Part shown: piece by piece, positions 1-64,000 of the stretch | How the letters are laid out: the number at the start of each line of letters is the position of its first letter | Position numbering within the stretch: the first letter of the stretch is position 1 | DNA from: Agaricus subrufescens | Taxonomy: Eukaryota; Basidiomycota; Agaricomycetes; Agaricales; Agaricaceae | Assembly (NCBI GenBank): GCA_029945375.1 | Contig: CM057057.1 | Coordinates: 1,054,001-1,118,000 of the forward strand | Direction of reading: 5' to 3' | DNA length: 64,000 nt | Notes under the pieces: generated by a model | The model's input: the letters and a program-made list of their open reading frames with translations, nothing else | Databases searched by the model: none | Told to the model about the DNA's origin: nothing | Program-made: the position numbers and the translations under genes

Positions 1-783
1 ATCACACTATCCACCGACGACGCTCCGAAATCCCAAGAGGACCTTCAAGACATGAAGGAAATCCCGTACCGTGAAGCTTTGGGTTCGCTGATGTGGCTTC
101 AAGTTGCCACACGCCCTGACTTATCATACGCTGTCAACTTACTGTCCAGGTTTGCCAACAACCCCGGACGCGCTCATTGGAATGCTTTAAAACACACTAT
201 CACTTACCTTAAAGGCACACTTGACTACGGCATCACGTATTATCGGGATTCCTCTCTCAAACCTTTTGGTTATGTTGATGCCGACTACGCTGGAGATATT
301 GATGGACGCCGTTCCACTGAAGGACATGTGTTCTTTGTTGCAGGAGGACCCGTCTCATGGGCGAGTAAGCGACAAGAGACTGTCGCTCTCTCTACTGTCG
401 AGGCCGAATATATGGCTTTTACTCGGGCTATACAACAAGCGGTCTGGCTCAGTAAATTCATGCGGGAAGTAGGATTGGAGCAAGCGAAGCCGATTAATAT
501 CTTTGCCGACAATAGCGGCGCTATCGCAAATACCCAGAACGATAAGAATCACCGCCGTACAAAACACATCGATGTCAAACACCATTTTGTGAAGGAAAAA
601 GTTGAAACGGGGGAGGTCATTTTCACCTATGTTCCATCTGCATGCAACATTGCCGATATCCTCACCAAACCGCTTCCGAGAGATGCCGTTCTTAAGTGTT
701 GTAGAGGTATGGGATTATTACCTATGGTGACGAAGCAGGGGGAGTGTTGGAATACTCCATCACCGACGGTAACAACTTCATGA
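1..783 (+). CDS. copia Pol C-terminus (RT end and RNase H), partial
   Basis: Frame 1 is open from base 1 to the TGA at 781-783, so this is the 3' end of a longer polyprotein; the methionine at 52 is internal. The sequence shows the copia motifs YREALGSLMWLQVATRPDL, then RNase H with VDADYAGD, SKRQETVALSTVEAEYMA and FADNSGAIA, followed by the end-of-pol motif NIADILTKPL. These correspond to the RNase H domain that removes the RNA template during reverse transcription. No frameshift or internal stop is seen in this part. The last codons run into the LTR, which starts at 745. Confidence 0.93.
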   Translation: MTLSTDDAPKSQEDLQDMKEIPYREALGSLMWLQVATRPDLSYAVNLLSRFANNPGRAHWNALKHTITYLKGTLDYGITYYRDSSLKPFGYVDADYAGDIDGRRSTEGHVFFVAGGPVSWASKRQETVALSTVEAEYMAFTRAIQQAVWLSKFMREVGLEQAKPINIFADNSGAIANTQNDKNHRRTKHIDVKHHFVKEKVETGEVIFTYVPSACNIADILTKPLPRDAVLKCCRGMGLLPMVTKQGECWNTPSPTVTTS

Positions 784-1058
784 TCTATTTTAAAACCTTC
801 ATATTTCACATATTGCCGTTTACTACTTTCCTCCTATCAAAGTACTGTACAGTTTTTATTCGTGGCTTACCGAGCACTTATATTCCCTGAACCTTAAAAC
901 TTACACCTCAGTGATAAACAAGTTATCGTTATCGCTGAGGTGAGTAGCATACGAGTTTCTAGTATATCCCAGTACTCATGTCACATTAGCTATTGTTCTT
1001 TAGGTATTTACTTATAGTGATAAACAAGTTATCGTTATCGCTGAGCTATTGTTCTTTA
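745..1058 (+). repeat. 3' LTR of copia element 0 (314 bp)
   Basis: The LTR starts with TGTTGG just after the polypurine tract and ends with TTCTTTA, by analogy with the ends fixed by target-site duplications in elements 1 and 2. It contains the palindrome CTGTACAG (845-852), a TATA-like TTATATT (879-885) and, 27 bp downstream of that, the hairpin/intron/duplicate block described separately. The following sequence (from 1059) is unrelated flank. No target-site duplication can be called because the 5' end is missing. Confidence 0.85.
906..1058 (+). other. LTR leader block: hairpin + intron-like segment + intron-less tandem copy (element 0)
   Basis: Hairpin A is 906-939 (CCTCAG...CTGAG). An intron-like segment follows at 940-989 (GTGAGTAG ... 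CATTAG, 50 nt), then B at 990-1003 (CTATTGTTCTTTAG) and a short spacer. A second hairpin copy A' is at 1016-1045. It joins directly to a second copy of B at 1046-1058, exactly as if 940-989 had been spliced out. The 5' splice-site G closes the base of the hairpin stem. The same arrangement occurs in the LTRs of elements 1 and 2 with different sequences. That it is a real spliced intron is inference. Confidence 0.7.
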
Positions 1059-1527
1059 CATACTCTTTATCTCTAGAGGTGGGTAGTATGACAGTACTCT
1101 AGTAGAGCTGGGCAGTACAACAGCACTACATTTTTGTAGATGTGGAAATCATGACAGGAGTACTGTCATACTCTCAACTAACACAGGTTGGGAGTACAAT
1201 AGTCCTGTGTCCCATTACAGGAGGAGAGTATGATAGTACTCTCACCCTTGGAGGTGGGAAATATCACAGTACTATTAGAACTGATACTCTGCTACTGAGA
1301 GTATGATTATACTCTCTGCATGAAACATCAGTTGAGTACCAGAGTACTCCCCCTGGTCAATAGAGTATGTCCCTATATATATTCATTGACTAGTATAATA
1401 GTACTGTCCCACTGTGGTAGCATATCCTTATCAGTATAGAGCGTGGGAATGAGACACCCGACCCCGCGTGTGCAGTTGTGGCAACACCGCGTGTGAGCCT
1501 CATACGTTATTCAAACGTCACCTGCCC
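1059..1527. repeat. Palindrome-rich AT-rich patch
   Basis: No gene is seen here. The stretch is crowded with variants of a GAGTA...TACTC motif. AGTATGACAGTACTC (1085-1099) has its exact reverse complement at 1158-1172. GAGAGTATGATAGTACTCTC (1224-1243) and GAGAGTATGATTATACTCTC (1297-1316) are self-palindromes with 7-8 bp perfect arms. Weaker variants continue to about 1420. The patch sits exactly between the copia LTR and the point where NACHT gene A loses homology to its paralogues, so it may be an inserted element or a rearrangement scar. Confidence 0.6.
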
Positions 1528-3655
1528 CGATCCTGATCCTCTTTTGATGAAAACGTCATTCCATTAGGATCGTGCTTCCCAACCAAAAAAGCGACTGGTG
1601 TTTCATGGATATATGACATAAGTGATTCTTGGAATGGTTCACTATGAGAATAAATGATTAGGATGGTATCGTAAATAAAGTTGGGTGCTGGGCTTTTCAC
1701 TCACTTCTGTTCACGAATTATCGTTGAAAAGTATTTGACCCATCGGTCTTTATACATGAAGCCTAAATAATTGGTATTTTTATATGATGTACGAAATTAT
1801 TCCAACCCATTTACATACCTGAGGTTGGCGGATGATTAGTCTTAAATTTCTCCCAAACACCGAGACATGACTTGAGCAGGTCTTCTTCCACATCTCCAAG
1901 GGATATACAAAGATTTTGGGACCGAGTTGGGTCCAACAAATAGTCACCGAATGAGGCATGATAAAACTTCGTTTCTTCAAACATGGCATCAGGAGCGTCA
2001 GACACATTGACGAGGGAATAACAGCCATTAAGTGCAGTATAAACAGTGGTCAGTTCGAGACCAAGAATGCATGCAATGCCCGCTGGTGTCCTCAACCTCA
2101 TGGACATGCCCTCCCGATTGTTGGACGCCAAGAGAACTCCAAGAACACGTTTTGTAATTGGCCATATGTCATCTGGGATATCTTCCAGAACGCGTGAGTA
2201 CAGGGCATCCAGCTGAGCGAATGGTTGACTACTAGATGAGGACATACGACCGCTGAGAGCCAATAAGACTTGATTGAGGCGTGTGGGAGGAGCATATCGA
2301 GGATCTGCGATGAACCGAAGTGCCGTCTCAGCAACGATAAAAAGCCCAGATGCGGCGGTGGCTAGTTCCCAGATTTGCTCTTCGCTAGGCCATTCCTTTG
2401 GTACCCTGCGCGGAAACTCTTTCCGGATCCTGTCTAGGTCATTCCTTATGAAAAGCTCGACGTCTTGGACGGATTGCCAGGAGTCTGCGGGAACATGTTT
2501 GCACCAATAGGATGGTATGATTTCCTCTTCTCTGAACGTGTCAGTGATGTGTGATTCCGGGCGACTCGAAATAGCCCAAAGAAGGGGAACGTTGGGATGC
2601 TTGAGGACAAAATCAGCAACGAGATGGATGATCTGCTTTTGCGATCGATGTTCATCGAGCTCGTCGAGCCCATCCAGTAAAACACCCCACGGTTTCGAAC
2701 CAGCTCCAATCCCCTTGTCCACAAACGGTTCCACGATGAACGTTTTAAACTGTTCCTCGATCCCTTTGTTGACTAGCTCGGGGTCTCGAGCAAGCTTCTC
2801 AGTGATGTAGGTGCAGTATTCCTCGATACGTACAGCGAGCTGATAACCAACTGTGAGGAAGAGGCACCGGGAGGAATTACGTCCATTTGGACGAGAAATA
2901 AAAACAGATGCACCCAGCAGGCGCGCTTCCGCAAGTTTGTCTGCGAGAGTCTGCATGATTGCCGACTTCCCGACCCCTGCCGGGCCAGATACCCAGATGA
3001 ACAATTTGTCCTTTTTGTCGTAGAACCAAGTAATTATATCTCCATTGATTTCAACCCGAGTACCAGGGTGACATCTAGGAACAGGTTCGCGGGCAGACGA
3101 GTTGCGATCAGCATCGCGAATGATATACTCAGAAAGGTGTTTTATAGCTGTTCCGACATGTCAACTGGGATTACATTCAAATATGCTGGTAGCCTACCTT
3201 TAGCTTGTTGGTCACTACCAATATTTAATATCACATTTTTCGGATTATCCATCATGACAGAATTTTTCATGTCTATGGAGAACTGACTAGCACCCTTGAA
3301 AAAGCCCTCGCCTCGGCCTGCAATGATTCCTGGGACTGTACAGTGGATTAGTACAGTACGCTAGGGCGTGATAAGAGGGCTCATGACCTTGACCGGTAGG
3401 TTCATGTACAACGATCTTGGGTGTGCCCGTACTCAACGATGGCTCGCCCATGGGGGCAGCAGCAGAGGAATGAAGAGTTGGAGAAGAGGTTTGTGCAATA
3501 GCTGCGAGACCTGACGCAGAAATGAGCGGACTGTTTATTGAAGACCAATAATCAGTGTACTTACCACCAGCCACAGCTTCATCCTTCTTGTTGGAGGAAG
3601 ACGGACTGCGCGTGTGATCATGATCCAACTTTCTACGATTTGATTCTGGGGTCAT
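1518..3655 (-). pseudogene. NACHT NTPase (gene A), 3'-truncated
   Basis: A fungal NLR-like STAND ATPase. Proposed start at 3655, matching the starts of genes 2-4. Exons read by eye: N-terminal exon(s) from 3655; an exon ending at 3198 that carries FFKGASQF, the short motif typical before basidiomycete NACHT domains; then 1819-3147 with P-loop GPAGVGKSAI, Walker B LLDGLDELDE, helical region and FYHASFGDYLLD; then 1705-1762 and 1518-1641. Introns are about 50-60 bp with GT-AG ends. The NACHT half is open, but homology to genes 3 and 4 stops at about 1530 inside KEDQDQ, where unrelated sequence supplies an early stop. The second module and conserved C-terminus are therefore missing. A truncated product is possible. 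Confidence 0.8.
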
Positions 3656-5760
3656 ATCAGTGTGTAAGGATGTTTTTTTGGCAAAGCGAGACTCAGAAGT
3701 CTGGTGAGAGTGGTGGGAGGCACGATGCACAGTTTCTCACAGGCTGTGGCCAACGGACTGGCGCCGATTGAGTCCCAACGTGGCCTGAGATTGAGATCCC
3801 ACGCATCATACTTCATTAACGATAATTCCTGGGGGATTAATTTGCACAAATCACAGTCCATTTGACAACACGTTCATATTGATAGGCATATCAACATTGA
3901 CATGCAAACTATTCTGTTACACAATAATGGATTTAATCCCTGCCATACAGTAGCTAAATAGCACCCAGGCATAAAGTTAAACAATCGCATCTTCTCTTTG
4001 GTATCTCGATTCCTCGCAGTAATGAAACAAGTCTAGCCTTGCAGACAACATCTATCTGTTTAAGAAGTCAGAATCACATCCGGTAGGATTTTGATTCTAC
4101 ATGATGCGGCATACCTTGGAAGCCACAGTGATGAAGGAAGATCGCTAATTAGTTATATGCAGTCGGGGATGACAGCACCGGTGGACCTATTATGGGTTTC
4201 AAAACTAATCGCACCGCCGGACAATACGCAGGAGGATCGACAAAGTCGCCAGGAAGAAGTATGGACAGGAAAGGTATGCAGTTGGGGGAGAGCAGACAGA
4301 ACATCGTTGTTGGCACCATCACACCAAAGAAAGTGTATTATCCTTGGAAGTCATCGTCTTTGAGATAAATGTGACCAGACAATTTCATGCTATGATGCGC
4401 TCGAATCTGTCCAAGTCAATGAGAGGCACATTAATTGCTGGTATGAGAAGATATCTGCAGGCTGTCCAGAACGGGTAGTCAACGAAGGTGGGCTGATAAG
4501 GAAAAGACGTGGTGCGAAGGCAAACTCGAGTGAAACCCTGTCACAGAGATGTCACAGTATCTCTATGTAACGGTAAAGAGGAAAACGAACCGATATTCTT
4601 CGCCCATTCTACGCTTCATCAGCACCGGACATGGACGGGAAAGGTGGGCAGGTAGTTGTAGATTGCAATCCTGCCAGGCCCATATCATCATCTCCTTGGT
4701 GGGTGCCCAGAAATGTTCCAGTCTATCCTCATCCTATCATCTTTTCCAATTTCACCACCGGGTCCTCAGGCGCACCAGCGAAATATATACGAACGAGTCT
4801 GCGAACGGGAAGACCTTGTTGGGTGAGGGAACTTGGAGTAACCAGAGGATTGGAGTAGAGAAGGCATCGACTTGAAGGCTTTGACGTTGATGACGGGTTG
4901 TACCAATCCGTGTTTATCCGTGGGCGGGTGGAAAGATCCTTGGGGGCGGGGACTATAACGAGTAATGGAGTTTTTGCAGGTTACTGGCGTATATGCAGAG
5001 AGGGGAGAAAAGGAAGCGTTAGACTGCAAGTACGGGCCGCTGCATAGCATGCTCCAAGTAGAGAGGACGTCGACATATGGGTGCCTCAGTCAAAAAAGGA
5101 GGCTCTCAAACTGCAGTAAACACATGGCAGCCGATGGTATACATATTGCCTGATCTGCAGCAGCAGCGTGAACGTGGGCCATGGGTGGTAAGTGTTGTGT
5201 CAGCCTGGGCGGACAGCGCGGGCTAGTTGAAAAGAAGGTGGTAAACACAGAGGGCCTTTACTGAGCGAGAGACAAACCGACCAATTGACCAATTGTGCAA
5301 CAAGCAGTGCGCAGTGGTCGGTTGTACACCACTAGAATTGAAATCGAGTTGAGACTGGCTGGCAGCGAACCAGAAATCCTGGGCCTGAGATACGGGAACT
5401 GCGAGTAGACGAAGACTTTGGCAGAGGATTATGGACGAGCACGCGGCTCGAATTCCAGTCGACTAGAGATTCGTTGCCTGGAGAGCTAACGTCGTCTTTT
5501 TTCTCACGGTGCACTTGGATTCGACGAAATCAGATCCGCCTGGATCCGCGACTTGTCGATGCGGTTCTGAACCAAGACTCGAGGCGATCAATGTTCTGGC
5601 CCATATCCCCCCACCTTTCTCTCGTTTACGGAGCGCCCCTTGTTCTCGTCATCATGACCATACACGAGGAACCTTTATCGAATATGTTTTCAGTCACGCT
5701 AGGATTTGCCTCACAGTCATCTGCCTGACTCAGCACATAATTCAATCTGGCGCATCACTT
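3656..5760. repeat. Duplicated block P, copy 1 (upstream of NACHT gene A)
   Basis: Non-coding as far as I can see. This block recurs at 21163-23660, 37467-39910 and 49659-51790, always immediately upstream of a minus-strand NACHT gene, so it should contain the promoter. A phrase beginning TTCATATTGATAG near 3872 and one beginning GATTTGCC near 5702 are recognisable in all copies. Open frames here are not kept between copies. A pair of TGTCAC half-sites 11 bp apart lies at 4539-4555. Confidence 0.7.
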
Positions 5761-7499
5761 TAGCCGCTCCCAATCTGGTGCGTCCCTTATATGAGCTACC
5801 TATTCTTAAACCCTGATACTCCAGCAAGGCATATCATGCCTCCGCGAGGCTGCAAATTTCTCGACTGCATCACTAAACTGCGTGACGAACGCGCCTTATG
5901 CACTACACCAAAGTCCTAATAGCTGGCCCGCATGTTGGACTCCCCGATGGTCTCGCATTGATATTCTATGCAATCATTTATTGCACTGAATTACCACCCG
6001 GACTGCGACATTGTCTGAAAACATTCGGAGAAGTCGATTCACCCAAAACAACGGCAGGTGGACCGTGAATTCGAACCGTCCGTTAGAAGATACCTCTGCA
6101 TTTCGCGCCACCAGGCAGTGAGCATTTACCACCTGAATGGGTCATTACAAACCCATAGCGACGGAGGATGTCGAATGCTGAAGTATAGTAAACCGGTAGG
6201 GAAAAAAGCGGCCGACGGCTGTTCTTCTGCGAATGTGCGTTGATCTGTTCACTGTCATTCATCTTATTGTCTCATAAATTCTCAGCCCGATCGATGACAA
6301 TGACATATCAAGTCGGCCTGGACAACCACGGCACGAACCTTTCAAAACGCTTACAGAGGCCCAGTTGCCGGAACTCCTCCTCTTGATGATCGTTACTTCA
6401 CCCGAATGGGTCAAAGTGCCTTCGTTTTTACGTTTGTCACACTGCTCTCGACCACCTCGATCTACACCATACGTGCTCTTATGTCAATCTTCTCCCATTA
6501 ATACGCACCAAGCCACTAATTACTTTAAAAACAGCGTGGTGAATTCACGCCGATGAGTGCGGTTGCTATTCACGACTACAGGTTGCCAACTATTCTTTTT
6601 GTCTTCAACGTCCTTTCTCCTCCGCTGATACCACTGCATAATGGAACTTTCCCTCGCTGCTCCAGTATCCTCTGGACTCACGCGTACTATTCTGTGATCA
6701 CCCATTAGGTGTCGTCGTTCAACATGAGCTCAAGAGTTTCCTGCCCACCCACTCTGCCTTGCTACTGTGATTCCTTCGAGAGCGAAGAAGCACTGCAGGA
6801 CGAGAGGGCTCCAGATGATCTAAAGATTTTCTGAGATGCATAGGGTATGGAGCGAACATAAAGGAAAGAGGTAGAGAAGTATTAGATGGCGCCAATGTTT
6901 CATTCCAAGCCATGCTTCATACACCAAGGAGTAAAAATGGCGTCTTCGGTATGTGAGTGCCGGGAGTTGAAGCTGGTGCGGAGAGGATGGTCTAACTTCG
7001 TTTAGTAGCACACCATCGGCGACACTCGTGTTGTGGGGACCTTAACGTGCTCATTGGCTAGCTCATAAAGTGCTGCGATGGAGGGAACGGATTGCCGAAC
7101 CTTATTCAAGAGAAGGCGGTGAGCAAAGGAAGGCATTATCGATAGCACAACGTACCGAAGAATTTCTCCGAGTTCGTGAAGCAAAACGTCGATATGTGTT
7201 TGTCGCGTTGGTGCTGTTTGAATTGGAGGGGTAAATGGTCACATAAACTGAGTTGAAGAGTGTTAGAATTGAGAAAACACTGCCAATGATGTTCTCCATG
7301 AATAGTGGCTTATATCTGCCTATTTGCGCGCGTGCTTCGCAATTCTATCACTGTTCATCCACTCATCCAGCACAGAGCTACCCGATGTGATGGAACATTG
7401 CACCCAAGCTGGACCACAGGTAAAGATGACCTAGTAGCGAGTACAACAGGTTTCAACGTAGTAGTTTGAAAGTTGACAATTGCCAGTTCAGAGTTCCGA
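5761..7499. repeat. Duplicated block R, copy 1
   Basis: No gene supported. The first part (about 5800-6900) matches 39950-40930. The part around 6750-7250 resembles 24040-24500 and 51820-51960. It is low-identity repeated intergenic sequence of the tandem array with no conserved reading frame. Confidence 0.55.
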
Positions 7500-7680
7500 C
7501 ATTTTTTTTATGATTCTAGACGTAATATGAAGTCTTGCTTCAGTTCATATGGGTTTCAGTGGATTCACAAGCGCTAAATACTCAGTATGCAAGTCCCCTG
7601 CCCATCGAATACACCACAAGGCACGCCGCAGAAGGTGATGCTCGCATCTTTCATCGTAGTTGCACCCCTTACGACTAAGA
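7500..7680 (+). pseudogene. Fragment of the GH78-like gene, 5' end
   Basis: This stretch aligns with the promoter and start of the GH78-like gene at about 52290-52460. The shared run includes the CCTGCCCATCGAA phrase, the GTGATGCT start context (ATG at 7638) and a degraded signal-peptide coding region. Homology ends after about a dozen codons. It is a remnant left by segmental duplication, not a functional gene. Confidence 0.7.
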
Positions 7681-8104
7681 AAGGGAGTTCCTAAAGGGAC
7701 TTAGGGAGGCTCGGGTGTAGTGTTATAAATTGGTAGTGTACGGGGATTGTGGAGCGGGTGCGATCTTTTCGATAAACCGACGTCAAGAACATTAAGATGC
7801 TTCTCGGATACATCCTGTAAATACTTTCTTTTTTAAAATGCCGAATACGTTAGCCACATTGCTTCAATCGGGGATTATCATTGATTTATTATATCGTACA
7901 ATAAATATGAGGTGCGGTCGCTAGTGGTTGGAGTGCTGTGAAACACGAGGCCTTGGGAACTCTGGAGATGATCGAATCACTTGGTATAGGGCTAGACGTC
8001 TTGGTATGACCATGGTTTACAAGACATGAGGAGCACTGGGTTTCTTGGTTCACATAAACGTAATATATTTCAGTAGTGGGGTGAAAAGCCGGTTTCGCGG
8101 TCCT
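7681..8104. other. Intergenic, nothing recognised
   Basis: This gap lies between the GH78-like and GATA remnants. I see no conserved frame, RNA gene or repeat in it. Confidence 0.5.
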
Positions 8105-8690
8105 TTACGACTAAAGTCCTTCAATTGGTGTCTCTGTATGGATGGTGGTTCCTGGGACGGAGGAAGCGGCATTAGACTCACGGCAAGCATCGTGTCGAGA
8201 ATGTATGACATCAAATTTCATGGAAATGGGACGCAGCGAACCATGAAATTTGGAGTACAATCCGCATCTGACGAAACATCGGAAGCGAGAAAATGAGAGT
8301 GCGAAAGACTCACACGTTGCAGACCATCCTTCTCTTGTCATCTTTTCTCCAGAGAGGAGTTACCGTCATGTTACGGATCTATCATTGACCGAATCAAGAA
8401 GCTAAGCCGGGACTCAGCAAACTGTTCATTGGAAAAGCGCATACACTTACTCCTAACATCGACGGTTTCTTGTCTGGCTGCGAGTGGGGGGGCAGTGTTT
8501 GTTTTGGTACGAGCGACCGAAGTGCAGAAGATCAGATCGAGGTTTGATAGAGCGACTGCTTCTGGGAGAGATAAGGATTGCTTAACCGCCTGCGACAGAG
8601 GAGTGTATGGTTCTCGACTGAAGCAAAAGATATAGTGGTATCTGGAGCAGTCTCCTCGTCGCTGTCAAGACGTGTCACAGTCACAGTATC
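8105..8690 (-). pseudogene. Fragment of the GATA factor gene (copy 1)
   Basis: Reading on the minus strand, this matches the parental GATA gene in the order exon 4 piece, exon 5, exon 6 start. The second-finger tail is recognisable as CGLYSKFHGSLRPISMK (parent CGLYYKLHGSPRPISMK). Homology to parental 60320-60680 jumps at about 8495 to parental 61087-61275, so there is an internal deletion. The first half of zinc finger 2 is damaged. It lies beside a GH78-like remnant in the same relative order as the intact genes at 52-62 kb. Confidence 0.82.
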
Positions 8691-9429
8691 GTCACATGTT
8701 CTCTGCGTTGCAAGCAAGACGAAACATCGACTTTCCCCGGTCAATTTGACGGCTCTCCACGACCGGACATCGACGGAAAAGACGACCATCTGCTTGAGTA
8801 TTGTAGTAACGGCAGTCCCATGCAGGGATTCCTTCGCGTAAGTGCTCCGAAACATTCCGATTCACCTTATCATGCCATCTCACAACCAAACCTATAAGCA
8901 AGGTGGAGGTAAACGACTCACAAATGAACTTGAAGAAACACGGGGCCGTCGTCTGACAAGGCGAGAATGACCTCGAAGAAGATCCAGGCTATCGAGAAGC
9001 CGTTCCGGTGCCATCAGAACAGGAGCAATGGTATTGTTGCACCGTACATAAAATCAGGAGGTAGAGTGGGAGGGGAGACATAGCCTAGTTTGAAGCAAGC
9101 CAAGGTGAGCGACGTCGCGCGAGGGCACGCAAGATGACCTTGAAGCACTTGATATACCGAGAACTCGGTAGGAGATAAAGGCCACGGGTTTGAGTTGCGT
9201 TTGTTGTTAGCTGGAGCCTGGAGTAGGGGGTGAAACGAGTGATAGTACGTAGAGGTGCATCGCCGTTAATCATGCAAGAGCGGAGGGGACGTGCAGTCGT
9301 TGAAGGATGTGACTTGCAAAGGGTCCTGGGATGTATCTCCAGGGTTAAGAAGTGGTTGTCGATCGCTTGCTGTGGCTTTGGCAGTGAATGAGGTGCAGCG
9401 AGTGTGTAAAGTGGTTCAGAGGATACAAA
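8691..9429. other. Intergenic with degraded array repeats
   Basis: The first part contains the GACCGGACATCGACGG phrase found in block P and near 23940, so it is dispersed repeat sequence. The frame on minus at 9085-9528 has no recognisable domain and no conserved counterpart. No gene called. Confidence 0.45.
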
Positions 9430-11676
9430 TAGATGCTCGCTGAAGTGCGGGCACCGGAGCAGGAGCCTCGCAAAGGACCCAAGCCCTAATTTCTGGTTGA
9501 GAATGCATATCTGTTCGCTGCGGGTCAAGAGATCACTCGATCACGGCTTTTCTCACGAGCCACTCTCAACACGAAAGCACGTTGCCCATTCGCGGCACCT
9601 CCCCGTTGTTCCAGAGACACGCTCGCCTTGGAGAATTACCAAGAAAAAATTTGGATCTAGTCCAAGAGTCTGCCTCGGAGTCATCTCCCCCTGCGACTGA
9701 CCGTGCAAGCAGCTCAACCGGCTGGATGCACCTGTCCGGCAGCTGACATGCTGGTGCGTTCTTGACTGTCCATGTTGGCAGCATACTCTTAATACTTGAC
9801 GTATCCGCAGAGCATCCCATACCATGGACACACCACCCTTCTTGCTCAACGGCGCCGCTGAGTATCGTCAAGAACACTCCTCGCGAAGAAAGTCTGGATG
9901 AACGTACCGCTATCTTCACCACTTTACTGCAAGCCTATCACCACACCCAGACTGTTACACCTCTCGGCAACCTTTACAGAAGCTCATTCGTCAGAACTCC
10001 TTTCCCAGCGGGTGGTGACTACCACCGTCCTGTTATCATTCGCCTCTGCTTTTGTGCATCGGGCCAACAATGACCCATCATCAGAAGAAATCATTCAAAG
10101 GCCATCGCGACGGGGGCTGCTGACCTATGGGCAAGTATACTAAGGAGGTGACAAAGATGTTCCGCTCCTGCCATTCCGCTGGCTCCGCCCAAATTCCGGC
10201 AAATGTACGTCGCTGTGTTCGTGGTTGCTCTTCAAAGTATCTCATAGATTCTTATTAGTGACTCGTATATATCAAGTCAACTCGGCCAGCTATCGCCCGG
10301 TCGTTCTGTACCGTGGCATAAAGCATCGTCACTTTTCGAATCTCTCAGAAAGCCGGGCTACAACTTCATCCACCCCGGGCACAATGCTTTCACGCTTACA
10401 ATCTCCATACCCCACCCAATCGTCTTAGACATCCCCCGGGCGAATGTGTTCTAACTCTGGTTGAAAGAACCTCAGTCAGTGGCCGCTTATGATCATAATT
10501 AATACGCACTCAACAGATTTAAAAATAGGCTGCCGATTTTCACGCGAGGGAATGCCGTTGCTTTAGGAGTGACAAGTTCTCACCCGCCCTCTCCAATGTT
10601 CAAACACTACAAGAGCCCATCCTTCTCGTCTCATGTGTCCGTTGGATCGCTCACACGCTACATACCCTTATCGCTCCTCCTCTAACCACCGCCGCTCAGC
10701 ATGACACCAAGAATACCCTACCTAATCGCTGTGCCTCGTCAGTATGTACGTGCTCTCTGAATCTCAATCGTTATATTCCGATTCCATCACTGATGCTAAA
10801 AAGGGATATCGGTGACCTAATAATGCATGATTGGAGATTTGCCCCACCGGCTTGCTCGATTCCAACCTCCGACCTCCATTCGTATTGTATTTCACACTAT
10901 GGGGATCCAACGGTGTTATAATTCTGGTGCGGACCCGAGGCGCCCGGCTGGCCCTCTATATCATGGGAGCGGTGAAGAGGTTGGTTGATAGTTCGTATTG
11001 TACTCCATTTCGGGTGAGTGACCCGCTCTTGTCTCTAAGATTCTTCGCTGACAGCAGTGATGTAGTGTGACTCTTGTATGCACTTCTTTTACTCTTTGCT
11101 GTCGTCACATAGAGATTCCTTCGAGGCGAAATTTGATTATGTCGCCATGTTTTAAACCAGCGGACTTTTGTCGACCTATGCCGCGCTCTTGTGAGACTCG
11201 TAGACGCGATCGTCTCGAAGAATAGTCGATACAAATTGCGGGGATGATTACTCCCTGCTAGAATTTGCCTTAGAGTCATCTTCCTCGATAGTTTACGGCA
11301 ATATATAACCCTCTTTCTTGTTACCATATAGTAGCTGTCAAGTCGGCGCGCTTTTACTATTGCCCAACATATCTTGATAAATTTGTGGGCCTCCCCAAAC
11401 ACTCTTGAGCTCTCGTCGGGCTGCGTCCCTGGACGGCATGCCACACACGCCCTATGTATAGTTGCCCAAAGTCTAGGTGAATGTACCATCGCCGAGCTTG
11501 TGCACTGGAAGTTTCGGTCATCACCTGTTGAGGATCTATTCACTATTTCTATCTTAATGGCTGTTAATTAACAAGAATTTCGCAACATTCTCGCTGCTTA
11601 TCAAGTCCGCCAAAATCAAGAATTTGAATTCCAGAAAAACGTAACGCATACAAAAGTACAAGGATGAAAATTGGGT
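9430..11676. repeat. Duplicated block Q, copy 1 (3' of NACHT gene 2)
   Basis: Non-coding block recurring at 25930-27448 plus 32643-33334 (interrupted by copia element 2) and at 43490-45584. Shared landmarks include CGAATCTCTCAGAAAGCC near 10337 and the phrase TGCTAAAAAGGGATAT near 10794. It lies directly downstream of each NACHT gene's 3' end and defines the boundary between array units. Confidence 0.7.
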
Positions 11677-13851
11677 TTATGCTTCATCAGGGCATGAAAT
11701 CACATAACGTACTCGACCCGTTTCAAACTCCCGTTCTTTGACTATTTTCGAGTCGTCTTCAGTATATTCATATTCAAAAGCTGCAAACCGCCCCCCTGCT
11801 GTTCCACCAATCAGCACTTGAAGTTGTGGTCTGCGCTGCTGAAACATCTGAATATTTGATATGTGGCACTCAATAAAGAATTCGGACTAGAACAGAATAT
11901 CATAACACATCAGTATACTACACACCCTAAAAAAATTTAACCTTACAAGTTGCCACCAAACGGTTCCCTCATCCGAACCAGTAATCCTTCCATCATATAG
12001 TAATGCAACGCAGTGATCAAGTCTGAGCTCTCGAAACTCAATCGCATGAAAGAGACCTCTAGAGCTCAGCTCCATCTGATATGTCTACAAACCAAATCAG
12101 AGACTGACGATATAGCGTAAATTAGGGACTTACATTCCAGAGAGTAAACAAAGTCACGAAAAAATTATTCTTGGGAGAAATAATTTGAGATACTGTAAAA
12201 TAATCTAATTGACCAAGTATGTCAAAGAATAGACCCTGAATTTGCGGCAATTCAAGTCCCGGAGATTCAACAACTTCATTTAATGCTCGGTGAACATTCC
12301 AAAAGAGCTCCCTGGAGAAATACGGATCAAAGTCATGGCTTGATAGGCTGAAATCAGAAAGATGCTGTGAAAAATATTTAGCCCACTGAGATTCATCTAG
12401 TTTATTAAAATCAGGATAAGTGGCAATATATGATATAAAAACTCACCGGATGAGCCATGACACCACCTCTTGTAGTCTAACCACAAATTACATAGCATCT
12501 TACGTGCATTGATTAAAGACTGGTTTGTTGAGCTAGAGAATTTCTTGGAGCGGGTAGAGTCTTCCAGATATCCATAAAATGAAGCATGAAAGATGATATG
12601 CTTCCAAGGGTCCCCAAGAGGTGTCAGAAGCATCGGATAGCAACCATTGAGTGCAGCATCAACCACATTCAATTTGGTGCTGAAAGTAACAGAGATGCCA
12701 ATGGGATATTGAAGACTGTTGAAGAAGGAACCCGAAGATGTTTGTGCATTGAGTAAAACATCCAGCACCTGTTTTGTTGTCGGCCACATGTCAGGAGAGA
12801 CGGAATCAAGGATATGGGTGTATAACGCATCAACATAAATGAAGGGATGGTCATCAGATGGATCAACTTCATCAATGAGAGCTAGCAGCTGGTTGAGACG
12901 TGTGATGGGGTTGCCAGCAGCATAGGGATCTTCAATGAATCGGATCGCTATACTGCCAAATACGAAGTGGCGGGTCATAGCACCTGCCAGTTTGAGTAAT
13001 TGCTCCCTGCTAGGCCAAGTCGGTGGTACCATTTGTGGATATTTTGCACGGATTGTGTCAAAATTGTGGTTGAGGAAGTCTTCTGCACCATAGTAAAAGT
13101 TGGAGTGGGCAATAGGGATGATAAAGTATTGGCACCGAAAATTGTCTAATTCTGGCTTGTCGTCTGATTCAAGTTTATCAGACTGATGCCTGAACAAAAG
13201 GTAACCAGTTTCAAAGCTTCCACAAGATAAGACAGGAAGCTGTGGATGATATGATTGAAAGTGTGATACATCACGGAAAACTTGATCCTAAAAAGATATG
13301 TCAATACAGTGGATACATCAGTGATTTGTTCCTTACTTGTTCAAGCCAGTGACTGAAAGAATGGTTATAATAAAACAAAACGCAACCTAGATCCCTTTCA
13401 GCATGAGAAAATTGGAACTGTTCCAACCTCATTGCTGTAATGATCCCTCTAGACACAAGCGTATCACCATAAGCCTACACCAAAAATCAGCAAAGGGAAG
13501 GCATTTAAAACAGTACAATTTACCTCCTACATGCCAAACAACCAAGGCCACAGCGCATTAAAGTCGTCTGGTGATATATCGTGTGCTGTACCATATTCCA
13601 ACTGGCTCAGTAGATTGAAACACTGATCCTGATCCTCTTCTGATGAAAACGTCATTCCATTAGGATCGTGCTTTTCAACCAAAATGTCAGCTAGTGCTTT
13701 GTGGATGGATGATATACATGAATCGTGGAAGGATCTGAGTTTTGGCTTATGGGGTTTTTCACTAAGGGAGTAAATGATTAGGATGGTATTGTAAATAAAG
13801 TTTGGTGCTGGGCTTTTCACTCACTTCTGTTCAGGGATTATTGTTGAAAAG
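11677..13851 (-). pseudogene. NACHT gene 2, 3' half (second module and C-terminal domain)
   Basis: This is the downstream half of the gene whose 5' half is at 19250-21162; copia element 1 separates them. It encodes the exon with KHDPNGMTF (13527-13800 region), an exon with the QSYHPQLPVLSCG motif, and then the second module (12397-13197) with WPSREQLLKLAGA, FIYVDALYTHILD, WPTTKQVLDVLL and FHASFYGYLEDSTRS. It ends with the conserved C-terminal exon containing QLQVLIGG, AFEYEYTEDD and final PDEA, stop at 11677-11679. The second module resembles the post-NACHT part of module 1 but has no Walker A or B. With the insertion and the stop at 19916, the gene is dead. Confidence 0.8.
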
Positions 13852-14228
13852 TATTGGAGATACTTCGATATGCTAAGTCTCATTCTTTCTATTTTTATCT
13901 GTTATTCTATTTTCAACAATTCTCCATTCCACCGTACTGATTATCTTTCATCCTACTTTGAATTCTACCCCTAACACTATATAATTTCAACTTCAAATCT
14001 GTACAGTTTTTCTGGTGCCGGTTTCGCCGAATATTTATTCTTCAGCCACCGAAATTTTCACCTCAGTGGTCAACCTCGACTTCGTTGACACTGAGGTGAG
14101 TAGCTACATATGTTTACCGTTATCATACCTTTCCTGACTCGTAGTTAGATTTGTTGACTTCTTTAGGTAAATGAATATATAGTGGTCAACCTCGACTTTG
14201 TTGACACTGAGATTTGTTGACTTCTTTA
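13852..14228 (+). repeat. 5' LTR of copia element 1 (377 bp)
   Basis: Begins TATTGGAG and ends CTTCTTTA immediately before the primer binding site. Contains CTGTACAG (13999-14006), TATTTAT about 28 bp upstream of hairpin A, and the leader block at 14061-14228. The first base pair of the LTR is TA rather than the usual TG, in both copies. Confidence 0.93.
14061..14228 (+). other. LTR leader block: hairpin + intron-like segment + intron-less tandem copy (element 1)
   Basis: Hairpin A 14061-14095; intron-like segment 14096-14148 (GTGAGTAG ... GTTAG, 53 nt) with a consensus branch site CTGAC at 14134-14138, 10 nt before the AG; B 14149-14166; spacer 14167-14180. The second hairpin A' (14181-14211, one C/T difference from A) joins directly to a second B (14212-14228). 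The sequence present in copy 1 and absent from copy 2 is exactly the GT...AG segment. The same block is repeated in the 3' LTR. Confidence 0.75.
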
Positions 14229-14240
14229 GGTTATGGGCCC
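14229..14240 (+). promoter_or_regulatory. Primer binding site, initiator-Met tRNA anticodon arm
   Basis: GGTTATGGGCCC directly follows the LTR and is complementary to the GGGCCCATAACC of eukaryotic initiator-Met tRNA around its CAT anticodon. This is the half-tRNA priming known from Drosophila copia and relatives. Element 2 has the identical site. Confidence 0.85.
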
Positions 14241-14313
14241 CGGTCTGTAAAACTTAAATCAACAAAGCAAAACTTGAACAACACAAACCACTTACTTTAA
14301 CAAACATTTAACC

Positions 14314-16761
14314 ATGTCCAATACCGGTGGAAGCGCTCCTCCAATATTTGCTGACAACGCTAAATTCAACGGAATGAATTGGGTAACTTGGAAGGGCTTG
14401 ATACAAATCGCCACAGACCTGCACGGCGTGTCTGGATATCTTGACGGAACTATCCCAAACCCTTCCCAACCGCCGACTACGGGTCCTACAGCACCCACTA
14501 TCCCTACAGCCCCCCCGGCTCCTACAGCTCCTGCAACAACTACCGCAGCGACGACACCTGTCCAACCATCTGAAACTCCTTGGGAGTCCACGAACCCCGC
14601 TCCAGCTGAGTGGAAAGTCCGTAATGCATGGGCGATGGGTTTACTGATCTACAACACCACGGACCCCCTTGGACTGGGCATAAACATTCAAGGTACTGCA
14701 GCAGACGCATGGAAGTCTTACACTGATGGGTACCAAGTCGCATTGGAAGTCGCCCTTGCAAACGCCGAGCAAGACCTTCGCAACATGAGCTATACAGATG
14801 GTCAGGACTTCATTGACTTCATATCGAAACTTCGCACCAAATGGTCGAGCACTACTGCACTTGGGGCAAAAATAGATGATTCGGCATTCAGGATGATCAT
14901 CCTTAACGCACTTCCTCGATCCTGGGATTCAATTGTGGCCACCTTGTACACCACCCACACATCTCGCGATGCCATAAATCAACTCATGACCCATTGGGCC
15001 AGAATCAGTAGGGATCATGCCGTCAATCCACAAACTACCACCACTGCTCTTCGAGTTGAAGGGAATTCTGGCGGAGGTGGTGGGGGTGGTAACAGTCAGG
15101 TCCGCATCTGCAGTAATCCAAACTGCAATAGGCAAGGGCATACGATCGAGTCTTGTTATTGGCCTGGTGGAGGAAAAGCCGGGCAATTCCCTCCTGGCTT
15201 CGGGAAACGTAACAATAGGAGGAACTCGAACAGCAAACCCGCTACCGGGCAACAGACGACCACTAATGCTGTCAGCAAAAACACTGAACAGGTCTTCGCT
15301 TTAGCCACTTACATTCCCCCCAAAGTTGACACTCTTGAGGTACATTCCCAGCTGAAACCCCAATCGCCGTCCCAGTCTGACCATGCAAATCCCTCTACCA
15401 GAATTTCTAAACCAAATCTGGTATTTGGAATGGCCGATGTTAGAGACGTATGGGATGATATGGATGCAGAGCCTACCTTGTTGATACCTCATTGCCTCAA
15501 TGTTGATACTACTTCAAATGAAGCGTACATCCTTCTTGATTCTGGCACCAGTGACCACTGCTTCGTCGCTAGGCAATGCTTTTCCACATATGATGCCATT
15601 TCACCTCCTCGCACTGGGAATTCTGCGGGAAAGGACTCAACTTTCTTGATTGAGGGATCCGGGACTGCTGAATTCACCATGGTCATTGATGGTGTCTCGT
15701 CTAAGATCCTTATGTCCGACGCACTTCATACCCCACATCTACGGTCCAGCTTAATTTCAGTATCAAAACTGGTTAGCAAGGGACTCACAGTGAGCTTCGA
15801 GGGGAATACTGCGAAGGTTAGGAGATCGAATGGTGTTACAGTTCTCGTCGCCATAAAACAAAACGGACTCTATGTCATCCCAGCGAGCGTCGTGCAACGC
15901 ACTGAGGTCAACACATTCCAGTCAAAGCAAAAGGCTGTCGATTTTGAAATATGGCATCGAAGGTTGGGGCATGCGGGCACGGATACATTGAAGGGGATGA
16001 TTGGTGGCAAACTAGTGGACGGATTGGAAATCAGTGGCCCAGCGGAAATGAGAGCACTATGCGAAGACTGCATCTACGGTACTCACACGAGTCACCCATT
16101 CAAGGAATCCACCGCTAACGAAAAGGAAACCTTGGAACGCGTACACGTCAACATATGGGGGCCAGCCTCGACCCAATCCGCAGGCGGCGCGAAATATTTC
16201 ATGTTACTTGTGGATGGTGCCACATCGTATAGGACTGTATACTTCTTGTCTTCCACGTCTGTGGACGCTACACTTCAGGCTTTCATGGACTTTCATCGGC
16301 AGGCCGAACGGCAAACAGGAAAAAGGTTGAAATGGGTGTGGCTGGATATGGGGAAGGAATGGTGTAACTCAGCGTGGGACGAATACGTAAAGAAACACGG
16401 CATTGTGTTGGACTTCACAACCCCATACGCCCACCAACAAAATGGGAAGGCAGAGTGCTCGATGCGCACCTTACTCGACACCGCCTGCACCATGCTAGCC
16501 GACTCCAGATTGCCGCAGAAGTTCTGGGCAGATGCTGTCCAGACTGCGGTATATACCCGGAACTTCATCCCCAGTGCAAATGTCATCCCTTCTGAAGCCT
16601 GGTTTGGACGACGCCAGGATATCTCCCATCTGAGGCCATTCAGTTCTACAGCCTATGCTCATATCCCCCACGAAGTCAGCCCGTCAAAACTTGCTCCCCG
16701 CTCCGTTAAGCTTACCTTGATAGGGTACTTCGATCGATCCGGATACAAATTGCTGGACTGA
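14314..16761 (+). pseudogene. copia Gag-Pol, N-terminal part (Gag, protease, integrase), broken
   Basis: 815 codons from ATG 14314 to a TGA. In order: Gag, a zinc knuckle of spacing C-X4-C-X4-H-X4-C (CSNPNCNRQGHTIESC), protease active site LLDSGTSDHC, the HHCC region (WHRRLGHAG ... CEDCIYGTH) and the integrase core. The first core motif reads HVNIWGP where element 2 has HIDIWGP, so the first catalytic Asp is Asn; the glutamate in QQNGKAEC is present. The stop falls after KLLD, where element 2 continues KLLDRTSG. Pol resumes in another frame after the foldback insertion. Confidence 0.93.
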
Positions 16762-16785
16762 ACAACTGGCTCTGTTTCTAAATCT

Positions 16786-16905
16786 CATCAACAAAAGGTT
16801 TGGCTACTTGAAGCTACTTGAAGCTACTTGAGGGCTACTTGAAAATTCTCAAGTAGCCCTCAAGTAGCTTCAAGTAGCTTCAAGTAGCCAAACCTTTTGC
16901 TGATG
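16786..16905. repeat. Foldback (long inverted repeat) insertion inside pol
   Basis: Two 51-nt arms (16792-16842 and 16849-16899) are perfect reverse complements around the 6-nt loop AAATTC. With one mismatch they extend to 57 nt (16786 and 16905). Each arm consists of tandem variants of GCTACTTGAA. The insert sits between codons for S-K-S and R-D-V-I-F that are adjacent in element 2, so it is a secondary insertion. No clear target duplication was seen. It resembles a very small MITE or foldback element. Confidence 0.88.
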
Positions 16906-16915
16906 GCCTAGAGAT

Positions 16916-18855
16916 GTGATATTCGAAGAGACGTGCCCCCACTTTTCCACAGACCCCATTGTACGCTTTGACGCTGACGAGCTAACACCAAAATCCACTG
17001 CCATTGCCCCACGACCTAAGCCCTTCACTGATCTACACCCTACACCTCCTTCACCCATGACGTCCCCGCCTTTGCCCTCGACACCAGGCCCTGTAATCCT
17101 GCCGGTTCTCTCCAACCCAACGTCGAAGGGCACAACCCCCGATAGTGAAGAGGAAGTTTCTGACGCCATGATGCCCGGGGGAGACACACCAATTGCCATT
17201 CGCAAACCAAAGCGGGAAACTAGGTTATCTGCGAGGATGAGGGAGAGTCTGGAGTACTTAAGCAGGCCCACTGCAAGTATGGCTTCCATTGATGTGGACG
17301 ATTTGGCCGTTCCAGCGACCTATAAACAGGTGATGTTGCGTCCTGACCTTTGGTTGGAGCTGATGATGCAGGAACTTACAGTGATGAAGGAGAAGGATGT
17401 TTTTCGTCTCGTGGATCGGCCGTTGGGGAAGAATGTCGTGAAGTCAAAGTGGGTTTTTGCGAACAAGTATGACGATGAGGGAAGGATTGTGAAGAGGAAG
17501 GCGCACTTGGTTGCAAAAGGGTTTACTCAGATCCTAGGCGAGGACTATGACGAGACTTACACCTCTGTGGCACGTCTCAAATCTGTTCAGATGGTGTGCG
17601 CCATTGCGGCATCGCGCGGTCTCCAACTCTGGCAAGTTGACTTTGTCTCGGCCTTCCTCAATAGCGAAAACACTTTTGAGATCTACATGGAACAGCCGCC
17701 AGGTTTTGACGAGGGGGGAGACGACAAGGTGTGGCTACTCCTCAAGACCCTATATGGCATTATGCAGGGAGCCCACGACTGGGCGATTACACTCGAACGC
17801 ACCTATAACGGCCATGGATATTACACATCGAAAGCCGATTCGCAAATCCGATCCAAACTTATTGACAACAAATTTACCTTAACTTCCACATGGACGGATG
17901 ACATCCTAGGGGCGTCTTTGACTGAGGCTGGAGAGATGAAAGCTAAGGAGGAATTAAAGAGTAGCTATGAGATAAAAGACCTGGACGAGGCGAAGTACAT
18001 CTTGGAGATGAAGATTGAGAAGAGAAGTGACGGGAGCATCAAACTATCACAACGGGCCTACTCCGAGCGTGTTATGGAGCGATTCAATATGGGCGAGGCG
18101 AAACCCCGCAGCACACCACTCCCCGCTGGCATCACCCTTTCCTTGAAGGACTCGCCAGAAACAAATGAGGGGATACAGGACATGAAGGGAATACCATATC
18201 GCGAGGCTCTTGGCTCGTTGATGTGGCTCCAGGTAGCTACGTGTCCCGACTTGTCATACTCGGTGAATCTCCTCTCGCGATTTGCTCACAACCCAGGACG
18301 CGCACATTGGAACGCCCTAAAACACACACTCGCTTACGTTAAGGGGACCTTGAACTACGGTATTACCTACTATCAAAACTCCAATCTTCGCCCATTTGGA
18401 TACGTCGACGCCGACTACACAGGGGATGTTGACGCACGACGGTCAACTGAAGGCCATATCTTTTTCGTGGGGGAGGACCGGTATCTTGGGCGAGCAAATG
18501 GCAGGAAACCGTGGCATTGTCAACTGTCGAAGCCGAATATATGGCTTTCACCTGGGCTACCCAACAAGCCATATGGCTCAGCAAATTCCTTGATGAAGTC
18601 GGACTACCACAGGAAACGCCAATCAATGTATTTGGAGACAACACGGGTGCGATCTCTAACACACAGAATGATAAAAACCATTGGAGAACAAAGCATATTG
18701 ACGTTAAACACCACTTCATCAAGGAAAAGGCTCGGCTCGGATTGGTTACCTTCAACTATGTTCCATCTTCAGAAAACTTGGCCGACATACTCACAAAACC
18801 TTTGGCAAAGGAAGCGGTCTTAAGATGCTGTGGAGATATAGGGATACGAGGATGA
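16916..18855 (+). pseudogene. copia Pol, reverse transcriptase and RNase H, frameshifted
   Basis: Reverse transcriptase is readable from about 17290: KSKWVFANKYD, AKGFTQILGEDYDETYTSV, LWQVDFVSAFLNS, and the active-site box TSTWTDDILGAS, which has Trp-Thr-Asp-Asp where most copia RTs have Tyr-x-Asp-Asp. The frame ends at 18823, but RNase H shifts to the frame of 18511-18855 because of a one-base deletion near 18472 within FFVAGG. RNase H then reads STVEAEYMAF to NLADILTKPL. Non-functional. Confidence 0.93.
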
Positions 18856-18872
18856 TATCGAAGCAGGGGGAG

Positions 18873-19249
18873 TATTGGAGATACTTCGATATGCTAAGTC
18901 TCATTCTTTCTATTTTTATCCATTATTCTATTTTCAACGATTCTCCATTCCACCGTACTGATTATCTTTCATCCTACTTTGAATTCTACCCCTAACACTA
19001 TATAGTTTCAAATTCAAATCTGTACAGTTTTTCTGGTGCCGGTTTCGCCGAATATTTATTCTTCAGCCACCGAAATTTTCACCTCAGTGGTCAACCTCGA
19101 CTTCGTTGACACTGAGGTGAGTAGCTACATATGTTTACCGTTATCATACCTTTCCTGACTCGTAGTTAGATTTGTTGACTTCTTTAGGTAAATGAATATA
19201 TAGTGGTCAACCTCGACTTTGTTGACACTGAGATTTGTTGACTTCTTTA
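18873..19249 (+). repeat. 3' LTR of copia element 1 (377 bp)
   Basis: Preceded by the polypurine tract GAAGCAGGGGGAG (18860-18872) and followed by the AAAAG target duplication. Same length as the 5' LTR with about five substitutions, which indicates a moderately recent insertion. Confidence 0.93.
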
Positions 19250-21162
19250 AAAAGAATTTCACCCATCGATCTCTGTACGTGAGGCCTAGATAATTGGTAT
19301 TTTCACATGATGCACGAAATTATCCCAATTCATTTACATACCTGAGGTTGGCGTATCTTTACTCTTAAATTTTTCCCAAACGCCGAGCCACAATTTGGGT
19401 AAGCCTGCTTTCACATCTCCAGGGGATATACAAAAATTTTGGGACCAAATCGAGTTCAGCAAATAGTCACTGAATGAGGCATGATAGAAAAACGTAAGGT
19501 CAAAGATGTTATCAGATACATTGAGGAGGGAATAGCAGCCATTCAATGCAGTATAAACAGTGGCCAGTTCGAGACCAAGAATGACTGCAATGCCTGCTGG
19601 TGTCTCCAACACTTCGTTATCAGTTTCTTGGCCCGCAAGAAGAACTCCGAGAACACGTTTTGTAATTGGCCATACGTCATCTGGAATATCTTCCAGAATG
19701 CGTGAGTACAGGACATCCAGGGGGACGAATGGTTGACTGTTGGGTGCAGGCATAGCACCGTTGAGAGCAGATAAGACTTGATTGAGGCGCATTGGAGGAG
19801 CATGTCGAGGCTGCACGATGAACCGAAGTGTTGTCTCAGCAAAGATGAAAAGACCAGATGCGGCGGCGGCTAACTTGGAGATTTGCTCTTCGCTAGGCCA
19901 TTCCTTTGGTACCCTTCACCCGGACTCTTTCCGGATTCTCTCTAGGTCATTCCTTATGAAGAGCTCGACATCTCGAATGGATTCTTCGGAGTCTACGGGA
20001 ACGTCCCTTGACCAATACGACAGTATGACTTTCTCTTCGTTGAACATGTCACTGATGTGTGGTTCCGGGCGACTGGAGATAGTCCAAAGAAGGGGAACAT
20101 CGGGATGCTTGAGGACAAAATCAGCAACGAGACGGATGATCTGCTTTTGCGATTCAAGTCCATCGAGCTCATCCAGCCCATCCAGTAAAACACCCCACAG
20201 TTTCGAACCAGCCCCAATCTTCTTGTCAACAAACGGTTCCACAATGAACATTTTGAACTGTTCCTCAATCCCTTTGTTGACTAGCTCAGGGTCTCGATCA
20301 AGCTTCTCAGTGATGTAGGCGCAGTATTCCTCGATACGTACAGCAAGCTGGTAGCCAACTGTGAGGAAAAGATGTCGGGAGGAATTACGTTTGTTCGGAC
20401 GAGAAATAAAGACAGATGCTCCCAACTCCTGAGCTTCCGCAAGTTTGTCGGCGAGAGTCTGCATGATCACCGATTTCCCAACTCCTGCCAGACCAACTAT
20501 CCAGAGGAGCAATTCGTCCTTTCCTTCGTCGTAGAACCAAGTGATTATATCTCCATTGATTTCGACCCGAGTACCAGGGTGACATTTGGGAACGGGTTCG
20601 CGAGCAGACGAGTCGCGATCAGCACCGGGAATGATATTCTTGGAAAGGTGTTTCATGGCTTGATGGAATGTCAATCTGGAGTATATGCAGATACGCTGGT
20701 ATCTTACCTTTGCTTCGTTGATCGCTACTGATATTGATTGTCATCCTCGTCGAAGTGTCAACCATGGTACAATTGTTGACGGCAAAATTACTACAACGGC
20801 CGAAAAAGCCATCGCCTGATCCTACAACAAATCCTGAGACTGTACAGAATATCAGTACACTGAGCCAATATGCGATCAGAGCGTTTATGACCTTGACTAG
20901 TAGATGCATGTCTCATATCCAGTGCACGGTGGCTCGGTGACGGCTCACCCATGACAGCAGCAGCATCGAGAGCAGAAGAATGAAGAGTTGGAGAAGAGGT
21001 TTGGGCAATAGCTGCGAGACCTGACGCAGAAATGAGTGGACTATTTATTGAAGACCAATAATCAGTGTACTCACCGCCAGCCACAGCTCCATCCCTCTTC
21101 TTGAAGGAAGACGGATTCCACGCATGATTATTCAACTTTCGACGTTTTGGGTCTGGGTCCAT
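19250..21162 (-). pseudogene. NACHT gene 2, 5' half (N-terminus, NACHT, module 1)
   Basis: Start codon at 21160-21162, aligned with genes 3 and 4. An N-terminal exon and a short exon with the NNCTMVDTSTR region are followed by the NACHT exon with P-loop GLAGVGKSVI and Walker B LLDGLDELD. At 19916-19918 a TGA replaces the CGA (Arg) seen in genes 3 and 4 at the FPRRVP motif; the same frame then continues through WPSEEQIS, FVPLDVLYSRILEDIPDD and FYHASFSDYLL. The next exon (RDRWVKFFS region) is cut at 19250 by copia element 1 and resumes at 13851. Two independent lesions make this a pseudogene. Confidence 0.88.
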
Positions 21163-23660
21163 AGCAGTGAGTAAGAATGTGGGTTGGAAAAGCAAGGCTC
21201 AGGAATCTGGTGGGAGTGGCGGGATGAGGCATGATGCACAGTTTCTCACAGGCTGTGGTCAACAGATTGGCGCCGATTGTGTCCCAAACGTGGCCTAAGG
21301 TTCAGATCCCACGCATTATACTTCATAGCATTAACGATAATTCCCGGGGCACTAATCTGTGCAGATAATAGTCCATTTGACAACATGTTCATATTGATAG
21401 CCACATCAACATTGACATGCAAACCACTCTGTTACACAATAATTGATTGAATCCCTGCCATACTGTAGCTAAATGGCATCCAGGCGTAAACTTAAACAAT
21501 CACATCTTCTCTTTGCTATCTTGATTCCTCGCAGTAATCAAACAAGTCCAGCCTTGCAGACGACATCTATCACTTTAAGAAGTCAGTACATCCGGTAGGA
21601 TTTTAATTCTAAATGATGCAGCATACCTTGAGAGCCACAGTGACGAAGGAAGATCACTAATGAGTTATCTGCAGTCGGAGACGACTGCACTGATGGACAT
21701 ATTATCGGCTCCAAAGATCAGTTGTGCCGCCGGGCAATACCCAGAGGGATCAACAAAGTCGCCAGGAAGAAGCGTAGACAGGAAAGGTATGCAGTTGGAA
21801 GAAAGCAGATAGAGCATCGTTGTTGGCACCGCTACACCAAAGAAAGTTCATTATCCTTGAAGGCCGTCATCTTTAAGATAGATGTGATGCGACATTTTCA
21901 TGCTGTGATGCGCTCGGATCTGTCCAGGTCAATGAGAGGCACATTCATTGCCAGTATGGAGATACCTCTGCAGGCTGTCCAGAATGGGTGGTCAACGAAG
22001 GCGGGCTGGTAAGGAAAAGACGTGGTGGGTCTGAAGGTAAGCTCGGACGAAACCATGTCACAGAGATGTCACAGGATCCCCATGTAACGGTAAGACGGAA
22101 AACGAATTGATATTCTTCGCCCATTCTGCGCTTTATCAACACCGGAGATGGACGGGAAAGATGAGCAGGCAGTTGTAGATCGTAATCCTGCCAGGCCCCT
22201 GTTATCATCTCCTTAGTGAGTGTCCAAAAGTGTTCCGGTTTACGCTCATCCTATCACCTTTTCCAGTTTCACCACCAGGTCCTCCGACACACCAGCAGAA
22301 TATCTACAAACAAGTCTACGACCAGGAAGACGTTGTTGAACGAGTGAACTTTGGGTGACCAGGGGATTGGAGCAGAGAGCATCAACTTGAGGGTTTCGAC
22401 GTTGATGACGGGTTATGCTGATCCGTGCTGATCCACGAGCAGGTGGAAAGATCCTTGGGGGGACTACAACAAGTAATGGAGTTTCTGCAGGTTGCTGGTG
22501 TATATTCAGAGAGGGGAGAAAGGGAAGCGTTAGACTGCAAGTACGGGCTACTCCATAGCATGCTTCAAGTAGAGAGGACGTCGACATATGAGTGCCTCAG
22601 CTGAAAAACGAGGCTCTCAAGCTGCAGTAAAGACATGGCAGCCGATGATGTTTGTATTGCCTGAGTTGCAGCAGCCTGAACCTGGGCCATGAGTGGTAAG
22701 CCCTGCGTCAGCCAGGGCGGACAGCGCCTGTTAGTTGAAAAGGAAGCGGTTAGCAAAGAGGGCCTGTACCGAGCAAGAGACAAACAGACCAGTTGATTGA
22801 TTGGGCAACAAGCCAGTGCGCAGCGGTCAGTTGTGCACACTAGAATTGAAATCGAGTTGAGGCTGGCTGGTTGTGGACCAAAAATGCTGAGCCTGAGATA
22901 CGGGAACCGCGAGTAGACAAAGACTTTGGCAGATGATCATGGACTCGAATTCCAGTCAACTAGAGATTTGTTGCCTGGAGAGGTAGCGTCGTTTTGTTTC
23001 TCATGGGGCACTTTGGATTTGACAAAATGTGGTGGCCTGCAGCGCCGTAAGCAGGTGATCATCTTTGATGAGGTGCGGTCATGAGACCATTGCCCCTTTC
23101 TCCTCTCCATCCCATTCAGCGGGTCCCTGCTATTCTTTTTGCCCAGCCACACCCTCTCCATTCGCCTCACTCAACACAGACTCACTCGCTGCTGCTTATG
23201 CGCCGTGAGTGGGCCCACCTGCCCTTCACAGCCTGCCTCAGCAAAGATGCTCTGGGCAGACAGGGAAGCCAAAGTTGAAGGCTTTCGCCCGACTACGCCT
23301 GTATTCATATATCTTACCTGTACTTACCCTAGTAGTCTCCTCACACACACACACACTCTCTCTTATGTCGTCCGTCGTATCAATTTAAATCTTTGTTCAC
23401 CTGGTCCCCAAGAAAACGAACAAGCCTGGCAAAGACAGACCCATTGGCAATACAGTTCTGAACCACAACCTGCAATCATCTTGAACATCTTGGCCCATAT
23501 CCCCACCGTTCCCTTGTTTCCGAAGCACCCCTTGCTTTTGTTGTCATGATCATACACGAGGAACCTCTAACAAATATGTTTCCAGTCATGCTACAATTTG
23601 CCCCACAGTCATTGGCCTGACTCAGCATATCATTCAATCTGGCACATCACTCCAGCCACT
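21163..23660. repeat. Duplicated block P, copy 2 (upstream of NACHT gene 2)
   Basis: Homologous to the regions upstream of genes A, 3 and 4. No conserved frame. Includes a TGTCAC pair at 22056-22072 and a CA/CT microsatellite near 23340-23365 that is also present near 39596-39620. Confidence 0.7.
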
Positions 23661-24529
23661 CCCTGTCATGGGCCAACCATACTATATGCTTCTACTACAC
23701 GGTTTCGAAAATAGACAATTTGTGATCATGAGAACTGACATCTCTTTTATGGATCCCGATGTGAATATGAGGCCTTGCTTCAGTTCCTGTGACTTGAGGG
23801 GTAGGTATGGCAGCCAGATGTGGAGGAAAAGTGGGGGCAGCGTTGAGTAGTGTGACTGTGTCATAACATTGTCACAGGACCTCCGGGTAATGGCACGGCA
23901 GAGATGGAATAGTTTTTTGTCCATTCTATGCCTTTCCATGACCAGACATGGACGGAAAAGGTAGCCATAAAGTTAGAAATGGTAGTACAGCTAGCCCATC
24001 TCCCCATCCATCCGTTGTGGGTCTCGAAGTGTCCAGGTGGTTCATAAGTGCGAAGGAACACTGCAGGACAAGAAGGCTTGAGATGATCTGAAGATTGAAA
24101 GAGGAGCTCCACCAGTCAGAGTGCAGTTTCTGAGTTGCATAGAGCATGACATGGGCGTGAGGAGTGGAGTGACATGCTCGACGGTGCAGGAAGGGGTTTT
24201 TCCGATCTTTGCTTCTTGCACAGAGCACTAAAATGCCGTCATAGATATGTGAGTGCCTATAGTCGAAGCTGGTGAAGAATTGCTGCTCTCACCTCCTGCA
24301 GTGGCACACTGTCAACAACATTCATGTTTTGGGTATCTTAAATCACGCATCCGCTAGCTCATGAGGTGCTGCAATGAAGGGAAAGGATTACCGAATCTAT
24401 TTCAGGAGAAATTGGTGAGCAAAGAGGGGTATCATTGAGAGCACAATGTACAAAAGAGGTTCACCAATGACAAAACGTCGAAAGTCAGAACTAACAAAGT
24501 GGTGTACGGCTAGTACCATAGTTCTAGCA
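23661..24529. repeat. Array intergenic, related to the GH78 promoter region
   Basis: The segment around 23680-23810 matches 52205-52320, just upstream of the GH78-like gene, but the gene start itself is absent here. 24040-24500 resembles 6750-7250. No gene. Confidence 0.55.
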
Positions 24530-25090
24530 TTCAGCTTTGACACCTCCAGGAGCGCTGCTGATGTTTCCACTGCAAAGACAAGAAGGGCTTAACGATGTGC
24601 CGGTAGGTCAGGGGCCTGAAGAGCAGGACGAGGTGTAAGTTTCTGTGGTGAGGGTGGGACGAGTGTTTTGGTTGGTACGGGCGACAGAGATAGGGAAAAG
24701 AGGATTGAGTTTTGATGGAACGACTGTTTCTGGGAGAAATGAGGGCTCACTGCCTACGATAGAGGAGTATATGATTTCATAAGTGAAGTAGTAAAGGTGG
24801 TGGTATCCGGAGCAGTCTTGTCATTGCTATCACGGTTGTCATGGGTAGCAACAGAGGACTTGCATGTGCGGGGTTTTGTGGTCATGGTCGTGGGAATAGT
24901 CTTAGGTGTAATAGTGGAGGCGGCAGGAATGAAGCTTGTGACGAGGTCTTGCTGCAGGAGGGGGAGAGTCGACATTGTTGAGGATTTCGTCGATCACTGA
25001 AGGTTGAAGCTGTGACCAGGCTGGGTGGAGAAGGTGCGAGCGAGGAAGATAGCCAAATCCTGCTTGAAGATGGAACCAAACTCTCGAAAC
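24530..25090 (-). pseudogene. Fragment of the GATA factor gene (copy 2, exon 4)
   Basis: On the minus strand this matches GATA exon 4 (about 61000-61620). Recognisable peptides include KSSVATHDNRDSNDKTAPD (parent KSSVATRDDGDSDDETAPD) and YTPLS. The proline/threonine tract is contracted and the frame is broken. A second, independent remnant is at 8105-8690. Confidence 0.82.
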
Positions 25091-25929
25091 GGCACAATTT
25101 CTGGCCGAGGCCACCCTGTCACGACGTTGTCACTTTTTTTTTTGGTGGAGCTTTGATGATTTCGGACATTTAACAACAGTGCCCCGAAGGGGTCAAATTC
25201 CTCGATCGGCTATAACTGCGATTTATTCGCGGGTTGAAGAGATAAAGAAGAGTATGTTATGGACTCGTGTTACTCCATAGGGAAATGCTTTATGCACTGC
25301 CATGTGGGACTCCATTAATCGGTAAGTGTCCAGTAGTTGAAAAAATGGTTACCCACTAAAACCCTATTGCTTTTTATACAGTCCGAGTTCAGGGTGTTCT
25401 TGTTTTCCAGTATCCCTTTCCAGGTGCTATATACTAGGTCACGACGCTGTCACAACATTTACCACCGGGGAACAGAAGCCACATATTGGCCTGTTCACAG
25501 GCCTGGGCAGCCGGAGATCATTGGCAATGATGACCATGCTGGTCTCTATCATAGTACTGCCAACCCTGTCCCATCCCTTCGCTGATGGAGTGCTCCGAAT
25601 CGTTCCAGCTCATTAGACGTTTGCTCTCCTGCATCACTGGATCATTAAGCACAACAGAAAAAATAGTTGGACAAGATACGAGAATGTCACTTCCAGTGCA
25701 AGTCAAGGGCCCGAGCTCTGCAGAGGGACCAACACCAAATTTCAACAGACATAGAAACGCGACCTGGCAGCATCATAACCTGAAGGGCATTAACCACATT
25801 CAAGAGCCGTCAGCGTTAACCAGGAGCAAGGCGAGGTAGATGATATCACTGGAGAGAGGCCTGTAAAAGGCAGAAGAGGCTCTTTGACTGACAGGTGTTG
25901 CACTGAGTTTGTCACTACTTGGTAGGTGT
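25091..25929. other. Intergenic at a duplication breakpoint
   Basis: No gene. Starts with a CACAATTTCTGG phrase and paired TGTCAC sites (25117-25133) that recur at 43486-43531, the 5' breakpoint of NACHT fragment 5. A poly-T run follows at about 25134. Confidence 0.45.
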
Positions 25930-27448
25930 GCAGGCACCAGAACAGGAGACTCGCAAAGGGCCAGGCCAGCTGATAAGGCAGATCATTCAACCACAGTCTT
26001 TCTCACAAGCCGATCTAAACTACAACATGCAAGTAAGCACTTGCCCAGATTATGTTGCCCATTCGCGACACCTCACTGTTGTTCCAGCGACACACTCGTT
26101 CTGAAGAACTGATGAGAAGTAACCTCAATTCAACCCAAAAATCTGCCTCGCAGTCATCCTTCTCTGCGACAAGCATTGAAAGCGGCTTCTCGATCAGTCT
26201 GGATATGCTTGTTCAGCAGCTGACACACTGGTGCGTTCTTTACTACTCATGGTGTCATATCCTTAAAACTTCATGTATCTGCAAGGCATCTTATGCTGCC
26301 ACGAACACATTCCATTTCTCGCTCACCAGCGCTGCTGAATATTGTCAAGAACGCACCTTCCGAAGAAAGCCTGGATGAATGTACTGCCATCTTCGCCGCT
26401 CCCTTGCAAGCCCATTACCACGCCTAGACTGTTACCTCCTGCCAACCTTTGCAGAAGCTTATTCACCCAAACTTTCTTTCCAGCAGACAGCGACTACTCT
26501 TGTCCTATCATCATTCGCCTCACTTTCTGTACATTGGGCCAGCAACGATCCATCATTAGAAGAGATTACTCCAAGGTCATCGCAACGGAGGTCGCTGACC
26601 TACGCACAACTATAAACTAGAGGTGATAAATATGTTCCACGCCTACCATTCCGCTGGCTTGGCCCAAATTCTAGTAAAGGTACGTTGCTGTGTTCATGGC
26701 TACTCTTTGGAGCAACTCACAGATTCTTATCAGTGACTCCAATATATCAATTCAACTTGGCCAACCATAGCTCGGTCATTGTGTACTGTGACATAAAACA
26801 TCGTCACTTTTCGAATCTCTCAGAAAGCCAGGCTACTACTTCATCCGCCCCAGGCACATTGCTTTTGCATTCACAATTTCCATACTCCTCCCAATCGTCT
26901 TAGACATCCCCCAGCGAATAGTTGCACTAACTTTTTCTTGGAAGAACCTCAGTCAGTGGCTGTTTACAATCATAATGAATACGCACTCACTCAATAAAAG
27001 ATCTAAAAATAGTGTGCCAATTTGGTGCAGGGGAATGTCATTTCTTTACCTGTGACTATTCTCATCCGCACTCTCCAACATTTCAACACAACAAGACGAG
27101 CCCATCCTTCTCATCTCATGTGTCCATTGTGTCACCCATGTGCTACATACCCTCATCGCTCCCCCTCTAACCACTGCCGCCCAGCATGGCGCCAAGAATA
27201 CCCTGCCTAATTGCTGTGCCGCGTCAGCATGTACGTGCTCTCTGAATCTCAATCGTTATATTCTTGTTCCATCATTGATGCTAAAAAGGGATATCGGTGA
27301 CCTAATAACGCGTGTTTGGATATTCGTGCCACCGACTTGCTCAATTACAACCTCTATTCGTATTAAATTTCACACTATGAGGATCTAACGGTGTTCCAAA
27401 TCTGGTGTGGACCATGGGCGCCCGGCTGGCCCTTCATACGATGGAGAG
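25930..27448. repeat. Duplicated block Q, copy 2 (left part)
   Basis: Same non-coding block as 9430-11676 and 43490-45584, interrupted at GAGAG (27444-27448) by copia element 2 and continuing at 32643. No conserved frame. Confidence 0.7.
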
Positions 27449-27796
27449 TGTTGTGAGTGATTCGACGCCTCACCTATTCTATTTCTATTCTCGGTCACAA
27501 CGACCCTTCACTTCTTTCCTCTTTTATCTTATTTCCAATATTTGTTTCTTTCACCCCTTTTATTTGGTAAAACTGTACAGTCGTCGTTGCCGAGCTGGCC
27601 GGGTATATAGGGCGGAACAAGCCACCCACACACCTCAGTGATCAACACGCTATACGTGTTCACTGAGGTGAGTAGTCTACAGTATCTGTATCAACGTCGT
27701 ACTTACTCTGGGGTAGTCTGTTACTTCATATTAGGTACGGCAATACACAGTGATCAACACGCTATACGTGTTCACTGAGTCTGTTACTTCATATTA
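27449..27796 (+). repeat. 5' LTR of copia element 2 (348 bp)
   Basis: Begins TGTTGTGAG and ends CATATTA. Contains CTGTACAG (27573-27580), a TATATAG box at 27604-27610 and, about 27 bp downstream, the leader block at 27633-27796. Confidence 0.95.
27633..27796 (+). other. LTR leader block: hairpin + intron-like segment + intron-less tandem copy (element 2)
   Basis: Hairpin A 27633-27667 (CCTCAGTGA ... TCACTGAG); intron-like segment 27668-27716 (GTGAGTAG ... GGGTAG, 49 nt); B 27717-27734; spacer; second hairpin A' 27748-27779 joined directly to a second B 27780-27796. Within the family A and A' agree, yet their sequence differs from elements 0 and 1 while stem pairing is kept. The copy in the 3' LTR is the same. 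Confidence 0.75.
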
Positions 27797-27808
27797 GGTT
27801 ATGGGCCC
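27797..27808 (+). promoter_or_regulatory. Primer binding site of copia element 2
   Basis: GGTTATGGGCCC, identical to the site in element 1 and complementary to the anticodon arm of initiator-Met tRNA. It starts directly after the LTR. Confidence 0.85.
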
Positions 27809-27877
27809 CGGTCTGCTCAACTAAAAACAGAAAGATCAACGTATATTTTTGAAACAACCCCCGATCACCAAACCAGA

Positions 27878-30800
27878 ATGTCTCAAAACCTGCCCCCTAT
27901 CTTCTCCGATGCGGACAAGTTCAACGGCACCAATTGGGTGGCATGGAGCGGCCTGATCGGCATAGCCGCCGACCTCAGGGGAATCACAGGATACCTCGAA
28001 GGCACAATACCTAAGCCATCCAGCACCACCACCACTACAGACGAAATCCAAACCACTACCGAAACGCCTGACGACGCTACCGACCAAGCTTCCATCTACG
28101 CAGACGTCACTACTACATGGGAGTCCACTACCCCTTCACTAGCTGAATGGACTACCCGAAACGCATGGGCAAAGGGACTGCTCATCTACAACACCAAGGA
28201 CCCCATTGGTCTGGGAATCATTATGTCCGGGACGGCTGCCGAAGCCTGGAAATCCTACAATGATCAATACGCCAAGGTGTCTGAAATGGCACTGATGAAT
28301 GCGGAATGAGACTTGCGAGAATGTGTCTATTCCGACAACCATGACTTTACTGAACACATATCGAGATTGAGAACTTTATGGGCAACATCCACCGCGCTCG
28401 GTTCACAAATTGACGACAAAGGCTTCAGAACCATCGTCCTCCAATCATTACCGCGCTCATGGGACCCTATAGTATCTACCCTCTACAACACTACCACTTC
28501 GAGGGATGCTATTGCCGTCCTTAACACCCACTGGGCTCGCATAAGCAAGGACCGGGTTACAAACCCGCAAGGCTCCACAACGGCTCTCCAGTTTAATGCT
28601 GGAGGACGAGGACGAATCCAGCCGAAGAACCAACATCTTACCTGCGCAAACCCGAACTGTCGCAGGACAGGACACGTCATAGCCGATTGTTATTGGGAAG
28701 GTGGTGGAAAGGCGGGACAGTTTCCTCCTTGGTTCAAAAACAAGAAACCCAACGCCGGAGGAAGAGTCAATGCATCCGCAAATACCACCTCGACTACCAA
28801 CCAGGATACCGAGCCGCGTGTATATGCGCTATCCTCCACTACCATGAATCCCCAACAGGTACTGCACCTCGATTCCGTAATCGCCGACGTCAATTCTGAC
28901 GATTGTCCTACCTCCAGAACTTCCAATGATCTCCACGACATCATGGATAAGGAAGAGGAGTTAGGACATATCGTTAGAAATACACATGTACTTACCACGT
29001 CGGCCCTATCCTCGATTTCCAATGCAATCGACAATACAAAACTCGTAACGTTACTTGACTCAGGCGCTACAGATCATTGTTTTGTCGATGCCAACGTTTT
29101 CTCCACATACAAACCATACTCGCAACCAAGGGATGGACATCCTGCCAATAAATCGGCCAAATTTGACATAATCGCTAGCGGAACTGCGGAAATACACACA
29201 ATCATAGATGCAAGAAAAACCAAGCTTCTCCTATCCGACGCACTTCACTCCCCTGATCTTCGACACAACTTGATTTCCGTTTCACGCCTCACGGCGAAAG
29301 GTCTATACGCAGTATTCGATGGCGATAAGGCCACTGTTAGCGATAGAGATGGAAAGATCGTCGTCGTCGCAAAGAACGTTGAAGGGTTATTCGTAGTCAA
29401 CACCGCTGATCGCGAAATGAATACTTCTATACAGTTGGCACAAACAAAACGCAAGGCGGTCCCTTTCGACACTTGGCATCGCAGATTGGCACACACTGGG
29501 GAAGGCGCGTTGAAAGACATGTTACGGCTCAAGTTGGTGGACGGCCTGGAGGTTGAAGGTAGACATGAGATGAAGGGGAAGTGCGAGGATTGCATTTATG
29601 GGAAACACACCGCACACCCACATAATGAGAAGGGGGAGGTCGAACGGGATGTATTAGAAAGGGTCCATATAGATATCTGGGGACCGGCAACGATTCAGTC
29701 AGCGGGGGGGGCGAAATATCTCATGGTAATCGTCGATGGTGCCTCCGCATACAGAACGGTTTTCCCCCTACACGACAAGACCGCAGACACCACGCTGAGA
29801 TGCTTCAAGGACTTCCAAACGCAAGCGGAACTACAAACAAATAAGAAGCTAAGGCGGGTCAGACTAGATATGGGGAGAGAATGGATGAATAACTTATGGG
29901 AAGCCTATGCGAAGGAGAGAGGAATCATACTCGAATTTACCACCCCATACGCCCACCAACAAAACGGTGTAGCGGAGCGCTCGATGAGGACAATTGTTGA
30001 ACTCGGAAGGAGCATGATGGCTGAGTCGGGCCTGACCACGAAATACTGGGCGGATGCGTTCGTAACCGCGAGTTATATTAAGAACCTATTACCTACATCC
30101 CGCATACCCGGGAAGATTCCCGCCGAGATCTGGACCGGGAAACGTCAAGACATCTCCCATCTCAGAGCATATGGCTCCACGGCATACGCCCATATTCCCG
30201 CTGACATTGGCTCATCGAAAATCGCACCGCGGTCAGCAAAACTAACGCTTATCGGTTACTATGGCACATCTGGATACAAATTGCTTGACCGCACTTCGGG
30301 TGCTGTATCACGATCACAGGATGTAATTTTTGAAGAAGGGAAGACGAACTATGCTGAACACGCTACAAGCTCTAATCTTGACGACACTATGGTTTCCAGT
30401 CACACACCCCACGCTGCTGCACCATCGGAATCAGCAAATGCCCCGAGACCTCTTGACATTGCGTCTCTACATCCTAAGCGTCCAGATCAGGTGCTAACCC
30501 CAGAAGGAATAGCCGAGAACGACAATGTCAAAACAGGGACGACTGAATCAGAATCAATGACCGCCGAGCCTGACAATTCAACCAACCCTGACGACGTATC
30601 CGTAGCACCGCTCAGACGATCAAGCAGAGTACCCAAGCCTTCACAGAGAAAATTGGAGAACCTGGAGTATGAAAGTCGAACGAAAGTCAACATGGTAAAC
30701 ACCAATAGCGAGAACTGGGTGCCAAAAACTTACCGGGAAGCGATGTACCGCCCTGAACTATGGTTAGCGCCGATGGAGAAAGAGTATAGGATGATGAAGG

Positions 30801-32302
30801 AAAAGAGAGTGTTTGAAGTTGTAGATCGACCAGTAGGAAAGAACGTAGTAGAGTCGAAGTGGGTGTACGCCCTGAAGTTTGATGAAGATGGAAACGTAGC
30901 TGCGAGAAAGGCGAGGCTGGTGGCGAAAGGCTTTACGCAGGTGCTGGGGGAAGACTATGATGAAACCTATGCATCGGTTGCGAGATTGGAATCGGTGAGG
31001 ATGGTTTGTGCGATAGCGGCTGCGAAGGGAATGAAACTTTGGCAAGTGGATTTCGTGTCCGCATTCCTAAACAGCGATAACCGATTTGACGTATACATGG
31101 AACCGCCCAAAGGCTTTGAGGAAGGGGAAGGAAAAGTGTGGAAACTCCTCAAAACCTTATACGGCACCATGCAGGGGGCACACGACTGGGCGCAAACACT
31201 CGACAAGACGTACCAATCTCATGGATATTACAAATCCAAGGCAGACTCGCAAGTACGCGCAAAAATCGATGGGAAGGAATTCACACTTACTTCCACATGG
31301 ACCGACGACGTTTTGGGTGCATCCACGACGGAGACAGGAGAAAGGAAAGCGAAGGGAGAGCTGGCCAGTAGTTATGAAGTGAAGGATCTAGGGGAAGCGA
31401 AACATATCCTAGGAATGAAAATCGATCGCTTCGACAACGGCGACATCCGCCTATCGCAGAAAGCATTTTGCGAACGAATTCTTGAACGCTTCAACATGAC
31501 GGACGCTAAGCCTCGCTCGACTCCACTACCCGCAGGCTTAAATCTCACTAAAAATGATTCCCCCCAGAACGAGTTTGAGCGTCAGGAAATGTCCAAAGTT
31601 CCCTACCGAGAAGCACTAGGAGCACTCATGTGGCTCCAAGTCGCTACCAGACCAGATCTCTCGTTCGCGGTAAACCTACTCTCTCGATTCGCAAATGACC
31701 CAGGTAGAGCACATTGGCAAGCCCTCAAGCACACACTCGAATACGTTAAAGGCACTATCGACTATGGAATCACGTATAGACGAGGTGGAAGCTTAAAGCC
31801 TGAGGGATATGTGGACGCCGATTACGCTGGGGATACAGACACCAGTAGATCGACCGAAGGCTACGTATTTTTCGTTGCAGGAGGAGCAGTCTCATGGGGA
31901 AGCAAAAGGCAAGAAACGGTGGCGGTATCTACCGTAGAAGCTGAATTTATGGCGTTCACTCGGGCGGCGCAACAGGCAATGTGGCTGGAGAAATTCCTCG
32001 ATGAAATCGGCTTAACCCAACCTGGTCCTACAATTATAAACGCGGACAATAACGGAGCTATCGCTAACACTAAAAACGACAAGAATCATCGTCGAACCAA
32101 ACACATCCGGGTCAAGTATCATTTTGTAAAGGAGAAGGTAGAGAACGGCGATATTACTTTTGTATACACTCCGTCAGCCGAGAATCTCGCTGATATCTTA
32201 ACGAAGCCGCTAGCACGAGACGCCGTGATTCGATGCTGTGACGGAATTGATATTCGGGGAGATTCTAAAGTTGAGGACGCCGAACCAGGGGAAGTGTTGT
32301 GA
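27878..32302 (+). pseudogene. copia Gag-Pol polyprotein with one in-frame stop
   Basis: One frame from ATG 27878 to TGA 32300-32302 (eight bases into the 3' LTR), about 1474 codons, broken only by TGA at 28307-28309. Element 1 reads ANAEQDLRNM where this reads NAE-stop-DLREC. Order: Gag with FNGTNWVAWSGLIGIAADL; zinc knuckle CANPNCRRTGHVIADC (C-X4-C-X4-H-X4-C); protease LLDSGATDHC; integrase HRRLAHTG, CEDCIYGKH, HIDIWGP and QQNGVAERSM with catalytic residues intact; RT with LWQVDFVSAFLNS and TSTWTDDVLGAS; RNase H ending NLADILTKPLARD. Either a fresh nonsense mutation or a readthrough stop; I favour mutation. The enzymes otherwise look functional. Confidence 0.93.
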
Positions 32303-32642
32303 GTGATTCGACGCCTCACCTATTCTATTTCTATTCTCGGTCACAACGACCCTTCACTTCTTTCCTCTTTTATCTTATTTCCAATATTTGTTTCTTTCAC
32401 CCCTTTTATTTGGTAAAACTGTACAGTCGTCGTTGCCGAGCTGGCCGGGTATATAGGGCGGAACAAGCCACCCACACACCTCAGTGATCAACACGCTATA
32501 CGTGTTCACTGAGGTGAGTAGTCTACAGTATCTGTATCAACGTCGTACTTACTCTGGGGTAGTCTGTTACTTCATATTAGGTACGGCAATACACAGTGAT
32601 CAACACGCTATACGTGTTCACTGAGTCTGTTACTTCATATTA
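32295..32642 (+). repeat. 3' LTR of copia element 2 (348 bp)
   Basis: Follows a purine-rich tract (32282-32294) and appears base-for-base the same as the 5' LTR. It is followed by GAGAG. Confidence 0.95.
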
Positions 32643-33334
32643 GAGAGGGTGAAGAGGTCGTCCCTGCTCTTGTCTCTAAGGCCTTTTGTTGACGGCAACA
32701 AAGCAGAATTACTCCTGTATGCACCTCCTTTACTCATTGCTGTCGTCACATAGAGATCCCTTCGGCAAAATGTCATTATGTCGCCATATTTTTCAGCTGG
32801 CAGCCCTTTGTCAACCCATTGCATTGTAGCGCTCTTGTGACACTCGTAGACGTGATTGCCTAGAGGAATAGTTGATACAAGTTGCGGGGATGGTTACCAC
32901 TGGCTAGATTTCACCTGAGAGTCATCTTCCTCGGTAATCAACAGCAATATATAATCCACTCTTTGTTGCTGCAATATAGTAGTTGTCAAGTTGGCGTGCT
33001 TTTACTATTGCCCAGATTATCTTGATGAATCTACGGGTCTCCCCGAACACTCCTGAGTTCTCGCTGGACTGCATCCCTGGACGACATGCCCCAGACGCCC
33101 TGTGTACAGTCACAGAAAGTCTAGGTGAACGTACCATCACCGAGCCTGTGCACTGGACATTTCGGTCATCACCCATTGAGGATCTGGTCACCACTCCTTG
33201 TAACCTGTTATCTTAATAGCTGTTAATTAACAAAAATTATACAACATTCTTGCTGCTTATCAAGTCCGCCAAAATCAAGAATTTGAATTTGAGAAAACGT
33301 AATGCATACAAAAGTACAAGTATGAAAATTGGGG
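32643..33334. repeat. Duplicated block Q, copy 2 (right part)
   Basis: Continuation of block Q after element 2, up to the stop codon of NACHT gene 3. Non-coding. Confidence 0.65.
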
Positions 33335-36300
33335 TTATGCTTCATCAGGGTATGGAATCACATAAAATGCTCGACCTGTTTCAAAATCCCATTCATTGAC
33401 AATTTTCGAGTCATCTTCAGTATATTCATATTCAAAAGCTGCGAACCGCCCCCATGCTGGTCCACCAATCAGAGCTTGAAGTTGTGGTCTGCGCTGCTGA
33501 AACATCCGAAGATTTGATATGTGGTACTTAAGGTCTTTCTCATCTTGGATCTAGAATAGAATACATATCATAACACATCGGTATACTACACACCCTAAAA
33601 AAATTTAACCTTACATAATCAACCCACCAAACCCCCCCCTCGCGGTCTGGTCCACCATTTTCTACTGTATCGTAGTGTTCAAGGTGATCAAGTTTGAGCT
33701 CTTGAAGCGCGATTTGATGAAAGAGATTTCTAGAGCTGAGCTCCATCTGATATGTCTACAAACCAAATTAGACTCCGATGATACAGCGTAAATTAGGCAC
33801 TTACATTCCAGAGATTAAACAACGTCACGAAAAATTCACTTTTGGCATGAAGAATTTGAGATACTGTAAAATAATCTAATTGACCAAGTATGTCAAAGAG
33901 TAGACCCTGAATTTGCGGCGATTCAAGCTCATCAGGCCCATATTTACCAACTTCAGCTAATGCGTTGTTAACATCATAAGAGAGCCACTCGGAGACGAGC
34001 TCCTCATCAAAGTCATGACTTGATAGGCTGAAATCAGAATAACGCTGTGAAAAATATGTAGCCCACTGAGATTTATCTAGTTTATTAAATTCAGGACAAG
34101 TGGCTATATATGATACAAAAACTCACCAGATGGACCACGACACCACCTCTTGTAGCCTAACCAAAAATTATATAGCACCTGAAGTGCAGTGATTAAAGAC
34201 TGCCTTGTTGGGGTAGAGAATTTCTTGGAGCGGGTAGAGTCTACCAGATATCCATAAAACGAAGCATGAAAGGTGATAGGCTCCGAAGGGTCCCCAGGAG
34301 GTGTCAGAAGCATCGGATAGCAACCATTGAGTGCAGCATCAACCACATTCAATTTGGTGCCAAAGATAACAGAGATGCCTGTGGGATATTGAAGACTGAT
34401 GAAGGAAACTGAAGATATTCTATTATTGAGTAAAACATCCAGCACTTGTTTTGTGGTCGGCCACATGTCAGGAGAGATGGAATCAAGGATATGGGTGTAT
34501 AACGCATCAACATAAATGAAGGGATGATCATCAGACGGATCAACTTCGTCAATGAGAGCTAGCAGCTGGTCGAGACGTGTGATGGGGTTGCCAGCAGCAT
34601 AGGGAGAGTCGTCAATGAATCGGACGGCTATACTGCCAAATACGAAGTGATGAGACACAGCACCTGCTAGTTTGCGAAATTGCTCCCTGCTCGGCCAAAT
34701 CAGTGGTACCGTTTGTGGATATTTTGCGCGGATTTTGTCAAAATTGTGGTTGAGGAAGTGTTCCGCATCATGGTAAAAGTTGGAGGGTGTAATAGGGATG
34801 ATAAAGTATTGGCGCCAAAAGTAGTCTGATTCAGGTTCGTAGTCTGATTCAGCTTCATCAAGCTGAAGCCTGAACAAAAGGCAACCGGTTTCAAAGGTTC
34901 CACAAGATAAGACAGGAAGCCGTGGATGGTACGATTGAAGGTGTGATATATCACGTAAAATTTGATAACAACCCTAAAAAGATATATTAATACAGTGGAT
35001 ACATCAGCGATTTGTTTCTTACTTGAGGACTTAGGCCACCAAAAGAGTTGTCATTATCATAATGCAAAACACAAGCTAGATCTATTTCATCATGAGAAAA
35101 TTGGAACTGTTCCAACCTCATTGCTGTAATGATCCCTCTAGACACAAGCGTATCACGGTAAGCCTACACCAAAAGTTAGCAAAGGCAAGGCATCTAAAAT
35201 AGTAGAAAATCATTTTACCTCCCACATGTCAAACAACCAAGGCCATAACTTACTTGTTTCTTCACCTGAGAATATGTCGCATGCGGTACCATATTCCACT
35301 TGGCTCAGTAGATTGAAAAACTGATCCTGATCCTCTTTTGGTGAAAACGTCATTCCATTAGGATCGTGCTTTTCAACCAAAATGGTAACTAGTGCTTCGT
35401 GAATGTATGATATAAGTGATTCGTGGAAGTCTTCAATACGTGACTCATGGGATTCTTCACTAAGGGAGTAAAGGATTAGGATGGTATTGTAAATAAAGTT
35501 TGGTGCCGGGCTTTTCACTCACTTCTGTTCATGGAATATCGTTGAAAAATATTTGACCCATCGGTCTTTATACGTGAGGCCTAAATAATTGGTATTTTTA
35601 TATGATGTACGAAATTATTCCAACCCATTTACATACCCGAGGTTGGCGGATGATTAATCTTAAATTTCTCCCAAACACCGAGACACGACTTGAGCAAGTC
35701 TTCTTCCACATCTCCAAGGGATATATAAAATTTTTGAGACCGAGTCGGGTCCAGCAAATAGTCACCGAATGAGGCATGATAAAACAGCATTTGTTGAAAG
35801 ATGGCATCAGGAGCATCAGACACATTGACGAGGGAATAGCAACCATTGAGTGCAGTATAAACAATGGTCAGTTCGAGACCAAGAATGATTGCAATACCAG
35901 CTGGTGTCCTCAGCTCGTCGTTATAGTCTTTTGTGGCCGCCAGAAGAAATCTGAGAATACGCTTTGTAATCGGCCATATCTCATTTGGAATGTCTTCCAG
36001 AATGCGTGAGTACAGAGCATCCAGGTGAGCGAATAGTTGACTACTAGATGAGGACATAGGACTGCTGAGAGGAGATAAGACTTGATTGAGGCGTGTGGGA
36101 GGAGCATATCGACGATCCGCGATGAACCTAAGTGCCGTCTCAGCAACGATAAAAAGGCCAGATGCGGCGGCGGCTAATTTCGAGATTTGCTCTTCGCTAG
36201 GCCATTCCTTTGGTACCCTTCGCGGAAACTCTCTCCGTATTCTGTCTAGGTCATTCCTTATGAAAAGCTCGACGTCTTGGCAGGATTTCCAGGAGTTTGC

Positions 36301-37466
36301 GGGAACGTCCATGCGCCAACAGGATGGTATGACGTCCTCTTCTCTGAACGTGTCAGTGATGTGTGATTCTGGGCGACTCGAAATAGCCCAAAGAAGGGGA
36401 ACGTCAGGATGCTTGCGGACAAAATCAGCAACGAGACGAATGATCTGCTGTTGCGGTTCAAGTTCATTGAGCTCGTCGAGCCCATCCAGTAAAACACCCC
36501 ACGGTTTCGAACCAGCTCCAATCTTCTTATCAACAAACGGTTCCACAATGAACGTTTTGAACTGGACCTCAATCCCTTTGTTGACTAGCTCGGGGTCTCG
36601 ATCAAGCTTCTCAATGATGTAGGCGCAGTATTCCTCGATACGTACAGCAAGCTGGTAGCCAACTGTGAGGAAGAGATGTCGGGAGGAGTTACGTTTGTTC
36701 GGACGAGAAATAAAGACAGATGCTCCCAACTCCTGAGCTTCCGCAAGTTTGTCGGCGAGAGTCTGCATGATCGCCGATTTCCCGACCCCCGCCGGACCAA
36801 CTATCCAGAGGAGCAATTCGTCCTTTGCTTTATCGTAGAACCAAGTAATTATACGTTCATTGATTTCGATCCGAGTACCAGGGTGACATTTGGGAACGGG
36901 TTCGCGAGCAGACGAGTCGCGATCAGCACCGGGGATGATATTCCCGGAAAGGTGTTTCATAGCTTGAAGACACGTCAACCTGGAGCACATGCAGATACGC
37001 TGGTACCTTACCTTTGCTTCGTTGATCACTACTGATATTGATCGTCGTCCTCGTCGAAGTGTCAACCATGGTACAATTGTTGACGGCAAAATTACTACTA
37101 TGGCTGAACAAGCCATCGCCTGATCCTACAACAAATCCTGAGACTGTACAGAATATCAGTACACTGAGCCAATATGCGATCAGAGCGTTTATGACCTTGA
37201 CTAGTAGATGCATGTCCCATATCCAGTGCACGGTGGCTCGGTGACGGCTCACCCATGACAGCAGCAGCAGCGAGAGCAGAGGAATGAAGAGTTGGAGAAG
37301 AGGTTTGTGCAATAACTGAGAGACCTGATGCAGAAATGAGCGGACTGTTTATTGAAGACCAATAATCAGCGTACTCACCGCCAGCCACAGCATCATCCCT
37401 CTTCTTGGAGGAAAACGGCTTGCGAATGAGAGCCTTCAACTTTTCACGTTTTGATCCTGGGTCCAT
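33335..37466 (-). CDS. NACHT NTPase with duplicated post-NACHT module (gene 3)
   Basis: Multi-exon gene, about ten short introns, apparently intact. Proposed start 37466 (MDPGSKREKLK). After a low-complexity N-terminal exon and the NNCTMVDTSTR exon comes the NACHT exon (about 35637-36970) with P-loop GPAGVGKSAI, Walker B LLDGLDELNE, SSRPESHITD, WPSEEQIS and FYHASFGDYLLDPTRS. Further exons carry KHDPNGMTF, then a second module (34104-34877) with WPSREQFRKLAGAVSHHF, FIYVDALYTHILD, WPTTKQVLDVLL and FHASFYGYL but no Walker motifs. The last exon has QLQALIGG, AFEYEYTEDD and PYPDEA, stop 33335-33337. Such fungal NLR-like STAND NTPases are proposed self/non-self sensors; the ligand is unknown. Splice sites were placed by eye. 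Confidence 0.82.
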
Positions 37467-39910
37467 AGCGGTGTGCAAGAAGGTTGGTTGGAAAAGGGAT
37501 GCTCAAAGGTCTGGTCAGAGTGGCAGGATGAGGCACGATGACCAGTTTCTCACAGGCTGTGGTCGACAGATTGGCGCCGGTTGAGTCCCAACGTGGCCTG
37601 ACATTCAAATCCCATGCATCTTACCTCATAGCATTGGCGACAATTCCTGAGGCATTCGTCTGCGCAAATGACAGTCCATTTGACAACACGTTCATATTGA
37701 TAGCTACATTGACATTGACATGCAAACCATTCTGTTACACAATAATTGAATGAATACCGTAGCTAAATAGCATCCAGGCGTAAACTTAAACAATCGCATC
37801 TTCACTTCGGTATCTTGATTCCTCGCAGTAATCAAACAAGTCCAGCCTTGCAGACGGGATCTATCACTTTAAGAAGTCAGCACATCCGGTAGGATTTTAA
37901 TTCTAAATGATGCAGCATACCTTGAGAGCCACAGTGACGAAGGAAGATCGCTAATGAGTTATCTGCAGTCGGAGACGACTGCGCTGATGGACATATTATG
38001 GGCTCCAAAGATCAGTCGTGCCGCCGGGCAATACCCAGAGGGATCAACAAAGTCGCCAGGAAGAAGCGTAGACAGGAAAGGTATGCAGTTGGAAGAAAGC
38101 AGATAGAGCATCGTTGTTGGCACCGTTACACCAAAGAAAGTTCATTATCCTTGAAAGCCGTCGTCTTTAAGATAGATGTGATGCGACATTTTCATGCTGT
38201 GATGCGCTCGGATCTGTCCAGGTCAATGAGAGGCACATTCATTGCCAGTATGGAGATACCTCTGCAGGCTGTCCAGAATGGGTGGTCAACGAAGGCGGGC
38301 TGGTAAGGAAAAGACGTGGTGGGTCTGAAGGTAAGCTCAGACGAAACCCTGTCACAGAGATGTCACAGGATCCCCATGTAACGGTAAGACGGAAAACGAA
38401 TTGATATTCTTCGCCCATTCTGCGCTTTATCAACACCGGAGATGGACGGGAAAGATGAGCAGGCAGTTGTAGATCGTCATCCTGCCAGGCCCACGTTATC
38501 ATCTCCTTAGTGGGTGTCCAGAAGTGTTCCGGTTTACGCTCATCCTATCACCTTTTTCAGTTTCACCACCAGGTCCTCAGACACGCCAGCGAAATATCTA
38601 CGAACGGGTCTATGAATGGGAAGACGTTGTTGAATGATAAAACTCTGAGTGACCAGAGTATTGGAGCAGAGGGCGTCGATTTGAGGGTTTTGACGTTGAC
38701 GACGGGTTATGCCGATCCGTGCTTATCCATGAATGGGTGGAAAGATCCTTGGAGGCGGGGACTACAACGAATAATAGGGGTTTTGCAGGTTACTGGTGTA
38801 TATGCTGAAGGGGGAGAAAGGGAAGCATTAGACGGCAAGTATGGGCTACTGCATAGCATGCTCCAAGTAGAGGGGACGTCGATGTATGAGTGCCCCAGTC
38901 GAAAAAGGAGGCTTTCAAACGCAGCAAAGACGCGGCAGCCGATGGTGTTCGTATTGCCTGATTTGCAGCAGCCTGAACGTGGGCCATGGGTGGTAAGCCC
39001 TGCGTCAGCCGGGGCGGACAGCGCAGGCTAGCTGAAAAGGAAGCGGTTAGCAAAGAGGGCTTGTACCGAGCGAGAGACAAACCGACCAATTGATTGATTG
39101 GGCAGCAAGCCAGTGCGCAGTGGTCGGTTGTGCACACTAGAATTGAAACCGAGTTGAGACTGGCTGGCTGCGAACCAAAAATGCTGGGCCTGAGATACGG
39201 GAGCCGCGAGTAGACAAAGACTTTGGCAGATGATCGTGGACTTGAATTCCAGTCGACTAGAGATTCGTTGCCTGGAGAGGTAGCGTTTTTTTGTTTCTCA
39301 TGGGGTACCTTGGATTCGACGAAATGTAGTAGCCTGCAGCGCCGTAAGCAGGCGATCGTCTTTGGCGAGGCCCGGTCACGAGACCATCGCCCCTTTCTCC
39401 TCTCCACCCCACTCAGCGGGTCCCTGCCATCCTTTTCGCCCACTGCAGCTTATGCGCCGTGAGTGGGCCCGCCTGACCTTCGCAGTCTGCCTCAGCGAAG
39501 ACGCTCCGCTCGGGCAGGGAAGCCAAAGTCGAATGCTTTCGCCCAATCTCGCTCACTCGTCTGTATTCGTACCTGTACTTACTCTAGTAGTCCCCTCACA
39601 CATACACACACACTCTCTCTCATGTCGTCCATCGTATGAATTTAAACCTTTGTTCACCTGGTCCTCGAGAAAACGAACAAGCCTGGCAAAGACAGACTCA
39701 TTAGCGATACAGTCCTGAACCACGACTTGCGGCCATCTTGAACATTCTGGCCCGTATCCCCACCGTTCTCCCGTTTCCGAAGCACGCCTTGTCCTCGTCG
39801 TCATGATCATACGCGAGGAACCTGTAACGAATACACTTCCAGTCACGCTAGGATTTGCCCCACAGTTATCTGCCTGACTCAGCATATAATTCAATCTTGC
39901 GCATCACTCC
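37467..39910. repeat. Duplicated block P, copy 3 (upstream of NACHT gene 3)
   Basis: Closely similar to copy 2 over much of its length. TGTCAC pair at 38350-38366. A 217-codon minus-strand frame at 38790-39443 is broken in the other copies, so I do not call it a gene. CA/CT microsatellite near 39600. Confidence 0.7.
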
Positions 39911-41777
39911 AGCCACTACCAAACTGGTGCGTCCCCTCCTACCCATGTTGAGCTACCTATTCTTAAACCTCGACACTCCAGCAAGGAATATCATGCCTCC
40001 ATGAGACTGGAAATTTCTCGGCTGCATCGCTAAACAGCATGACGAACACGCCTTATGCACTAGACCAAAGTCCTGATAGCTGGCATGCTGAACTCTCCGA
40101 TGGTCTTATATTGAGACCCTGCACAATAATCTACTGCCATGAATTACCACCGCGGACTCCGGCACTGTCTCCAAAAACATTTGGAGAAGTTTATTCACCC
40201 GAAAGAACCGAAGGTGATCCGTCACCTCTAACAATCCGTTATCATATACCTCCGCATCTCGTGCCACTGAGCAGCGATGATCATGATCTGAATGGGTCAT
40301 TCCAAAGTCATAGCGACGACCAGTGTTGAATGTTGAAGTATAGTAAACCGGTAGGGAAAAATCCAACTGGCTGCTGTTCCTCGTATTAGAGTATGTTGAT
40401 TGTTGATTGTTGATCTGTTTATTGACATTCATCTTATCGTCTCACAAGTTCTCAGTCCGATCAGTGGCAAGAATACATCAAGCTGATCTGGACAACTACA
40501 GCACGAATTTTTCAAAACGCTTTCAGAGGTCCAGTCGCCAAATTCCCCCTTGATGACCGTTACTTCAACTAAACAGGTCAAAGTGCCTTCGTGCTTGCGA
40601 TCGTCGCATTGCTCTCGACTACCTCGATCTACACTATACGTGCTATTATGTCATTTTCCTCTCATTGATACGTACCAAGTCACTAATAGTTCTAAAATAG
40701 TACGTTGAATTCATGCGGGGGAATGCCGTTGCTATTCACGGCTACAGGTTGTCGACAACTCACTTTGTCTTCTGATACTACTGCCTAATGACCCTTGCCC
40801 AAGCTGCTTCAGTATTCTCTAGACGCATGCACACTATTCTGTGACCACCCCCCCTTAGATGTCGTCGTTCAGCATGAGGCCAAGAGTCCCCTGCCTAACC
40901 GTTTGGTCTTGCCACTATGTACGCGCTCTTTTGATCCCGCTTGTTGAATTTCGCTTCCATCACTGATCATAAAAAAGAATAGCAGGAGCTCAACTACACC
41001 TGATTCGAAACTCAACTTCCTGGCTTAGTTGACTCAGATCTGTAGCCTCTAGGCTGGAGATGATAATTCTTTTGAATATACTGAATTCCAGGTACGCACT
41101 CTATTCTTATCTTCGAGACTTCTCTCATCGACAACGTTGATGCAGTTATCATACCATGCTTCCTTCCCTAGCTTGTCATTGTCGACACGAAATCTTTTTC
41201 ACCTATAAATAACTGTATCGGAAGGACATCGATCCTACGTTCTTATATGGGCTTACCCAATCAGACGAGCCAACGCAATGCAAAGCTGGCAACCATCACG
41301 TCCAGACAAAGATACATCTGCGTCCCGCCAAGTATGCAGCCTCTGTTGTGAAGGGTGCCATTTGAGTGGATCTTCATAAACCTGTGCAGTGGATAGCACG
41401 CGCAGTATGGTAGAGGGTGGACGTTTTATTAGATAAAGAGGGTTGTATCCCTGTAGGTCCATGAGGACTAGACCAGCGTTCGAAGTACTGTAGCGGTATA
41501 AACTTAGTGTAAAAATACTCGCTGTGAGCAGTCTATCGCGTTACTGTGTCGACAATTCCTTCGTTCATTGTTTGAACCCCAGCATCCTGCCCCAGAAAGA
41601 ACTTACACGCTGCGAGGTGTGCGCTGATACCCGCATGGTGTAGTGGCTGCTCAGGGAAATAAGAAATGTTACTAATCCACTTCGGTACCTTCGTTCTTAT
41701 TCTCTATCCCGTCAGCGGTAGGAAAGCAATGTCATGAATTTGGATGATAGACTAGAAAAGCTCGAGACAAGTTGGTA
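39911..41777. repeat. Duplicated block R, copy 2, and unassigned sequence
   Basis: 39950-40930 matches about 5800-6900. From about 40950 to 41777 I recognise nothing; a short minus-strand frame at 41253-41462 has no known domain. Confidence 0.5.
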
Positions 41778-43445
41778 TTATGCTTCATCTGGGTACGGAA
41801 CAACGTAATATCCTCGATCTCCAAATTCCAGCTTACGAAAGAGGCCCGTGAAATGCTTTACTTCCAAGTCATCTTCTGTGTATTCGTATTCGAAAATTGC
41901 AAATCGTCCTCCTGCCACCCCGCCAATCAAGACTTGGAGCTGTGGTCTGTGATGTTGAAAAAGCTGAAGCCCAGATATGTAATCGGGTTGCTGATGATGT
42001 TCATCCACTGGTAACTGGAATAAGATGTCAAGTTATTAATCCGTCGTCGGATCAAAAGAGGATGTATCTCACTTTTCCTCTAACAACCGACTGCGTCTCA
42101 TTGCCCACCCGGCGGCTCAATGTATGAGAAAAATATCCGGACAAATCATCAAATCGGAGCTTTTGAAGCTCGATTTCAGAAAAGAGACCTCTACTTGCGA
42201 GCTCGACCTGATGTGTCTAGCAGGTACAGTATGCACAATCAGTCCTAGGGCAGGAGCCGCGGAATTTAGTACTTACTTTCCAGATAGAAAACAACCAGAT
42301 AACAAACAGTTGCCGGTACCACTGGATCATCGAGACAGCAAAAGAGTCCAACTTGCTGAGTACAAAGAATACTTAATCCCGAATTTGCTTTGACTGCATT
42401 TCATAGAGCCCATTTTGTGTGATTAAGATGAGTGCCTCGTGAATGTCACGCAGTAGCATGTCTTTGACAGGTTGTGATGGGACAACATCTGGGTGATAAT
42501 ATTGATACCACTTCCCCTCACCTTATCTAAGTTAGCGCTACTAATGATCGTATATAAAAAGATGAACATACTAGAAATTCCATGACATTGCGTCCTGAAG
42601 TTCAGCCAAATATTGTGTAACACCCGAAGTAGAGGCTCCTTCGGAACATGGAACTTCTTGGACCGGGTAACGTCCATCAAATACTCGCGAAATGAGGTTT
42701 GGTAAATCATCATAGGATGAGAACCGAAGCCTGTAACCAGGACCATAGGGTGACAATCATCAAGTGCGGTGTAAACTACATCCAAAGGAATGCCAAAAAG
42801 AGCGGAGATACCCTCGGGAGATGCAAACGAGCCGTAAAAACATGAAGTGGTCGTACTGTTGAGTAAAGTACCTAACACTTGTCGTGTCGTTGGCCATATG
42901 TCGGAAGGAATAGCACTGAGAATGTGAGCGTAGAGGGCGTCAATATAGATGAATGGCTCATCATTGGAAGGATTGACTTCATCAATGAGAGCTAGAAGGC
43001 GGTCAAGCTGTTGGAGAGGATTGGCGAAATAGGATTCCTGGATGAATCGAAGCGCTATGTGGGCAAACGGAAAACAATGAGACACAGCACCAGCAATTTT
43101 CAGAAATTGCTCCTTGCTTGGCCAAGTTGGTGACAGTATTCGAGAATACTTTCTTCGAATTGCTTTGAAGCTTGTTTCGAGAAGATGTTCGACATTATCA
43201 TGAGAACTGTAGTTGGGGAATGGAAAGGAGAGATATTTGAAAACTGGAGGTCTAAATGTGTAAAATGTATCGTGGAGTCCTAGCTCCGATGCGTCAACTT
43301 GATGCCTGAAAGCTAGAAAACCATTCCCGGGTTCGCCAAATGCCAGAACAGGAAGCTTGGGATTACATGATTTAAGGTGTGATATGTGGTCGTGAATCCC
43401 ACAAAAATTTCCCTGAAGGATATTAATCAGCAAGAAGACGCACAT
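41778..43445 (-). pseudogene. NACHT-family fragment: second module and C-terminal domain only
   Basis: Reads the P-loop-less second module (42571-43445) with PKLPVLAFGEPGNGFL, WPSKEQFLKIAGAVSHCF, LDRLLALIDEVNPS, IDALYAHILSAIPSDIWP, and YQTSFREYLMDVTRS, then exons ending in QLQVLIGGVAGGRFAIFEYE and YPDEA, stop at 41778-41780. It is more diverged than the copies in genes 2-4. Upstream of 43445 there is no NACHT exon: homology stops and block Q sequence begins. It is therefore 5'-truncated, or a standalone gene of the second module. The frame is open over 340 codons, so a product cannot be excluded. Confidence 0.7.
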
Positions 43446-45584
43446 CAGAAATTGTTTTGAACCCTGACCATGCTATATTCTGGTTGAAGGCGCAATTTCT
43501 GGTCAAGGTCACCTTGTCACACCGTTGTCACAGCCTCTACCGTTCTGATGTCAAGAGATCGTTCAGCCACGGTTTTTCTCACGAGCCGATCACCTACAAC
43601 ATACAACTAAGCACTCGCCCAGACTATGTTGCCCATTCACAGTCGCTCACCGTTTTTTCAGCGACACGCTCGTGTCGAGTAACTGCCTAGAAATAACCTC
43701 AATCAAGCCCAGAATCTGCCTTGGGGTCATCTCTCTCTGCGACTGACAGTGAAAGCAGCTCGATCGGTCTGGATGCACTTGTTCGGCCGCTGACACGCTG
43801 GTGCGTTCTTGACTGTTCATGTCGGCAGCATATTCTTAATACATGACGTCTCCGCAGAGTATCTCATGCCGTCATGCACACCGCACTTGTTGCTCAACGC
43901 TGCTGAATATCGTCACGAATGCTCCTCCCGAGGAAAGTCTGGATGAACATACCGCCATCTTCATCAGTTTCTTGCATGCCTGTTACCACACCCAGGCTGT
44001 TACACCTTTCGGCAACCTTTACAGAACATTCTTCCCAGCAGGCGGCGACTACCACCGTCCTGTTACCTTTTGCCTCTGCTTTTTGTGTATTGGGCCTAAA
44101 ATGACCCATGATCTGAAGAATCATTCAAAGGCCATTGTGACGGGGGCTTCTGACCTAGGGACCACTATAAACGGGAGCTGATAGAGATGTTCCACGCCTG
44201 CCATTCCGCTGCCCAAATTCCGGCAAAAGGTACGTCGCTGTATTCATGGTTACTCTTCGGAGAAACTCACAGATTCTTATCAGTGACTCGTATATATCAA
44301 ATCTACTTGGCCAACCATGGCTCGGTCGTTGTATACTGTGGCATGAAACACCGTCACTTTTCGAATCTCTCAGAAAGCCGGGCTACTATTTCATCCGCCC
44401 TGGGCACAATGCTTTCACGTTTGTGATCGGCATACCCCTCCCAATCGTCTTGGGCACCCCCTCAGCGCATGTGCTGCGCCTACTCTTGTTCAAAGCATCC
44501 CGGTCAGTAGCCACTTATGATAGTGATGAATACGCACTCACTCAATAGCAGATTTCCAAATAGGGTGCCGATTTCACGCGGAGGAAATGCTGTTGCTTTA
44601 CCAGTGATAAGTTCTCACCCGCACCCTCCAACATTCAAACACTACAAGACCAGCCCGTCCCTCTCATCTCATGGATCGCTTATGCGCTACATACCCTCAT
44701 CGCTCCCCCTCCAACCATCGCCGCTCAGCATGACGCCAAGAATACCCTATCTAATCGCAGCGCCTCGTCAGTATGTACGTGTTCTCTGAATCTCAATCGT
44801 TATATTTCGGTTCCATCACTGATGCTAAAAAGGGATATTGGTGACTCGATAACGCGTGATTGGGCATTCGCCCCGCCGACTTGCTCGATCCCAACCTGAT
44901 TTCAACCTCTATTCGTGTTACATTTCACACTATCGGGATCCAACGGTGTTCTAAATCTGGTGCGGACCCGGGGCGCCTGGCTGGCCCCCTATATGATGGA
45001 GAGGGTGAAGAGGTTGCTTGATAGTTTATAATTGTATTCCATTCCGGGTGAGTGGCCCGCTCTTGTTTCTAAGGCTTCTCGTTGACAGCAATGATGTAGA
45101 ATGACCCCCATATGGACTTCTTTTACTCTTTGCTGTCGTCACATAGAGATTCCTTCGAGGCGAAATGTGATTATGTCGCCATGTTTTCAACCAGCAGGCT
45201 TTTGTCAGCCTATAGAGTCGCTGCGCTCTTGGGCGCCCTTTTGCTATTGCCCAACATATCTTGATAAATCTGTGGGTCTCCCCGAACACTCCAGAGCTCT
45301 TGCTGGGCTGCGTCCCTGGACAACATGCCACACACGCCCTATGTACAGTCACCCAAAGTTTAGGTGAACGTACCATCGCCAAGCTTGTGCACTGGACGTT
45401 TCAGTCATCGCCCGTTGAGGATCTATTCACCATTTCCTTGTAACCTCCTCCTATCTCAACGGCTGTTAATTAATAAAAAATTGTACAACATTCTCACTGC
45501 TTATCAAGTCCGCCAAAATCAGAATCAAGAATTTGAATTCGAGAAAACGTAACGCATACAAAAGTACAAGGATTAAAACTACAT
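43446..45584. repeat. Duplicated block Q, copy 3 (3' of NACHT gene 4)
   Basis: Non-coding. Starts at the truncation point of fragment 5 with the CAATTTCTGG phrase and a TGTCAC pair (43515-43531). Carries the uninterrupted GAGAG site (44999-45003) that element 2 occupies in copy 2. Confidence 0.7.
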
Positions 45585-48500
45585 TTATGCTTCATCAGGG
45601 TATGGAATCACATAAAATGCTCGACCCCTCTCAAACTCCTCTTCTTTGACAACTTTTGAGTCGTCTTCAGTATATTCGTATTCAAAAGCTGCGAACCGCC
45701 CCCCTGCCATTCCACCAATCAGAACTTGAAGTTGTGGTCTGCGCTGCTGAAACATCCGAAGATTTGTTATGTGGCCCTCAAGCTCTCCGGATTCAATCTA
45801 GGATCGAATATCATAACGCATCAGTATACGACACACCCTGAAAAAAAAAAAATCTTACAGAACTCCACCAAAGCCTTTTCCGATTTGAAATAACATGCGT
45901 TTGACCATGTTGTACTGTATTGTAGTGTTCAAGGTGATCGAGTCTGAGCTCTTGAAACTCCATCTCATGAAAGAGACCTCTAGAGCTCAGCTCCATCTGA
46001 TATTTCTACAAACCAAATTAGAGACTGAGAATACAGCATAAATTCGGTTCTTACATTCCAGAGAGTGAGTACTGTCACGAAAAATTCACTTTCGGTATCA
46101 AGAACTTTAGATACCGTAAAATAATCTAATTGACCAAGTACGTCAAAGAATAGACCCTGGGTCTGCGGTGATTCAAGTCCCGCGGGCCCATATTTACCAA
46201 TTTCAGCTAATGCTTTGTAAACATCCCAAGAGAGACACCGGGAGAGACTATCAAGCTCATGACTTGATGTGCTGAAATAAGAATGACACTGTGAAAGATA
46301 TGTAGCCCACTGGGATTTATCTATTTATTAAAATCAGGACAAGTGGCAATATATGATAATAAAAACTCACCAGATGAGCCATGACACCACCTCTTGTAGC
46401 CTAACCAAAAACTACATAACACCTCAAGTACCGTGAGTAAGGAGTCCTTTGTTGAGATAGAGAATTTCTTGGAGCGGGTAGAGTCTATCAGATAATCATA
46501 AAATGAAGCATGAAATATAATAGATTTCATAGAGTCCCCAGGAGGTGTCAGAACCATTGGATAGCAACCATTGAATGCAGCATGAACCACATCCAATTTG
46601 GCGCCAAAAGTAACAGACAAGACCCCAGGAGATTGAAGACTGGAGAAGGAAGATATTTTTGTGGTGGGTAAAACATCCAGTATTTGTTTTGTTGTATGCC
46701 ACATATCAGGAGAGACGGAATCAAGGATATGAGTGTATAAAGCATCAACATAAATGAAGGGATGACCATCAGATAGATCAACTTCATCAATGAGTGCTAT
46801 TAGCTGGTCAAGACGTGTGATGGGGTTGCCAGCAGCATAGGGATCTTCAATAAATCGGATGGCTATACTGGCAAATACAAAGTGGTGAGACACAGCACCT
46901 GCCAGTTTGAGTAATTGCTCCCTGCTAGGCCAAGTCGGTGGTACCATGTGTGGATATTTTGTGCGGATTGTGTTAAAATTGTTGCTAAGGAGATATTCTG
47001 CATCACGGTAAAACGTGGAATTGGGAATGGGGATAACAAAATATTCCTGACGAAGGCTGTCTGATTCAGGTGCATCACGCCAATGCCTGAACACAAGGCA
47101 ACCAGTTTCAGAGCTTCCACAAGATAAGACAGGAAGCTGTGGATGATATGATTGAAGACGTGTTATCTCAAAGAGAGTTGTGTCAAAATCATGCTAAAAT
47201 ATGGGTCAACATAGTTAATATAACAAAGGTTCATTTCTTACTTCGTAGTGAAACCATGTACTATCCCATGATCTGTCAACATAAATAATGTTGCTACCGG
47301 CTGGAGATGCTCCAGCATACGAAAATTGGAATTGTTCCAATCTCATTGCTGAAATGTTTCCTCTAGACACAAGTACATCACAATAAGCCTGCACCAAGAG
47401 TCAGCAAAGGGAATGAATTTAAAATAGTAGGAAATTCTTTTACCTCCCACATGTCAAACAACCAAGGCCATAGTTTCTGCGTTCGAGAGAATATGACACA
47501 TCCGGTACCATATTCCAACTGGCTCAGTTGAATGAAACACTGATCCTGATCCTCTTTTGATGAAAATGTCTTTCCATTAGGATCGTGCTTTTCAACCAAA
47601 GTGGTAACTAGTGTTCCATAGATGTATTTTATAAGCGATTCGCAGAAGTCGTGACTAAGTGAGTAGATGATTAGGATGGTATTGCAAATAAAGTTAAATG
47701 CTAGACTTTTCACTCACTTTCCATGAGGGATGATCGTTAAAAAGAATTTTTCCCAACGGTCTTCATACTTGAGGCCTAAACAATTGACATTTTCAAATGG
47801 TGCACGAAAATATTCCAACGCATTTACATACCTGACGTTGGGGGATCATTAGCCTTGAATCTTTCCCAAACATCGACACATGACTTGAGCAAGTCTTCTT
47901 CCACATCTCCAAGAGATATAGAAAAACTCTGGGACCGACTCAGGTCCACCAAATAGTCACCGAATGAAGCATGATAAAACTGCGTTGGTTCAAAGATGGC
48001 ATCAGGAGCATTAGACACATTGAGCAGGGAATAGCAGCCATCAAGTGCGGTATAAACGGTGGTGAGTTCGAGACCAAGAATGACTGCAATCGCCGCCAGT
48101 GTCCTCAATCCGTATTCCTCGCCTTTTTGGGCCGCCAGAAGAGCTCCAAGGACACGCTTTGTAATTGGCCATATGTCATCTGGAATATCTTCGAGAACGC
48201 GTGAGTACAGAACATCCAGGCGGGCGAATGGTTGACTACTGGATGGGGGCATAGGGCCACTGAGGGCAGATAAGACTTGGTTGAGGCGTGTGGTAGGGTT
48301 AGCATATCGTGGATCCTCAATGAACCGAAGTGATGTCTCAGCAAAGATAAAAAGTCCAGATGCGGCGGCGGCTAAGTTCGAAATTTGCTCTTCGCTAGGC
48401 CATTCATTTGGTACCCTTCGCGGAAACTCAGTCCGAATTCTTTCCAGGTCATCCCTTACGAAGAGCTCGACGTCTCGGATGGATTGCTCGGAGTCGACGG

Positions 48501-49658
48501 GAACGTGCTTTGACCAGTATGACAGTATGACCTGCCCTTCGTTGAGCGTGTCAGTGATGTGTGGTTCCGGGCGACTGGAGATAGCCCAAAGAAGGGGAAC
48601 GTCGGGATGCTTGAGGACAAAATCAGCAACGAGACGGATGATCTGCTTTTGTGATCGATGTTCATCGAGCTCGTCGAGCCCATCCAGTAAAACACCCCGC
48701 GGTTTCAAACCAGCTCCAATCTTCTTGTTGACAAATGGTTCCACGATAAACGTTTTGAACTGTTCCTCAATCCCTTTGTTGACTAGCTCGGGGTCTCTAG
48801 CAAGCTTCTCGGTGATATAGGTATAGTATTCCTCGATATGTACAGCGAGCTGGTAGCCAACTGTGAGGAAGAGATGTCGGGAGGAATTACGTCCGTTCGG
48901 GCGAGAAATAAAGACGGATGCTCCCAGCTGGTGAGCTTCCGCAAGTTTGTCCGCAAGAGTCTGGATGATCGCCGATTTCCCGACCCCCGCTGGACCAAAT
49001 ACCCAGATGAACAATTTCTCCTTTTCTTCGTCGTAGAACCAAGTAATTATATGTTCGTTGATTTCGACCCGAGTCCCTGGGTGACATTGGGGGACGGGTG
49101 AGCGAGCAGACGAGTCACGGGCGGCATCGCGAATGATATGTTTGGAAAGGTGTTTCATTGCTTGATGAAATGTCAACCTGGAGTACATGCAGACACGCTG
49201 GCATCTTACCTCTGCTTCGTTGATCGCTATTAGTATTGACCATCATATTTCCCCGATTATCTACCATGATAGGATTGTTCAAGGAAAATTGGCTACTATG
49301 GCTGAAAAAGTTCGAGCCCGAGCCTGCAACAATTTCCGGGACTATACAAGATATCAGTACACTAGGCCAAGGCATGATAAGAGTGTTCATGACCTTGACT
49401 GGTGGATTCATGTACAACGATCTTGGGTGTGCTCATAGTCGGCGACGGCTCACCCACGGCAGCGACAGCAGAGAAGGGAGCAGTTGGAGAAGTGGTCCGC
49501 GCACCAGGTGAAGCATCTGAATGAGGAATGAGGGGACTGTTTACTGAACACCACGTATCAGCACACTCACCGTCAGACGCAGCCTCGTCCTTCTTCTTGG
49601 AGGAGAACGGCGTGCGAATGATAGCCATAAACCTTTTGCGTTTCGATCCCGGGGCCAT
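45585..49658 (-). CDS. NACHT NTPase with duplicated post-NACHT module (gene 4)
   Basis: Multi-exon, apparently intact. Start 49658 (MAPGSKRKRF). An exon carries FFSHSSQFSLNNPIMVDNRG; an intron of about 50 nt (GTAAGATG ... TCAAG) joins it in phase to AMKHLSKHI. NACHT exon 47832 to about 49158: P-loop GPAGVGKSAI, Walker B LLDGLDELDE, WPSEEQISNLAAAASGLF, FYHASFGDYLVDLSRS. Then short exons (47718-47775; about 47443-47650 with KHDPNGKTF) and an exon containing LQSYHPQLPVLSCG. The second module (46321-47094) has WPSREQLLKLAGAVSHHF and FHASFYDYLIDSTRS. The final exon has QLQVLIGG and PYPDEA, stop 45585-45587. Probable role as for gene 3. Nearest copy to the intact GH78 and GATA genes. Confidence 0.82.
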
Positions 49659-51790
49659 GTCGGTGTGTAAGAATGTCGGTTGGCAGAGCGAGGCTCAAAG
49701 GTCTGGTGAGAGTGGTGGGATGAGGCACGATGAGCAGTTTCTCACAGGCTGTGATCAACAGATTGGCGCTGATTGAGTCCCAACGTGTCCTGAGAGTGAG
49801 ATCCCACACATTATACCTCGTAGCATTGACGATAATTCCCGAGGCATCCGTCTGCGCAAATAACAGCCCATTTGAGAACACGTTCATATTAATAGGCACA
49901 TCAACATCGACATGCAAACTACATTGTTGCACAACAATTGATTGGATCCCTACCATACCGTAGTTAAATAGCATGCAGGCGTAAATATTAACCAATCATA
50001 TCTTCTCTTTGGTATCTTGATTTCTCGCGGTAATGAAGCAAGCCCAGTCTTCGTGCGGACAAAACCTATCCCTTTAAGAAATCAGATTCGCATCCTGTAG
50101 CATTTTAGTTCTACATGATGTGGCATACCTTGGAAGCCACAATGATGAAGGAAGATGGATAAAATAGTTGTATACAGTCGGATACGACTGCGCCGATGGG
50201 CATATCATTGATTCCAAAGATCAATCATGCCGCCTGAAAATATCAAGAGGGAGAGCCGTGAGCGACAAAGTCGCCAGGAAGTATGGACAATATGCAGTTG
50301 GCAGAAGGCGAATAGAGCATCGTTGTTGGCACCGTTATACCAAAGAAAGTACATTTATCCTAGGAGGTCGTCGTCTTTAAGATGGATGTAATGAGGCAAT
50401 TTCGCGCTGCGATGCGCTTGAGTCTGTCCAAGTCAATGAGCCACTCATTCATTGCTGGAATGACAAGACATTTATGGGCCGCCTAGAACAGGTGGTTGAC
50501 GAACGTGGGTTGATATGGAAAAGACAAAAGCCATTGTGTGAAAGTCGAGCGAGAGGTAAACCCTGTCACAGAAATGTCACAGGATCTCTATGTAACAGTG
50601 AGAAGGAAAACGAACCGATATTTTTCATCCATTCCACGCTTCATCAACACCGGACATGGACGGAAAAGGTGGGCATGCAGTTGTAAATTGCGATCCTGCC
50701 AGGCACATATCGTTGTCTCCTTGGTGGGTGTCCAGAAGCGTTCCGGTTTATCCTCATCCTTTCATCTTTTCCAATTTCACTACCAGGTCCTCAGACACGC
50801 CAGCGAAATCTTCACAGACGAGAAAACGTTGTTGAACGAGGGAACTCGGAGTAGCCCGAAAATTAGACTACACAAGGTATCGACTTGAGGATTTCGACAA
50901 TGATGATGGTTTATGTCGATCCGTGCTTATCCACGAGCGGGCAGAAAGATCCTTTCGGCGGTAACTACAGCGAGTAGCGGAACTTTTGCAGGTTTGTGCA
51001 GGTTACTGGTGTGTACGTAGAGAGGGGAGAGGAAAGTGTTAGACAGCAAGTATGGACTGCTGCATAACATGCTTCAAGCACTGGAAACGTCGATGTATGA
51101 GTGCCTCAGTCGAAAAAGGAGGCTCTCAAACTGCAGTAGAGACATGGCAGCCGATGATGTTCATGTTGCTTGATCTGCAGCGCCTTGAACGTGGGCCCGG
51201 GTTGGCGAATGCTACGGCAGCTTGTGAGGACAGTGAGGGCTAGTTCAAAGGAAAGCGGTAAGTACAGATGGCTTGTACCGAGCGAGAGATAGACCGACTG
51301 ATCGATTAAGTGGGCAACGAGCCAGTACGAAGTGGTCAGTTGTACACCACTAGAATTGAAGTCGAGTTGAGACTGGCTGGCTCTGAACAACAAAACCTGG
51401 GCATAAGGCACAGGAACCACGAGTATACAAAGGCCTCAGTAGATGGTTCTGGACAAGCACGCGGGCGAATTCCAATCGAGTAGAGATTCACTGCCTAGAC
51501 AGGTAGTATTGATTTCTTTCTCACGGTGTACTTTGGATTCTATGAAATCAGACCCGCCCTGACGCTAGTTGGATTCGCCACTTGTCGATGTAGTTCTGGA
51601 CCACGACCTGAGATCATCAACATCCTGGCCCATATAAGCACGCCTTGTTCTCGTCGTCATTATCATATACGAGGAACCTTTGACGGATATGTTTCCAGCC
51701 ACGCTAGGATTTGCCCTGCAGCCACCTGCCTGCTCAGCATATGATTCAATCTGGCGCACCACTCCAGGGACCAGCCGCTACCAAACTGGT
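49659..51790. repeat. Duplicated block P, copy 4 (upstream of NACHT gene 4)
   Basis: The more diverged copy of block P; non-coding. TGTCAC pair at 50564-50580. Confidence 0.65.
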
Positions 51791-52416
51791 GCGTTCCTTA
51801 CTAGCCATGTCGATAGTACAGCGGACTGAAGAATTTTTCCTAGTTCGTGAAGTCATACGTCGATACGTAGTGGTCGCGTTGTTACCGTTTGAACTGGAGG
51901 GGTTAATAGTCACATAAACTGAGTTGAAGGGTCTGCTAGAATTATAATTTTGACAAAAGCTGCGGGAGAAGACACTGCCACTGATGTTCTTTTCACCGAG
52001 AGCTCAATCCATGAATAACCAGAGGAGCTATACCACGCGTCCTTTTCGCTGCTGATATTCGCCCATTTGCGTGAGTGCTTCGCGATTTTACCACTCATTG
52101 ATCGATTCATTCATTCAGTACCGAGCTGCCCGATGTGTTGGACCCTTGCACCTAAGCTGGGCCACGGCCCGGGGCCACAAGTGAAGATGACCCTGTTGTG
52201 AGCCAACCATACTATGTGCTTCTACTACAGTTTCGAAAATCGATGATTTGCGAGCATGAGAACTGATATCACTTTTAGGGATCCCGATGTGAATACGAAG
52301 CCTCGCTTCAGCTCATGTGAGGTTGCGGAAGCGCAGGCGTGGGTTCGCAAGTACTAGATACACAATATATAAATCCCTGCCCATCGAACCCGCCACGATC
52401 CACACTACAGGAAGTG
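51791..52416. promoter_or_regulatory. Intergenic and promoter region of the GH78-like gene
   Basis: No gene. 52205-52416 matches remnants at 23680-23810 and 7525-7637. A TATATAA box at about 52366-52372, roughly 45 bp before the ATG, could drive the downstream gene. Confidence 0.45.
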
Positions 52417-54883
52417 ATGCTACTGCCTTTCATTGCAGTTGCACTTCTTACGGCCGAGGCCCTCGGTTTAGCTCCCCATGGTCCATGGGATCAATTCAAC
52501 TTTGCGCCTGAGAACAGGATCAGCCGTCCCACTAAAGTCCGTTCTATTCATGGCAATGTAAAGAATGCGGGTGCTCTGGTCACTTCTGGAATAGCAGAAT
52601 TCAAAGAAAACGGCAGCTTTGTAACTCTGGACTTTGGCCAAGAGGTAATTGTAACCCAAGTGACCTCTTGACTATATACGGGATATTGACCTATCAGGTT
52701 GGCGGCCGCGTTTTCTTTGATATCACTAATTCGACCCCCGAATCTCGCCTTTCTCTCACTTTCACAGAGTCACCGGAGTTTATCAGTCCTCTAAATTCCG
52801 ATGATTCGTGTCGCTCTGTTTTCTCCATGGACAGTGATGGTGTCCAATCTCTCCCGGCGCCCCTCAATAAAACCAAGTTTATGCAGACTGTCGGTCAACA
52901 GCGTGGTGGATTCCGTTTTATGACCATTGTAAGCAATTCGGACGACTTGGTTGGTGTCGCTGGAGTTGGCGTCGAAAACACGTTCATGCCGCATTGGAAT
53001 GACTTGCGGGCATATACCGGATACTTCTTCACTAAAGATCCCGAATTCCATGATCCAGACTTTCTAACCAAATTATGGTATGCTGGAGCGTATACAGTCC
53101 AGACGAACACCATCGATGTACACCAAGCTCAGCAACTGCCCTGTCCGAGCCCAAAAGGTGATGTTCAGTTTTGATCAATCTGCACCACATCAACGAACCA
53201 CCCCTTCACAGGTTGGGCTAATAATGCAACAGGTGGTCCGGTTGAGGGGCCAATTCTAGTCGATGGCGCAAAGCGCGATCGGTGTGTATATTCATGTATT
53301 TGTGCCTCGTCTTTGAATGCTTATAAGCTTATCAACCAGAAATATTTGGCCTGGTTCGATCCACTATCCTCTATGACAAAGTCGATCTTTGACGCAGTTC
53401 TACAGGTGATATGGGCATATCAAGCCACACAGAACTTGTAGCTCTGAACGATATGCTTCCGAGTAAAAATGCGCTTCTCGTGATGTTCTCCACGCAAGAC
53501 CCTGCCACAGGTTCCTTACAATATTCTGGACCTCCAATTAATGCAATAGGGAGTGACACGTATATTTCTTGGTCGTTGATTGGGGCACATAATGTATGGT
53601 TGTATACCGGAGATATCGACTTCGTCCACACCGTCTGGGCCAACTACACAAAAGCTCTCGCATTTTTAGAAGGTCAGGTCGACGAAACTGGATTAATGAA
53701 TGTTCCACTAGCGTTCTCTAATGATTGGGGAAGAGACGGAGGACAAGGACATAACATCGCAGCAAATGTCTTATTGTACAGGGTGCGTATTATCATATCT
53801 GTTTAATCCCCATCGGCATCTGAAATAGGGCAGTCTCTCATAACAGGCTCAGAACTAGCCGCTCAGACGGGAGACGCCAAATTATCGCAAACATACGCAG
53901 CAAATGCATCCGCTCTGAAAATGAATATCAACAATCTACTGTGGGACGACGGGGCTCAAATGTTCCGCGACAATGTTTCCTCGCATCTTCTCCCACAGGA
54001 CGGAAATGCGTTGGCAATCCTATTTAATGTGACACAAAATCAAGAGCAAGTGAAGGCGATAAGCAAGGGTTTGACTCAATTCTGGACTGACATAGGCCCT
54101 CTGAGTCCCGAGCTCAATGATACGATCATCCCTTTTATCGGGGGCTTTGAGGTGAAGATTTACTCCTCAGCTGGTGATAGTAAATACAGATACGCTTCAG
54201 GTGCAAGCGCATTTCATTGCAGGTGAAGGTGAAAGAGCCCTCGATCTACTACGCCGAGGTGAGCTCCACTATGCACGACAACTAAAAACTTACTCACTAA
54301 AACAACTAACGTCCCGTAGAGGTAAGAATATTTTTGACTTCCGTCGGTCTATCGCTGAGCGAGAGAAATAGTGGGGGTACATGCTGTACACCAACTTGTC
54401 GGTGCAATCCACTCTGCTTGAAGGTTTCACCGCAAACGGCTCACTAGGGTGAGTTGAGCAACGCCCGGCAGCATGCATATTTTGGCTCAGTGGCAGTGTA
54501 GATATCGCGCAGCGGCGGGCTACAACTTTGATCATTCAGACATCAGTCATAGCCATGGCTGGGCAACAGGCCCGACCCCGGCTATGACATTCCACATACT
54601 CGGAATTGGAATATTGTCTCCTCAGGGAAAAACCTGGAGCATTAACCCAGTCTTGAGTGGACTCCAGTCTGCTGAGGGAGGCCTTGAGACTGGGCTTGGA
54701 TGGTTTGGAGTGAAATGGAAGGTGAACAATGAGTTGCTCACTTTAGCTGTTTCGACGCCTGCAGGAACGTCGGGGACGGTGCGGTTGCCTGGTGTGGGGC
54801 CGGTGACGGTGGACGGAAGGCCTGGGGGAGACGCGGATGTCAAATTGGGTGGAGGAGACCGTGTTCTGACGAGGCATGTGTAG
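52417..54883 (+). CDS. Secreted GH78-like (alpha-L-rhamnosidase family) glycosidase
   Basis: Exons: 52417-52644, 52698-53157, 53212-53281, 53340-53353, 53406-53782, 53834-54151, 54201-54258, 54320-54321, 54372-54448, 54502-54883. They total 1986 nt, i.e. 661 residues and stop. An N-terminal signal peptide (about residues 1-17, MLLPFIAVALLTAEALG) points to secretion. The six-hairpin glycosidase motifs of fungal GH78-like proteins are present: DGAKRDRNIWPGDMG (about 246-262), GPPINAIGSDTY, NDWGRDGGQGHN, DGNALAILFNV, GGFEVQAHFIAGEGERALDL and SHSHGWATGP near the C-terminus. Likely releases alpha-L-rhamnose or a related sugar from plant or fungal polysaccharides. Two exons are tiny: 14 nt supplies NIWP, 2 nt restores the frame at RREWGYML. 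No lesion seen. Confidence 0.88.
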
Positions 54884-57011
54884 TCATCATGTACCTTGGC
54901 TCACGTTCGAAATCACTGTATACCTGCGTCGGCGCAAGATTATTCAATCTCAACCTTCATTTGTTCGGGCGATGCTATAGACCGCCAACAACACATACCA
55001 AAACCAGGCAAGTGGCCACAATTTCCGGTATCCCAAATTTAACTCTTTCGCCTTTGTGCCTAAATGATCAAGGAGTCAATGAGTGATATTGGTATGACGT
55101 CAGCCATATCATCCATGTCGCCATTCTTGCGTGAAGACGATGTCACGACAGTCAAACCGCGCAAACTTATATATCGGATCATTGACTGCAAGTGTCACTA
55201 GAAAAGCTAAAGTTTCGTTCAAAATGTTAGTTACAGCTCACACGTCAAGTGTTTTCTGACATCAGAAATGTAAACTATTTTCGACTCTGTGAAGAGTATC
55301 AAGACGCCAGGTATCGAGGGTAAATTAGAAGAAGCTCAAACCTAGAGCTCCTTGAAATATCCATATGAATTCCGCGGTGTTTGCAGTCGGTAAGTTCATT
55401 AAGAGTGTAGACAGTGCGGGCATTGAACGAACATACATAATTAAAAAGGCGGGCGGGGAGGGCGTATCAAACTCAATTCAGAAAGTCAACACTGGATGAG
55501 CAGGTGTTCGCCTTCTGTTCTGTTAGACCGAAGCTGATACCTCTAAGCAGGGTGCGGTACAAAAAGCTCATAACCCGAGGTACTTACCAAACGGTACTTG
55601 GCGGGGATTAATCGTCGGCTTGTGCAATTAGAACTCCTCGTTGCACGTATTGCATATGGATTCGTGAAAAAGATTGGTCAGTAAGACAATGGTCATTTCA
55701 AGCCTCGAGGCTCGGGCTATTTAGCGCTACCAATGAACGTTTCTCAGGGGCATCAACATTTCGCTTTCAACGGTAATCGTCCTACTGTTGTCTCAGATCC
55801 ACATGCTCTCTGAATAACGAACCTCAGGATCGGTCCGAAGCCTTTAACTCATACTCTGTAAGTATTTTTATCCTCCCCCAAAAAGTAGAAAACATCAACA
55901 TATGTAACCCAAAGAATGGAGAATCAATCTTCGATTGGCACCGAATACCCTAACTGAATGCCACATATATCAGCATATTATAGCGACCGCCACTGAAAGG
56001 GTGGCTTGCACGGATCGACAATCATATTATCGTTTAATGGGAAACATAGGGCGGACGCTCTTGTCAGTGGGTATGAGCTCATACAGGTCCCTGTGCAAAT
56101 ATGAGCAGTACGTACAAGTGCATAATGAAATGAACCTGACGGTCAGTCGAACTAAGGGCCGAACGCTCCGGTTCGCCAGAATGCTGTGCACGCTCCATCA
56201 CGGTTCGCCAAGCTCATATTGGTAGTGGTAGCCCGTTTTCGCCGATAAAATTCTTACAAAGCGGCCCACAAAAGGCAAATTTTCAAACGAAACAGCAAAT
56301 GATCATCAACACATTTGTTTTTTTTTTGCCAATTGAATTGTCCGGTACAGGGATGCAGGAGAGGTACAAGAATGCGTATTTTTATTTCAATTTTTTTTTA
56401 TGTTGTATATATAACGTTGTCCCTTGGAGGGGTGAACGAGCGCCTGTCATTATTATGAAAGATTGAAGGTGTCGTCGAGTTTCTCTTTGATCAACAAATG
56501 TACCTTTCCCTTCCAAGTCCAAATGACAAGGATCTTTGAATGATATACGTTCCAAAAAGAAATTCTCTATACATTTCGAGTCATCCTCAAATCAACCCCG
56601 TGGAAAAAAATAAAATAAAAACAGAACACGAAATAAAATAAAATAAAATAAAACAAATCCCTAAACCCTTTGCCCAGCACTCCAAGGGTTTGTCTTCACA
56701 GAACCGCCGACTCAAAGGGGAGGGATGGGGAGGGGTTTGAATGGGGGTGAAGATTTACCAAGGAACATCATGGGGTAAACACATGTTGATTCCCTTCGAG
56801 GTGAGATGGTTCATTAATGTAAGAGGGAAATCGCTAATCGGAAACGAGCGTAGTGGAGTAAATCTTACATGAGTGACTTTTGTGCATCAGAAAACTCAAA
56901 AGGGCCTTCCATACCATGAATAGGATGATGATTGATCATAACCAATGCAATACATAGCATTTCACGCCTTCTGTTAGCACAAAAAACTCACAAAACGTCA
57001 AAGTGCTGGTT
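54884..57011. other. Intergenic between convergent genes; nothing recognised
   Basis: No convincing gene, RNA or repeat. AT-rich tracts and a short AAAAT-type run near 56620-56655 are present. The 96-codon frame at 55935-56225 has no recognisable feature. Confidence 0.5.
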
Positions 57012-57806
57012 TTATCTTGACAACTTCGTATTGGCACTAGTCGAATAATGGCTCAAATCTCCCTTCAGGTATTTGATAAGATAGAAGAGGCCGTTATCCT
57101 CTCCTTCTCCACAAGGGTATAAGATCCCATATATAAAAGCAAGTTGTTCTTGTCTGGAGCCCTCGTTCGATGACCTCGCATCATGAGGAACTACTCCTAC
57201 AAATACCAAGACGTGGGGCTCTTCATCAGCGCGTCTAAGACATAACTAGTAGATGTATATATATATATGCCCATAAAATCATCAAGTTCTCGCATAAACG
57301 ATGATTCTCAACAGCAACCTCGGACAAATCAAGCCTCGTGGACTTAAATCCGACGTCAGAAATTCTGCATCCATACAACAAAAAAAGAACACATTCCAAA
57401 TAGAAGTCCTCCCACTGGCGACGACCTTCCTCATACCCATTCGGAATCTATACACTCTCGTTACCACAAGCACGAAGAAGTACTAATTTATGGTGGTGGT
57501 ATGTAGTAAGCTACGTAGACTATAATTGTATTTTGAATACGTCCTGCCGGGACCCTTCTTCTGATGACTCGTATACCACCAGCGCTCGTAGAAGACTGCC
57601 CGAGGGAAAAACGTGAGGAAGAAGCGTCCGACGCGCTAAATGACGAGAAAAAAAACCTCTCTGCCCATGATAGACCGCAACACCGTTCCCAACACCTGAT
57701 CGTCCTTTCCTATATACATGATACAAGCTATTAAATCACCAACGTAACCAGTCTGATCTAAGTTGCCCATCATCAAACCCCAGGTGCCCATTTCATAACA
57801 CGTCTA
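57012..57806 (-). other. Possible unrecognised coding exons
   Basis: Three open stretches on minus look more coding-like than their surroundings and are bounded by AG acceptors. One near 57700-57806 reads TCYEMGTWGLMMGNLDQTGY and continues to GKDDQ. Another, 57282-57449, reads GYEEGRRQWEDFYLE and ISDVGFKSTRLDLSEVAVEN. The last, 57012-57235, reads HVLVFVGVVPHDARSSNEGS, then GILYPCGEGEDNG, and ends with a stop. I could not join them in phase convincingly and do not recognise the product. It may be a degenerate gene or part of a long 3' UTR of the GATA gene. Confidence 0.25.
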
Positions 57807-58855
57807 AAAACAAGAAGGCCAATTAGTCCCGAGTATAAACTAATGAGTTTATCTGTCCGTATCCTATACACAACAAAAATCAAAACCCGACACTTCCTGC
57901 TTATCCCCCCTACGCCACGCTCAAAAAAAAAAAAACCCCCCACACCAACAATAAAATCACATGTATGAATCGGTTACCCGACGTACCATTTAGCACATTC
58001 AGAACAATCCATAGAAAAACAGAAAAAAAAAGAGAGCATACGCCCCACCGTGTTACTACTCTCACCCAAAAAACCATGTGCCACCACAGCGTTTTTCTTT
58101 TCCCAACGTTACGTACATACCCGATCATCACCATTCCAAAGAAGCAAAAAAAGAAATCGAAAGAATGCTATTAAGCCTTGACGACTCTGAAGCATCATCA
58201 GAACTAACGAAATTTGACACATATGCTCATTAACCTAACCGCCTGGTTCGACTCCCAGTGCAATATAACTCAACTCATGCAAGTAACATCGGCTACACAC
58301 ACACCATCACCGAAATGAACACAGCACGAGCGATTCTCATCACTTTCCAACCAACGACACCAAGTGTCAAACAATCCATCAATATAAGTAACTACACCGC
58401 CTCCTGTCATCGCTTCGCTTACATGCCAATGCACGAAATTCACTTCCGCCAAATTAATTAAAAATACACCAAAAAACAATTTTATTTCATATTCATTTTC
58501 ATAAAACAGAGAGAGAGAGCAAGAGAGACTGGTATAATAATATAACAAAAACAAAACAGAAAAAAGAGAGAAAAAAACAGTTGATGTTTTTTCGTAGCAC
58601 CCCATACCATACATCTAAAAACCTTTTTCATCGTTTACCATAGTCATCAAAAACAAAGAAAGAACAAAAGCGAGGATCATAGACCGGACTTTTTTGTGTA
58701 TCAAGCAGCATGAAAAAAAAAAACAGCAAAAAATGCAGCAAAAAGAAAACTTTGTCATCAATGTTGGTATCGCATATACCATAGCAAAGAAATAACCCCA
58801 AAAAAAACCCACCAAAAAAAAGAAAAGAAAAAGGACAAAAGGAAACCTCCTTTTT
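57807..58855. other. A-rich downstream region of the GATA gene
   Basis: On the plus strand the region has many A-runs (T-runs in GATA-gene sense), for example around 57928-57940, 58019-58030 and 58718-58735. This is consistent with 3' UTR or terminator sequence of the minus-strand gene. No open frame of note. Confidence 0.4.
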
Positions 58856-61800
58856 TTACACAACCACTTCAACTCCTTCCGAGGGCGGAGGTGTAGGATG
58901 ATGATTCAGGTAAGCCGAAAACAACTCATCATCTTGAATCACCGTCGTCGTCGTGTTCGAACAAGTTCCACTCCCCGTATTCACCGACGCAGTCGCACCA
59001 CTTTGCGTAGGATGGTGGATGAAATCCATAGGGCTATCCTCTTCCATATCCATCACTGAAGACGAACTCGACGACAAGCCCTTCGAACCCGATGACGAAG
59101 TCGATGATATCGATGAACTGGAGGAAGATCCTGATGATGACGAAGGTAATAAGGAAGAAGGGTGATGATACGGTGAAGTCAAAAGTCCATTATTCAGATG
59201 ATTATGCTGTTGTTGTTGTTGTTGTTGCTGCTGTTGTTGCTGATGATGATGGAATTGTTCGTCACTCAAAGGCATCATGGGAGGATGCCAAAACGTATTT
59301 CCCGAACCTCTCAAAGCAGGCCCACCAGAATGTGAATGCGAATGATGTTGATGATGTGAAGCAGAATGATGATGATGCGAAAGTGAATTATGCGAAAGTG
59401 AATGAGAATGATGATGCGAGGACGATTGAGATTGTTGCTGTTGCTGTTGATGATGAGAAGGCGAAGAAGATGAAGCTGATGACAAGGGAGGGGAAGATGA
59501 CGATGACGGCGACGATGAATGAAGTAATAAGTGTGATGAAGTTGAAGGTGAGGGAACCGATAACGAATGATGATGATGAGGTTGATGGTGGTGATGCAAA
59601 CCCGAACTCGAGCCAGAGATGCCAATCAAACCGAGTCCCGACCCAGGCGAAGTGGCACCGTTCCCACTCGTCGTGGTAGTCGTGGCAAATGAATTCCCGA
59701 ACGGGAATGCCGACGGACCACCATTAGCATTCAAAGCGACAGAAGTTGATTCGGGGGAATACCATGAGACAGCCGAGACAGGTGGTTCTTCAATACAAGA
59801 ATCTATACTCATCCTCCTTCTCTTAGGCAATCTCGGGCTCATCAGAGGTAGATCCAAGTCATCGGGACTCGTGGTATGATGCTGCTGTTGCTGTAGGTGC
59901 TGATGTTGTTGGTTAGTGGAACTTGAAGTCGAGGGGGAACCCAAGTCAATAGTTCCAATATCCGGGCTTACGACATTTCCGCCGCCGGAAGTAACGTTCT
60001 GCACATGGGCCGAATACATCTGCAAAAGATAGTCCGGGTGATACGGCCCGGGATACTGGAATTGAAAAGTGTTCTGGAACAAGGAAGTTTGATCTTGGCC
60101 AAGAGCGCCAACCAACTCGGAATGCGTAGTCCCGAAGGCATCCGTCAAGCTGTCTTGAGTATAATCATACGAAAGTGTCGCAGCAGCATTGGCGGCTGCA
60201 GTGGCAGGTCCCGTCATGGTTGTAGACGAATCAGGTGCGAGTATAGGGGAAGGAGGATCATGGATGGGTGATGTGCGTCGGCTTATACCCGGGCTCGTTG
60301 ATCGCGTATCTTCGATTGATGTCGCAGTGTTGATGGTGGTTCCTGGAGCGGAGGAAGCGGCATTGGAACCACGACGAGCATCGTGTCGAGAACGTTTACG
60401 TATAACGTCGGATTTCATGGAGATGGGACGTGGCGAACCATGAAGTTTGTAATACAATCCGCATCTGACAAAACGTCAGAGGCGAGAAAAATGAGAGGGC
60501 AAGAAACTCACGCATTGCAGACCGTCTTTCCTTCGTCGTCTTTTCTCCATAGAGGAGTAGCCGTGGTATTACAGTTGTAACACTGAGCGGTTTGAGAAGC
60601 TGAGCTCAAATTCAGTAAACTATTCATTGCAAAAGCGCATATACTCACTCAAGACGTCAACAGTGTCTGGTCTGGTGTTATTTGCAGCACTGATCCCGTG
60701 AGTAACGCTCTGTACGACATTGACGTTGGAAATCGTCGAAGGTCTTTCCGCAGCAGCACTAGTATTCCCAACATTGTTGCTACCGCCACCGCCACCAACA
60801 CTACCGCCGCCGCCGCCGCCATGGCTGTTTCTCATGCTCTTCGGCCTCGGCCGCTTGTGCAGTTTGCAGTAGAGGCCGCAGGCATTGCAGTTCAGCTCGT
60901 CGTTCAAGCCTCTCCTCCATAGCGGTGTATGGGTAGCACCACAGTTCGAGCATTCGGCTTTAACACCTCCTGGAGCGCCACTGGTATTGCCACTGCGAAG
61001 AGAAGAAGGATTTAAGGATGTGGCGGTAGCACCGGGGCCCGAAGAGCGGGATGAGGTCTGGGTTTTGACGGTGAGAGTGGGACGGGTATTTGGGTTGGTA
61101 CGGGTGACAGAGGTGGAGAAGAGAGGATTAAGTTTTGAGGGAGCGACTGTTTCCGGGAGAGATGAGGGCTCCTTTACCGCCTGCGATAGGGGAGTATATG
61201 GTTTTATAACTGAAGCAAAGGAGGTGGTGGTATCTGGAGCAGTCTCGTCGTCGCTATCACCGTCGTCACGGGTAGCAACGGAGGACTTGCGTGTTCGTCG
61301 TTTCGTGGTCGTGGTCGTGGTTGTGGTCGTAGGCGTGGTGGTGGTGGTGGTGGTAGGAGGAGGAGGGGGAGGAGGAGGAGGAGGAACGGAGCTCATGATT
61401 ACGTCTTGCTGTAGGAGGGGGTCATCCTGGGGAGGAGAGTCGACATGGTTGAGGATTTCATCGAGAGGAAGCTCGATGGTGGGACGGGAGATGCTGAACG
61501 AGTCGCTGGGGGTGTTGGAGGAGTTGAGGCCTTCGCCGTAGCTGAGCTGGGCAGAGAGGGTGGGAGCGGGGAAGAGGAGTGCGGACGGGCCGAAACCCTG
61601 ATTGAAGATGGAATCAAACTTGAGCGAGGAGGGTTCTGGGTGGGACGATGAGGCAGCCAGGGACGAGTCATCTGCCTGCGCACGGGTTGCGGCGCGAGTG
61701 CGCTTGGTGAACTCGGGAGAGGGCTTGAGATCAGGCTTCTTGACGGGTAGATTAGCGCCGGGAGCAGAGGGCTGGTCGACGCTAAAGGTAAACTGCATGC

Positions 61801-62347
61801 GCTTGATTGTGCCCGGCTTTGCGTTTTGCTCGCGGTATCGCTCCTTTTCGGCGGCCCGCTGACGGATCATTTCAGAGGACGGGGTGCGCTTGTAGTCGGG
61901 GGCCTCGAGCTCCTCGATGCTCCTGGGAGATAAGATAAGGGGGGTGGTGAATGAGGGTGGGCGGGGGCGGGAGAGGGAGCAACGTACCGGCCCTTTTCCT
62001 TGTCGAGCTTGTCGCCCATGCACTTGGAGAGCTTTTTGAACTCGCGTTTCGACTTTGCGTTGTCGGTGTCGACCATGAGGTTCTGGAGGTGCCATAGGCG
62101 CCAGCTGAGGTTTTCAAGGCGCTGGCCCTGCTCGAGGAAGCTGGCGACCTTGGTGCAGACCTGGGGGGCGGTGAGCGGGGGCTGTGGCGGACACGGCGGG
62201 CGCACCTTCCAGGTCTTGGTGAGGGCCTCGGAGTCGTTGAGATTGGAAAAGGCGACAAAGGACTTGTTTCCCTGGAGAGAGGTGAGCAGGGCGGGGGGGA
62301 GAGGAGAGGGGACGGACTTTGAACTTGAGATTGAGGATGGAGGGCAT
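58856..62347 (-). CDS. Two-finger GATA transcription factor with AreA-type N-terminal domain
   Basis: Exons (minus): 62318-62347, 62206-62271, 61988-62160, 60649-61922, 60512-60599, 58856-60464. They total 3240 nt, i.e. 1079 residues and stop. Start MPSILNLKFK. An AreA-like N-terminal domain spans the first three exons (NLNDSEALTKTW, CTKVASFLEQG, RLENLSWRLWHLQNL). Finger 1 is CSNCGATHTPLWRRG to CNACGLYCKLHKRPRP (about residues 414-440). Finger 2 is CYNCNTTATPLWRKDD to CNACGLYYKLHGSPRP (about 521-547), split by the 60465-60511 intron within the last Cys pair, followed by the basic tail MKSDVIRKRSRHDARRG. A Pro/Thr tract lies in the middle; the C-terminal third is rich in His, Gln and Ser runs. 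Nuclear DNA-binding regulator, probably nutrient-related by analogy with AreA; the target is inferred only. Confidence 0.9.
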
Positions 62348-64000
62348 GGGGGCGCTGGGCTGGAGGCTCGCCGCGAGATTCAGATATACAGTCGCCGTCG
62401 AGACCCAGCACGTTTCGCGATCGGCGCCAGATCTCGGCACGCCGGCACAGCCCGAGCCAGCTCGCCAGGCCCCTCTCCGTTACCCCCGTTGCCCATAACC
62501 CTACTCTGCCTCCATACGTCACCGCGGCCCGGCCTGCCTTATCTGGCAGATCTCTCCACTGATTCCTGCCCCCTCCCCCAATCCGGCAACAGTCCACCGC
62601 CGCCTTCCTAGGGCCTCCCGACAGCGGCAGGACTTGTTATGACAACGGACATCCAAGTCTGTGCAAATTTCAAATGCACCCCCTGCCATGTGTTTTCTGT
62701 CTGTTCTGTTCTGTGCTTTTTTTCGGGCTGCTGCATCCTTATCACTCCCCGCCCGTGGGTACATTCTGGGCAGTGGGCTCTTTGTATTTTATTATTTTTT
62801 TCGGGTGTTTGATGCTGGCCCCGCGCAGCCCCATGCTCGTTCGCAGTCCAGGCCGACGAGTCCGCCCGCTCTTTGTTGGTTCAGCGCACTTGGTGTTTGG
62901 CCAGGCCTCGAGGCTCACACAAAGAACACAAACCCCTTCTGCACTACCTCCCAAACAGAACGCGTAATAGACCCATCGACCCAGGATGACGCATCTCGCA
63001 GAAGCCGCGTGGACGAAGAAGTGGAAGTAGAAGGGTGGAAGTCAGAGAGGTGCATAGGTAAACCACACAGCAGTAAAGAACAAATCCATTTCCTCATTCT
63101 CAACCCTCCCCAGTTATTAAAGCAATCGATAATCTCCACCAATCGATGGATAAGCTATCATCGCCCATCGTCATCATATTCATCATATGTATGCATGTGG
63201 ACCCATATTTAATTTTTTTCAAGAAAGACAGAAATATGCATACATACTCCATAACAGTGCCTATCAAGGAAGGCGCTGCCGAGAAAGTGCAAATCTTTCG
63301 AAACCGTAAAACGTGGCTATCAATCATTATTTTTGGCGGAGGGGCGGAGAGCGGGGGCGGTGCAACTGTGCCCACCAAATTCGGTGATCTAAATTGCCAA
63401 GGGCGCTTATCACCCAAACTCTAAATATTTTTTTTCTTTCTTTTTTTAAAATCCAACGAGTAAAATCCTTCTCCTCGTGTATCAGCTCGGATCGAAGACA
63501 ATTTTTCATTTGTGATAGCCTTTCTTCCGTTGGAGCACTGGCACACGCCCAGTGCCGCACCAGGAAGGCCGGCGGACGTTTTGACAAATACGACACTACA
63601 CCTACCCCGAGTACAAACCCAAACCACGCCTTCTACACCTTCACACACCCAAATCCAACCTCACAAATGACCACAGTTCCCAAAACCCACCAAAGCCTCA
63701 CAATAGATCCATTAGCACTAGCACCAAATCTCATCATCAGCACCTCATAGAACCACATCAAAAACCGGTCAGAAGGCCAACATCCTGTGTGAAAAAAAAA
63801 AACAAGGAAAATACAAACCGCAAGGAATACTAGATTGTCGTGAACAAGATGGGTCGAACAGCTTCTGTTAGGCTTGATCCGAAAAAACCAACCGCATGCC
63901 CATTGTTTCCGGGCCGTCGTCGGCTCGGCATATTCCACCCCCACAAACTGACTCAGCACAACGAACCACCTGGTACTCGACTATGACTTTCCCATCGACT
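62348..64000. promoter_or_regulatory. Upstream region of the GATA gene; no further gene recognised
   Basis: 62348-62650 is GC- and CpG-rich and probably holds the 5' UTR and core promoter of the minus-strand GATA gene. Beyond that are T-rich and C-rich tracts (for example 63425-63447) and short frames without recognisable domains on either strand. No gene can be supported up to the window end. Confidence 0.45.

Follow-up and report, generated by a model that had tools for sequence, protein, structure and literature searches.

Copia LTRs of Agaricus subrufescens with one or two putative introns closed by an exon copy, probably renewed through strand transfer of a spliced leader

Introduction

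When an RNA is reverse transcribed, any intron in it is normally expected to be missing from the new copy, and such loss is the classic proof that Ty moves via RNA. The LTRs found in a 64,000-nucleotide stretch of the Agaricus subrufescens genome (C1:1054001-1118000), called the window below, raise the question of how an intron might nevertheless stay. Each contains a leader with the order A-I-B-s-A'-B', in which A'-B' is what remains of A-I-B after removal of I, and I has the appearance of an intron. With good confidence, we read these as copia LTRs that carry one or two introns after the transcription start, the last ending in an exon copy that is renewed via strand transfer of the spliced leader. 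The wider reading, which we regard as likely on balance, is that of a self-renewing intron persisting through a spliced RNA genome, where the exon copy would be the 3' R and be rewritten in each cycle, in at least four copia groups that either converged on the design or retain an old trait with turned-over sequences.

Results

Repeated leaders in the LTRs of the window

The A-I-B-s-A'-B' leader layout is real and is general in this genome. Within the window it is present in all five LTRs, the 3' LTRs of elements 1 and 2 included (Table 1). The segments I lie exactly where the initial annotation had placed them, and A-I-B minus I equals A'-B' in each case. The two copies of A had been said to differ at one position at most; they are identical in elements 0 and 2 and differ by a single base, in both LTRs, in element 1, and B equals B' in elements 0, 1, and 2. 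The start of A needed adjustment, since the preceding CCTC belongs to U3 and A proper begins after it. Two further claims gave way on comparison. The three LTRs had been called unrelated, but they are families of one group: elements 0, 1, and 2 have the donor GAG/GTGAGT and the LTR end type (TTA) in common, and the PBS is identical in elements 1 and 2, whose 5' LTRs are visible. A branch site had been reported for element 1 alone, but a branch-like motif stands at the equal place in all three (CTCAT, CTGAC, and CTTAC).

Table 1. Features of elements 0, 1, and 2 in the window, with predicted transcript parts.
Feature	Position	Strand	Remarks
Element 0 3' LTR	745..1058	+	TGTTGG...TTTA; window holds only the 3' part of element 0
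Element 0 U3 arm	904..909	+	CACCTC, able to pair with donor GAG/GTG
Element 0 A	910..939	+	predicted exon 1, from predicted +1
Element 0 I	940..989	+	predicted intron 1 (GTGAGT...CTCAT...AG), 50 nt
Element 0 B	990..1002	+	predicted micro-exon; last base would be G at 1003
Element 0 s	1003..1015	+	spacer GGTATTTACTTAT, donor-like GTR start
Element 0 A'	1016..1045	+	identical copy of A from predicted +1
Element 0 B'	1046..1058	+	copy of B closing the LTR
Element 1 5' LTR	13852..14228	+	98.7% to its 3' LTR
Element 1 A	14065..14095	+
Element 1 I	14096..14148	+	CTGAC begins 15 nt before end of I
Element 1 B	14149..14165	+
Element 1 putative intron 2	14167..14229	+	GTAAAT...A'-B'...TTTAG
Element 1 A'	14181..14211	+	one difference from A in both LTRs
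Element 1 B'	14212..14228	+
Element 1 PBS	14229..14242	+	GGTTATGGGCCCCG, complementary to an internal segment of a tRNA-Met(CAT) gene in this genome
Element 1 gag and pol	14314..18823	+	two ORFs: copia-type gag, weak integrase match, RVT_2
Element 1 3' LTR	18873..19249	+	like layout (A 19086-19116, I 19117-19169)
Element 2 5' LTR	27449..27796	+
Element 2 A	27637..27667	+
Element 2 I	27668..27716	+	CTTAC branch-like motif
Element 2 B	27717..27733	+
Element 2 A'	27749..27779	+
Element 2 B'	27780..27796	+	then PBS at 27797
Element 2 3' LTR	32295..32642	+	like layout (A 32483-32513)

The elements belong to Ty1/copia by their domains, with Retrotran_gag_2, gag_pre-integrs, Pol_BBD, SH3_retrovirus, and RVT_2 above cut-off and the integrase core rve, at 26 bits, under its cut-off of 32.6, and also by a near-identical LTR pair and a tRNA PBS. 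Their nearest named pol relatives are from Agaricus bisporus and Leucocoprinus birnbaumii; a search with the pol protein found nothing related in viral_contigs, and of 42 candidate stretches in genome_contigs none was confirmed. The PBS GGTTATGGGCCCCG matches 14 nt inside tRNA-Met(CAT) genes, called as tRNA at two of the four loci searched. Half-tRNA priming is the mode of copia, as in Drosophila copia.

The window also contains one unit in four diverged copies, spaced by about 12-17.5 kb, around positions 2126-2590, 19634-20098, 35938-36402, and 48301-48600, and copia elements sit between some of them. A minus-strand ORF at 35629-37116, in the region of this unit, encodes NACHT and nephrocystin-3 N-terminal domains.

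Survey of the window's group in the genome

The pattern CCTCAGYGN{8,38}TGAGGTGAG matches 83 places in the 44.65 Mb genome, at least one of them a palindrome read on the reverse strand, and the reversed control matches none; on this count a chance repeat was rejected. A pattern match in viral_contigs (L143) is without a PBS match and was itself read as chance. Selection by PBS alone, from 30 of the 31 listed exact TTAGGTTATGGGCCCC sites, gave 30 5' LTRs, of which 27 have the full A-I-B-s-A'-B' leader and three the short A-B form. The 27 full leaders represent 21 distinct combinations of A plus I. All fetched LTRs, those of other groups included, are part of 225 PBS places (at most two mismatches) in one genome.

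We parsed 69 distinct LTRs, leaving aside L101 and a reverse reading of L036, and carried 67 of them forward, L022 and L106 being dropped; with L027 also left out, they form 28 families. A strict parse, in which similar copies and an AG before B were demanded, retained 63 LTRs in 26 families, with the loss of L017, L022, L027, L036, L106, and L108.

Segment I has the signals of a spliceosomal intron

Comparison supports the reading of segment I as a spliceosomal intron. It has a GT donor, a branch site, a terminal AG, and a fungal intron length, all conserved amid sequence drift; the standard applied here is these general intron criteria. In 28 family representatives, I is 46-54 nt long and always ends in TAG or CAG (28/28). 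The GTGAG donor is built into the search pattern, and therefore is not independent evidence in LTRs found by that pattern. The motif YTNAY begins 14-15 nt from the end of I in 26 of 26 families, compared to a mean of 1.81 and a maximum of 8 families in 500 shuffled sets, and it occurs at no other position from 10 to 21 nt from that end. All 27 full leaders chosen by PBS alone have the branch motif at 14-15 nt together with the AG. The cores of I are slightly more alike between families than shuffled cores are (0.585 versus 0.549), and 60 of 325 pairs lie over the shuffled 95th percentile, where about 16 are expected.

Two element pairs, L013/L014 and L055/L054, show no difference in I between their 5' and 3' LTRs but six in A, mostly at CpG by eye. 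Decay may be faster in A than in I.

A' changes together with A

Concerted evolution of A and A' had been proposed from the three elements of the window, and the comparison of families bears it out. Differences in A between families are mirrored in A' in 1035 of 1056 cases when each family is represented by its best member (the one with fewest A/A' and B/B' differences), in 938 of 1070 cases with the worst, and in 92-94% with random choices. Among the 27 PBS-picked full leaders, A equals A' in 16 and B equals B' in 26; the 11 with unequal A and A' differ by one or two bases (eight leaders) or by three or four (three leaders). The corresponding counts for the 63 strictly parsed LTRs, from a parse that itself demands similar copies, are 38 and 60.

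For 24 element pairs, assigned by hand from coordinates, divergence between A and A' is 28/1488 (1.9%), while that between 5' and 3' LTRs is 16/744 (2.2%) for A and 12/744 (1.6%) for A'. Removal of three near-duplicate pairs (L077/L105, L079/L109, and L055/L054) changes these values to 23/1304 (1.8%), 9/652 (1.4%), and 10/652 (1.5%), respectively. U3 divergence of the pairs was left out because the stretch compared extends beyond the LTR start. Since A and A' have diverged about as much as the 5' and 3' copies have, the two were alike at insertion in most elements. A/A' differences present in both LTRs are found in L005/L006, in L078/L107, and at one site in L025/L026, and L033/L032 has three difference sites in each LTR.

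Two ways of reading a direction of copying were rejected. Many A/A' differences resemble post-insertion CpG decay by eye, so direction was not read from them; and the 5' LTR L131 (C2:3855570; with L148/L149), considered as a case of A' lagging behind A, has a 3' LTR in which A equals A'. The A' of this 5' LTR differs at two sites from its A and from both 3' LTR copies, and matches the A' of the related L146, perhaps through exchange between elements.

The match between A and A' begins at the same A(G) in all 28 representatives; the bases that precede it are CCTC for A and variable for A'. A TATA-like box starts 29-35 nt upstream of A in 24 of the 28 (hand count), which places the edge about at the expected start site.

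A leader of this kind could also be an ordinary tandem repeat, in which A-B was duplicated once, an intron or insert entered the first copy, and conversion or unequal exchange homogenizes the two, with splicing having no part in the copying. Exchange predicts two loss forms, and both occur (A-B at four loci, A-I-B at one; see below). Homogenization would, however, need two separate conversion tracts, one of about 31 bp and the other of 13-19 bp, and would have to leave I and s untouched, and it is further at odds with the sharp edge at the predicted start, with the branch-site constraint, and with the recurrence of the layout with other sequences. We judge it quite improbable.

Putative exon copies in other copia groups

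A further 26 5' LTRs were taken from the PBS list, their leaders unseen at the time of choice, and classified by reading. The initial annotation had suggested a survey of whether every copia family has the A-I-B-A'-B' layout. Nearly all PBS-picked LTRs of the window's group, here called type 1, do; in the further set, the design is present in 14 and absent from 12. The 14 consist of nine LTRs of type 2, three of type 3, one of type 4, and one of type 1, so that the design recurs in four groups, which may share ancestry.

In type 2 (nine loci), an A of 22 nt is followed by a putative intron of 50-53 nt that ends in A', with A equal to A' in eight of nine; a pattern for this type matches 218 places, and its control none. 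By eye, the TATA-like box of type 2 is some 50 nt upstream of A, and transcription in this type may therefore begin elsewhere than at A. In type 4 (L140, L144, and L145), A and A' are each 28 nt long and show no difference in any of the three. Types 2 and 4 follow the simplest rule: the putative intron closes with a copy of exon 1. Type 3 is seen in L126 (decayed), L131, and L132, and then in L146 and L147. Its order is A, I, B (12 nt), s, A', B', a 7-nt tail, and PBS, and its donor is GTATGT. The A of type 3 is 25 nt long in L132 and 30 in L147, and the length of A' matches in each.

Copia LTRs with the same PBS but no exon copy include L115, L116, L118, L120, L121, L125, L129, L130, L135, L136, and L139. 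Several such LTRs have a donor-like GTAAGT or GTGAGT in longer leaders, as judged by eye, and splicing out of the LTR is possible there.

The segment s-A'-B' in type 1

As first proposed, the mechanism consisted of splicing of I and copying of the spliced leader onto an unspliced 3' LTR. Comparison supports both steps, but the scheme is incomplete, because s-A'-B' would have to go as well. Were I alone spliced, the RNA would read A-B-s-A'-B'-PBS, and LTRs with three copies or without I would be expected from its strong-stop cDNA. No third copy was found in 99 leaders scanned (at overlapping loci), and no LTR with loss of I only was found among pattern matches, in a pattern search alone. Copying in type 1 would work only if s-A'-B' is removed or skipped.

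Several features suggest that s-A'-B' is a second, weak intron. In 66 of the 67 parsed LTRs, the bases after B are GGTA or GGTG, a count made without forcing s to start in this way; the lone T is probably that of L027, a misparsed LTR. The putative intron 2 is 55-69 nt long, and the end of B' is pyrimidine-rich with a TTAG-like acceptor. Its donor has T at +6 in 24 of 28 families but G at +5 in only one of 28, and only 20 of 26 have a strict YTNAY at 10-45 nt from the end of this segment. The second-intron reading is favoured by types 2 and 4, whose single putative intron has the exon copy as its 3' end. Splicing in type 1 from A directly to B' alone was rejected, as it would not keep B like B'.

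The segment might instead be skipped: I would be spliced, type 1 would have no intron 2, and reverse transcriptase would jump from B' to B on A-B-s-A'-B', leaving a strong-stop of A-B. Reverse transcriptase is known to lose direct repeats, the GGT after B is the first three bases of the PBS, and the weak signals of intron 2 also speak for such a jump. The base after GGT, however, is almost without exception A or G, which fits a donor, and not the T of the PBS; the lack of any third copy means that skipping would have to be nearly perfect; and types 2 and 4 require no skipping at all. We consider the jump rather unlikely and keep the second intron as the preferred reading.

Short A-B-PBS LTRs, which lack I, a B copy, s, and A', occur at four loci (L112, L113, L114, and L090), and at L112 and L113 both LTRs are short. 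Along some 250 bp, the L112 LTR resembles the intron-bearing L062 group at 94-95%. Such LTRs would yield the same mature leader as spliced type 1. The sole A-I-B form, L106, lies directly before a PBS-like site and has no A'-B'. The short forms and L106 could both come from plain repeat recombination, in the case of the short forms by exchange between A and A'.

A U3 arm able to pair with the donor

In 26 of the 27 PBS-picked leaders, the hexamer preceding A (usually CACCTC) is able to pair with GAG/GTG, with G-U allowed. Pairing is possible in 60 of 63 parsed LTRs and 24 of 26 families as well, though CCTC is part of the search pattern for these; the corresponding place before A' pairs with the donor in none of 26. 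Mean predicted folding energy in type 1 is -21.5 kcal/mol with the arm and -7.9 without it. Predicted openness of the donor is 0.12 in the 3' context and 0.25 in the predicted 5' RNA (Wilcoxon p=0.0008), with the order reversed in six of 26 families, and the true arm differs from a shuffled arm at p=0.016 (one shuffle each). Eight leaders of types 2-4 were folded as well. Addition of 30 nt of U3 took them from -2.9 to -4.5 kcal/mol to -17.8 to -29.6 (no shuffles), with donor access reduced in four, about the same in L122, L124, and L133, and partly reduced in L140. An RNA that begins at A would be without the arm, while the 3' LTR transcript has it, and so the U3 bases upstream of A may shut the donor in the 3' LTR transcript only.

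The introns might instead be real but serve expression only, by aiding export or translation or by taking out a poly(A) site near the 5' end, with an unspliced genome and with A and A' kept alike as matching 5' and 3' R. Foamy virus offers a precedent, in that its donor in R, blocked at the 3' LTR, controls polyadenylation, according to the excerpted text of its description (PMC3694450). Selection for matching would hardly carry the many family-specific differences, those in B included, without a copying step, nor would it readily explain the change of length in type 3 (25 versus 30 nt). We find this explanation highly doubtful.

Discussion

Proposed renewal of the exon copy

The model that we prefer, a proposal drawn from comparison and predicted folding, places one spliceosomal intron or two shortly after the start, and the last of them ends with a copy of all earlier exons. 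Transcription would begin at A. In the 5' copy the donor would be free, and the leader would be spliced to A(-B)-PBS, with a second splice in type 1. The U3 bases preceding A would be present in the transcript of the 3' LTR and would there pair with the donor and the last bases of A, which would keep the intron in; polyadenylation in the 3' LTR may be permitted in the manner of foamy virus, a mode of control in which U1 bound near the 5' end prevents polyadenylation there. Half of tRNA-iMet would prime strong-stop cDNA on the spliced leader, and this cDNA would run off at the cap. The strong-stop A(-B) would then anneal to A'(-B') near the predicted 3' end of the genomic RNA, A'(-B') acting as R, and synthesis would continue through s, B, I, A, and U3. 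Annealing at A'(-B') followed by onward copying would mean that every cycle rewrites A'(-B') from A(-B) while the intron is kept. Annealing to A instead would lose the intron at once and leave an A-B-PBS LTR.

If the model is true, a last intron that ends in an exon copy protects an intron for as long as that copy is the target of strand transfer, and a retroelement can use splicing for expression or export and not lose its intron. It would also be concerted evolution of a new kind, acting within an LTR, and it would imply that start, R, and U5 are misread when an LTR of this kind is taken as one uninterrupted transcript.

Comparison with known systems

The elements have the copia gag, gag_pre-integrase, and RVT_2 domains of Ty1/copia and, like it, a PBS for an inner stretch of tRNA-Met(CAT). 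They differ in having putative introns within the LTR plus a terminal exon copy, and in type-1 LTR ends in TA (mostly TTA), not CA. In engineered split-intron retroviral vectors, strand transfer places a splice signal in the LTR. The present elements would likewise rely on strand transfer, but the vectors are artificial and have no renewed exon copy. Among titles and the beginnings of abstracts in the literature on LTR introns, no intron inside an LTR kept by an exon copy was described, though one may be described elsewhere.

In foamy virus, the major splice donor lies in R and is reported to be closed at the 3' LTR by sequence preceding +1, as probed by SHAPE on fragments from +1 and from -13 (PMC3694450, in excerpt). 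The present elements similarly have a donor near the start and upstream bases that can change the fold, here by sequence and folding alone; that excerpt describes neither an intron contained entirely in the LTR nor a copy of an exon (PMC3694450). Ogre and EVADE, plant LTR elements, contain a spliceosomal intron whose alternative splicing makes subgenomic RNAs, according to an excerpted account (PMC12786077). They share with the present elements, where it is putative, an intron in an LTR element, and their description there includes no LTR copy of a spliced leader (PMC12786077). The same excerpt recounts the 1985 experiment in which a Ty element with an inserted intron gave a new copy that had lost it (PMC12786077). 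Both cases have an intron, here a putative one, in RNA that undergoes reverse transcription, but, unlike that of Ty, the layout described here would keep the intron.
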